Assembly: GCF_000213975.1 (NCBI RefSeq)
Contig: NZ_GL892076.1
Span: 400,944 to 440,277 of the forward strand
Length of the DNA stretch: 39,334 nucleotides
From: Centipeda periodontii DSM 2778
GTDB taxonomy: Bacteria > Bacillota > Negativicutes > Selenomonadales > Selenomonadaceae
Reading direction: 5' to 3'
The notes beneath the pieces were generated by a model. That model had not been told where the DNA came from. It was given only the letters and a program-made list of their open reading frames with translations, and did no database searches. Positions 1 through 39,334 of this stretch are shown one piece after another. Each line of letters begins with the position of its first letter. Position 1 is the stretch's first letter. The position numbers and the translations under genes were made by a program.

Positions 1-1035
1 TTTGCTGACGAGCTGAACAATCTTGGCGTGCGCGTCGCGAACCTCGAAAAGCACGCGGATATGGTGAAGTGGAACGGCGAGCTGCGCTACACCTATGAGC
101 GTGTCGGCGGCGAATTCGTCGGCAAATATGTGGGGCAGCGTCAAACGAACAACGAGCTGCTCTTCCGCCTCAATCCGACCGCCGAGGTGAACGACCACTG
201 GTCGGTCAAGGCACGCCTCGACGCGAAGACGAATCTGAAGTCCGACGCGGGAAATAACGGCACGGTCAAACTCAAGCGTGCGTGGGCGGAGGGCAAATAC
301 GGCTCGACCACGATTCGACTTGGTAAATTCCCGGTCTTCACGGAGCAGGGCGTGCTCTTTGATGATAACATGTCGGGCGCATCCCTGATGCTCGGTGCAG
401 AAAAGCCGGTCTCGGCAACGATTTACGCCGGTCGCTATAACCTTGAAGGCTCTGCATGGGGGGACGAGATCACCGAGGCGAAAGAGGCGGGGCTCTACAC
501 CGGCGGAACGGCGGCAAACATGCAGGGGATCACGCTGAACTGGGATCCCTCGGAGCGGTTCCACCTCGGGGTGGATTACCTGCGGCTCGGCAACAACAAG
601 CTCCTGACGGGCATGATGGGGGTAAAGGATCCGCTGAATTACTACGGTGCCGGCATCACCTACCGTCCCGTGCAGACGGTCTATCTCTCGGGCGGCTACT
701 GGAAGACGAACAGCCACGAAAGCGCCGAGATCAAAAAAGAGCACATGAAGTCGTACAACATCGAACTTGGCTACAAGGGAGCGGACGAGTCGGATCCCGG
801 TTCGTTCGGTATCTACGCCGCCTATCGCTACATTGGCGGCATGGGCACGATCGCCCCGACCTTCGACGGTGCGATGTGGAACACGAAGGGCTGGGAAATC
901 GGCGGTCAGTACACTGTCCTCAAGAACGTCGTCGGCTCGCTCATCTACTTCCACGGCAAAGAGATTTTCTCTGCCGAGCCCGAGGGCAAGACCGGCATCA
1001 AGAAGGGCTTCGCCCGCGTCGAGTTCTTCTTCTGA
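1..1035 (+). CDS. Outer-membrane porin, C-terminal part (5' end outside window)
   Basis: The reading frame is already open at base 1 and runs 344 codons to a TGA, so the N-terminus (signal peptide and probably an S-layer homology domain) lies upstream. The first residues (ADELNNLGVRVANLEKHAD) look like the coiled-coil linker that follows the SLH domain in Negativicutes porins. The rest alternates short polar and aromatic strands (ELRYTYERV, VYLSGGYWKT, SFGIYAAYRYIGGMG), as in a beta-barrel, and the chain ends in FARVEFFF with the terminal Phe used for outer-membrane insertion. Expected role: diffusion channel and tether between outer membrane and peptidoglycan. The family assignment comes from sequence style and the C-terminal signature. 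A strong terminator follows directly. Confidence 0.85.
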   Translation, partial: FADELNNLGVRVANLEKHADMVKWNGELRYTYERVGGEFVGKYVGQRQTNNELLFRLNPTAEVNDHWSVKARLDAKTNLKSDAGNNGTVKLKRAWAEGKYGSTTIRLGKFPVFTEQGVLFDDNMSGASLMLGAEKPVSATIYAGRYNLEGSAWGDEITEAKEAGLYTGGTAANMQGITLNWDPSERFHLGVDYLRLGNNKLLTGMMGVKDPLNYYGAGITYRPVQTVYLSGGYWKTNSHESAEIKKEHMKSYNIELGYKGADESDPGSFGIYAAYRYIGGMGTIAPTFDGAMWNTKGWEIGGQYTVLKNVVGSLIYFHGKEIFSAEPEGKTGIKKGFARVEFFF

Positions 1036-1059
1036 TTTCTCCCTCTCTCCACGAACCGA

Positions 1060-1089
1060 ATACCGCCGGAAAACCGGCGGTATTTTTTT
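1060..1089 (+). terminator. Rho-independent terminator of the porin gene
   Basis: A 10-bp perfect stem (ATACCGCCGG / CCGGCGGTAT) closes an AAAA loop and is followed by seven T. It starts 24 bases after the porin stop codon. Confidence 0.93.
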
Positions 1090-1110
1090 GCGTAGGACTG
1101 CGGCAGCCCC

Positions 1111-1141
1111 TTGACCTCGCTCCCGCCTCATCATGTATACT
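1111..1141 (+). promoter_or_regulatory. Likely promoter of the esterase gene
   Basis: TTGACC and TATACT lie 19 bp apart, a slightly long spacing, upstream of the esterase gene and downstream of the porin terminator. Seen by eye only. Confidence 0.45.
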
Positions 1142-1211
1142 AACAGAGAAGCAGTCACAGAATACGCTGCATATTCATCGTCACCCGCTTCTGAGAAAAG
1201 GAGATGAAGCA

Positions 1212-2211
1212 ATGAAGATCCGTTCCATTCGGAAGATCCTTGCGGCCGCCGTTCTTGCATCCGTCCTCACATGGGCTCCGCAGGCAGCACTCACTGCAGC
1301 GTACGAGCAGCCCGCGCACGGTCTTATCCTCACGGGCGAGGTGAAGCAGGCATACATCACGGAGAAGATGCAGGCATTCTTCCATCCCGCGCCGGACGCA
1401 GCTCCTCCTGCATTCGAGCTGCCGGACGGCTGGACGATCGCACATGAGCGCATCAACGGCGTCACGGTCGACCGCATCACACCCGCGGAGAAGCGCTCTG
1501 ACCGCGTGCTGCTCCAGCTGCACGGCGGCGGCTACATCATGGCACTCACCGACATGCACCGCAGCCTCGCCGTTCGTCAGGCAGTCCTGATGAACGCGGG
1601 CGACATCTACTGCGTGGACTACCGCACGGCGCCCCCCCCACCTCTATCCCGCGGCGCTCGAAGATGCCGTGCATGCATATGAGGGCATTCTTGCGCGCGG
1701 GATAACGGCAGAGAACATCATCCTCGTCGGAGATTCTGCAGGCGGCAATCTCGCGCTGGGCCTCGCACTCTATTTAAAGGACCACGGCATTGCACAGCCG
1801 GGCGTGATTGCGCTCGCCTCCCCGTGGACGACAATGGAACACCGCGCGGGCACATCGCGCACGACGAAGGCAGCGGCGGACCAGGTGCTCGGCATCGGCA
1901 CGCCGCTCTACGGTCCCGTACAGACGGGCGACTACTCTGGCGGAGCCTTTCCGCGCAGCGACCCGCGTCTCTCGCCGATCTACGCCGATCTCAGCGGGCT
2001 CCCGCCGATCCTCATCCAGACCGGCGGCAACGAACTCTTCCTGACGGAGAACGAGGAGCTCGAGCAAAAGGCGGCTGCGGACGGCGTCACGGCAACGCTC
2101 ACCGTCTATCCCGGCATGCCGCATGACTTCGCCCTGCTCTTCCCCGAACTGGAGGACTCTGTCCAGTCACTGCAGGAGATTGCAGACTTTGTAAATAGGT
2201 ACATGGATTGA
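1212..2211 (+). pseudogene. Secreted alpha/beta-hydrolase (HSL-type esterase), frameshifted in a C8 run
   Basis: Two frames join to one esterase. The first part starts at an ATG behind GGAGATG, has a signal peptide (about residues 1-29), then HGGGY at residue 104, the oxyanion-hole motif of hormone-sensitive-lipase-type esterases. The second part carries the nucleophile elbow GDSAGGN and the catalytic His context GMPHDF. The frame breaks at a run of eight C at 1632-1639; with seven C it would read YRTAPPHLYPAALEDA, very close to the usual TAPEHPYPAALEDA, giving about 332 residues. The acid residue is uncertain (GGNELFLTEN has no clear Asp). Either this is a real inactivating or phase-variable slip, or a sequencing error in the homopolymer. 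Role if active: hydrolysis of short acyl esters outside the cytoplasm. Confidence 0.8.
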
Positions 2212-2223
2212 GGCGTAAACGGC

Positions 2224-2264
2224 AAAATCCCCCTGCGTTCGTATCGTGAATGCAGGGGATTTAT
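2224..2264. terminator. Bidirectional terminator between convergent genes
   Basis: AAATCCCCCTGC pairs with GCAGGGGATTT (one bulged C) around a 15-base loop. It lies between the convergent esterase and malic-enzyme genes, with a TTTT run on the minus side. Confidence 0.7.
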
Positions 2265-2282
2265 CATATGCAAAATGCCGTG

Positions 2283-3911
2283 TTAATACTCTGCCTTCCA
2301 GACCATTTCATCCACAGCGGCCTTTACATCCGCGACCGCGCGTCGGTTCAGTCCCTGCTTCACGGCACACTCCGCAACGGCAACAGCGACGGCGGCAGAG
2401 AACTCAATGAGGCGCGTAACGGGCGGAATGACGGCAGCGCCCTTTGCCTCGGGCGTAAGGAATGCGCCGAGTGAATGCGCCGCGGCCGAGATCATCTCAT
2501 CGGTCACGAGCTTCGCGTCGACCGCCATGCTGCCGAGTCCGAGTCCCGGATAGATGAGTGCGTTATTCGCCTGTCCGATCTCGTAGGTCGTGCCCCGGTA
2601 GGAGACCGGATCACGCGGAACGCCGGTCGCAACCAACGCACGCCCGTCCGACCAGCGAATGAGGTCCTCCGCTGTCGCCTCGGCAAGCTCCGTCGGATTG
2701 CTCAGCGGAAAAATGATCGGACGATCACACCACGATGCCATCGCTCGCACGATCGTCTCCGTGAACGCGCCCGGCATTGTCGACGTGCCGACAAGGATGG
2801 TCGGCTTTACCGCCATCACGGCGGCCGTAAGCATCGTGAGCGAATCCGCATGGTCGAACTCGCTGCGTTTTCGCGCGAATGGCTTTTGCTCCGGCGTCAG
2901 GTCGCCCATGTCGTCAAAGAGGAGGCCCTGCTTGTCCACGAGGTAGAAATGCCCGCGCGCCTCCTCCTCGCTGAGCCCCTGCTCGACCATCTCGCGGCAA
3001 ATACGGCTCGTGATGCCCGCGCCCGCCGTCCCCGCGCCGAAGCACATGTATCTCTGCTCCGTGAGCTTCTGCCCCGTGATCTTCATCGCGCCAAGGAGTC
3101 CTGCGAGCGTGATGATGCCCGTCCCCTGACAGTCGTCGTTGAAGACGGGATAGGTCTTCTGGTACCGGCGCAGAATCGGCGCGGCGTTCCGCCGTCCAAA
3201 GTCCTCGAAGTGGAGATAGAGGCGTGGGAAAAGCCGCTCCGCCGTCTGCACAAAGGCATCGATGAAGTCGTCGTATGCCTTGCCCCGCACGCGTTCGTGA
3301 CGATTGCCGAGGTAGAGCGGATCCTGCAGGAGGCTCTCGCGGTTCGTCCCGCAGTCGAGCATGACCGGCAGCACCGACGCGGGGTCAATTCCCGCTGCTG
3401 CGGTATAGACCATCAGCTTCCCGACGGCGATATCGGCACCGTTCGTCCCCCAGTCGCCGATGCCGAGAATGCCCTCTGCGTCCGTTGCAACGATGAGACG
3501 GATCTCCCGGTCGCCCGCCGCCTGCCGCAGCATCGTCTCGACCGCCTCCGGGTGATCAATCGAGAGATATGCCGTCTCCTGCGGGTTGATAAACTGCTCG
3601 CTGTACTGCTCAATGCTCTCGGCGATCACGGGATCGTAGACAATCGGCATGAGCTCTGCGATATGCTGACGAAACACATAGTAGAACAGGCGGCGGTTGC
3701 GGTTGAACACGTCCATCAGGAAGCGGCGCTTCTCGAGCCCCGAGCTCTTGCGCTCCATCTGCTGATAGATGCGCTGCGCCTGCTCCGCAATCGTGTCAAC
3801 ATGCGACGGCAGGAGGCCCGTAAGTCCAAACTGTGCGCGCTCGTCAGCACGGAACGCCGTCCCCTTGTTTTGAAACGGATCGCTCAACAGAGCATACCCT
3901 TTCTTGTCCAT
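2283..3911 (-). CDS. mleA: Malolactic / NAD-dependent malic enzyme (MleA/MleS type)
   Basis: A 542-residue cytoplasmic enzyme converting L-malate to L-lactate and CO2 (malolactic) or to pyruvate with NAD reduction (malic). The start was chosen at the ATG behind AAAGGAGG with 5-6 bases of spacing; the frame is open 40 codons further upstream without a ribosome site. Visible motifs: IVYDP (Tyr92), VGKLMVYT (Lys165), the metal ligands in HFEDFG (236-237) and FNDDCQGTG (260), and the dinucleotide loop FGAGTAGAG (291-299). Length and almost every block ([37 protein letters not shown]) resemble the lactic-acid-bacterial malolactic enzyme I remember, more than E. coli SfcA (about 565 residues). Motifs cannot separate malolactic from malic activity. 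No malate permease or LysR regulator is adjacent. Confidence 0.9.
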
Positions 3912-4011
3912 AATTTCCTCCTTTTCGTCAGTGAAACACTCTTGCATTCGGTATTCGAGAAAAGCCCTCCGATTTCCTGCTGTACACAATTTATAATCTG
4001 CTGCCGCATAC

Positions 4012-4041
4012 TGGACAGGCACATTCCTCATGCGTTACAAT
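4012..4041 (+). promoter_or_regulatory. Promoter of the small GNAT gene
   Basis: TGGACA and TACAAT, each one mismatch from consensus, are 18 bp apart. The expected start leaves a leader of only about 15 bases before the ribosome site at 4048-4056. Confidence 0.65.
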
Positions 4042-4062
4042 ACGGGCAAAGGAGGAATCACC

Positions 4063-4338
4063 ATGCAGATTCGATACGAAGCCGAGCACTGCCGCAGTGC
4101 GGCGTATGATGGAGAGAAACGCATCGGGGTCGCGGAGTTCGACGTGCAGGACGGACGCTGGGTCATCACCCATACGGAGGTCGATCCCGCCTACGGCGGT
4201 CAGGGGATCGCACGCAAACTAATCGAGGCGCTCATTGAGGCGGCACGCAGCAGCGAGGCAAAGATCGTCCCTGTCTGCTCCTACGCCGAGAAGATGATGC
4301 GCAGAAAGGAAGCGTACGCAGACGTGCTCGCGGACTGA
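4063..4338 (+). CDS. Small GNAT-family N-acetyltransferase (YjdJ type)
   Basis: 91 residues, starting at the ATG behind AAAGGAGG (7 bases spacing); an upstream in-frame ATG at 4030 has no ribosome site. This is the minimal one-domain acyl-CoA-binding fold (Pfam Acetyltransf_CG/YjdJ group): beta strands at the N-terminus, HTEVDPAYGGQGIARKLIEAL carrying the acetyl-CoA pyrophosphate loop (GGQGIA), then KIVPVCSYAEKMMRR with the short C-terminal strand typical of this group. Substrate unknown. It is monocistronic, divergent from the malic enzyme, and ends in a hairpin terminator. Confidence 0.85.
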   Translation: MQIRYEAEHCRSAAYDGEKRIGVAEFDVQDGRWVITHTEVDPAYGGQGIARKLIEALIEAARSSEAKIVPVCSYAEKMMRRKEAYADVLAD

Positions 4339-4350
4339 GCAGAGGCATGC

Positions 4351-4396
4351 GAAAGGGCTGCTGTACGAAGTTGTCTTTCGTACAACAGCCCCTTTT
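4351..4396. terminator. Terminator between GNAT gene and flavodoxin
   Basis: An 18-bp imperfect stem around GGGCTGCTGTACGAAG / CTTTCGTACAACAGCCC, followed by CCTTTT. The gene pair is convergent, so it may serve both. The stem resembles the one at 19502-19541 (GGGCTGTTGCACGAAG), so this terminator is itself a repeated module in this genome. Confidence 0.8.
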
Positions 4397-4412
4397 CCAT
4401 ACATCCCTTTTC

Positions 4413-4847
4413 TCACCCGACCGCCTTTGCCATTGTCTCACCGAGTGCGGTGCACGCAGCGAGCGCGTCGTCGTCCGGCTCGCTCTCACAGGTCACGCCG
4501 TCCGCGACCATCACCGCACCGGCGTCCTTCGTGCGCTGTGTCCACGTTTCCATGAACGCACCACCGCCCCAGCCGTACGAGCCGAACAGACCGACCTTCA
4601 CGTCCTTCAGCTGGCTCTCCGCCTCGGCGAAGAACGGCTCGAACTCGCCGTCATCGAGCTCCTCCGTGCCGCAGGCGGGGCAGCCCATCAGGATGCCGTC
4701 GTAGTCCGCGATCCGATCCGCCGAGAAGTCGCCGACGCGGATGAGTTCGACGTCCGCGCCGCCCTTTTTTACGCCCGCGACGACTGCATTTGCCATTGCC
4801 TCGGTGTTGCCCGATCCGCTCCAAAATACCACTGCAATCTTTGCCAT
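4413..4847 (-). CDS. Flavodoxin
   Basis: 144 residues, the usual length of a short-chain flavodoxin, an FMN-carrying cytoplasmic electron-transfer protein that can replace ferredoxin. The phosphate loop SGSGNTEAMA is at residues 10-19; the two isoalloxazine loops are GCPACGTEELDD and FGSYGWGGG; the chain is acidic. The ribosome site GGGAGG sits 8 bases before the ATG. A promoter with a Fur-like palindrome lies upstream, which fits induction when iron is scarce. The gene stands alone between two convergent/divergent neighbours. Confidence 0.95.
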   Translation of the reverse strand: MAKIAVVFWSGSGNTEAMANAVVAGVKKGGADVELIRVGDFSADRIADYDGILMGCPACGTEELDDGEFEPFFAEAESQLKDVKVGLFGSYGWGGGAFMETWTQRTKDAGAVMVADGVTCESEPDDDALAACTALGETMAKAVG

Positions 4848-4886
4848 CTGAAAATCCTCCCTTGGATGATTCGTTTCGTTTCCCTG

Positions 4887-4915
4887 ATGATAACATTTAT
4901 CAGATTTCGATGCAA
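4887..4915 (-). promoter_or_regulatory. Flavodoxin promoter
   Basis: On the minus strand TTGCAT and TATCAT are separated by 17 bp. The -10 element overlaps the palindrome at 4888-4902. Confidence 0.65.
4888..4902. promoter_or_regulatory. Possible Fur-type operator over the flavodoxin -10
   Basis: TGATAA-CAT-TTATCA is a perfect 6-3-6 inverted repeat, and CTGAT/ATCAG extend it to an overlapping dyad (4884-4903). The GATAA half-site resembles the Fur box. Its place on the -10 of a flavodoxin gene suggests iron repression; this is inference. Confidence 0.45.
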
Positions 4916-4940
4916 TCTATTTTGAAAATTTTTCTCATTA

Positions 4941-4969
4941 TTGTTTGTGCTTGACAGGAGTGCTATACT
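4941..4969 (+). promoter_or_regulatory. Likely promoter of the copper ATPase gene
   Basis: TTGTTT and TATACT are 17 bp apart and the -10 carries an extended TGC. A TTGACA at 4951-4956 has no -10 at the right distance. Transcription would cross the repeat at 5001-5125. No clear CopY or CsoR operator was recognised. Confidence 0.5.
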
Positions 4970-5000
4970 GTAACGCAAAGGCTTCTATAAGATTACACAA

Positions 5001-5125
5001 AGCGCCCCTTCCACCGCTTGCGCAGTCCCCCTCCCCCCGTACCGACGGGGGAGGCTTTGAGTTTACGGTATCTTACCTGCCACGGCGGAGGACGTGCCGC
5101 GCTTGCAAGGCGATCAGGGCGCTTG
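5001..5125. repeat. REP-like double unit 1
   Basis: The left half is a good copy of the repeat in reverse orientation: GCGCCCCTTCCACCGC, then CTGC-GCAA-GCGG hairpin (reverse), then CTCCCCCCG/CGGGGGAG hairpin. The right half is a decayed copy ending in GGGCGCTTGT. It lies in the leader of the copper ATPase gene. Confidence 0.8.
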
Positions 5126-5162
5126 TGAGGAACGGCGTTTTCTGACGATAAAAGGAATCTCC

Positions 5163-7802
5163 ATGCAAAAAGAAACATTCAACGTCACGGGCATGACCTG
5201 CTCGGCGTGTTCGGCGCGCGTGGAGCGCACCGTAAAAAAGATGGAGGGGACGGCGGATGTGTCCGTCAATCTCCTCACGAATACCATGACGCTCGCCTAC
5301 GATGCGGCGGTGACAAGCCCCGCCGCCATCATCGCCGCCGTTGAGGATGCGGGCTACGGCGCGAGTGTCAAGGGCGCTGCGGGCGCGTCTGCCGCCCCCG
5401 CAGAGGCGACGGGTATGGACGCGGCAGAGAAGGCAATTCGCGCGATGCGCACGCGCCTCGTCCTCTCCATTTTCTTCCTCCTGCCGACGATGTATATTGC
5501 GATGAGCCCGATGCTTGCAATGTGGGGCATCCCCTACGCAGAGGGATTCAAAGCGGTGTTCTGGGGCGCAGAGAATGCGCTGACGTTTGCACTCGCACAG
5601 TTCGTGCTCATCCTCCCCATTATGTACCTCAACCGCGCGTACTATGTCAACGGATTCCGCAATCTCCTGCACGGCGCGCCGAATATGGACTCGCTCGTGG
5701 GCATCGGCTCGATGGCATCCGCGCTCTTCGGCGTGTTCGCGATGTTCCGCATGAGCTGGGGGCTGGGGCACGGCGATCTCGCACTCGCAGCGGAGTACAG
5801 TACGAACCTCTACTTCGAGTCGGCAGGCATGATCGTGACCCTCATCACGGTCGGCAAATATCTTGAGGCGCGTGCAAAGGGACAGACGACAGGCGCACTC
5901 AAGGCACTGATGCAGCTCGCGCCCGACGAGGCAACGGTGCTGCGCAGCGGCGTCGAGGCGACCGTCCCCGTGGCAAACCTCGCGCTCGGCGATACTGTCA
6001 TCGTGCGCCCGGGCGCACGCATCCCCGTGGACGGCACGGTCACGGAGGGTGCAACGAGCGTGGACGAGTCCGCCGTGACGGGCGAGTCCATGCCGATTGC
6101 AAAAACAACGGGGGATCGCGTGACCTCGGGCACGCTGAATGTCGAGGGCACGATCCGTTTCACGGCGACGCGCATCGGTGAGGACACGACGATCCGTCAG
6201 CTCATCCGTCTTGTGGATGATGCGAGCGGATCGAAAGCGCCCATCGCGCGCCTTGCCGACCGCGTGTCGGCGGTCTTTGTCCCCGTGGTGATCGCGCTCG
6301 CGCTCACGGCGGGCGGCGTTTGGCTGCTGATGGGCGCGAGCGTGGAGTTCGCGTTTTCCATCACGATCTCCATTCTCGTCATCTCCTGCCCCTGTGCGCT
6401 GGGCCTCGCCACGCCTGTCGCGATCATGGTCGGCACGGGGCGCGGTGCGGCGCACGGCATTCTCATCAAGTCGGGCGAGGCGCTTGAAACCGCCGGAAAC
6501 ATTGATACCGTCCTCATGGACAAGACGGGCACGCTCACCGAGGGACGCCCGCATCTCGTGAGCATCCACCCCATCGGGATGCCTGCCGACGAGCTCGTCG
6601 CACTTGCGGCGGCGCTTGAACAGGGCAGCGAGCACCCCATTGCCGCCGCGATCACGGACTATGCTGCGGAACGGGGGCTGAACGCTCCCACCGCCGCGGA
6701 TTTTGCGGCGGTCTTCGGCAAGGGCGTGCGCGCACGTGTGGCGGGTGCGGATGCGGCGGCGGGCAATGCGGCTCTGCTTGCTGAGCTGGGCATTCCCCTC
6801 CCCGATGCTGTGGCGGCGGCACTTGCCGCGATGGCAGAGCGCGGCGAAACAGCGCTCGCCATCGTACGCGCGGGGCGCATCGTCGGGCTCCTCGGCGTAC
6901 GCGACGCAGAGAAACCAACGAGCGCGACGGCCGTTGCGCAGATGAAGCGCATGGGGCTGACCCCCGTCATGCTCACGGGCGACGACGAACGCACGGCACG
7001 GACGATTGCCGCACGGCTCGGCATCACGGAGGTCATCGCGGGCGTCCTCCCCGCCGACAAGCGCGCCCATGTGGAGCGTCTGCAGGGCGAGGGGCATCGC
7101 GTCGCGATGATCGGCGACGGCGTAAACGATGCGCCCGCGCTCGTACAGGCGGATCTCGGCATCGCCATCGGCGCGGGCACGGATGTCGCAATCGACAGCG
7201 CGGATGCCGTGCTCGTGCGCAGCGACCTCCTCGACGCCGTGAGTGCCATTCGCCTCTCGCGCAGCGTCATGACCAACATCAAAGAGAACCTCTTCTGGGC
7301 GTTCTTCTACAACGTCATCGGCATTCCGCTCGCGGCAGGCGCGCTCTATCCGGCACTTGGCATCAAGCTCTCGCCGATGATCGGGGCAGCGGCGATGAGC
7401 CTGTCGAGCGTCTGCGTCGTGCTGAACGCCCTGCGTCTGCGCTTCTTTGCCATCGCGCACGAGCCGGCGGCAGAGACGGAGCGCACGCAGCACGAAGCAA
7501 CGATCACTCCCATCGCAGCAGCGATGGATGATACAGCGGCACCTGCCGCGGATGAACAGGCGGCAGATACTGCCGCCGCACAGGGAAAGGAAGATATCAC
7601 CATGGAAAAGACCATTCACGTCAAGGGCATGACCTGCCCGCACTGCGTCAAGCACGTCACAAAGGCACTCTCCGGCATGGACGGCGTCACGGATGTCGTC
7701 GTCGACCTCGAAGCGGGCACGGCGAAGTTCAGCGCCGCGCGCGAGATTCCAAACAATGAGCTCGCCGCCGTCCTCGATGATGCGGGCTACGAACTGGGCT
7801 GA
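5163..7802 (+). CDS. copA: Copper-translocating P1B-type ATPase with C-terminal CopZ-like domain
   Basis: 879 residues, starting at the ATG 7 bases after AAAGGA. It pumps Cu(I) out of the cytoplasm. Domains in order: N-terminal heavy-metal-associated domain with GMTCSAC (Cys13, Cys16); membrane helices from about residue 97; actuator loop TGES (306-309); CPC metal site in the membrane (409-411); DKTGT with phosphorylated Asp453; SEHP; MLTGDD; GDGVNDAP; two last helices. Then comes an Ala-rich linker and a second metal-binding domain with GMTCPHC (Cys825, Cys828). This last domain is the size of a free CopZ chaperone. CPC plus CxxC marks the Cu(I) group rather than the Zn/Cd group. A terminator follows. 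Confidence 0.96.
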   Translation: MQKETFNVTGMTCSACSARVERTVKKMEGTADVSVNLLTNTMTLAYDAAVTSPAAIIAAVEDAGYGASVKGAAGASAAPAEATGMDAAEKAIRAMRTRLVLSIFFLLPTMYIAMSPMLAMWGIPYAEGFKAVFWGAENALTFALAQFVLILPIMYLNRAYYVNGFRNLLHGAPNMDSLVGIGSMASALFGVFAMFRMSWGLGHGDLALAAEYSTNLYFESAGMIVTLITVGKYLEARAKGQTTGALKALMQLAPDEATVLRSGVEATVPVANLALGDTVIVRPGARIPVDGTVTEGATSVDESAVTGESMPIAKTTGDRVTSGTLNVEGTIRFTATRIGEDTTIRQLIRLVDDASGSKAPIARLADRVSAVFVPVVIALALTAGGVWLLMGASVEFAFSITISILVISCPCALGLATPVAIMVGTGRGAAHGILIKSGEALETAGNIDTVLMDKTGTLTEGRPHLVSIHPIGMPADELVALAAALEQGSEHPIAAAITDYAAERGLNAPTAADFAAVFGKGVRARVAGADAAAGNAALLAELGIPLPDAVAAALAAMAERGETALAIVRAGRIVGLLGVRDAEKPTSATAVAQMKRMGLTPVMLTGDDERTARTIAARLGITEVIAGVLPADKRAHVERLQGEGHRVAMIGDGVNDAPALVQADLGIAIGAGTDVAIDSADAVLVRSDLLDAVSAIRLSRSVMTNIKENLFWAFFYNVIGIPLAAGALYPALGIKLSPMIGAAAMSLSSVCVVLNALRLRFFAIAHEPAAETERTQHEATITPIAAAMDDTAAPAADEQAADTAAAQGKEDITMEKTIHVKGMTCPHCVKHVTKALSGMDGVTDVVVDLEAGTAKFSAAREIPNNELAAVLDDAGYELG
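7602..7802 (+). CDS. Possible internal start giving a free CopZ-like chaperone
   Basis: Inside copA and in the same frame, an ATG follows GGGAAAGGA with about 10 bases spacing. Translation from here would give a 66-residue one-domain copper chaperone (MEKTIHVKGMTCPHC...), close to the usual 68-70 residues of CopZ. The sequence immediately upstream is a low-complexity linker, as if a copZ gene with its own ribosome site had been fused in frame to copA. Use of this internal start is inferred, not shown. Confidence 0.4.
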   Translation: MEKTIHVKGMTCPHCVKHVTKALSGMDGVTDVVVDLEAGTAKFSAAREIPNNELAAVLDDAGYELG

Positions 7803-7818
7803 GACTCCGAACATAGGA

Positions 7819-7857
7819 AAACGGTCATGCGGGAATGCTCCTGCATGACCGTTTATT
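7819..7857 (+). terminator. Terminator of copA
   Basis: AAACGGTCATGC pairs with GCATGACCGTTT over 12 bp, followed by ATTT. It starts 17 bases after the copA stop. Confidence 0.8.
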
Positions 7858-7944
7858 TGCGGCAAAAACAGGAAAATCTCTCGATGCGTCGAATATAACA
7901 AATGATAATAATTTTTTGAAAGAATAGAGAAAGGTGTGTCTCCG

Positions 7945-8469
7945 ATGAAAAAACTTCTCCTCCCCCTCATCTGTGCCATGCTCCTCGCCCTCTGCGGCGG
8001 ACGCACAGCGCAGGCATTTGCCACGATGCCACTCATTGACAACGTAAGCCCTGCCGAATATGTAGAGTTTGTCAATACATTTTTGGAAAAACCGACCTTT
8101 ATGCGTGCCCCGACGTATGATGCGGGTGCGTCCCGTCTTGCAGGTCACGATGTCTATACGTCACGCACGCAAAACGGCACCATTGTGCAGCTGCATACAG
8201 ACGGAGAGAACATTTCCTATCTGAACATCACGTTCAACGAGGACAGCGAGGACGCAGTCTACGATGTCTCAAGTCTGAGTGTAGCGACCTACATCGCATG
8301 CGACATGAGTGAGTCCGAAATCGATGCGATCATTGCTATGGAGAGTGTGCAGGAGGACAACGCCTTTACCGACAGCATCTACTGCTCTGCCGCACAGCGC
8401 ATGATTACATCGCGCACGGTTCTGGATGGCACGAACAGCACCGTCGTGCTCTCCGCCTCGCCGAACTGA
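7945..8469 (+). CDS. Secreted protein of unknown function
   Basis: 174 residues; the ATG is about 10 bases after GAGAAAGG, preferred over a GTG nine bases upstream. Residues 1-25 form a signal peptide (MKKLLLPLICAMLLALC, cleavage near TAQA/FA). A Cys at residue 17 has no proper lipobox before it (LAL-C), so a lipoprotein is unlikely. The mature part is acidic and rich in Ser, Asp and Thr (NITFNEDSEDAVYDVSSLS) with two further cysteines that could form a disulphide. I do not recognise the family; it may be a small periplasmic protein of about 150 residues. It is monocistronic with its own terminator. The upstream AT-rich stretch (7890-7920) probably holds the promoter. Confidence 0.75.
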   Translation: MKKLLLPLICAMLLALCGGRTAQAFATMPLIDNVSPAEYVEFVNTFLEKPTFMRAPTYDAGASRLAGHDVYTSRTQNGTIVQLHTDGENISYLNITFNEDSEDAVYDVSSLSVATYIACDMSESEIDAIIAMESVQEDNAFTDSIYCSAAQRMITSRTVLDGTNSTVVLSASPN

Positions 8470-8486
8470 TCGGTCCGACACCAATG

Positions 8487-8518
8487 CTCCCATGTTGAAC
8501 ATCCACATGGGAGTTTTT
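8487..8518 (+). terminator. Rho-independent terminator
   Basis: CTCCCATGT / ACATGGGAG, a 9-bp perfect stem with a 9-base loop and a TTTTT tail. Confidence 0.9.
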
Positions 8519-8554
8519 GTATGGGCTGCTGCAAAGTATACCGCACATATTTGA

Positions 8555-8583
8555 TTTACAAAATGACAGATTTATCCTAGAAT
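8555..8583 (+). promoter_or_regulatory. Promoter of azlCD
   Basis: TTTACA and TAGAAT, one mismatch each, with 17 bp spacing, about 16 bases before the ribosome site. Confidence 0.7.
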
Positions 8584-8611
8584 AAGTAAATCAATTTGTG
8601 AGGTGGTTTGT

Positions 8612-9352
8612 ATGATGGAGGAACGGATCGAAATGACGCGGCGCACCGTGTTCATGGAGGGTGTGCATGACGGCGTGCCGATTGCGCTCGGCTATTTCGT
8701 AGTGGCATTCACGCTCGGGATTCTCGCCAAGACGGCAGGTCTCTCGGCGTGGCAGGGATTTGTGACAAGCGCGGTCAACATCGCCTCGGCAGGCGAGTAC
8801 GCAGGCTTCACCGTGATCGCAGCACAGGCGCCCTATCTCGAGATCGCCGTACTGACGCTCGTCGCAAATGCGCGCTACTTCCTCATGGCGGCAGCACTCA
8901 CACAGCGCTTCTCTCCTGAGACACCGCTCGTGCATCGGCTTGCCGTAAGCTTCGGCGTGACGGATGAGATCTTCGGCATCACGGTCGCGCGCGGCGGCGC
9001 CGTGAGTCCCTACTACAACTATGGCGCGATGGCAATCTCTGTGCCCGCATGGTCGGCGGGCACGTCGGCGGGCATTCTTGCGGGCGGCATTCTCCCCGCA
9101 GCCGCCGTCTCCGCACTCTCGGTCGCGCTCTACGGGATGTTCGTCTGGGTGATCCTGCCGCCTGCGAAAAAGAGCCGCCCGATTGCAGGTATGGTCATCC
9201 TGAGCTTCGTCCTCTCACTCGCGGCGACATATGCGCCCGTGACGGGGCAGCTCTCGGGCGGCACGCGCACCATCCTCCTCACCCTCCTCATCGCGGGTGT
9301 CGGTGCTGCGCTCTTTCCCGTACATGAGCAGCAGGAGGAAAACGATGCGTAA
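8612..9352 (+). CDS. azlC: AzlC-family branched-chain amino acid exporter, large subunit
   Basis: 246 residues, an inner-membrane protein with a cluster of hydrophobic segments. The family motif region near the N-terminus (GVPIALGYFVVAFTLGILAKTAG, then SAGEYAG, then NARYFLMAAAL and GVTDEIFG) is typical of AzlC/YgaZ, which with AzlD/YgaH exports branched-chain amino acids (valine, leucine analogues, also methionine in relatives). GTGAGGTGG lies before tandem ATGs at 8612 and 8615; the first was chosen. The stop codon overlaps the azlD start by 8 bases, so the two subunits are translationally coupled. A consensus-like promoter lies upstream; no regulator gene is adjacent. Confidence 0.93.
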   Translation: MMEERIEMTRRTVFMEGVHDGVPIALGYFVVAFTLGILAKTAGLSAWQGFVTSAVNIASAGEYAGFTVIAAQAPYLEIAVLTLVANARYFLMAAALTQRFSPETPLVHRLAVSFGVTDEIFGITVARGGAVSPYYNYGAMAISVPAWSAGTSAGILAGGILPAAAVSALSVALYGMFVWVILPPAKKSRPIAGMVILSFVLSLAATYAPVTGQLSGGTRTILLTLLIAGVGAALFPVHEQQEENDA

Positions 9353-9656
9353 TATATGGCTCTACATCGCCGTCATGAGCGCGGTGACGATCGCGATTCG
9401 CCTCACACCCGCGCTTCTCCTGCGGCGTCCGATCAAAAACAGATTCGTGCGTTCCTTCCTCTTCTACGTCCCCTATGTGACACTCGCCGTCATGACCTTC
9501 CCCGCGATTGTGGAGGCAACGCGCACGCCGATCGCAGGCGCGGCGGCATTCGTCTTTGCCATCTTTCTCGCGTGGAATGGAGCGAGCCTCTTCCGCTGTG
9601 CGGCGGGCGCCTCCATCATGGTGCTGATCGTCGAGGGGATTGTGTTTTCGCTGTGA
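9345..9656 (+). CDS. azlD: AzlD-family exporter small subunit
   Basis: 103 residues starting at the ATG after GCAGGAGGAAAACG inside the end of azlC. Three to four short membrane helices; motifs TIAIRLTPALLLRRPI and FLFYVPYVTLAVMTFPAI match AzlD/YgaH partners. It forms the export complex with AzlC. The stop codon is followed within two bases by a fragment of the MITE-like repeat. Confidence 0.92.
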   Translation: MRNIWLYIAVMSAVTIAIRLTPALLLRRPIKNRFVRSFLFYVPYVTLAVMTFPAIVEATRTPIAGAAAFVFAIFLAWNGASLFRCAAGASIMVLIVEGIVFSL

Positions 9657-9657
9657 C

Positions 9658-9709
9658 CGACGAAAAATCTACGCCAATCTGCAGGACTTCATTTTATCAG
9701 CGATTCCCT
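9658..9709. mobile_element. MITE-like element, right-end fragment
   Basis: About 50 bases match the right end of the complete copy at 10616-10777 (CTACGCCAATCTGCAGGACT, then CATTTTATCAGCGATTCC). The left two thirds are missing. Confidence 0.75.
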
Positions 9710-9737
9710 TGCACTTTTCCACAAAAATTCGTAAAAT
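9709..9737 (+). promoter_or_regulatory. Promoter of the first rpn-like gene
   Basis: TTGCAC and TAAAAT are exactly 17 bp apart. The first bases of the -35 box are at the end of the MITE fragment. The second rpn-like gene has the same promoter type (TTGCAT-17-TAAAAT). Confidence 0.65.
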
Positions 9738-9757
9738 AGAGGCAAAGAGGTGAGCGT

Positions 9758-10615
9758 ATGGGGATCTATCGAATCAAGCCGTGGGAAGAATTGACGATCC
9801 GTGATGACTATATGTTCAAGCTCATCATGAGCCGTAAACGTATCTGCAAACAGATGCTTGAGCGAATTCTTCACATCGAAATTGAGAGCCTGTCGTATGT
9901 CGAGACGGAAAAATCAATTATTCCAGCCTATCAGAACAAAGGCGTTCGTCTGGATGTCTATGTAAAAGACAACAAGGAAACGGTCTATAACATCGAGATG
10001 CAGATGCGCCGCCTTGAGGGAGACGGGCTGAGTAAAAGGACACGGTATTACCAAGCCATATTGGATACCGATCTGCTTGCCGCAGGAGCGAGTTACGGCA
10101 TGCTGAATCGGACCTTTATCATTTTCATCTGTCCGTTTGACCCATTTGGCGCAGGACGACACATCTATACATTTCGGAATTTGTGCATAGAGGATCGAAC
10201 CCTGGAACTGGACGATGGCGCAACGCGTATTTTTCTGAATACGAAAGGGACACGCGATGATGTGGATGACTCGGTTCGCGCGTTTCTGAACTATGTCAAT
10301 GGTGTGGTCAGCGAGGATAGCCTCGTGCAGGAAATTGATGAGGAAATCCATCGAATCAAAATAGAAGAAAGAGGGAAGGTGGGGTATATGTTTTTGGCAG
10401 ATAAGATTGCAGAGGAGCGTTTTTACGCTGCAAAGGAAGGGCGTGAAGAAGGACGTGAAGAAGGACGTGAAAAAGGGCGTGAAGAAGGGCGTATCGAGGC
10501 ACAGCTTGAAAACATTCATCGGTTGATCACGAAGCTGAAGATATCTGCGGAGCAGGCAATGGATCTGCTTGAGATCCCACCATCAGAACGACAGCACTAC
10601 AAGGGTGCGTTGTAA
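9758..10615 (+). CDS. Rpn-family PD-(D/E)XK nuclease / transposase-like protein
   Basis: 285 residues, ATG 4-5 bases after AGAGGTGA. Members of this family (E. coli RpnA-E, Pfam PDDEXK_2) are DNA nucleases that raise recombination and are linked to phage defence. The catalytic core is visible: RLDVYV (Asp66) and YNIEMQ (Glu80, Gln82), the D-ExQ form of PD-(D/E)XK. The C-terminus has a run of GREE-type tetrapeptides (residues about 227-246) and ends in an ISAEQAMDLLEIPPSE motif shared with the second copy at 34543-35481. The gene sits between a fragment and a full copy of a MITE-like repeat, as if it travelled with them. Substrate and partner unknown. Confidence 0.85.
   Translation: MGIYRIKPWEELTIRDDYMFKLIMSRKRICKQMLERILHIEIESLSYVETEKSIIPAYQNKGVRLDVYVKDNKETVYNIEMQMRRLEGDGLSKRTRYYQAILDTDLLAAGASYGMLNRTFIIFICPFDPFGAGRHIYTFRNLCIEDRTLELDDGATRIFLNTKGTRDDVDDSVRAFLNYVNGVVSEDSLVQEIDEEIHRIKIEERGKVGYMFLADKIAEERFYAAKEGREEGREEGREKGREEGRIEAQLENIHRLITKLKISAEQAMDLLEIPPSERQHYKGAL
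10436..10495 (+). repeat. Tandem 12-bp repeat (GREE units) in the rpn-like gene
   Basis: Five imperfect 12-base units of the type GAAGAAGGACGT, encoding E-G-R-E repeats. Unit gain or loss keeps the frame. Confidence 0.85.
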
Positions 10616-10777
10616 AGGAAGCACTGATAAATTCAGCGCCATCATCTTGGCGCATCTTTTTTGCCCGCTTTTCGCCCGCGATCCTCCACATAGCGGGCAG
10701 CTATGCGTCCGGTTTGTCTCCTTGACAGGACAAAAATCTACGCCAATCTGCAGGACTTCATTTTATCAGCGATTCCT
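10616..10777. mobile_element. MITE-like element, complete copy A
   Basis: About 162 bp without an ORF. Ends are inverted repeats (AGGAAGCACTGATAAA and, reversed, AGGAATCGCTGATAAA). Inside is a hairpin with stem CATAGC/GCTATG. The whole unit matches 20499-20661 in the opposite orientation, apart from scattered changes. It begins directly after the stop codon of the rpn-like gene and ends 27 bases before the next start codon. Confidence 0.85.
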
Positions 10778-10804
10778 TCAGGAACCGTAAAAGGAGGTGG
10801 GCAC

Positions 10805-11770
10805 ATGGAGTTCGACTGTTGGACAGGTCTCAATATCGAGGGAAAGCCCTACCTCATTGCGGAGAAAATTCGCTATAAGGAAAAGACTTCGGACGATGTA
10901 TGGACGGAGTACGGGCTAATTACACAGGGCAGCAAGGACCGCATCTGGCTGACGATTGCGGACGGCGGGCTTTCATGCAGCCTTTCCGTCACGGTGGAGG
11001 AGACCAAACCACCGAAGGGCTACCGTCTGCACGATGCGGGCAAGCAGGTGGTCACGGGCAGCTGGGGCGATACGCGTGCCGCGATTGGCGATATCTCGCG
11101 ATACGAGCAGTACAAGAGCGCAGACGGGACGGAGACGTTCTTTGTCGAGAATAATTGGGGAAACAAAACTGCGTCGGCAGGACATAAAATCTCCGCCACA
11201 GGCATCCACCTCGATGTACTGGCTTCCTCCCCGCGCCGCAATGCCGTTTGCTACTACCTGAAGAGCAGCTTCTATGAGGCAGTCTCGAGCGTTGCCATTG
11301 TTTTCCTCATCGCGATGAGCTTCATCATGCTCACGGATGTCATTCCGAATCTCAGTGCGCGCGACTGGCACGATTTCCGCCGTTTTGTCGGGACTCCCTA
11401 TGCCATGCACGAACGCCTCAGCGATGCGCCCTACTACACGGAACAGCGCGAGGAGGGCGGCGCACGGGTTTACACGGCGCAGGTCGATGCAGGCATCGCC
11501 GCTCTGGATCTCATCGAGGGCATGGACGGCAGGGTGAAGGACGCGTACGAGGATCTCGGCGATGCGGAGCATCCGATTGTGATTCGCACGCAGACGGAGA
11601 CCGCACGCATTACGAGCGCGGCGGACGGCACGGCGTACATCGTTGTGACGGGAGCAAGCCCCGACCGCGCCCCCGCCGCCGACCAACTTCGACGAAGTCA
11701 TACGCTCATCCGCTACGCCGAACTCGTCCGCACGGGCGACACGCGCGGACGGGCGGGGGTGGTGCAGTAG
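10805..11770 (+). CDS. DUF4178-like membrane protein, paralogue A
   Basis: 321 residues, ATG after AAAAGGAGGTGGG. Residues 1-135 resemble DUF4178: a beta-rich domain with SDDVWTEYGLI, IWLTIADGG, KGYRLHDAG and a GD..RYEQY block. One membrane helix follows at about 158-181, then a region of about 135 residues that is almost the same in paralogue B (YAMHERLSDAPY, VDAGIAALDLIEG, TARITSAADGTA, LVRTGDTRGRAG). No catalytic motif seen. DUF4178 genes are commonly found beside DUF350, PspA-like and glutathionylspermidine-synthase-like genes, as here. Likely first gene of an operon running to 15231; a MITE-like element occupies the expected promoter region. Confidence 0.75.
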   Translation: MEFDCWTGLNIEGKPYLIAEKIRYKEKTSDDVWTEYGLITQGSKDRIWLTIADGGLSCSLSVTVEETKPPKGYRLHDAGKQVVTGSWGDTRAAIGDISRYEQYKSADGTETFFVENNWGNKTASAGHKISATGIHLDVLASSPRRNAVCYYLKSSFYEAVSSVAIVFLIAMSFIMLTDVIPNLSARDWHDFRRFVGTPYAMHERLSDAPYYTEQREEGGARVYTAQVDAGIAALDLIEGMDGRVKDAYEDLGDAEHPIVIRTQTETARITSAADGTAYIVVTGASPDRAPAADQLRRSHTLIRYAELVRTGDTRGRAGVVQ

Positions 11771-11830
11771 GAGAGTCCGCGCACCACCACTTGACCGCAC
11801 CATTAAAATTTTCCGATAGGAGGTGATGCC

Positions 11831-12805
11831 GTGGATTTTGACTGTTGGACCGGCATCAAAATCGGAACGAAACCATGTACCATTGTGGAAAAGATCCGAT
11901 ACAAGGAGAAAACATCGGATGATGTATGGACAGAGTATAAGCTTATCACGAATGACACCAATGCACACATCTGGCTGAGCATCACAGACGATGGACGCTC
12001 ATGCATCATCTCCTCCCCTGCGGGAAACAATGTGCCGAAGGGCTACCGTCTCCATGACAGCGGCACGGAGGTTGTAACAGGGGTCTGGGGCGATACGGAT
12101 GTGGCGGTCGGCGATGAGACGAGATATGAGCAATACGAGAGTGCGGACGGCAGGAACACCTTCTTTGTCGAGTATTGGAATGGCAGTCGCAGCAGTTCGC
12201 AGGGAGGAAAGATCTCCGCTTCTACAATCATCGCGGACACGGACACGGATACGAGTACGCGGCAGAAGGTACGGGCGATATATCGGCGATCGAGGCTGCG
12301 CAACTCCCTCATCGAGCCGGTTGCAGGTCTTGCCGGAGCCTGCGTCATCCTGCTCCTATCCGTCGCTCCCGACTTCGACATGCGGGACTACTGGCACGCG
12401 TTCCGCGATTTCGTGAATCTCCCCTATGTCATGCACGAACGCCTCAGTGATGCCCCCTACCACACGGAGCAGCAGGAGGAGGCCGGCACTCTGGTTTACA
12501 CGGCGCAGGTCGATGCAGGCATCGTCGCTCTCGATCTCATTGAGGGTGTGGACGGCAGGGTGGAGGATGCGTACGAAAGGCTCGGTGATGCGGAGCATCC
12601 GATCATCATTCGAACCCGGGAGGAGACCGCACGCATTACGAGCGCGGCGGACGGCACAGCGCACATTGTCGTGACGCAGGCAAGCCCCGACCGCGCACCT
12701 GCCGCCGACCGGCTTCAGCGCAGTCATACCCTCTTCCGCTACGCTGTGCTCGTTCGCACGGGCGACACGCGCGGACGGGCGGGGGTGACCATCGACGGAA
12801 AATAG
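11831..12805 (+). CDS. DUF4178-like membrane protein, paralogue B
   Basis: 324 residues from a GTG start 5 bases after AGGAGGT; there is no in-frame ATG nearby. Same build as paralogue A: N-terminal DUF4178-like domain (SDDVWTEYKLI, IWLSITDDG, KGYRLHDSG), one membrane helix at about 160-181 and a C-terminal domain that matches A much better than the N-terminal half does. The pair is a tandem duplication. The 60-base gap between them (11771-11830) has no terminator, so they are probably co-transcribed. Confidence 0.75.
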   Translation: MDFDCWTGIKIGTKPCTIVEKIRYKEKTSDDVWTEYKLITNDTNAHIWLSITDDGRSCIISSPAGNNVPKGYRLHDSGTEVVTGVWGDTDVAVGDETRYEQYESADGRNTFFVEYWNGSRSSSQGGKISASTIIADTDTDTSTRQKVRAIYRRSRLRNSLIEPVAGLAGACVILLLSVAPDFDMRDYWHAFRDFVNLPYVMHERLSDAPYHTEQQEEAGTLVYTAQVDAGIVALDLIEGVDGRVEDAYERLGDAEHPIIIRTREETARITSAADGTAHIVVTQASPDRAPAADRLQRSHTLFRYAVLVRTGDTRGRAGVTIDGK

Positions 12806-12815
12806 GAGAACACAC

Positions 12816-13247
12816 ATGATTGATCCATCCGTACTCATGCTCACGGCATTCTACGCCGCGTTCGGCATCCTGCTCATGATCGTGTCCAACATTGTCATCG
12901 ACTTCTTCATCCCCGGCGACTTCGCGGAGGAGATTCGGCGCGGCAATCGCGCGGTCGCGTGGCTCTCGGCGGGCTCGTTCATCGGGATTGGCGAGATCCT
13001 GCGCGCCGTCATCATATCCCCCGCCTATGATGCGCTGACAACGGACTTTGTGCAGGGCGTCATCGCAAGTGCCGTCTACGCCGCCGTCGGCATCATCTTC
13101 TTCATCATCGGCTTCTTCGTCATCAACGCATGGCACCGCAAATACGCACTCGCCGCCGAAATCCAGCGCGGCAACACAGCGGCGGGCATCTTTGTGTTCG
13201 GCATCTTCGTCGGGCTGTCACTGGTCATCAGCGGCGCGGTGCATTGA
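12816..13247 (+). CDS. DUF350-family membrane protein (YjfL type)
   Basis: 143 residues, ATG after AGGAGAACACAC, 10 bases after the stop of paralogue B. Four membrane helices in two repeats, each with the same loop: EIRRGNRAVAWLSAG and EIQRGNTAAGIFVFG. This internal duplication is typical of DUF350 (Pfam PF03994, E. coli YjfL). Function unknown; in many bacteria it is encoded with a DUF4178/DUF2491 protein and a glutathionylspermidine-synthase-like ligase, as here. Inner membrane. Confidence 0.88.
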   Translation: MIDPSVLMLTAFYAAFGILLMIVSNIVIDFFIPGDFAEEIRRGNRAVAWLSAGSFIGIGEILRAVIISPAYDALTTDFVQGVIASAVYAAVGIIFFIIGFFVINAWHRKYALAAEIQRGNTAAGIFVFGIFVGLSLVISGAVH

Positions 13248-13264
13248 TGAGCGTGCTCACGAAA

Positions 13265-13322
13265 AAGCCTCCCCCGTCACCACGGGGGAGGGGGACCGCG
13301 CAAGCGGTGGTGGGGGCGCTTT
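13265..13322 (+). repeat. REP-like single unit 2
   Basis: CCTCCCCCGT-CACC-ACGGGGGAGG hairpin, then ACCGC-GCAA-GCGGT hairpin, then GGTGGGGGCGCTTTGAGCGATT. It lies inside the operon between the DUF350 gene and the tail-protein gene. Confidence 0.88.
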
Positions 13323-13360
13323 GAGCGATTACAGGAGAAGCTGCATAGAGGAGGTTCTGC

Positions 13361-13924
13361 ATGGAAAACATGGGGCGCAAGGCCGCCATTCTCGCTGCTG
13401 CCTTTGCCTCGGTCGGCGCACTCGGCGCAGCGTATGTCTATCGTCATGATATTGCATTTTCTATTGCCGACGTTGTTCATCCCGAGTGGAACGCGGGCGA
13501 GGCGCGGCTCGCGGATGCCTATGACCGCCGCTACACGCTTCTCAACAACGGGGACGGGACGGAGACGGCGCTCTATGACGATGCGACCGCCGTCACCTTT
13601 CGCCACGACGGCGCGGGCGACCTTGTCTGGCTGTTCGGTACGGCGAGCCTCCTCGCCCCGATCGCGCCGAACTACTTCGCGTTCCACGGCTTTTCCTACG
13701 CGGGCGGCACAATGGATCTTGCACGCATGACCTACCGCGCGAATGCCCCACTCACTCCGCTGCCCGAAAAGCACGTCGCCTCCGGCACGGGCACGCATTC
13801 ACACGGAGCAGGTCACGCCTTTGCGGGACGCAGCTACAACGACAGAAAGAGCTCCCAGTCCTCCGAGATCAGCCGGAGGTCCGGCTTCGGTCAGGCGGGC
13901 ATCCGTTCATCGGGAGGCTCGTGA
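13361..13924 (+). CDS. Membrane-anchored protein with Ser/Gly-rich C-terminal tail
   Basis: 187 residues, ATG 5-6 bases after AGAGGAGG. One N-terminal helix (about 6-26) would anchor or export it. The middle part (about 45-130) is a small folded domain (TLLNNGDGTETALYDD, YFAFHGFSYAGGTMDL) that I do not recognise. The last 45 residues are low-complexity: SGTGTHSHGAGHAFAGRS, then a stretch rich in Ser and Arg, ending RRSGFGQAGIRSSGGS. This tail is reminiscent of the Gly/Ser-rich ends of YjfM/YgiB (DUF1190) lipoproteins, which are encoded beside DUF350 and the ATP-grasp ligase in E. coli-type loci. The stop codon is 2 bases before the ligase start, so the two are tightly coupled. It is a candidate substrate of the ligase. 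Confidence 0.72.
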   Translation: MENMGRKAAILAAAFASVGALGAAYVYRHDIAFSIADVVHPEWNAGEARLADAYDRRYTLLNNGDGTETALYDDATAVTFRHDGAGDLVWLFGTASLLAPIAPNYFAFHGFSYAGGTMDLARMTYRANAPLTPLPEKHVASGTGTHSHGAGHAFAGRSYNDRKSSQSSEISRRSGFGQAGIRSSGGS

Positions 13925-13926
13925 CT

Positions 13927-15231
13927 ATGGAACGCGTACACACAGATACCTACATCGATGCACTCGATCCCGCCATCTTCACCTACATTCAGTACGGCGA
14001 CTATGCCGACCGCTACCCAACACATACCGTGCAGGCATTTCCGCAGGAGTTCTACGATGAACTGCGCGCAGCATCGGCAGGGCTGTTTCGCATCTTCTGC
14101 AAGGCAGCAACGGTCCTCCAAAATGCGTCCGACAACTTTGCGCGCGCGATGGATCTGCCGCGCGAGCTGCTCCCCTACCTGCGCATTCCGAATGCATTTG
14201 GGCTTCCGACGTGGCTCTCGCGCTTTGACTTCGTACTCGATGAAACAGGGCATATCCGCATGGTCGAGATCAATGCGGATACGCCCTGTTTTATCGTGGA
14301 GTCCTTCTATGCAAACGGCATCGCGGCCGCGTATCACGGCTACCGTGACCCGAATGCAGGTGCAGGGGAACAGCTGCGGGACTTTCTCGCACAGATTCAC
14401 AATCGCCTCGCCGCTCCCGTCGCCGATCTGAACCGGCGAACGCTCCGCCATCGTCCCTTTGTCTTTGCATGCTTTGACGACTATCCCGAGGATCTCGCGA
14501 ATACGCGCTTCCTCATGAATCGAATGCGAGAAGGCGTACCGCACGGCGACCTCCGCTTCCTCTCGTTCTATGAGATGGAGATTGATGCAAACGGCATTCT
14601 TCTCGCCGACGAGGAATATGCGACTGCACTCTATCGTCTACACCCGATGGAGATATTGATTGACGAGCGCACCCCGAAGGGGGAACCGCTCGGGGCGATG
14701 TTTCTGGATTTATACAAGGAGGGGAAATTTACGCTCATGAATCCACCCGAGGCGATCCTCCTGCAGAACAAATCCTTTATGGCGCTCGTCTATGCGCTTG
14801 CGCGGACAGAGCAGTTCCTGACCTCCGAGGAGTGCGCTCTCGTGGAGCGTTACCTCGTGCCGTCCTATTTCGAGGACGATTTCGCGGCGCTCACGGACGG
14901 TACATATATCCACAAGGAGATCTGGGGGCGCGAGGGAAGAAACGTGCGTCTGGTCGAAAAGCGCGACGGGCGTGCATCCACGGTGCACGAGAAGCAGCCC
15001 GACAACGTCGATGAGATTATCTGTCGCGAAAGCCGCGCGGCAATGTATCAGGACTTCATTCGTCCACCGCGCTTTGTCCACACGGTCGACTCCGGAACGA
15101 TCGACGGCTGCCTGACGCTCTCGTGCTTTATGCTTTTCGATCAGCCCTCCGCCGTCGGCGCACGCTTCTCCCCCACCGCGATTGCAGGCACGGAGGCATA
15201 CTTTCTGCCGCTCGTTGTTGAGGAGTCATAG
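13927..15231 (+). CDS. Glutathionylspermidine-synthase-like ATP-grasp ligase (YjfC type)
   Basis: 434 residues. ATG chosen 10 bases after GGGAGG; a GTG two codons earlier is too close to it. This is the stand-alone synthetase domain without the N-terminal CHAP amidase of E. coli Gsp. Motifs: MVEINADTPCFIVESF (compare EYNADTP in Gsp), FDDYPEDLANTRFL, PPEAILLQNKSFMALVYAL, and HKEIWGREGRNVRLVEK, which supplies ATP-binding Lys and the GREG loop. These enzymes join a carboxylate to an amine through an acyl phosphate. Real Gsp links glutathione and spermidine; the YjfC group probably has another target. Context with DUF4178, DUF350 and a tailed membrane protein supports peptide or membrane-protein modification. 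Confidence 0.88.
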   Translation: MERVHTDTYIDALDPAIFTYIQYGDYADRYPTHTVQAFPQEFYDELRAASAGLFRIFCKAATVLQNASDNFARAMDLPRELLPYLRIPNAFGLPTWLSRFDFVLDETGHIRMVEINADTPCFIVESFYANGIAAAYHGYRDPNAGAGEQLRDFLAQIHNRLAAPVADLNRRTLRHRPFVFACFDDYPEDLANTRFLMNRMREGVPHGDLRFLSFYEMEIDANGILLADEEYATALYRLHPMEILIDERTPKGEPLGAMFLDLYKEGKFTLMNPPEAILLQNKSFMALVYALARTEQFLTSEECALVERYLVPSYFEDDFAALTDGTYIHKEIWGREGRNVRLVEKRDGRASTVHEKQPDNVDEIICRESRAAMYQDFIRPPRFVHTVDSGTIDGCLTLSCFMLFDQPSAVGARFSPTAIAGTEAYFLPLVVEES

Positions 15232-15241
15232 GCAAACAAAA

Positions 15242-15272
15242 AGACGAAAAAGACCGTGTGTCTCTTCCGTCT
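15242..15272. terminator. Possible terminator after the ligase gene
   Basis: A 13-bp stem with two mismatches (AGACGAAAAAGAC / GTCTCTTCCGTCT) and loop CGTGT. The T-run is better on the minus side (TTTTTG), so it may act in either direction. Confidence 0.5.
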
Positions 15273-15284
15273 TTCGAAGCTTTG

Positions 15285-15293
15285 TGCTATACT
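15285..15293 (+). promoter_or_regulatory. Extended -10 promoter of the toxin-like peptide mRNA
   Basis: TGCTATACT is an extended -10 element; no good -35 is visible. The predicted RNA start (about 15300) falls exactly at the GGTGACTGATGAG sequence that can pair with the 3' end of the transcript. Confidence 0.6.
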
Positions 15294-15310
15294 AACAACA
15301 GGTGACTGAT

Positions 15311-15335
15311 GAGGTTCGGCCTCCCTCATGGGAGG
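15311..15335 (+). promoter_or_regulatory. Ribosome-site sequestering hairpin with an alternative stem
   Basis: CCTCCC (15320-15325), loop TCAT and GGGAGG (15330-15335) form a perfect hairpin that hides the ribosome site GGAGGTGAT. The same CCTC can instead pair with GAGG at 15311-15314, which would free the site. The two stems exclude each other. Confidence 0.6.
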
Positions 15336-15343
15336 TGATGCAT

Positions 15344-15427
15344 GTGACACTTTATGAAAAGCTGTCGCTTCTGGTTGCAGTGTTGACACTCCTAACCAGC
15401 ATCATTTTCAATCTGCTTCAATTATAG
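15344..15427 (+). CDS. 27-residue hydrophobic peptide, holin-like type I toxin candidate
   Basis: A GTG start 5-6 bases after a near-perfect ribosome site (GGAGGTGAT at 15331-15339) opens 27 codons and a TAG. The peptide begins VTLYEKLSLLVAVLTLLTSI (first residue read as Met) and continues with seven more mostly hydrophobic residues: a single membrane helix with a short polar N-terminus containing YEKLSLL. This agrees with the pattern of the putative holin-like toxin family (tYEaLsLm-hydrophobic) of Firmicutes and, more loosely, TxpA/BsrG. The gene is far too short for ordinary ORF finders. The presence of a hidden ribosome site and of an opposing RNA with a consensus promoter supports a type I toxin that depolarises or perturbs the inner membrane. 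Toxicity itself is inferred. Confidence 0.65.
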   Translation: MTLYEKLSLLVAVLTLLTSIIFNLLQL

Positions 15428-15430
15428 GCA

Positions 15431-15526
15431 GAAAAAAGAACCGTCCGCGGTTCACGTCGGCTCCTTCTTCAAGTACAAAAACTTTAGGGAGAGACCGACG
15501 TACCCACTCGTCAGTCACCCTTTTGT
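15431..15526 (-). ncRNA. Antisense RNA (antitoxin candidate), about 95 nt
   Basis: A consensus promoter on the minus strand starts an RNA near 15526 that ends at hairpin GAACCG-CGGA-CGGTTC plus TTTTTT (minus-strand reading, 15453 down to 15432). No protein gene on this strand follows before the opposite-strand ligase gene, so the product must be a small RNA. It is fully complementary to the 3' untranslated part of the toxin mRNA, the arrangement of txpA/RatA and bsrG/SR4. Its 5' part (GGTGACTGACGAG) would compete with the toxin mRNA's own 5' end for 15507-15519. Confidence 0.7.
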
Positions 15527-15532
15527 GTCTTT

Positions 15533-15561
15533 ATTATACCCGCAGCGAAAAATCTTGTCAA
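15533..15561 (-). promoter_or_regulatory. Consensus promoter of the antisense RNA
   Basis: Minus strand: TTGACA and TATAAT, both perfect, exactly 17 bp apart. The -35 box overlaps the stop codon of the symporter gene. Confidence 0.88.
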
Positions 15562-17006
15562 GTCTCTCTGCGCCGCTCCCACCAGCACCCCGCGAGGAAG
15601 CACAAAAGCGAAACAGTGATCCCGACGGCGATCGGATGCAGCCCGAGGGGCTTAAATCCCGCTACCATCGCCGCGCAGTAGATGACGGTGCCGCCGCCCA
15701 TTGCAGCGAGTGCGCCTGTCCTGCGCGCCCACGTCGTAAAGAGTCCGAAGACAAGCACCCAGAAGAACGCCGTCTCAAGCCCCCCGAACGCGAACATATT
15801 GATGAGCCAGATGAGGGACGGCGGCGCGACGGCGAGCACGAATACGACGATCCCCAGCGCGGCGGTCACGCCCATCGAGAGACGGCGCAGTGTTTTTTCC
15901 TCGACGAACCTGCCGCGCTTCTGCTGATGATGGAGATAGACATCCTTGACCACCGCCGACGAGGCGACGATGAGGACGCCGGAGATCGTCGAGATCGACG
16001 CCGCGAGCGGTCCGATGATCGCGAGACCCAAGAGTTCGGGCGGCATGACGCGTGCCATCAGCTGAGGAATGACCGCATCCACCCCGCCGAGCGCCTTTGC
16101 ATCGACGCCGAGCACACCGCGCCCGAGCACGCCGACGAGGTTCACGGCGATGTTCATAAAGGCAATGACGACCGTCCCGATGATCATGGCGCGGTGCATA
16201 TCGCGGCTGCTCCGGTAGCTGATGCCACGCACAACGGACTGCGGCAGCGCGATCGTGAGCGCACCCACGAGCAGCCACTGTGAGATGTAGAGCGAGACGG
16301 GCATCCGTCCCGCCGCCGTCGGCGTCAGCATCTCGGGATGTGCGGCGCGCAGATTCGCGAGAATCGCCGCGAGTCCGCCGCCCGCCTCGAGCACATAGTA
16401 GAAGAGCAGGACAATGCCGAGCATCATCACAATCGCGCAGCAGGTATCCGTCAGTGCAACGGCGCGGAATCCGCCGATCGACGTATAGACAACAACCACG
16501 ATTCCAAAGAGCACCAGCCCCAGCTCATAGCGGTAGCCCGTGACCGCAGCGAAGAGCTGCGCCCCACCGACAAACTGTGCGACCATCGACGCGGCAAAGA
16601 AGAGCACAATCACAAACGCCGCGAGCGCTGCGAGCGCATCCGATTGATAACGGTGACGGATGATGTCGACGATCGTGACGGCGTGGATGCGGCGTGCGAG
16701 CCGCGCGACCCTCTTGCCGAAGATGCCGAGCACGAGAAAAATCGTCATCGTCTGGATGACCGCCATGTAGATCCAGCCGAAGCCAATCTCGTACGCCATC
16801 CCGGGACCGCCGACGAACGAACTGACGGAGCTGTAGGTGGCGACCATTGTCATCGCGAGCACAAATGCGCCGAGCGTCTGCCCGCCGACGAAATAGCCCG
16901 CGAGGAATCCGCCCGCGTGACTCTGCCGCCGCACATAGATCCCGAGTGCGAGCATTGCCGCCATAAAGGCGAGGAGCGGCAGGAGCACCATGAGATTGCC
17001 GCTCAT
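15558..17006 (-). CDS. panF: Sodium/pantothenate symporter (PanF-like, SSF family)
   Basis: 482 residues with about 13 membrane helices; length and pattern match the sodium:solute symporter family. Motifs: FVGGQTLGAFVLAMTMVATYSSVSSFVGGPGMAYEIGFGW (N-terminal SSF block), VYTSIGGFRAVALTDT (the SSF signature near helix 6) and LLGLAIIGPLAASISTISGVLIVASSAVVKD (sodium-site Ser residues in helix 8). The preceding small gene is a YhdT-type partner, the usual neighbour of panF, which makes pantothenate (vitamin B5) the likely cargo. The start overlaps the yhdT stop by 4 bases (ATGA). Its stop codon is inside the promoter of the antisense RNA. Confidence 0.88.
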   Translation of the reverse strand: MSGNLMVLLPLLAFMAAMLALGIYVRRQSHAGGFLAGYFVGGQTLGAFVLAMTMVATYSSVSSFVGGPGMAYEIGFGWIYMAVIQTMTIFLVLGIFGKRVARLARRIHAVTIVDIIRHRYQSDALAALAAFVIVLFFAASMVAQFVGGAQLFAAVTGYRYELGLVLFGIVVVVYTSIGGFRAVALTDTCCAIVMMLGIVLLFYYVLEAGGGLAAILANLRAAHPEMLTPTAAGRMPVSLYISQWLLVGALTIALPQSVVRGISYRSSRDMHRAMIIGTVVIAFMNIAVNLVGVLGRGVLGVDAKALGGVDAVIPQLMARVMPPELLGLAIIGPLAASISTISGVLIVASSAVVKDVYLHHQQKRGRFVEEKTLRRLSMGVTAALGIVVFVLAVAPPSLIWLINMFAFGGLETAFFWVLVFGLFTTWARRTGALAAMGGGTVIYCAAMVAGFKPLGLHPIAVGITVSLLCFLAGCWWERRRET

Positions 17007-17266
17007 CGCGCCGCCCCCTCTCCGTGCCGATCATCGAGAGGAACGTCCTCTGCCGTGCACGCGAGGTACACGGCGAGCACCGCACCCACGATCAGTACGC
17101 CCACCGTGGACGTAATCGCCCAGAGCGGGAAGCCCGCGACCGTCACATCGACCTCGGCGAGACCGAAGCCGAGCGCCGTCCAGAGCACGGCAAAGAGAAC
17201 ACCTGCCGCAGCGGTACGCCTCGCCTCACGGGCGATGGCGTCCGCCGCCTTCTTTTCATCCTGCAT
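17003..17266 (-). CDS. yhdT: YhdT-like small membrane protein (DUF997)
   Basis: 87 residues, ATG after AGGAGG (4-5 bases). The frame is open 13 codons further upstream but lacks a ribosome site. Two membrane helices (about 18-38 and 47-70), with FAVLWTALGFGLAEVDVTVAGFPLWAI between them, as in YhdT proteins encoded just before panF in many bacteria. Probably a subunit or assembly partner of the symporter. It is the first gene of the two-gene operon. Confidence 0.85.
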   Translation of the reverse strand: MQDEKKAADAIAREARRTAAAGVLFAVLWTALGFGLAEVDVTVAGFPLWAITSTVGVLIVGAVLAVYLACTAEDVPLDDRHGEGAAR

Positions 17267-17338
17267 GATGAACCTCCTATAGAGTTTTCGCCGTCGGAGG
17301 TACAAGACTCTCCGCGACTCCTTTGCAAATACCGCCCT

Positions 17339-17367
17339 ATCCTACCACATCTTTTTGCGGCACGCAA
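17339..17367 (-). promoter_or_regulatory. Likely promoter of yhdT-panF
   Basis: Minus strand TTGCGT and TAGGAT with 17 bp spacing. Confidence 0.5.
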
Positions 17368-17445
17368 TCATCCTTTGTTCAAAATCTTTGCTGTATACGG
17401 GGAGGTTCCTCCGATGAGATTTTTGATACATAACGATAAAACATC

Positions 17446-17474
17446 TTGATTCCTTCCCGAAAACAGTATAGAAT
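17446..17474 (+). promoter_or_regulatory. Promoter of the chemoreceptor gene
   Basis: TTGATT and TAGAAT with 17 bp spacing. Upstream, GGAGG-TT-CCTCC (17402-17413) is a small palindrome of unknown role. The rest of the 17267-17513 gap holds nothing else that I recognise. Confidence 0.6.
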
Positions 17475-17513
17475 TGAAAATATCTATAGAATTTATGAAA
17501 GGGAGAGAGAATT

Positions 17514-19487
17514 TTGGGTATTAAACAGAAACTGCTCCTGATGGGGACACTCATGGCGCTGCTTGTCGTGACGATCTGCGGAATCGGCTACTACAAGGCG
17601 CAGGACGCCCTCACAGAGAGCACCTCCGGGGAGATCAACGCACTCCTCAACATCGAGGCAAAGGATCTCAACACATGGCTCGTTCAGAAAGAGCAGCAGG
17701 CGGTGAGCGCTGCGAATCTGCTTGAGGCATATGACGGCAGCCCCGTCATGATGGATCGCCAGATGATGAGTCTCGCCGCAGATGACAAGGATGTCCTCGA
17801 CCTCGCGAACGGTACCGAGGACGGTCGCTTCATCAGCTGGAACGACGGTGACATCTCCGCGATCGACCCGCGCGGGCGCAACTGGTATAAAGACGCCAAG
17901 GCAGCGGGCAAGCCGATCTTCACTGAGGTCTATCAGGACGCGGTGTCTAAGAAGATGGTTATCTCCGTCGCTGTTCCCTACTATGGGAAGAACGGTACAT
18001 TCAGGGGTGCGGTCTGCTCCGACCTCACACTCGACATCCTCGACGCACGCGTCAAAGAGCTGAAATATCACGGTGAGGGCGCGGGGATCATCGTCGACCC
18101 GAGCGGTCTTATCATCGCCTCCACCGAGGGACTGGCGATGCACAAAACCGATGAGAATCCTGTCCTAAAAGAGCGTTTCCCCGAAATGCTGAAAAACAAA
18201 AACGGTTACTTTGCCATGGAGAAAGACGGTCAGCAGCAGATCATCGCGTACTCGACCGTTCCCTCCACCGGTTGGATCATTGCCATTGCAGTGCCTGAGA
18301 GCGTCGCATTCGCACAGCTCGTAGGGCTGAAGGTGACGTACGGGGTGCTGACCGTTCTCGGCATCCTGCTCGTTGCAGGCATCATCATCGCCCTCCTGCG
18401 CTTCGCCGTAGCCATCACGGGAGCGACCGAACGACTCATGCACCATGTCGGTGCGCTGGCAAAGGGCGAGCTGAACCTCTCCGACCTCCCCGTCACATCG
18501 CAGGATGAGCTTGGACAGCTCGCAGCGAACTTCAACACCATGATGAAGAGCATCCGCGATGTCATCCGTCAGGTTGCGGGCACGGCGGAGCAGCTCGCCG
18601 CCGCCTCCGAGCAGCTGACGGCGGGCGCGCATCAGATGGCAGAGTCCGCCACCGAGATTGCGGGCACCGTTGCAAACGTCGCCGACGGAACGGAAAAACA
18701 GCTTGAGAGCATTGCAGGCGCAAAGAAAAACATCGGCATCGTCTGCGGCGACATCGAGAGCGTCACAGACAAGGCGGGACGTGTTGCCGACGGCTCCATC
18801 CGCACGGCAGATGCCGCTGCGAAGGGCGAAAGCCTCATGAACGAAGCCATGCAGAAGATGACAGGCATCGAGCAAAGCGTACTGCGCTCCGCCGAGGTCG
18901 TCCAGAAACTAGGCGAAAGCTCCAAGCAAATCGGTGAGATCGTCGAGACCATCTCCGCCATCGCCGAGCAGACGAACCTCCTCGCCCTCAACGCCGCCAT
19001 TGAGGCGGCACGCGCGGGCGAGACGGGACGCGGCTTTGCCGTCGTCGCCGAGGAGGTCCGAAAGCTCGCCGAGCAGTCGCGTGAGGCAGCCGACCAGATC
19101 AAGGAGCGCATCGCGAGCGTTCAGCACGACACGGTACAGGCAGTCACCGCCATGCAGAACGGCACCACCGAGGTGCAGGAGGGCGCGACCGCCATTCACG
19201 AGGTCGGCACGCAGTTCGAGAGCATCATGCACATGGTCGAGGAGATCAAGGAGCAGATAGCAGACATCAACAGCTCCATGCAGACCGTCACAAAGGGAAC
19301 GGAACTGATCGTTCAGTCCGCGACCATGGTCAATGAGATCACGGAGAAGACTGCCGATCACATGCAGAACATCTCCTCCTCGTCCCAGTCACAGTCCGCA
19401 TCGAGCGAAGAGATCGCCTCCGCCTCCCAGTCGCTCGCCATGCTCGCGACCGACCTACAGAACACCACGAACAAGTTCAAACTCTAA
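17514..19487 (+). CDS. Methyl-accepting chemotaxis protein (Cache-type sensor)
   Basis: 657 residues from a TTG start 7 bases after AGGGAGAG; the next ATG is 8 codons inside the first helix, so TTG gives the proper positively charged N-terminus ([11 protein letters not shown]). Helix 1 about 7-29; periplasmic Cache-type sensor 30-275 with the conserved [21 protein letters not shown] and [12 protein letters not shown] blocks (as in double-Cache receptors); helix 2 about 277-301; HAMP about 302-356; long coiled-coil signalling domain with the hairpin tip [20 protein letters not shown] near 484-503. It controls CheA and so flagellar rotation. Ligand unknown; the Cache type suggests a small organic molecule. 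Monocistronic, ends in a repeated-type terminator. Confidence 0.95.
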
Positions 19488-19501
19488 GCGCATACGGAAC
19501 G

Positions 19502-19541
19502 GGGCTGTTGCACGAAGCTGGAAAACTTCGTGCAACAGCCC
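19502..19541 (+). terminator. Terminator of the chemoreceptor gene (repeated GGGCTGTTGC type)
   Basis: GGGCTGTTGCACGAAG / CTTCGTGCAACAGCCC, a 16-bp perfect stem with loop CTGGAAAA. The T-run is weak (TTGTCGTT). The right-hand sequence CGTGCAACAGCCC recurs at 19696-19708, so the stem can also enclose the whole repeat that follows. Confidence 0.8.
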
Positions 19542-19568
19542 TTGTCGTTATGTCAGCAGTATCGCTAC

Positions 19569-19711
19569 AAGCGCCCCTTCCACCGCTTACGCGGTCCCCC
19601 TCCCCCGCTCTGGCGGGGGAGGCTAGGATTATGGTATCTTAGCTTCCCCCGCCAGAGCGGGGGAAGTGGCGAGCGCAGCGAGCCGATAGGGGCGCTCGTG
19701 CAACAGCCCCA
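19569..19711. repeat. REP-like double unit 3, head-to-head
   Basis: Left half reversed (GCGCCCCTTCCACCGC, ACCGC-GTAA-GCGGT hairpin, CCTCCCCCGC-TCTG-GCGGGGGAGG hairpin), a 20-base spacer, then right half forward (CTTCCCCCGC/GCGGGGGAAG hairpin, then GGC-GA-GC-GCA-GC-GA-GCC). Bases 19591-19702 are identical to 39194-39305. Confidence 0.92.
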
Positions 19712-19730
19712 TTTTTAGAAAGGAATTTTC

Positions 19731-20483
19731 ATGACCGACATCATCGACATCCACACGCACAGCATCGCCAGCATGCACGCCTACAGCACCATCCACGAGA
19801 TGGCGACTGCGGCAAAGGCAAAGGGGCTCGCACTCCTCGGCATCTCCGATCACGCACCTGCCCTGCCCGGCACCTTCCACGAAATGTACTTCTGCAACTT
19901 CAAGGTCATCCGTCCTGCTGCCTACGGCATCGACATTATCATGGGCGCGGAGCTGAACGTCATGGACTACGAGGGCAGCGTCGACCTGTCCGAGCGCATT
20001 CTCCAAAAGATGCACTACGCCATCGCGAGCCTGCACGATCTCGTCATCACTCCCGGCACGCAGGAGGAAAACACGCGTGCCCTCATCGGTGCCATGGCGA
20101 ATCCCTACGTCGTCATCATCGGTCACCCCGACAACCCCGGCTATCCGATTGACTTCGATGCCCTCGCACGCGCCGCCGCCGAGCATCACGTCCTCATCGA
20201 GGCGAACAATTCCTCACATAACCCGAATGGCCCCCGCAAGGGCTCGGAGCTCCTCGCACGGGATCTCCTCGCCGCATGCCGCCGCCACGGTGCACACATT
20301 ATCATCGGCAGCGACGCCCACATCGACATCGACGTGGGCGAACACTGTCATACGCACGCCATCCTCGATGAGATCAACTTCCCCGCAGAGCTTGTGCTGA
20401 ACAGCGATCCCGCACGCCTCAAGGCATGGATTGCGGAGCGCCATGCGCGGAACGGCGTGCACGGTCTTCCTTATTCTTCCTGA
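19731..20483 (+). CDS. PHP-domain phosphoesterase (YcdX-like)
   Basis: 250 residues, ATG 6-7 bases after AAAGGAA. Polymerase-and-histidinol-phosphatase fold with the metal-binding set: DIHTHS (His8, His10), ISDHAP, IMGAELN (Glu), SLHDLV, IGHPDNP and IGSDAHI. The trinuclear-zinc YcdX type is favoured over histidinol phosphatase by length (about 245) and by GHPDNPGYPIDF. The substrate of YcdX proteins is not well defined. Its leader is the repeat at 19569-19711, so it may be transcribed by read-through from the chemoreceptor promoter or from an unseen promoter within the repeat. Confidence 0.88.
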   Translation: MTDIIDIHTHSIASMHAYSTIHEMATAAKAKGLALLGISDHAPALPGTFHEMYFCNFKVIRPAAYGIDIIMGAELNVMDYEGSVDLSERILQKMHYAIASLHDLVITPGTQEENTRALIGAMANPYVVIIGHPDNPGYPIDFDALARAAAEHHVLIEANNSSHNPNGPRKGSELLARDLLAACRRHGAHIIIGSDAHIDIDVGEHCHTHAILDEINFPAELVLNSDPARLKAWIAERHARNGVHGLPYSS

Positions 20484-20498
20484 AATGCCATAATCCTA

Positions 20499-20661
20499 GG
20501 GAATCGCTGATAAAATGAAGTCCGTCGAATTGGTACAGATTTTTTGTCCTGTCAAGGAGACAAACCGGACGCATAGCAAAAGCTATGTGGAGGATTTGTC
20601 GACAAAGACAGGGCGAAAAAGATGTGCTAAGACGGCGCGGCTGAATTTATCAGTGCTTCCC
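20499..20661. mobile_element. MITE-like element, complete copy B
   Basis: 163 bp with inverted ends GGGAATCGCTGATAAAAT and, reversed, GGGAAGCACTGATAAATT, flanked on both sides by TA (20497-20498 and 20662-20663), consistent with a TA target duplication as made by IS630/mariner-type transposases. It is copy A in the reverse orientation. The internal hairpin keeps its stem (CATAGC/GCTATG) with a different loop. It abuts a REP-like unit, as if inserted at its edge. Confidence 0.85.
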
Positions 20662-20662
20662 T

Positions 20663-20721
20663 AGCCTCCCCCGTGCGGCACGGGGGAGGGGGACCGCGCA
20701 AGCGGTGGAAGGGGCGCTTGT
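20663..20721 (+). repeat. REP-like single unit 4
   Basis: CCTCCCCCGTG-CGG-CACGGGGGAGG hairpin followed by ACCGC-GCAA-GCGGT and GGAAGGGGCGCTTGTAGCGATA. Confidence 0.88.
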
Positions 20722-20748
20722 AGCGATACCGCTGACATAATGACAAGG

Positions 20749-20791
20749 GTGCCCTACGAGGCTAAAAAGCTTCGTAGGGCAGTCCCTTTTT
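20749..20791. terminator. Terminator downstream of the TonB receptor
   Basis: GCCCTACGAGGC / GCTTCGTAGGGC, 12-bp stem with one mismatch and loop TAAAAA. It stands 11 bases after the receptor stop on the minus strand; TTTTTA follows on the plus side. Confidence 0.7.
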
Positions 20792-20801
20792 AGATTCTTT
20801 G

Positions 20802-23024
20802 TCAAAACTCATACGTCAGCCCGAGCCAGTAGCTGCGACGCGCCATATAGGAGCCGCCCGCGATGCCGTCGGCATCGAGATCGTCATAGTAGACGTTGTA
20901 GTTCGCAGAGCCGACCGCCGTCGTGCGATCGAAATTGCGATTCAGCAGATTGTTCACGGCGAACTGCACACTGAGTCCATCGCGCAGCTTATGTGTCACG
21001 CCCATATTGACAACCGTGAACGGGCGATACGTCGAGGCGAGCCCCGCCGCCTGCTTTGAGCGGTACATCCCGCTGCGGTACTGCGCCGTCATCCAGACAT
21101 CGGTCGCCTCCGCCGGCGTCCAGTCGAGCCGCAGATTGACCGCCTGCTTCGGCGTCGAGCGCAGTGGCTGTCCCACATTCTTTCCACTCTTGATCCGGCT
21201 CGTGAGGAACGTCCAGTTCAGCCCCGCCGAGAGTTTCGGAGCGAGCGTGAACTTCGTCCCGAGCTCCACGCCGTGAATGCGCGCCCTGCCGACATTCTCA
21301 TAGGTACGCACGGCGCCGACGCCTGCGACATTCACAGCGTCGCTGAGATCGATCTTGTTCTTAAAATCCGTGTGGAAGAACGTCAGATGTGCATCCGTTC
21401 CGTGGCCACTCCGATAGTAAAGCCCAAGTTCCTGCGTCGTCGATTTCTCCGGTGTCAGCCCCGTATTCCCACGATAGACCTCGCCCGTGATATTGAGATG
21501 GACATCGACGGGCGCAGACTGGAGCATCGTCGGCGCCTTGTAGCCCGTCGCGATGCCGCCCTTCACCGTGAAATGACGGTCCGGCATGTAGATCAGATAG
21601 CCGCGCGGGCTGAGATTGTCGTCGTAGTCCTCGGGATGTTCGTAGCGCAGCCCGTAGGTGAAGACCAGCTTCTTCGAGAGCGCCCACGTATCCTCACCGT
21701 AGAGCGCCCAACTCGTGCGCGAGAGGCTGCCGTTGTCGTTCGAGCTGCGCCGTTGCATCAGATTGCGGAACATCATCTGCATCGGGGGCGGCAGCATCGA
21801 AAGAGAGGTCGGCTGTAGCCGGCGCATCAGATGATAGTCCACGCTCTCCCGCTGCCAGCGTCCGCCCACGGTCAATGTATGTGCATCGCTGAGATCCGCG
21901 ACATACTTCGTATCGTAGGTAACGAAATCATTTTTGACACGGTTGCGGATCGTTGATTTGATCGGAATAAAGATGTGCGGGATCGGGGAGGGATTTGCCG
22001 TGCCTGCCAGATTCGCATCGAAGTGCATCTCGTTGCGCAGGAAGGACAGCGTATTCGTCCATGTCCCATCCCTTCCGACCTTGTTCTCTGCACCGAGCAC
22101 AATCTTCGTGCGGTCAAAGCGCTGTGACAGATCGCCGAGGAGATTCGTTCGTACGAACGCATTCGGAATGGGTGCCGGCATCTGCCCACGCTGTGCAAAA
22201 TCACCATCGCGCATATTCTGTCCACGGTCGATGTCGAGATAGTAGCTCTGCCCCGCAGCGGGCGTATAGGTCAGACGCGTCCCGAGATTCCAGTTGTCGT
22301 AGTCGCGCTTCTCCTTGTCGATGCCGAACGCCGACGCGCCACGCTTTAAGTAGCTGCCGCGCAGTTGCAGACCGACCTTCTCCTTCGTGATGGGACCTGC
22401 GACATTGAACGAATACTTCATCGTATTCGACTTATTCTCTGTCGTCTCAAAGAGACTGCCCACCGAAACCGACCCGTGGAACTCGTCCGTCACCTTCTTC
22501 GTGATGATATTGATGACGCCGCCCATCGCATCCGAACCGTAGAGCGTCGACATCGGACCGCGCACCACCTCGATGCGCTCGATCTGACTCGGCGCAGGGA
22601 GACTCGTATTCGCGAGCTGGTTAAAGCTGCGCATCATACCGCCCGCAATCCCCGGCCCCGACTGCGCCACGCCGTCCACGAGGATGAGCGTGTGGGCATC
22701 GCTCATGCCGCGAATCGAGACCGCAGGCGTGTCAAAGCGCCCCGTCGCACCAAACGTATCAACGCCCTCAATCGTATCGAGCACCTGCCTGAGATCCGTA
22801 TAGCCGCGCTGCATGATCTCATCCGACTGGATGACCGTAATGCTTGCGGGCGCATAGCGCGGATCCTCCTCGAAGCCGGACGCCGTCACGACGACTGCAT
22901 CCGTCTTGTACGTCTGCGCCGCAACATCCGCCGCCGGCACATCGGCGGCACAGGCAGCCCCCGTCCATCCGGAAAGTGTGAATGCGACAGCCGCCGCAAG
23001 CGCTCGTTTCTCTCTCAATCGCAT
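20802..23024 (-). CDS. TonB-dependent outer-membrane receptor
   Basis: 740 residues; ATG after GAGGAGG. Signal peptide 1-26 (ACAA/ADV), then the TonB box region (TDAVVVTASGFEED), the plug domain (ITVIQSDEIMQRGYTDLRQVLDTIEGV, VSIRGM, RIEVVRGPMSTLYGSDAMGGVINIIT) and a 22-strand barrel ending in RRSYWLGLTYEF with terminal Phe. The GTFDR-like barrel region LFFTYGLRYEHPEDYDDNLSPR and NPEKS-like TPEKSTTQELGLYYR are typical of CirA/FepA-type receptors, so ferric siderophore, haem or another metal complex is a reasonable cargo. No exbB/tonB or ABC genes are in the window. It is preceded by a methyltransferase gene in the same orientation with only 68 bases between, probably one operon. Confidence 0.93.
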   Translation of the reverse strand: MRLREKRALAAAVAFTLSGWTGAACAADVPAADVAAQTYKTDAVVVTASGFEEDPRYAPASITVIQSDEIMQRGYTDLRQVLDTIEGVDTFGATGRFDTPAVSIRGMSDAHTLILVDGVAQSGPGIAGGMMRSFNQLANTSLPAPSQIERIEVVRGPMSTLYGSDAMGGVINIITKKVTDEFHGSVSVGSLFETTENKSNTMKYSFNVAGPITKEKVGLQLRGSYLKRGASAFGIDKEKRDYDNWNLGTRLTYTPAAGQSYYLDIDRGQNMRDGDFAQRGQMPAPIPNAFVRTNLLGDLSQRFDRTKIVLGAENKVGRDGTWTNTLSFLRNEMHFDANLAGTANPSPIPHIFIPIKSTIRNRVKNDFVTYDTKYVADLSDAHTLTVGGRWQRESVDYHLMRRLQPTSLSMLPPPMQMMFRNLMQRRSSNDNGSLSRTSWALYGEDTWALSKKLVFTYGLRYEHPEDYDDNLSPRGYLIYMPDRHFTVKGGIATGYKAPTMLQSAPVDVHLNITGEVYRGNTGLTPEKSTTQELGLYYRSGHGTDAHLTFFHTDFKNKIDLSDAVNVAGVGAVRTYENVGRARIHGVELGTKFTLAPKLSAGLNWTFLTSRIKSGKNVGQPLRSTPKQAVNLRLDWTPAEATDVWMTAQYRSGMYRSKQAAGLASTYRPFTVVNMGVTHKLRDGLSVQFAVNNLLNRNFDRTTAVGSANYNVYYDDLDADGIAGGSYMARRSYWLGLTYEF

Positions 23025-23092
23025 GATCGTTCCTCCTCATCCATAAAGCAAACAACACCTTCGCCCGCTCTCCCAAAGAGGCAAAGCCATCG

Positions 23093-23863
23093 TTACTTTC
23101 TGCTCACGACTGCGATATACGAGAACTCCTTATTATGGTCGAAGAAGAAATTGAACATCTTGCGGAAACGGTCGATGTTCTCCGTGCGCAGACCATTGCG
23201 GATGATCTTCATCGCCCCGTCAAACCCCTCATCGCGCACCAAACCCGCAGGATCGAGCAGCGTCATATCGCCCGTCTGCACCTCGGTCACAAAGCCCGCG
23301 TCATGGAACAGCTTCTCCCAGAGCGCGTGCGGGAGCGGATCGACATTTACATTGATCGCGCGCGAGATGCCCGCGCGCAGCTCCGCCGCCTCCGCCTCAT
23401 CCGCCACGCGCAGCGCAACATCGTGCGTGAGGAGCACGCCGCCCGGCTTCAGCACGCGGAAGTACTCGGCAATCGCCTTTGCCTTGTTCTCGCGCGGCAG
23501 CATCGTCAGCATCGCCTCATTGATGACCACATCGAACGACGCATCGGGGAAGGGCAGTGCCATCGCGTTCCCCTCCACCACATCAATCACGTCCGTCAGC
23601 CCGTGCTTCTCGATGTTCGCACGCGCCTTCTCAAGCGCGGCGGGGTTCATGTCCAGCCCCGTGATGCGGCAGCCGTGCGCCTCCGCGAGCGCGATCATCG
23701 TCGTCCCCATATTGCACGCCACCTCAAGCACGCGCGTATCCGCCGTAAAGTCAACGTGCCCCAGCAGCCACTCCGTCGCCTCACGCCCGCCCGGACGCAG
23801 CCGTGTCTTGCCCAGACGTGCGAGGAACTCATGCCCCGGTTCGTGCTTCTTCTCTTCTGCCAT
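23093..23863 (-). CDS. Class I SAM-dependent methyltransferase
   Basis: 256 residues. Start chosen at MAEEKK, 8 bases after GGGAG; an ATG five codons earlier has no ribosome site. Rossmann-type motifs: VLEVACNMGTTMIALAE (motif I, about 45-61, with an unusual N in place of the second G), ITGLDMNPAALEKAR (acidic motif II end), VVEGNAMALPFPDASFDVVINEAML (motifs II-III) and LKPGGVLLTHDVAL. Related to UbiE/Methyltransf_11 small-molecule methylases; substrate unknown. It is the first gene of an apparent operon with the TonB receptor. Confidence 0.88.
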   Translation of the reverse strand: MAEEKKHEPGHEFLARLGKTRLRPGGREATEWLLGHVDFTADTRVLEVACNMGTTMIALAEAHGCRITGLDMNPAALEKARANIEKHGLTDVIDVVEGNAMALPFPDASFDVVINEAMLTMLPRENKAKAIAEYFRVLKPGGVLLTHDVALRVADEAEAAELRAGISRAINVNVDPLPHALWEKLFHDAGFVTEVQTGDMTLLDPAGLVRDEGFDGAMKIIRNGLRTENIDRFRKMFNFFFDHNKEFSYIAVVSRK

Positions 23864-23887
23864 GTGGATCGCTCCCATCTATATGAT

Positions 23888-23919
23888 TGAAAACAACTTT
23901 CATCGATGAGGCTAGTATA
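23888..23919 (-). promoter_or_regulatory. Promoter region of the methyltransferase-receptor operon
   Basis: Minus-strand -10 TATACT (23914-23919) without a clear -35, followed by TGAAA-ACAAC-TTTCA (23888-23902), a 5-5-5 inverted repeat just downstream of the expected start. The palindrome could be an operator. Confidence 0.4.
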
Positions 23920-23971
23920 GATGAGAATGCTTCGCGATTCTGTTGCAAAAGTCACACGCCCGAAAAAAGCG

Positions 23972-23998
23972 CAAAAAAAGAAGGGGCAAATGCCCCTT
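23972..23998 (-). terminator. Rho-independent terminator (minus strand)
   Basis: AAGGGGCA-AA/TT-TGCCCCTT stem followed on the minus strand by CTTTTTTT. It would end transcripts that leave the antitoxin gene through the repeat at 24035-24192. Confidence 0.85.
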
Positions 23999-24034
23999 GT
24001 GTGTGCCGTCCCCTTATGTAGATTATGCTCTATA

Positions 24035-24192
24035 AGCCTCCCCCGTCGGAACGGGGGAGGTGGCGAGCAACGCGAGCCGGTAGGGGCGCTTGTGACGGAT
24101 GCCGCTTTCTTACGATAGAAAAGCTATATCGTCCAGGGCGCCCCTTCCACCGCTCCGCGGTCCCCCTCCCCCGTGGCGCACGGGGGAGGCTT
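24035..24192. repeat. REP-like double unit 5, tail-to-tail
   Basis: Forward unit 24035-24093 (CCTCCCCCGT-CGGA-ACGGGGGAGG, then GGC-GA-GC-AAC-GC-GA-GCC) and reversed unit 24137-24192 (hairpin with loop GGCGC). The GGGGCGC ends face each other, opposite to units 3 and 6. This fills most of the 334-base gap 23864-24197. Confidence 0.88.
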
Positions 24193-24197
24193 TATGT

Positions 24198-24422
24198 TCA
24201 ACGCTCCCCGTCGCTCCACGTCGTATCGGTAAAGAGATCGAGCGGCTCGCCCGGCAGTGCACGCTGCGCCGAGATCTCGAACGGGACGCGCTGCTCGCGC
24301 ACACATGCGATCGCGAACATATTGATCGCCGTCGACATATTCATCCCGACTGCGCCGCAGAAGTTTTCGAAGTTCTTCTTGAGTTCAGCGTCCATGCGAA
24401 TGCTGATGCTAGTCTGTGCCAT
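24198..24422 (-). CDS. RelB/DinJ-type antitoxin without a toxin
   Basis: 74 residues; the start MAQTSISIRMD lies 6 bases after AAAGGAGATG, whereas the ATG three codons earlier overlaps that ribosome site. The N-terminal ribbon-helix-helix part (TSISIRMDAELKKNFENFCGAVGMNMSTAINMFAIACVREQRVPFEIS) is classic RelB/DinJ. These proteins normally neutralise a RelE/YafQ mRNA endonuclease encoded just downstream. Here the downstream DNA is a double REP-like unit and a terminator; no toxin ORF is visible. The gene has its own good promoter. Confidence 0.85.
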   Translation of the reverse strand: MAQTSISIRMDAELKKNFENFCGAVGMNMSTAINMFAIACVREQRVPFEISAQRALPGEPLDLFTDTTWSDGER

Positions 24423-24459
24423 GTAGGACATCTCCTTTACAAATCCATTGTTCTATCCA

Positions 24460-24488
24460 AGAATAGCATATTTTGAGCGGAGTTGCAA
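24460..24488 (-). promoter_or_regulatory. Promoter of the antitoxin gene
   Basis: Minus strand TTGCAA and TATTCT, 17 bp apart, with extended TGC before the -10. Confidence 0.65.
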
Positions 24489-24514
24489 GGGAAACCTGTC
24501 CTTCGGCACACTTC

Positions 24515-25165
24515 TCATGCGGGCGCGAGCCCTTCCATCCCTGCCCCTTCGCGCAGCTTCCGCAGCAGATTCGCCTTACTCTTGCTGACGGCACTTGCCG
24601 ACGTACCGAGGAGCGCGGCGATGTGCCTGAGTGTCAGATCGCGGAAGTAGTGCAGCGAGAGGATCTCCTTCTCGCGCTCCGTCAGGCGATGCATCGCCGA
24701 GCGCAGCAGCCCGCGCACGAGGAGGCGGAGATCCGCACGCTCCGCCGCATCGTCCGCGCCGCCGCAGCGCTCCCACGCATCGCGCGCATCCGCATCCTGC
24801 TCGGGGTGACACGTCCGCTCCCAGAGCCGCCGCTCGCGGCGGAACTCCGTATAGAGCGCGTGATGCACGCGTCCCTTCACGAAGCCCGCAAACGGTGCGC
24901 CGTGCTTCGGATCGTAGTCATGCAGCGCCTCGATGAACGCGAGCAGGGCAATGCTCTCCGCATCCGCCGCGAGCGCCGCATTCCGGAGATACGAGGCACG
25001 TGACTCATTGACGATCAGCCCGCGATAGCGCGCGTGCATCTCCGCCATCGCGCCCGCCTCCCCGCGCACCGCACGCGCGATCACGGCATCCTCCTCCGCC
25101 TTTGTGAGAGGCGCGTGCTCCCACCGCGCAGGGCGCGGCAGCATTTCCTCATTTCGTTCCCTCAT
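24515..25165 (-). CDS. Sigma-70 family RNA polymerase sigma factor
   Basis: 216 residues, ATG after GAAGGAGGT (about 7 bases). Region 2 at about 33-105 (ARYRGLIVNESRASYLRNAALAADAESIALLAFIEALHDYDPKHGAPFAGFVKGRVHHAL) and region 4 helix-turn-helix at about 160-210 (LTEREKEILSLHYFRDLTLRHIAALLGTSASAVSKSK). There is no region 3 to speak of, so it is ECF-like in size but closer to SigH/SigO or phage-type sigma factors in sequence. No anti-sigma factor gene adjoins it. Targets unknown. Its own promoter has a strong extended -10. Confidence 0.88.
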   Translation of the reverse strand: MRERNEEMLPRPARWEHAPLTKAEEDAVIARAVRGEAGAMAEMHARYRGLIVNESRASYLRNAALAADAESIALLAFIEALHDYDPKHGAPFAGFVKGRVHHALYTEFRRERRLWERTCHPEQDADARDAWERCGGADDAAERADLRLLVRGLLRSAMHRLTEREKEILSLHYFRDLTLRHIAALLGTSASAVSKSKANLLRKLREGAGMEGLAPA

Positions 25166-25204
25166 TGTGTATACCTCCTTCAAACAGATGTTTTATCAAG
25201 AGGA

Positions 25205-25233
25205 AGTATAGCAAAAGAAAACATACGATGCAA
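25205..25233 (-). promoter_or_regulatory. Promoter of the sigma factor gene
   Basis: Minus strand TTGCAT and TATACT, 17 bp apart, with extended TGC. Looks like a housekeeping promoter, so the gene is not obviously self-regulated. Confidence 0.7.
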
Positions 25234-25272
25234 AAAGCGTATCGGCGTGATGGACATAAAATCGCACGCAAC

Positions 25273-25302
25273 AAAAAAGAGGCGCCCGTGCAAGGCGCCC
25301 CT
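25273..25302 (-). terminator. Terminator of the EAL operon (minus strand)
   Basis: Minus strand GGCGCC-TTGCACG-GGCGCC stem followed by TCTTTTTTG. The stem's outer part is shared with the end of the adjacent repeat. Confidence 0.7.
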
Positions 25303-25338
25303 TTATCATTCTCACGCAGGGCTTTCCTTGCCGTGCAA

Positions 25339-25466
25339 GGCGCCCCTTCCACCATGCTTCGCATGGTCCCCCTTCCCCGCTGTGGCGGGGCAGGCTATTC
25401 TGCTATATTAGCTTCCCCCGTCAGAACGGGGGAAGTGCCGAGCGAACGCGAGGCGATAGGGGCGCT
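25339..25466. repeat. REP-like double unit 6, head-to-head
   Basis: Reversed left half with hairpin ACCATGC-GAA-GCATGGT in place of ACCGC-GNAA-GCGGT, and right half with GCC-GA-GCG-AA-CGC-GA-GGC in place of GGC-GA-GC..GC-GA-GCC. Both are compensated changes that keep the stems. Confidence 0.88.
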
Positions 25467-25485
25467 CCTCGATGCGCTTCCGCCC

Positions 25486-27669
25486 CTACTCGTCCTCCTC
25501 CGCGAGCGCGATGGTCACCGCGCTGATGAGCTTCTCATTGATCGCCTGCACGCACGAGATCACATAGTCGCGCTGCCCGAGACGGAACGGCACGAGATGA
25601 TGCAGCCGCAGCACGCGCGCCCCGTCCGGCATCTGCTTGTAGAACAGCATCGCGACCTCCTCGCGCCCCGCCTTATCCTCCAGGATGGCGCGGAGATGCT
25701 TCTCGCTGTAGAACTTCTTGAACAGCTTCTGTTCGGCGGGGATGATCTTCTCCTCCGCGTAGTACGCGACCAGCTCCTCAAAATGCCCATACTCCTGCGT
25801 ATAGTTCACCTCATAGACATCGCGGTAGAGCTGCATGATCTTGCGTGACCCCAGATCGAAAAGATCCACGCGGTCGTAGAGCGCCACAATCTGATTCAGC
25901 GCCTCCTGCATCGAGCCCGCCTCCGGGGAAAAGCGCGAGATATTCACCGTCGCCATCAGGAAGACCGCACGCGTATCATCCACGTCGCGTGTCACAAGAC
26001 GCAGACGGACAGAGTTGAACGAGTTGCGCGTGATAAAGTCCGTATAGACCTCACGCCCCGTGCGGTCCGCCTCAACCATCATACGCGCAATCATGCGCTC
26101 ATTCTGCCGCTTGCGCCGCTCGTAGTGCGGCGTATGCACACTGTCCTCATCCAGCTCGATATTGCGCAGGAACATCTTGAACATCTTGCTCTGGTAGAGA
26201 TAGCGGATCTCCCCGTCACACTCTTCGAGCACCGCGAGCGAGAGCGCATCCCCGATCTCCGGCGAGCCGCGCCGCTCAAGCGCCTCACTTGAGAGCACAT
26301 TGATCGCGCCGATCTCCTGATAGTAGCTGCCGAGTCGGAACGGCTCTACCTTTACCTGCGCCGTCTCCCCGTAGCAATAGGCGACCGCCTTGTCGAAGGG
26401 CATCGGTGGACTGAAGAGATAGCCCTGCACCTTCTCGCAGCCGATCTCGCGCAGAAACGCAAACTGCTCCTCCGTCTCCACACCCTCGGCGAGCGTATGC
26501 AGTCCAAGTTCCTTCGCCATATTCACGATGGAGCGGATGACGATCGCAGACTTCGGATTCGTCTCGAACGAGCGCAGGAAATTCATATCGATCTTGAGCA
26601 CATCAAAGACATAGTCCTTGACATTGTTCAGCGACGAGTATCCGCTGCCGAAATCGTCCATCCAGACCTCGTAGCCCGCCGCGCGGAAGCGTGCAATCTC
26701 ACCTTGGAGGAACTTTTCGTCCTCATTCATCGCACCCTCCGTCACCTCGATGTTCAGCATAGAGCGCGCGATATCATAGCGCAGACGGACATCCTCGACT
26801 GCCTGCACCATATCCATCAGACGAAAATCCGCACGCGAGAGATTCACCGACACGCGCAGCAGTTCCCAGTCCGGAATATCACGGCGAACCTGCACAACAT
26901 CCTGACAGACCCGCTCGATGATGTAGAGATCCAGCTGCGGGGAGAGATGCGCGTCCTCGAGAACGGGCACGAACACCCCCGGCGAGATCATCCCGTGCGC
27001 CGGATCCCTCCATCGTGCCAGCGCCTCGAACCCACAGATCTCGCGCGTCATCGCACGGATCTCCGGCTGATAGTAGACCTCGATGCAGCCCTCGATCATC
27101 GCCTCTTGGAACGAGCGGATGATGTGGCTGCGGAAATTGATTTCCTCCTCCATCGCGGGATCGAACTCCGCCCACGTCAGATCGTACGTATTCTTGATAC
27201 TGTTGCACGCGATCTTCGCGCGATCCATGATGAGAGCGACATCGGTCACCTCCGGCAGCGGATGATAGATCCCCGCCTTCATCTCCATCGGCAGCCCCAG
27301 ATCATAGACGCGGATCCGCTCATGGATAAACTGGATACAGTCGTTCGGATTCTTCCTCTGCGTCGCCACCGCAAAGTGATCGTCGTTAAAGCGGGCGACC
27401 AAGTTCCCCTCAAAGGTCTCGCGCAGGAGATCCGCCACGTAGCGCAGCAGGCGATTTCCCTGTTGAAAGCCGTAGCGCTGGTTAAAACTCTTGAAATTCT
27501 CGATGTCAAAATACATGAACGTCAGCGGCTCCGCCAATGGATCCTGCATATGCGCGGACGCATGGCGCATGAACTGCATCATATTCAGCAGCCCCGTCAC
27601 CTGACACAGATCACGTTCGCCGTACTGTTCCAACAGAATGAACCCTCCCTTTCCACCTACCGAGTTCAT
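25486..27669 (-). CDS. c-di-GMP phosphodiesterase: degenerate GGDEF plus EAL plus C-terminal domain
   Basis: 727 residues, no membrane helix, so cytoplasmic. GGDEF-like domain about 20-165 with the signature replaced by NDDHF (95-99), so no cyclase activity is expected. EAL domain about 185-435 with its catalytic set: FEALARW (Glu225), VSVNLS, NIEVTE, DDFGSGYSSL, DVLKID, LAEGVETEEQ and VQGYLFSPP; it should hydrolyse c-di-GMP to pGpG. The last 290 residues form an extra domain that I do not recognise. The ATG has GGGAG 10 bases upstream; alternatively TTG at codon 13 follows AAAGGGAGG, and codons 5-9 (GGKGG) look like a translated ribosome site. It follows the coiled-coil protein gene by 14 bases. 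Confidence 0.92.
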   Translation of the reverse strand: MNSVGGKGGFILLEQYGERDLCQVTGLLNMMQFMRHASAHMQDPLAEPLTFMYFDIENFKSFNQRYGFQQGNRLLRYVADLLRETFEGNLVARFNDDHFAVATQRKNPNDCIQFIHERIRVYDLGLPMEMKAGIYHPLPEVTDVALIMDRAKIACNSIKNTYDLTWAEFDPAMEEEINFRSHIIRSFQEAMIEGCIEVYYQPEIRAMTREICGFEALARWRDPAHGMISPGVFVPVLEDAHLSPQLDLYIIERVCQDVVQVRRDIPDWELLRVSVNLSRADFRLMDMVQAVEDVRLRYDIARSMLNIEVTEGAMNEDEKFLQGEIARFRAAGYEVWMDDFGSGYSSLNNVKDYVFDVLKIDMNFLRSFETNPKSAIVIRSIVNMAKELGLHTLAEGVETEEQFAFLREIGCEKVQGYLFSPPMPFDKAVAYCYGETAQVKVEPFRLGSYYQEIGAINVLSSEALERRGSPEIGDALSLAVLEECDGEIRYLYQSKMFKMFLRNIELDEDSVHTPHYERRKRQNERMIARMMVEADRTGREVYTDFITRNSFNSVRLRLVTRDVDDTRAVFLMATVNISRFSPEAGSMQEALNQIVALYDRVDLFDLGSRKIMQLYRDVYEVNYTQEYGHFEELVAYYAEEKIIPAEQKLFKKFYSEKHLRAILEDKAGREEVAMLFYKQMPDGARVLRLHHLVPFRLGQRDYVISCVQAINEKLISAVTIALAEEDE

Positions 27670-27683
27670 TTAGGGAAAGCTCC

Positions 27684-28736
27684 CTAGAACGAAATACGTG
27701 CGTACTCCTCCACCATATCGCGCACACTCATGCCGCCCGTCTTCGCGCCGGGCGCAGACGACATACGCTTCGTCACCGCCTCAAAGATCGCATCCTCGAT
27801 CGAGCCGGGAACGAGCTGCTCCCAGTTGCGCGGATCGTAGGGGCGCTCCTTCACCGCATTCTCGGGACGCCCCGTCACCTCCAGCTGCGAGATGAACATG
27901 ATCTCGCGGCGCTGAGGGCTGATGTAGTAGTGCTCAAGGAAATACTTTGCCGGGCGGATCTTCCCATCCTCCACAAGCGGCTCCCCCGTCGTATTCTCCA
28001 CGAGACGCACCCATGCGTCGATCATATACTCCGAACTGTTGTAGGGACGCGGCACCCAGCGCGTATTCGTCGCATCCATATAGTACGTAAAGCCGTTGTC
28101 CGTAAAGAGCGTCTTGTAGCGCGAGCCTCGGTCGCGCTTGTTTTGCGCCACCTTCTCCGCACGCGCGGTCTTCTTCTCCGCCTTCTCGGCTGCCTTCGCC
28201 GCACGCTTCTCCTCCTTCGCCGCAGCGAGAGCCGCCTTGCGCTCCGCCTTTACCGCCGCGCGCTCCGCCTTGCGGTCTGCGAGCGCCTGCTGACGCTCGG
28301 CACGCGCCGCCTTTTTCTCTGTGAGAGAGGCGGCAGGAGCAGTCGCCTCCACCGTGGAGGCAGGTACCGCAGGGGCAGCCCCCTCGGTCGTTGACTCAGA
28401 CAGCGCCTCCACAATGGGTGCAGCCGTCTGTGCCACCGCAGCAGGGGGATTCTCCGATATGCGCACGGGGGCTGCATCAGGTGTATCCTTTGCCGCGACG
28501 CGCGCCGCCTTCGCCTCCGCGATCGCCCGCTGACGCTCCGCCCGTGCAGCGGCGCGCTCTGCCTGCCGCTCTGCACGAGCCGCAGCCTTCGCCGCGCGCT
28601 CCGCATCCCGCGCCGCATTATCATCTGCCACAGACGAGCGCACCGTCGTCGTCGTCGCCTCTGCCGCATCCGCAGCCGGTGCGGACAGGAGAAATATCGT
28701 CAGCGTCCCGAGAGCCAACCCTCTCCATCGTTTCAT
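27684..28736 (-). CDS. Secreted Ala/Arg/Lys/Glu-rich coiled-coil protein with conserved C-terminal domain
   Basis: 350 residues; ATG about 8 bases after AAGGGG (a GTG one codon earlier is possible). Signal peptide about 1-25 (SAPAADA/AEA). Residues 35-85 and 140-210 are nearly pure A/R/K/E/Q (for example ERAAKAAARAERQAERAAAR), predicted long charged helices or coiled coil, separated by a Pro/Ala/Thr-rich linker. The last 150 residues (YKTLFTDNGFTYYMDATNTRWVPRPYNSSEYMIDAWVRL...) are a normal folded domain with a tyrosine-rich block; Negativicutes surface proteins often carry such a domain, but I cannot name it. Upstream in one operon with the EAL phosphodiesterase. Confidence 0.78.
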   Translation of the reverse strand: MKRWRGLALGTLTIFLLSAPAADAAEATTTTVRSSVADDNAARDAERAAKAAARAERQAERAAARAERQRAIAEAKAARVAAKDTPDAAPVRISENPPAAVAQTAAPIVEALSESTTEGAAPAVPASTVEATAPAASLTEKKAARAERQQALADRKAERAAVKAERKAALAAAKEEKRAAKAAEKAEKKTARAEKVAQNKRDRGSRYKTLFTDNGFTYYMDATNTRWVPRPYNSSEYMIDAWVRLVENTTGEPLVEDGKIRPAKYFLEHYYISPQRREIMFISQLEVTGRPENAVKERPYDPRNWEQLVPGSIEDAIFEAVTKRMSSAPGAKTGGMSVRDMVEEYARISF

Positions 28737-28804
28737 CACGTCATCCCCTTATCGAATCGTGTCCTTTTTCACATGCCGCGCCGAAAATCCGCACAGCAAA
28801 TACA

Positions 28805-28833
28805 CGTATACTAGTTTTATATGTTCGACACAA
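28805..28833 (-). promoter_or_regulatory. Promoter of the coiled-coil/EAL operon
   Basis: Minus strand TTGTGT and TATACG with 17 bp spacing. Confidence 0.5.
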
Positions 28834-28850
28834 AACAGATAAATCCTTTA

Positions 28851-29552
28851 TTATTTCACCTGTCGGCGCGGATAGCCCCTCGGCGTCGGGCGCTCCTTCG
28901 TCACCGAGAGAATCGCACGCACATCGTCGAGTCCCGGCAGATAGACGGGACGCGCAAGTATCGCACCGCCGCCGAGCGACCGTGCGAGCCCCGCGCCCTC
29001 CGCCGCCTCCTCCGCGTACGCACGCCCCTTCAGCGCGAGGAACGTGCCGCCCACGCGCACCAGCGGCAGCGCGTATTCGAGCAGCACGGGCATCCGCGCC
29101 ACCGCACGGCTCACCGCGATATCGTAACACTCCCTGTGCGCTGCCTGACGCGCCGCCTCCTCTGCGCGCGCGTGAATCGCGCACGTATTCGTCAGCCCCA
29201 TCGCGCGCGTCACCTCCATGAGGAACCGCACGCGCTTTTGGAGCGCATCCATCAGCGTCACATGGACATGCGGCGCATAGACCGCGAGGGGGATACCGGG
29301 CAGCCCCGCACCCGTCCCCACATCGATCAGCATCTTTGCCCCATCGAACAGCGCGGCATCGTACGCCGTCAGACTGTCGATGATATGCTTCACCGCCACA
29401 TCCTCCGGGGATGTCAGCGCCGTCAGATTCATGCGTGTATTCCAGTCCGTGAGCATCTCGTTATAGACCGCGAACTGCGCGATCTGCGCATCGGTCAGCG
29501 TGATCCCCGCCTCTGCCGCACGCCGCGTGAGGATCTCCTCGAAAAAAGTCAT
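28851..29552 (-). CDS. rsmG: 16S rRNA (guanine-527-N7)-methyltransferase RsmG
   Basis: 233 residues from the ATG after AAAGGAGGCGCC; family length is 205-240. An ATG eight codons upstream (after AAAGGA) is a weaker alternative. Motifs: NLTALTSPEDVAVKHIIDSL, the SAM loop LIDVGTGAGLPGIPLAV, VTLMDALQKRVRFLMEV, and the C-terminal LALKG with YDIAVSRAVARM. It methylates N7 of G527 in 16S rRNA, near the decoding site; loss gives low-level streptomycin resistance in other bacteria. It is often encoded near mnmG and parAB; none of these is in the window. Downstream lies the promoter of the coiled-coil gene. Confidence 0.96.
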   Translation of the reverse strand: MTFFEEILTRRAAEAGITLTDAQIAQFAVYNEMLTDWNTRMNLTALTSPEDVAVKHIIDSLTAYDAALFDGAKMLIDVGTGAGLPGIPLAVYAPHVHVTLMDALQKRVRFLMEVTRAMGLTNTCAIHARAEEAARQAAHRECYDIAVSRAVARMPVLLEYALPLVRVGGTFLALKGRAYAEEAAEGAGLARSLGGGAILARPVYLPGLDDVRAILSVTKERPTPRGYPRRQVK

Positions 29553-29693
29553 CGGCGCCTCCTTTGCCGCTTTCATTAAAATCCTTTCGGATCTGTGCCG
29601 GTCTGCAAGCGCAAACCCAACTTGCATTTCTTCCCGTTCTGCGAAATCTCTTTCAGCACACCGCTGCAGTACACAGCAGCATCACGCCATCTT

Positions 29694-29853
29694 AGCCTCC
29701 CCTGCCATAGCGGGGGAGGTGGCACGCGTCAGCGTGACGGTGGGGGCACCTTGGGCAATCGACACATCTCTATCGCAAGAGAGTCACACGAGCCAGAGGT
29801 GCCCCTTTCGCCTCACTGCGTTCGGCACTTCCCCCGCCTCGACGGGGGAAGCT
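29694..29853. repeat. REP-like double unit 7 (diverged), tail-to-tail
   Basis: Forward unit 29694-29752 with CCTCCCC hairpin and CACGC-GTCA-GCGTG second hairpin; reversed unit 29806-29853 with GCC-GA-AC-GCA-GT-GA-GGC (read on the minus strand). Both end in GGGGCACC rather than GGGGCGCT, a shared variant. It occupies a third of the 29553-30107 gap; 29553-29693 shows nothing clear. Confidence 0.82.
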
Positions 29854-29994
29854 GGTGGTTCCACCATTTATTCTATCGCATTCCCCGTCCGATTGCCAGA
29901 CAAAACATTGCAAAAAAATTTTCGTCTAATAAATCTCGTTTCCCCTTGAAAATACAGGATTTGCCCATTTTTAGGACTTTTGATTCCTGTCATT

Positions 29995-30031
29995 TGCTAC
30001 AGTACGCATTTTTCTGAAATATGCTACAGTA
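29995..30031 (+). promoter_or_regulatory. Direct repeat upstream of the autotransporter gene
   Basis: TGCTACAGTA occurs twice (29995-30004 and 30022-30031), 27 bp start to start. GATTCCT (29982-29988) and AGGAATC (30031-30037) bracket the pair as an inverted repeat. Possible operator sites; no convincing -35/-10 pair was found. Confidence 0.4.
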
Positions 30032-30054
30032 GGAATCGGAGAGGAAGAATCGGC

Positions 30055-30111
30055 ATGATTCAAGGCGCCCACATCGGATGTATTTATCTTGAAAGGAGTC
30101 AACCATCATGA
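30055..30111 (+). CDS. 18-residue leader peptide overlapping the autotransporter start
   Basis: ATG about 8 bases after GAGAGGAAG opens 18 codons (MIQGAHIGCIYLERSQPS) whose TGA overlaps the autotransporter ATG as ATGA. The autotransporter ribosome site lies inside it. It may couple translation of the long gene; no attenuator structure was seen. Confidence 0.35.
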   Translation: MIQGAHIGCIYLERSQPS

Positions 30112-33100
30112 AACACCATTCTCAGCGCAGCAAACGTCCCCCATCACGGACACTTGCCCCACGCATCCTCGCCGCCCTCACGGCAGGCGCGGTGACGCTC
30201 GGCGCGCTCCCGTACGCGTACGCCGATCCCATCGTCGCCTCCTCCGTCACATCGGACATGGTGACAGAGGACGGGGTTGCGGGCAGCATGGACGGATCGT
30301 CCGCCACCATCACCGTCGGCAGAACGGGCGACGGCGATACGCCGAACATCGGCGTGAAGGACACCCACGGGAATTTTGACCGATGGAGAAACGTTGTCGG
30401 CGCATACCGCGTTATCCCCTTGGCAAATGCAAACATTCATCTTTCGAACAGCAAAGCGATTGTCCGCAGCGGCAAGCTGAAGGGAGCCTACGGTGTAGCT
30501 GCATGGGCGAGCGGCGGCACAGCCCTTGTCGAGGACAACACGGTCGAGGTTTCGGGCGGCGTATTTACAGGCACCGACGGATCTGCCGTTGCCGGCGGCC
30601 TTGCGCGCGTTGAGGACGGCGGCCCGCAGGCAGTGGCAGTGGCGCGGCGAAACCATGCCACCATCACAGGCGGCAGCTTCGACGGACGTTATCTTCATGG
30701 TGGTCATGCATTTATCGATGACAGCGGGACCATCTTTGCTGATGCCACGGCGGAGGGAAATACGCTCACCATCACGGGCGGCAGCTTCCTATAGGGGCGT
30801 ACGAAAATCATCTACGCAGGCGACGTCACCATCAACGAGCACGGCGGCGCTGCAGGAAGAGCCCTCCGAAATCACCTGACGATCAACACGGATATGTCAC
30901 AGAATTCCTTTATGGCCGCCGGCAGGGTAGTCGCCGAGCTGGATGCAAACGTCAACCTGCAGGCAAATGAGAATGTTGCCAACGTAAGGACCAGCGGGGA
31001 GGAGATCTACGGCGGCACGGCGGTAGCGTGGCAGGTAGAGCACACCTCCCCCACGCTCGGGACGGTAGAGGCGCACCGGAACAAGGTCTGGATCGGGGCA
31101 GGCTCCGGCACGTTCGATCGCAAGAGTGCAGCCGGCTACAGTGAACTCAAGGCATCCGACACGACCACGCTGCGCGCTGCGGCAAACGAGAACGAGTTCT
31201 CCATCGAGGGCGGCAACTTCGATAATATTTGGGGCGGCGGCGCGCTCGGCGGCGGCAGTTCTATCAAGAGCGAGCGCACAGGTGCAGACACCTTCGCGGC
31301 GGCGACGGCAAACAAGAACAAGCTCTGGGTCGGCACGCATGCGGGCTGGTTCAACGCGGATCTGATCGGCGGCTCTGCGAAGGTACAGGCGACTGCGGGC
31401 CGGGCAGAGGCGGCAGCGCACGAGAACGAGCTGTATGTGAAGGGAGGCACCTATCAGCAGAACGTCTACAGCGGCAGTGCCGAAGCAGTGTCCGAGAACG
31501 GCAGCGCTGTGTCACAGGCGACGAAGAACTACCTCTCCACCGAGACGAACATCACGCCGGACCTCATGGGAGGTCATGCATCTGCTGAGGCAAAGGGTAC
31601 CTTTGACGTACTGGCAAGCGAGAACTTGCTCAGTCTGAGGGGCGGCGCGCGCAGCTTCATCGGCGGCTATGCCGAGGGCACGCAGCAAGACAGCGGCACG
31701 TACGTCCTCCAGAGCACGGGCACGGCGAACGAGAACAGTATGGAGATCCGCTCTACCGGTACATTCACCGACAAGAGCGCGGGCGGTTACGTCCATATCA
31801 CAGCGAACAATACGAAGCTGCTGTCTGCTGCTGCAGCAAGGAACGATGTTCTCCTGCAGGACGGCACGTTCAACGAGGATGTGGCGGGCGGCAGGAGCTT
31901 TGCCCGGAATACGACGACGGCGGCGGACAGCGTCACGAATGCCGCAGCGAACGAGAACACCGTCCACGCCTTGGGAGGCACGTACGGCGCGGGACTCTAC
32001 GGCGGCTCGGCGTATGCCGAGGCAAAGGGCGAGTTCAATGCGAGTGCCAACAAGAACAAGCTGGCCGTCTCCGCGGGGGCAAAGAACTTCATCGGCGGCT
32101 ACGCCGAGGGCAAGCAGCTCGCGCCCGGTGAGTCGGTGACCCACAGCACCGCAAAGGCGAACGAGAACAAGGTCTGGGTGGGTGCAGGCGCAGGGACATT
32201 CACCGACAAGAGCGCGGCGGGCTACAGTACGATCGAGACGAACAATGTCGCTGAACCAAAAGGCGAGGCAAACAGCAACCAGCTCACCATCCGTGCCGGC
32301 ACGTTCCGTGAGGACGTGACGAGCGGCAGAATCTTTGCGCGGAACACGTCTGCAGGCAGCGCGGCAAATGCCGTCGACAACCGCCTCTGGGTGTACGGCA
32401 GCACCACGCGGTTCCAAGGGGATCTCTTCGGCGGCTCTGCCGAGGCAAGAGCGGCGGGCAATCACAGCGCAGAGGCAGAGGCTTCGGGGAACATTACCCA
32501 CCTGATGAAGGACACGACGTATGACGGGGATGTCTACGGCGGCATGGCGCAGGGTGGCTCCGACACGGGCAATGTCTACCTCAAGTCCAATTACAACGAG
32601 CTCTACATCCACGGCGGCACCTATCGCGGCAGCATCTACGCAGGCGCGGCTCTGGGAGATCCCGCAGCGGATCCCACCAATGTCCATGAGGAGGTTCAAG
32701 ATAATAAGATCGAGATCTCGGGCGCAGACGATCTCTCCTTCGCAAGTCTCTACGGCTATCGGCACCGCGTCGGCGGCGCGGGGGCCTATGCAGCCAACAA
32801 TGAGCTCGTCCTAAAGGATACGAAGAATATCACGGTGAAGAGCGTGGAGGGATTCGACCGATTCGCGTTCTATGTTCCGAGCGATATCACCGAAGATGAT
32901 ACGATGCTCTACGTCAGGGACGATACGAGGAACATCGACCTCAGCGGCAAGACGGTCGATGCCCATCTGCAGGGCAGCACCTCGCTCCCGAACCGTATCC
33001 GCCTTCTCCATACGGTAAATGCGGAGATTCACAATGACGGCACAGCCACGATGACTGTGCATGAGGGCATCTCCGGTACGGAACGCATGAGCGTGACGAC

Positions 33101-34438
33101 GAACCGTAAAGAGCTGATCGTGCGGCGTGACGGCGTCACAACCGATGCGGGCGTTCCGGTGCCCGTACCGTCGGCGCCGAAGCCTGACGAGAAGCCGCTG
33201 CCATCGGGGGCGACCCCGCCGACGCCACCTGGCTCGCCGCCGATTACACCGCCGGGTGGGATCGTCACACCTCCGCCGACACCGCCCGCACTGCCGCCGG
33301 AGACGCCTCCGCCGCCTCCAACGCCTCCAACTCCTCCGACACCGCCCCCAACACCACCGACACCGCCCCCAACACCACCGACACCACCCCCAACACCGCC
33401 GACTCCACCTCCAACACCTCCAACACCACCCCCAACTCCTCCGACACCGCCCCCGACACCACCGACACCGCCCCCGACACGCCCCCCGGCGATGGTTTCC
33501 GACTCGATGAGGACAACGCGAAGTCCCTTGCCGAGACGGCGGCAGGTTCGGTTGCCTTTATCGGCTCGGGCATGAATCTCTTTACGAATCTGGGTATGTC
33601 AAGTGCGTCCATCGAGGCGGCGGCATCCGAGGGCTTTGCTCCCTTTGCGGCGATGAGCGGCTCCTCGATGCGCGCCAAGACCGGCTCGCACGTCGATGTC
33701 AAGGGCATGAATCTCGCCGTCGGTTTCTCGCGTGAGGTTCTGCGCGGCGACGACCGTCTGATCTTCGGTCCCATTGTCGAGTACGGGCGCGGCAGCTACG
33801 ACAGCTACGTGAACAGTGCGCACGGCGACGGCACTCTCCGCTACATCGGCGGCGGCGGCTTTGTCCGTTGGGAGCAGCCGAACGGCGTGTTCTCCGAGGC
33901 GAGCCTGCGCTGCGGACGCTCGAGCATGGACTATTCTGCCGATCTTACGACGGGGCGCAGAGCGACGCACACGTCCTACGACGCGGACGCGAACTACATC
34001 GGCGCACATCTCGGCATCGGCAACCATGTGACGATGCAGGACAAGAGCACGCGCGAGGTCTATGCGCGGTACTTCTTCACGCGGCTGGGCAGTGCGGACG
34101 CAACGCTCTCCACGGGCGACCGCTACTCGTTCTCTGCAGTGAACAGTCACGTCCTGCGCGTGGGCGAGCGCTGGCAGCTCGTGCACGGCAACAGCGCGCT
34201 CATCCTCGGCGCATCCATGCAGTATGAGTTCGACGGTGAGGCGAGCGCGACCTACCACCGCGCGGGCGGCATGAGCTACACCTCGCCGTCCCCGTCGCTC
34301 AAGGGCTTCTCCGGCAGCCTCGAGCTCGGCTGGAAAACGCAGATGAGCAGCAACTCCACCGCCGACCTCTCCGTCGAGGGCTGGGTGGGCAAGCTGCGCG
34401 GCGTGACCTTTAGAGCAGGATTTGCTTGGAAGTTCTAA
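30108..34438 (+). pseudogene. Large autotransporter adhesin, interrupted twice
   Basis: One gene in three pieces. Part 1 (30108 to 30794) has an extended signal peptide (to YAYA/DP about 39) and the first passenger repeats, then TAG at 30792. The same frame continues without change of style (GRTKIIYAGDVTINEHGG) and is open to 33575: a long passenger of Gly/Asn/Ala repeats of about 45-55 residues (ANENKVWVGAGAGTFTDKSA, NENTVHALGGTYGAGLYGGS) that should form a beta-helix, then a Pro/Thr linker. The C-terminal barrel (about 275 residues, ending FRAGFAWKF) is in another frame, visible from about 33482 (DEDNAKSLAETAAGSVAFIG), so the frame shifts inside the Pro-rich tract. A surface adhesin or similar protein if intact; ribosome site AAAGGAG precedes the ATG. 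Confidence 0.85.
33156..33490 (+). repeat. Pro-rich linker with 15-18 bp tandem repeats
   Basis: Units of the type CCAACACCACCGACACCGCC encode PPTPPT/PPPTPPT from about 33300 on. All three frames are open here, and short C-runs (up to five) are frequent, so an indel in this tract changes which frame reaches the barrel. Confidence 0.85.
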
Positions 34439-34490
34439 GGAAGTCGCACGCGTCTTGAGCGTCTAACGAAAAATGCTTCCAGACACAAAG

Positions 34491-34523
34491 AACCCGTCGG
34501 CACATCGCCGACGGGTTCTTTTC
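34491..34523. terminator. Bidirectional terminator
   Basis: AACCCGTCGGC / GCCGACGGGTT, 11-bp perfect stem, loop ACATC, then CTTTTC. It separates the convergent autotransporter and rpn-like genes. Confidence 0.9.
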
Positions 34524-34542
34524 ATATGTTATGGATCATCGC

Positions 34543-35481
34543 TCACAGCATCGCCTTATACCTGCTCCACTCCGACTGCGGAATCGCGAGCACGTCCATC
34601 GCCTTCTCCGCCGTAAGCGACAGTCTTTCCATCATGCGCTGGATGGATGAAAGACGCTCCGTCTCCTTGCCGCGCTCCAGACCTTGTTCCATACCACGCT
34701 CCAGACCTTGTTCCATACCGCGCTCCATGCCAAGTTCCATACCGCGCTCCATGCCGAGTTCCATGCCGCGCTCCATGCCGCGCTCCATGCCGCGCTCCAT
34801 CATCTCTTCACGAAATTCCTGAACGAACTGATCCCACTTCGAGCTCATGTGCGTCACTCCTTCCTCCGTGTTCTTAAACGCTCCCGTCCGCTCCGCAAGC
34901 ACTTCATAGTACATCTTCTCCGGCTGCACACATTGAAAATCGTGCATCAACCGCCCGAGCGGGGTCTCCGTATCCACCATCGAACCATTCACATAGACAA
35001 TATGTGTGCCGTCGTCAAAGAGGTCGCCGTCGCCCCTGATCGTTCGCTCAATCACATAGAGCGGCTTCCCTTTCCCGAGCACATCTGTCTCGGTGATAAA
35101 GATGACGTATGACTCCGGCAGTTTCTCATAGTCCGCGCGCTCAGGCAAGGCGTTCGCATCCATGATGCTGCTGTGGTAGCGCGCCCTGCGCGGCGCTGCG
35201 CCCTTTTTCGCACGTTGGATTTCGATGTTGAACTCCTGCCCGTCCGCAAAGGCATGAATATCGAGCCGCACATCGTGTCCGTGCAGATTCTTCAGTGTGT
35301 TCTGCGTGACGACGCTCGTTGCATGGAGATTCGGGCGATCGAGGATAATCTGCAAGACCAGATCAACACAGGGAAGACTGTTTTGAAAGACCGCCGTCAT
35401 AAAGATATCATCCATCAGCGTAAAACTCTGTATGATCTCCCGATACCACGCTCGCCGCGCTTCCTCCGTGTCCGGTGCCAT
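34543..35481 (-). CDS. Second Rpn-family PD-(D/E)XK nuclease / transposase-like protein
   Basis: 312 residues, ATG after AGGAGGGGATTCG; the 16 codons upstream lack a ribosome site. Core motifs VRLDIHA (Asp74) and FNIEIQ (Glu87, Gln89), with ARYHSSIMD following, as in the Rpn/PDDEXK_2 family. C-terminus: eleven tetrapeptides of the type MERG/MELG/MEQG, then LSLTAEKAMDVLAIPQSEW, which parallels ISAEQAMDLLEIPPSE in the copy at 9758-10615. The two proteins are only distantly alike elsewhere. Its promoter is TTGCAT-17-TAAAAT. It is not flanked by the MITE-like element. Confidence 0.87.
   Translation of the reverse strand: MAPDTEEARRAWYREIIQSFTLMDDIFMTAVFQNSLPCVDLVLQIILDRPNLHATSVVTQNTLKNLHGHDVRLDIHAFADGQEFNIEIQRAKKGAAPRRARYHSSIMDANALPERADYEKLPESYVIFITETDVLGKGKPLYVIERTIRGDGDLFDDGTHIVYVNGSMVDTETPLGRLMHDFQCVQPEKMYYEVLAERTGAFKNTEEGVTHMSSKWDQFVQEFREEMMERGMERGMERGMELGMERGMELGMERGMEQGLERGMEQGLERGKETERLSSIQRMMERLSLTAEKAMDVLAIPQSEWSRYKAML
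34669..34800 (-). repeat. Tandem 12-bp repeat (MERG units) in the second rpn-like gene
   Basis: Eleven 12-base units on the minus strand (ATGGAGCGCGGC type) encode M-E-(R/L/Q)-G. Several neighbours are identical, which suggests recent expansion. Confidence 0.9.
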
Positions 35482-35500
35482 CGAATCCCCTCCTGTAATT

Positions 35501-35529
35501 ATTTTAGCGTATTGGGCACGGGTATGCAA
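35501..35529 (-). promoter_or_regulatory. Promoter of the second rpn-like gene
   Basis: Minus strand TTGCAT and TAAAAT with 17 bp spacing, 10-15 bases before the ribosome site. It begins just after the stop codon of the glycerate kinase gene. Confidence 0.65.
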
Positions 35530-35538
35530 GGAAATTTC

Positions 35539-36777
35539 TCACTCAACTCCCCGTATCAGCACAACCGCCACATCGTTGACGTTCGTGCCCGTGGGTCCCG
35601 TTATGATAAGCCCGCCGACGGCGTTCAGCGCGGGGTAGGCGTCGTTCTCGGCGAGTGCCGTAGCGGCGCTTTTCCCCTCATGTGCGAGCGCTGCCCGCGT
35701 CCCCCCGTCGACGTAGCCGCCCGCCGCATCCGTGGGACCATCCGTCCCATCGCTGCCGACGCTAAAGACGGCAACGTTCGCAAGCCCCGCAATGCCGTCC
35801 GCCGCCGCGAGCGCAAGCTCCTGATTGCGGCCGCCGCGTCCCTTTCCCTTGAGCTGCACGACGGTCTCGCCGCCCGCGATGTAGGCATACGAAACACCAT
35901 CGCCCGCATGCGTGCGTGCGATGTCCGCGAGGAAGCGTCCCGCCTCGCGCGCCTCGCAGTCCAGCTGATCGGTGAGGAGGACGGGCGTATATCCGCGCCG
36001 CTCTGCCGCCTGTGCCGCCGCCGCACAGAGCCCCTTCACGCTGCCCGTGATGTGCGTCTCGACATTCGGCAGGGCTGTCGGCAGAGGCTTGTCGAGCAGT
36101 GCCTTTGCCGCATCCGAGAGGCGAATGTGATATTTCTCCACGATCCTGTGCGCATCCTCTGCCGTCGATGTGTCGGGGTGTGCGGGGCCTGATGCGATCA
36201 TGCCCGGCGGGTCGCCGAGGATGTCGCTGAGCACGATGGAGAAGACGTGCGCGGGGGCGCAGTGCGCTCCGAACCGTCCCCCCTTGACCGCGCTCATGCG
36301 CTTTCGGAGGGTGTTCATCTCGACGATGTCCGCGCCGGAGGCGAGCAGCTGTTCCGTGAGCTCCGTGAGCTCCGCCGCAGGGATCAGCGGCTGCTCAAAG
36401 AGCGCACTGCCGCCGCCCGAGAGGAGGAAGAGCACGGTGTCCTCCGCCGTGAGGTTCTCCGTGAGACGCAGTGCCTCCGTGGTCGCCGCAAACGAGTTCT
36501 CATCGGGCACGGGATGCCCCGCCTCCATGCAGCGCACATGTGGGATCTCCCCCATCACATGATCGTATTTCGTGATCACAAGCCCCACGTCGATGCGCTC
36601 CCCGAGCACATCCGCCGCCGCGCGCGCCATCTGCCACGCCGCCTTGCCGACCGCGATGAGCACAATGCGCCCTCGCGGGAATGTGTGCCCCGCGAGCGCC
36701 TTCTGCACCGCCGCATCCGGCAGGATCGCCGCGAAACTCTCCTTGATGATTCCATCGGCATCGTTACGCAAGTTCAT
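35539..36777 (-). CDS. Glycerate 2-kinase (GckA/TtuD, MOFRL family)
   Basis: 412 residues, ATG after AAAGGAGAG; the frame is open 17 codons upstream but without a ribosome site. It phosphorylates D-glycerate to 2-phosphoglycerate with ATP, linking glyoxylate/tartrate/serine breakdown to glycolysis. N-terminal DUF4147-type Rossmann domain (VLIAVGKAAWQMARAA, LFLLSGGGSALFEQP, NTLRKRMSAVKGGRFG, SDILGDPPGMIASGPAHPDTST) and C-terminal MOFRL domain (IAGGETVVQLKGKGRGGRNQELALAAA, SVGSDGTDGPTDAAGGYVD, GPTGTNVNDVAVVL). All usual blocks are present. Own promoter with consensus TATAAT. Confidence 0.94.
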   Translation of the reverse strand: MNLRNDADGIIKESFAAILPDAAVQKALAGHTFPRGRIVLIAVGKAAWQMARAAADVLGERIDVGLVITKYDHVMGEIPHVRCMEAGHPVPDENSFAATTEALRLTENLTAEDTVLFLLSGGGSALFEQPLIPAAELTELTEQLLASGADIVEMNTLRKRMSAVKGGRFGAHCAPAHVFSIVLSDILGDPPGMIASGPAHPDTSTAEDAHRIVEKYHIRLSDAAKALLDKPLPTALPNVETHITGSVKGLCAAAAQAAERRGYTPVLLTDQLDCEAREAGRFLADIARTHAGDGVSYAYIAGGETVVQLKGKGRGGRNQELALAAADGIAGLANVAVFSVGSDGTDGPTDAAGGYVDGGTRAALAHEGKSAATALAENDAYPALNAVGGLIITGPTGTNVNDVAVVLIRGVE

Positions 36778-36807
36778 GATGATCTCTCCTTTCCTATTTT
36801 CTTCCTT

Positions 36808-36835
36808 ATTATAGCACAAATGAAACAAGCATCAA
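36808..36835 (-). promoter_or_regulatory. Promoter of the glycerate kinase gene
   Basis: Minus strand TTGATG, 16 bp, TATAAT with extended TGC. Confidence 0.7.
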
Positions 36836-36845
36836 AAGTCCCCCG

Positions 36846-36874
36846 TTGACCGAAATCATTTTCTATGGTCTAAT
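36846..36874 (+). promoter_or_regulatory. Likely promoter of treC
   Basis: TTGACC and TCTAAT with 17 bp spacing. Transcription would cross the repeat at 36914-36972. Confidence 0.55.
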
Positions 36875-36913
36875 AATACTATCGCAAGATCACACCGCAG
36901 GTGGTGCTTTCCT

Positions 36914-36972
36914 AAGCCTCCCCCGTCGATACGGGGGAGGGGGACCGCGCAAGCGGTGGTAGGGGCGCTTTG
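36914..36972 (+). repeat. REP-like single unit 8
   Basis: CCTCCCCCGT-CGAT-ACGGGGGAGG hairpin, ACCGC-GCAA-GCGGT hairpin, then GGTAGGGGCGCTTTGGGCGA. Lies in the leader of treC. Confidence 0.9.
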
Positions 36973-37011
36973 GGCGATTTATGCTTTCATACTCAGAACG
37001 GAGCATGTACC

Positions 37012-38673
37012 ATGAATATACAAGACAAGGTCGTTTACCAGATCTATCCGAAATCCTTCTACGATACGAACGGCGACGGACTCGGCGATCTGAATGGCGT
37101 CACCGCCAAGCTCGACTATCTGAGGGAGCTCGGCGTCGACTTCCTCTGGCTGACTCCGTTCTTCGTCTCGCCGCAGAAGGACAACGGCTACGATGTCGCG
37201 GACTACTGCGCCGTCGATCCGCGCTTCGGCACGATGGAGGATGTGGATACGCTCATCCGCGCGGCAAAGGCACGCGGCATTGGTCTTATGTTTGATATGG
37301 TATTCAACCATACATCGACCGAACACGAGTGGTTCAAACGCGCGCTTACAGGCGATCCCGACTACATGGACTACTACATCTGGAAGGACGGCAAGGAGGG
37401 GCAGCCGCCGACGAATTGGGCGTCGAAGTTCGGCGGAAACGCGTGGGAGTATGTCCCCGCGCTCGGGAAATACTATCTGCATCTCTTCGACGTGACGCAG
37501 GCGGATCTCAACTGGGAGAATCCGCGCGTGCGCGAGGAACTAAAGAACGTCGTCCGCTTTTGGAAGGCAAAGGGCGTCGAGGGCTTCCGCTTCGACGTGG
37601 TGAACCTGATCTCAAAGCCCGCCGTTTTCGAGGATGATCACGAGGGCGACGGACGCCGTTTCTACACCGATGGGCGCCACGTCCACGATTTTTTGAAGGA
37701 ACTCACGCGCGATACGGGGATCGACACGATGATCACGGTCGGCGAGATGTCCTCCACCACCCTCGAGAACTGCATCCGCTACTCGAACCCCTCCGAGAAG
37801 GAGCTCTCGATGGTCTTCAACTTCCACCATCTGAAGATCGACTATAAGGACGGCGCGAAGTGGGCACTACAGGAACCGGACATCATGGCGCTGAAGAACC
37901 TCTTTGTGGTCTGGCAGGAGGGCATGGCGGCGGGCGGCGGCTGGAACGCCGTCTTCTGGTGCAACCACGATCAGCCGCGTGTCGTCAGCCGCCTCGGCGA
38001 CGACGGGACGTATTGGAGGGAGTCGGCGAAGATGCTCGGCGCGTGCATTCACTTCATGCGCGGCACGCCGTATATCTATCAGGGCGAGGAGCTCGGCATG
38101 ACGAACGCGCAGTACACGGATATCGCGCAGTACCGCGATGTGGAGAGCCTGAACTACTACAGGATCCTGCTGGACGAGGGCAAAACGAAGGACGAGGCGC
38201 TGCATATCCTCTCCGTGCGCTCGCGCGACAACAGCCGCACGCCTATGCAGTGGAGTGCCGAGGACAACGCGGGCTTTACGAGCGATACACCGTGGCTCGC
38301 TCCGCCCGCGAATTACGACACGATCAACGCTGCGGCGGAGCGCGGGGAGGCGGACTCCGTCTTTCATTTCTATCAGACCCTCATCCGCCTGCGCAAGGAA
38401 ATGCCCATCATCCAGAAGGGCGACATCTTCTTCCTCGAACGCGCAAACGCGAGCATCGTCGCCTACGAGCGCGCCCATGCGGGGCAGAAACTGCGCGTCT
38501 ACTGCAATTTCCGCGCGGCGGACGTTCCCCTGATGGAGGACGCCCTTGAGGATCTTGCGGACGCGGGCTGGACGAAGCTCCTCGGCAACTACGATGGGCT
38601 CGCGCGCGATCTGCGCCCGTACGAGGTCGTTGTGCTTGAGCGGGTGCGGGCGGGAGAAAATGCCTGCGATTGA
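37012..38673 (+). CDS. treC: Trehalose-6-phosphate hydrolase (GH13)
   Basis: 553 residues; E. coli TreC has about 551 and the alignment in memory runs end to end (VVYQIYPKSFYDTNGDGLGDL, FDMVFNHTSTEHEWFKRAL, NWASKFGGNAWEY, YYLHLFDVTQADLNWENP). Cytoplasmic; splits trehalose 6-phosphate into glucose and glucose 6-phosphate. GH13 residues: nucleophile Asp in GFRFDVVNLISK, acid Glu in ITVGEMSSTT, and FWCNHDQPR. GDGRRFYTDG, found in TreC, argues against oligo-1,6-glucosidase. The ATG follows a weak site (ACGGAG, about 9 bases), so translation may be modest. Neither the trehalose PTS (treB) nor treR is in the window. Confidence 0.93.
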   Translation: MNIQDKVVYQIYPKSFYDTNGDGLGDLNGVTAKLDYLRELGVDFLWLTPFFVSPQKDNGYDVADYCAVDPRFGTMEDVDTLIRAAKARGIGLMFDMVFNHTSTEHEWFKRALTGDPDYMDYYIWKDGKEGQPPTNWASKFGGNAWEYVPALGKYYLHLFDVTQADLNWENPRVREELKNVVRFWKAKGVEGFRFDVVNLISKPAVFEDDHEGDGRRFYTDGRHVHDFLKELTRDTGIDTMITVGEMSSTTLENCIRYSNPSEKELSMVFNFHHLKIDYKDGAKWALQEPDIMALKNLFVVWQEGMAAGGGWNAVFWCNHDQPRVVSRLGDDGTYWRESAKMLGACIHFMRGTPYIYQGEELGMTNAQYTDIAQYRDVESLNYYRILLDEGKTKDEALHILSVRSRDNSRTPMQWSAEDNAGFTSDTPWLAPPANYDTINAAAERGEADSVFHFYQTLIRLRKEMPIIQKGDIFFLERANASIVAYERAHAGQKLRVYCNFRAADVPLMEDALEDLADAGWTKLLGNYDGLARDLRPYEVVVLERVRAGENACD

Positions 38674-38713
38674 GGGGTGTCAAGTCCCTCACGAAGAAGG
38701 AGTCCTCGGTATC

Positions 38714-39160
38714 ATGAAGTGGGTATCCCACACAAGTCTCACCGCCACGATCGCCTACGCCGTCACCGCCGATCCACTCTGTACGGCTGCGGCTGCGGTC
38801 GGCGCCGTCCTGCCGGATAAGGTTGAGGGTACGCCGCAGAGCGTCGGGTGGCATACATGGCGCAGCCGCCATCGCGGCTGGTCGCACTGGCCCATGCTCT
38901 ACCTTGCGCTGATCGGCGGTCTTCGCGAGGCGCAGCGTTATTTCTTTTACGATGCGGCGTTCTTCACCGTCCTCACATGGATCTTCATTGGTGCGCTCTG
39001 CCACATCGCGGAGGATGCCGTCTGCGGCAAGGTGCCCTTCCTCTATCCCACGCAGAAGATCGGGATGCGGCTCTTCACCGTCGGCTCGTTCCGTGAGTAT
39101 CTGTTCGTACTCGTCTGCATTGTTGTTGTATATGCAGGACAGTATTTTCTGCGCATGTAA
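38714..39160 (+). CDS. YdjM-like membrane-bound metal-dependent hydrolase
   Basis: 148 residues. The ATG is 11 bases after AAGGAG and 40 bases after treC, so it may be in the same operon. Family PF04307 pattern: SHTSLTATIAYAV at the N-terminus, AVLPDK, HRGWSHWPMLYLA (metal-binding His pair) and ALCHIAEDAVCGKVPFLYPTQKIGMRLFTVGS. Three to four membrane helices. E. coli YdjM is a LexA-controlled inner-membrane protein; biochemical function unknown. No LexA box was looked for successfully here. Confidence 0.85.
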   Translation: MKWVSHTSLTATIAYAVTADPLCTAAAAVGAVLPDKVEGTPQSVGWHTWRSRHRGWSHWPMLYLALIGGLREAQRYFFYDAAFFTVLTWIFIGALCHIAEDAVCGKVPFLYPTQKIGMRLFTVGSFREYLFVLVCIVVVYAGQYFLRM

Positions 39161-39190
39161 AAGCGCCCTGGTCAACGCAGGGCGCTTTTA
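39158..39190 (+). terminator. Rho-independent terminator
   Basis: TAAAAGCGCCCTG / CAGGGCGCTTTTA, 13-bp perfect stem that overlaps the stop codon; loop GTCAACG. Confidence 0.9.
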
Positions 39191-39305
39191 CATGCGGTCC
39201 CCCTCCCCCGCTCTGGCGGGGGAGGCTAGGATTATGGTATCTTAGCTTCCCCCGCCAGAGCGGGGGAAGTGGCGAGCGCAGCGAGCCGATAGGGGCGCTC
39301 GTGCA
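39191..39305. repeat. REP-like double unit 9, head-to-head
   Basis: 39194-39305 is identical to 19591-19702 over 112 bases. It lacks the outermost left part (GCGCCCCTTCCACC) of unit 3, which is replaced by the terminator arm. After it comes GCAGCCC, matching the GCAACAGCCC edge of unit 3 with few changes. The last 29 bases of the window show nothing else. Confidence 0.93.
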
Positions 39306-39334
39306 GCAGCCCATTTCTCATGGATTCAGTGATT

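Follow-up and report, generated by a model that had tools for sequence, protein, structure and literature searches.

Among the closest described relatives of the system analysed here are those of Escherichia coli, where YgiC and YjfC are annotated as 'peptide--spermidine ligase'. An activity of this enzyme type was reportedly announced by Pederick et al. in the title of a 2023 paper, and the statement of a first-pass annotation of the present DNA, that amidation had been proposed from comparative genomics only, is therefore outdated. YgiC/YjfC-type ligases occur in several phyla, and the accessible parts of the open-licence literature that we searched name no cellular substrate for them. A second relevant arrangement, a cluster of AdoMet decarboxylase, a spermidine-synthase fusion, DUF350 and DUF4178, was reportedly described by Li et al. 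in 2019. Related clusters are treated by Ravi et al. 2024 (PMC11237479); its available passages mention no C-terminal tag and no substrate, and glycine and lysine are words absent from its main text. We analysed a 39,334-nucleotide stretch of Centipeda periodontii DSM 2778 DNA (the window).

The gene row and its ligase

The window has five consecutive genes with short gaps on the forward strand, as first annotated, in the order DUF4178-DUF4178-DUF350-tail protein-ligase (Table 1). The gaps are 60, 10, 113 and 2 nt, the last confirming that the tail gene ends 2 bases upstream of the ligase. A GGGAGG sequence (13912-13917), located within the tail gene, precedes the ligase ATG at 13927. The 113-nt gap has a repeat with another occurrence at position 36918.

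Table 1. Features of the gene row (positions in the window)
Feature	Position	Strand	Remarks
DUF4178-like protein, copy 1	10805..11770	+	ORF; 321 aa; 63% identical to copy 2
DUF4178 protein, copy 2	11831..12805	+	324 aa; PF13785 1.1e-9, 38.9 bits (cut-off 25)
DUF350 membrane protein	12816..13247	+	143 aa; PF03994 3.4e-25, 89.1 bits
Tail protein	13361..13924	+	187 aa; no Pfam match above cut-off
Codons of C-terminal tag SRRSGFGQAGIRSSGGS (residues 171-187)	13871..13921	+	SGFG.AG.R invariant in 17 homologues; putative binding and acceptor site for the ligase
ATP-grasp ligase, YgiC/YjfC type	13927..15231	+	434 aa; PF03738 (GSP_synth) 7.1e-37, 127.9 bits (curated cut-off 29.3)

Profile searches bore out the earlier assignment of two DUF4178 proteins and one DUF350 protein: copy 2 and the DUF350 protein have Pfam matches, and copy 1, for which no Pfam match of its own above the cut-off was found, is assigned by its identity to copy 2. 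In a congener (G006), the first DUF4178 copy scores above the DUF4178 cut-off. Copy 1 has one hydrophobic segment (residues 154-172) and a C-terminal part of about 140 aa; the DUF350 product has four hydrophobic segments. The order DUF4178-DUF350-tail-ligase is kept in every one of the 14 genus genomes sampled (own and 13 congeners), three of which have two DUF4178 copies (own, G002 and G006), and also in G029, a member of another genus; this gene order exceeds chance. When the 251 ORFs of the window were searched with PspA, CHAP, DUF1190 and DUF2491 seeds (phmmer), the best E-value was 0.075, to a distant ORF, in agreement with the reported absence of a CHAP amidase and a PspA homologue. The window has no spermidine synthase match. 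A known defence system was considered and rejected, as the best PADLOC match has an E-value of only 0.026.

PF03738 is the only domain of the ligase above the Pfam cut-off, and the best CHAP relative in the window has an E-value of 0.24. Sequence searches of the PDB returned only YjfC and YgiC at E-values up to 1, with about 20-23% identity to the E. coli proteins. The structural model (pLDDT 91.0) matches YjfC best (7uk6, Z 40.3), with GspS (2ioa, 35.5) and YgiC (35.1) tied near Z 35. Invariant in an alignment of seven sequences are the Gss residues R316, D318, E330, N332, D334, K498, K533, Q568 and R598, which are assigned to catalysis in the Gsp synthetase fold and include those for Mg/ATP. 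An ordinary glutathionylspermidine synthetase, a possibility raised in the first-pass annotation, is excluded by domain content, by a score of 29.7 bits against the Gss equivalog of NCBIfam (PRK10507, cut-off 882) and by the loop, which reads NADTP and not NADSAS as in Gss. By sequence and predicted structure, the ligase is a candidate peptide-spermidine ligase of the YgiC/YjfC type. The families that would provide the polyamine, AdoMet decarboxylase and spermidine synthase, are present in 14/14 genus genomes.

The tail protein and its tag

The tail protein is predicted to consist of an N-terminal membrane helix, a folded domain (about residues 48-137), a disordered linker and the C-terminal tag. 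Its AlphaFold2 model, built from a three-row alignment, has a mean pLDDT of 59.4, with values of 82-87 in blocks of residues 51-130 and below 50 at residues 138-187. A fold search with the body (VIA-align) was uninformative (top Z 4.6), and there is no DUF1190 match, consistent with the earlier view that the body is unlike DUF1190 proteins. The tag, SRRSGFGQAGIRSSGGS, has neither Asp nor Glu, and the tail ends with GGS. Across 17 tail proteins SGFGxAGxR is invariant, and the preceding linker averages 39% pairwise identity. Of 60 genomes, 17 encode such a protein, and each of these is one of the 23 that have the ligase; this restriction of the tail body to ligase genomes counts for an enzyme-substrate pair. 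One genome (G028) has a second, unlinked tail protein that retains the whole tag. A DNA pattern for the tag found, in the own genome, the tail gene and one DNA-level match (C1:1411899).

For a wider survey, the pattern [KR][MLC][VLI]ExN[AS]DTP was used to gather ligases, and the best 80 of 374 matches, pre-selected for that loop, were listed as named loci. A protein with a [GS]G[FYIL]G tail is encoded upstream of the ligase in 65 of these best 80 of 374 loci, in several phyla; the same rule finds 3/80 downstream, 2/80 on the opposite strand and 19 of 1637 background ORFs. This motif is a narrowed form, chosen after the 80 loci had been examined; the looser [GS]G[FYILWVM]G, fixed beforehand, is found in 65/80 upstream and 2/80 downstream. 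The conservation of the tail beside the ligase, on which the first-pass annotation had made its proposal depend, is thus seen both in the 17 close homologues and in these loci.

Among the 65 tails from the best 80 of 374 loci, 58 have the strict form of the motif (mean 2.7, maximum 10 in 1000 shuffles), and in 63 cases the distance from the end of the tail gene to the beginning of the ligase gene is at most about 350 nt. The last residue is Gly in 41, Ser in 22, Glu in one and Thr in one, that is, Gly or Ser in 63/65 against a background of about 10% each; likewise, 63/65 have no Asp or Glu within the last 15 residues. The distance between tag and terminus varies from 1 to 36 residues. The carriers are largely unrelated and form 10 body clusters (blastp 1e-3, single linkage); of the 65 tail proteins and YgiB, a profile of the window-type body recognized only L080 and L081 at E <0.5. 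E. coli YgiB and YjfM have the tag too. A DUF350 gene is no more than 5 kb away from the ligase in 52 of the best 80 of 374 loci, and DUF4178 was found in none of 42 genomes of ligase loci L100-L159 (L126 left out). By rule, the motif is absent from 15 of the 80 (best of 374), of which 11 have degenerate or Gly/Ser-rich ends; at the remaining four (L141, L146, L151 and L154) no tail end of any such kind was seen.

A loop-independent phylum sample, in which 42 of 398 genomes had ligase matches and the best 30 loci were taken, allowed a comparison between loop types: all 15 single-domain ligases with a DTP loop have a tail, versus none of seven relatives with a DGS loop. The 15 include the window together with three members of its family, so that the rows are partly non-independent. 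The tails were known before the final motif. Of the 30 loci, 28 were classed (L057 and L075 lack the signature), and the 822-residue frames L058 and L063 were left out of the tail count as their upstream genes lie largely beyond the locus edges. The recurrence of the tag on largely unrelated proteins suggests that it is probably the polyamine attachment site of the ligase.

The pair is also found in phages. Six of 136 matching phage-collection records were taken after the motif had been fixed, and in five a tagged lipoprotein accompanies the ligase; in phage DSS3_VP1 the tail was not found. One of the six records (MD-2021a) has bacterial-looking flanks and may not be a phage. In the Motura phage, the gene between hss and gss ends with RGGFGSTGSSFSAGG. 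DUF350 sits downstream of the Motura ligase, and our assumption that phages lack DUF350 entirely was wrong; it was not seen within the 2 kb flanks of the other five loci. Of two plasmid-borne ligases, that of Leptolyngbya has the near form SGMG, and the Calothrix plasmid was scored as having no tail, as the sole ORF flagged has its motif far from the C-terminus.

Spermidine-synthase fusions

In the 398 sampled genomes, all 12 spermidine-synthase fusions are preceded by a lipoprotein ending with GG...K, as opposed to none of 18 stand-alone spermidine synthases. The rule for the Lys tail was built on eight genomes; four of the 12 fusions were new to it, and each of these complied. Among the 12, the G448 fusion contains an in-frame stop. 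In G124 and G162, which have DUF4178 loci without a full-length fusion, the lipoprotein ends with a basic stretch rather than GG...K. Plasmid-borne fusions of other groups were sampled from 65 matching records, of which 12 covered at least 80% of the query and six of these were taken: only one, from Ensifer, passes the Lys rule, those of Tritonibacter and Novosphingobium have a small membrane protein with a Lys end, and no Lys-ended protein was found for Gemmatirosa, Burkholderia and Alteromonas. The plasmid results count against a general Lys rule.

A tentative reading, which we hold to be possible but doubtful, is that two interchangeable enzymes put polyamine on a C-terminal tag of exported proteins in bacteria and some phages: with the ATP-grasp ligase, the amine attached would be spermidine or homospermidine and the tag would end with Gly or Ser, and the membrane-bound spermidine-synthase fusion would transfer aminopropyl groups to a Lys at the end of a similar Gly-rich tag. 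The Selenomonas operon would then combine parts of both systems. If true, the Lys-ended tails are candidates for the missing substrate of the fusions, which are orphan aminopropyltransferases.

Proposed mechanism, alternatives and known systems

We consider it fairly probable that ligase and tail protein are enzyme and protein substrate, the product being a polyamine amide at the C-terminal carboxylate of the tail and, after export, a cationic cap. In the cytoplasm, the ligase would bind a freshly synthesized tail protein at its disordered tag, phosphorylate the C-terminal carboxylate with ATP and link it through an amide bond to a primary amino group of a polyamine, spermidine being the likeliest. 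The tail protein, which is presumably membrane-anchored and exported, would then present the polyamine outside the cytoplasmic membrane, where the cap may bind anionic lipids or wall polymers; the DUF350 and DUF4178 membrane proteins are putative accessory partners. The tag thereby supplies a candidate substrate for YgiC/YjfC-type ligases, with a C-terminal polyamine amide as the simple prediction, E. coli YgiB and YjfM included, and the system, if real, would be a protein modification that brings polyamines to the cell envelope, also in phages.

The first-pass annotation had offered either the C-terminal carboxylate or the Ser/Gly run as acceptor. Judged from the tail sequences, the carboxylate is most likely, because 63 of 65 tails (best 80 of 374 loci) end with Gly or Ser and 63 have no Asp or Glu among their last 15 residues; a Ser/Gly side chain is less likely. 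Graspetides, which are ATP-grasp RiPPs, are defined by side-chain carboxylates in the modified peptide; such chemistry was rejected, given these 63 tails and the own tag without Asp or Glu.

Several observations count against the terminal amide. The ligase depends on ATP in the cytoplasm, but the majority of tail proteins appear to be exported, and modification would therefore have to come before or during export; the variable distance between tag and terminus and the unfixed last residue are odd for a strictly terminal enzyme; and the motif is missing from 15 of the best 80 of 374 loci, from DSS3_VP1 and from Calothrix. It is unlikely that the product of the ligase is a soluble conjugate of a polyamine with a peptide or with glutathione, for which the tail protein would be no more than a sensor or exporter: glutathionylspermidine synthetase belongs to the family and the fold matches extend to it, and the available part of Li et al. 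2023 (PMC9992855) sees in the Motura homospermidine synthase and gss a potential to make glutathionylhomospermidine, but the loop is not that of Gss, a search limited to PF04262 (glutamate-cysteine ligase) found it in 0/14 genus genomes, and the tag accompanies the ligase on unrelated bodies and in phages, Motura itself included. Quite unlikely, too, is an unmodified docking or regulatory motif with the real substrate elsewhere. A conserved core 1-36 residues from the terminus is docking-like, and the enzyme is cytoplasmic with the tail protein mostly exported; the terminal Gly/Ser, the near absence of acidic residues and the whole tag on the unlinked protein of G028 count against it. Attachment of a diamine, for instance cadaverine, to a precursor of the cell wall, where the tail protein would be a partner, is highly improbable: cadaverine-linked peptidoglycan is known in Selenomonas and the enzyme chemistry is compatible, but the pair is also present in E. 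coli, in Bacillus-type bacteria, in actinobacteria and in phages, and of the 45 genera sampled in the class only 10 have matches.

In comparison with known systems, the window ligase shares fold and catalytic residues with E. coli YgiC and YjfC, and the tailed YgiB and YjfM (RGGFG and RGGYG, both ending GG) are likewise encoded immediately upstream of their ligase. The proposed parallel to yjfIJKLMC holds for DUF350, the tailed protein and the YjfC-type ligase and fails for PspA, DUF2491 and DUF1190: the window carrier lacks the DUF1190 match of YgiB/YjfM, and DUF4178 stands where E. coli has PspA (YjfJ), DUF2170 and DUF2491 (YjfK). The third PspA/CesT group and its variants, as outlined in the available part of Ravi et al. 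2024 (PMC11237479), share a Gsp-synthetase-like ATP-grasp protein, DUF350 and a lipoprotein with the window, which lacks their PspA and DUF2491. With the fusion cluster from the same source the window has in common DUF4178, DUF350 and a protein with a Gly-rich C-terminal tail; the fusion cluster has an aminopropyltransferase and a Lys-ended tail (12/12, phylum sample), the window a ligase and a Gly/Ser-ended tail. Finally, Gss shares the ATP-grasp fold and the Mg/ATP residues, and the window ligase differs from it in lacking the CHAP amidase, in its NADTP loop and in having a tailed protein as partner.

The ligase and its operon

The only PDB sequences related to the ligase (434 residues) with E-values up to 1 are YjfC and YgiC of E. 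coli. Its AlphaFold2 model (33 alignment rows, pLDDT 91.0) matches YjfC (7uk6) with a Z-score of 40.3 (rmsd 2.2, 365 aligned residues), while Gss, the glutathionylspermidine synthetase/amidase (2ioa, Z 35.5), and YgiC (7uk8, Z 35.1) are tied. Gss residues R316, D318, E330, N332, K498, K533 and R598, which serve to bind ATP, Mg and the substrate, are all kept in the alignment of the ligase with Gss. The Gss loop NADSAS is NADTP in the ligase, as in YgiC and YjfC: both the loop and the closest structures set the enzyme apart from an ordinary glutathionylspermidine synthetase, the outcome that the first-pass annotation had named as a refutation. Elsewhere in the phylum, PF03738 relatives that follow a gene resembling glutamate-cysteine ligase (verified as PF04107 in L068) have the loop N[AT]DGSS; these gene pairs (loci L068-L074) have no tail and may provide an alternative way of making glutathione or a thiol peptide like it. 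Three further loci have PF03738 frames of 823-880 codons (L057 and L063 with two matches apiece, L058 with one), possibly tandem ligase domains.

The two DUF4178-type proteins of the window are 63% identical. The tail gene (187 residues) stops 2 nt before the ATG of the ligase, and the ribosome-binding site of the ligase lies inside its last codons. With the own genome counted, every one of the 14 genus genomes sampled has the ligase, as do 23 of the 60 genomes that make up the wider sample. The order DUF4178-DUF350-tail-ligase is found in 14/14 genus genomes (three with two DUF4178 copies) and in one genome of another genus (G029). All 17 of the 60 genomes with the tail protein carry the ligase; the remaining six ligase carriers are more distant class members, and all six have a small upstream protein ending in a similar tail (KGGLGSS, KSGIGSS, KGGIGSS, RGGLGSA, KGGIGSH, KGGIGSQ).

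Features of the window and of other loci
Feature	Location	Strand	Description
Five-gene row	window 10805-15231	+	two DUF4178-type proteins, DUF350 membrane protein, tail protein, ATP-grasp ligase (ORFs, Pfam)
Tail gene	window 13361-13924	+	
Ligase gene	window 13927-15231	+	
Repeat, copy 1	window 13269-13310		42 nt, G+C-rich; inside DUF350-tail gap
Repeat, copy 2	window 36918-36959		3 mismatches
Transposase-like gene	window 9758-10615		PD-(D/E)XK nuclease family; directly upstream of operon
Hydrophobic peptide	window 15344-15427	+	27 residues; right after ligase
Sigma-70-type site	window 15561-15533	-	12/12; opposite strand to peptide
Unnamed protein family	L023 633-1085		about 150 residues
Fusion clusters	L183-L190, L191-L202		upstream lipoprotein ending GG...K; eight loci examined closely contain DUF4178 and PspA
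Phage Motura row	L232 303-3896		homospermidine synthase, tagged lipoprotein, ligase, DUF350 gene

No repeat like the 42-nt one arose in 100 shuffles; the gap that holds its first copy is 11 nt in some congeners. The transposase-like gene has a REEGREEGREKGREEG stretch, and a homologue lies near the operon in G007 too. The hydrophobic peptide (VTLYEKLSLLVAVLTLLTSIIFNLLQL) has no Pfam match; together with the antisense sigma-70-type site it resembles a type I toxin-antisense RNA pair.

A C-terminal tag beside the ligases

In the 17 homologues of the tail protein, S174, G175, F176, G177, A179, G180 and R182 are invariant, and the linker before this tag has a mean pairwise identity of 39%. The AlphaFold2 model of the tail protein, built from a three-row alignment (mean pLDDT 59.4), has an N-terminal helix, a domain folded over roughly 48-137 and no ordered structure at the end. 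The tag is also kept on an additional tail protein of G028 (L221), encoded at an unlinked site.

Among 80 ligase loci selected by the NADTP-type loop pattern (the best 80 of at least 374 matches), 65 have a [GS]G[FYIL]G tail on the upstream ORF, three have it downstream and two on the opposite strand; 19 of 1637 background ORFs match. The expectation that the tail is conserved beside the ligase was thus borne out, both here and by the invariant residues. By record titles, these best 80 of at least 374 include Bacillota, Actinomycetota, Bacteroidota and several classes of Pseudomonadota. Of their 65 tail ORFs, 63 end at most about 350 nt from the ligase start, and 58 have the strict form with Arg/Lys nearby (no more than 10 in any of 1000 shuffles). 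Their bodies form 10 clusters; among the 65, the Selenomonas tail-body profile matches only its two own relatives. The 15 loci without the motif comprise 11 with degenerate or Gly/Ser-rich ends and four where none was seen. In 14 of these best 80 of at least 374 loci, a protein family (MARLEYRLLDEA...; L023 and relatives) is encoded upstream of the ligase, with no Pfam match in the one member scanned.

In the phylum Pfam sample (30 best loci), the tail stands beside 15/15 single-domain ligases with a DTP loop and beside 1/3 with ETP, 0/1 with DVP and 0/7 with DGS; four loci, two with frames of 822 residues and two lacking the signature, stand outside these counts. In E. coli, YjfM ends in RGGYGRSSSARGHWGG, and YgiB also has such a tail, with RGGFG and a final GG. 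Within the open-licence literature searched, a tag common to largely unrelated carriers and pointing to the C-terminal carboxylate seems to be new.

Putative polyamine capping of the tag

The 65 tails (from the best 80 of at least 374 loci) end in Gly (41), Ser (22), Glu (1) or Thr (1), never in Lys, against a background frequency of about 10% for either Gly or Ser. Lys is absent from the last 15 residues in 31/65. Because 63/65 have no Asp/Glu in this stretch, the tails have just one carboxylate in common, the C-terminal one; in parallel, the related enzyme acts on the glycine of glutathione. As for the supply of the donor, AdoMet decarboxylase and spermidine synthase families were matched in all 14 genus genomes, PF04262 (glutamate-cysteine ligase) in none of the 14.

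Judged from sequence, capping of the tag with a polyamine is the most likely function of the ligase, and it would occur on the newly made tail protein, before or during export. A simple rule assigns a lipobox-like site to 39 of the 65 tail proteins (best 80 of at least 374 loci), a hydrophobic stretch to 51 and neither to six, and export is therefore plausible. Against capping speak the cytoplasmic location of an ATP enzyme with a putatively exported substrate, the variable distance from tag to terminus and the missing motif in 15 of these 80 loci.

Phages, spermidine-synthase fusions and known systems

Five of six phage-collection records examined have a tagged lipoprotein-like gene. In Phosso, Motura and MD-2021a (the last perhaps a bacterial contig) it immediately precedes the ligase gene; a single gene separates the two in vB_OspM_OC, and three small ORFs do so in phiAS4. 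No such gene was seen in DSS3_VP1, the sixth. A passage in Li et al. (2023, PMC9992855) takes the homospermidine synthase-ligase pair of Achromobacter phage Motura as potential for glutathionylhomospermidine. The tagged gene of Motura, however, is placed between these two, with a DUF350 gene after the ligase, and the tag points to a protein as the substrate.

A different cluster, present elsewhere in the phylum, combines DUF4178, PspA, a lipoprotein, DUF350 and a spermidine-synthase-domain protein, the domain sitting behind a hydrophobic half (checked in L184 by Pfam and by its hydrophobic segments). This protein is the "MFS or 7TM fusion" of the literature, which Li et al. in 2019 reportedly proposed to aminopropylate something other than putrescine. 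In eight loci examined closely, the lipoprotein has a Gly-rich C-terminal stretch closed by Lys, and both lipoproteins scanned contain DUF4247. Among 398 genomes, all 12 full-length fusions are preceded by a lipoprotein ending GG...K, by a rule made after viewing eight of the 12; the rule holds for 0/18 loci of stand-alone spermidine synthases and matches 1/1637 background ORFs. Fusions on plasmids of other groups follow it strictly in 1/6 and loosely in two more, and DUF4178 loci without a full-length fusion (G124, G162) have basic ends, not GG...K. The terminal Lys is a candidate target for aminopropylation by the fusion, and this Lys-ended counterpart of the tag likewise seems new within the open-licence literature searched.

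The Selenomonas operon shares DUF4178 with the fusion cluster, but its ligase and Gly/Ser-ended tag with the ligase-tail system. This mixture looks rare, because DUF4178 is found in one of the 80 ligase neighbourhoods (best 80 of at least 374), the Selenomonas one, and six other phylum genomes (G081, G124, G146, G162, G265, G273) have a tailed-type PF03738 ligase, or its ETP relative, and DUF4178 at separate places. E. coli YgiC and YjfC carry the database annotation 'peptide--spermidine ligase', and a 2023 paper by Pederick et al. is said to give this activity, in its title, for YgiC/YjfC-type enzymes. The enzyme is thus of a known type, and the operon of a partly known one.
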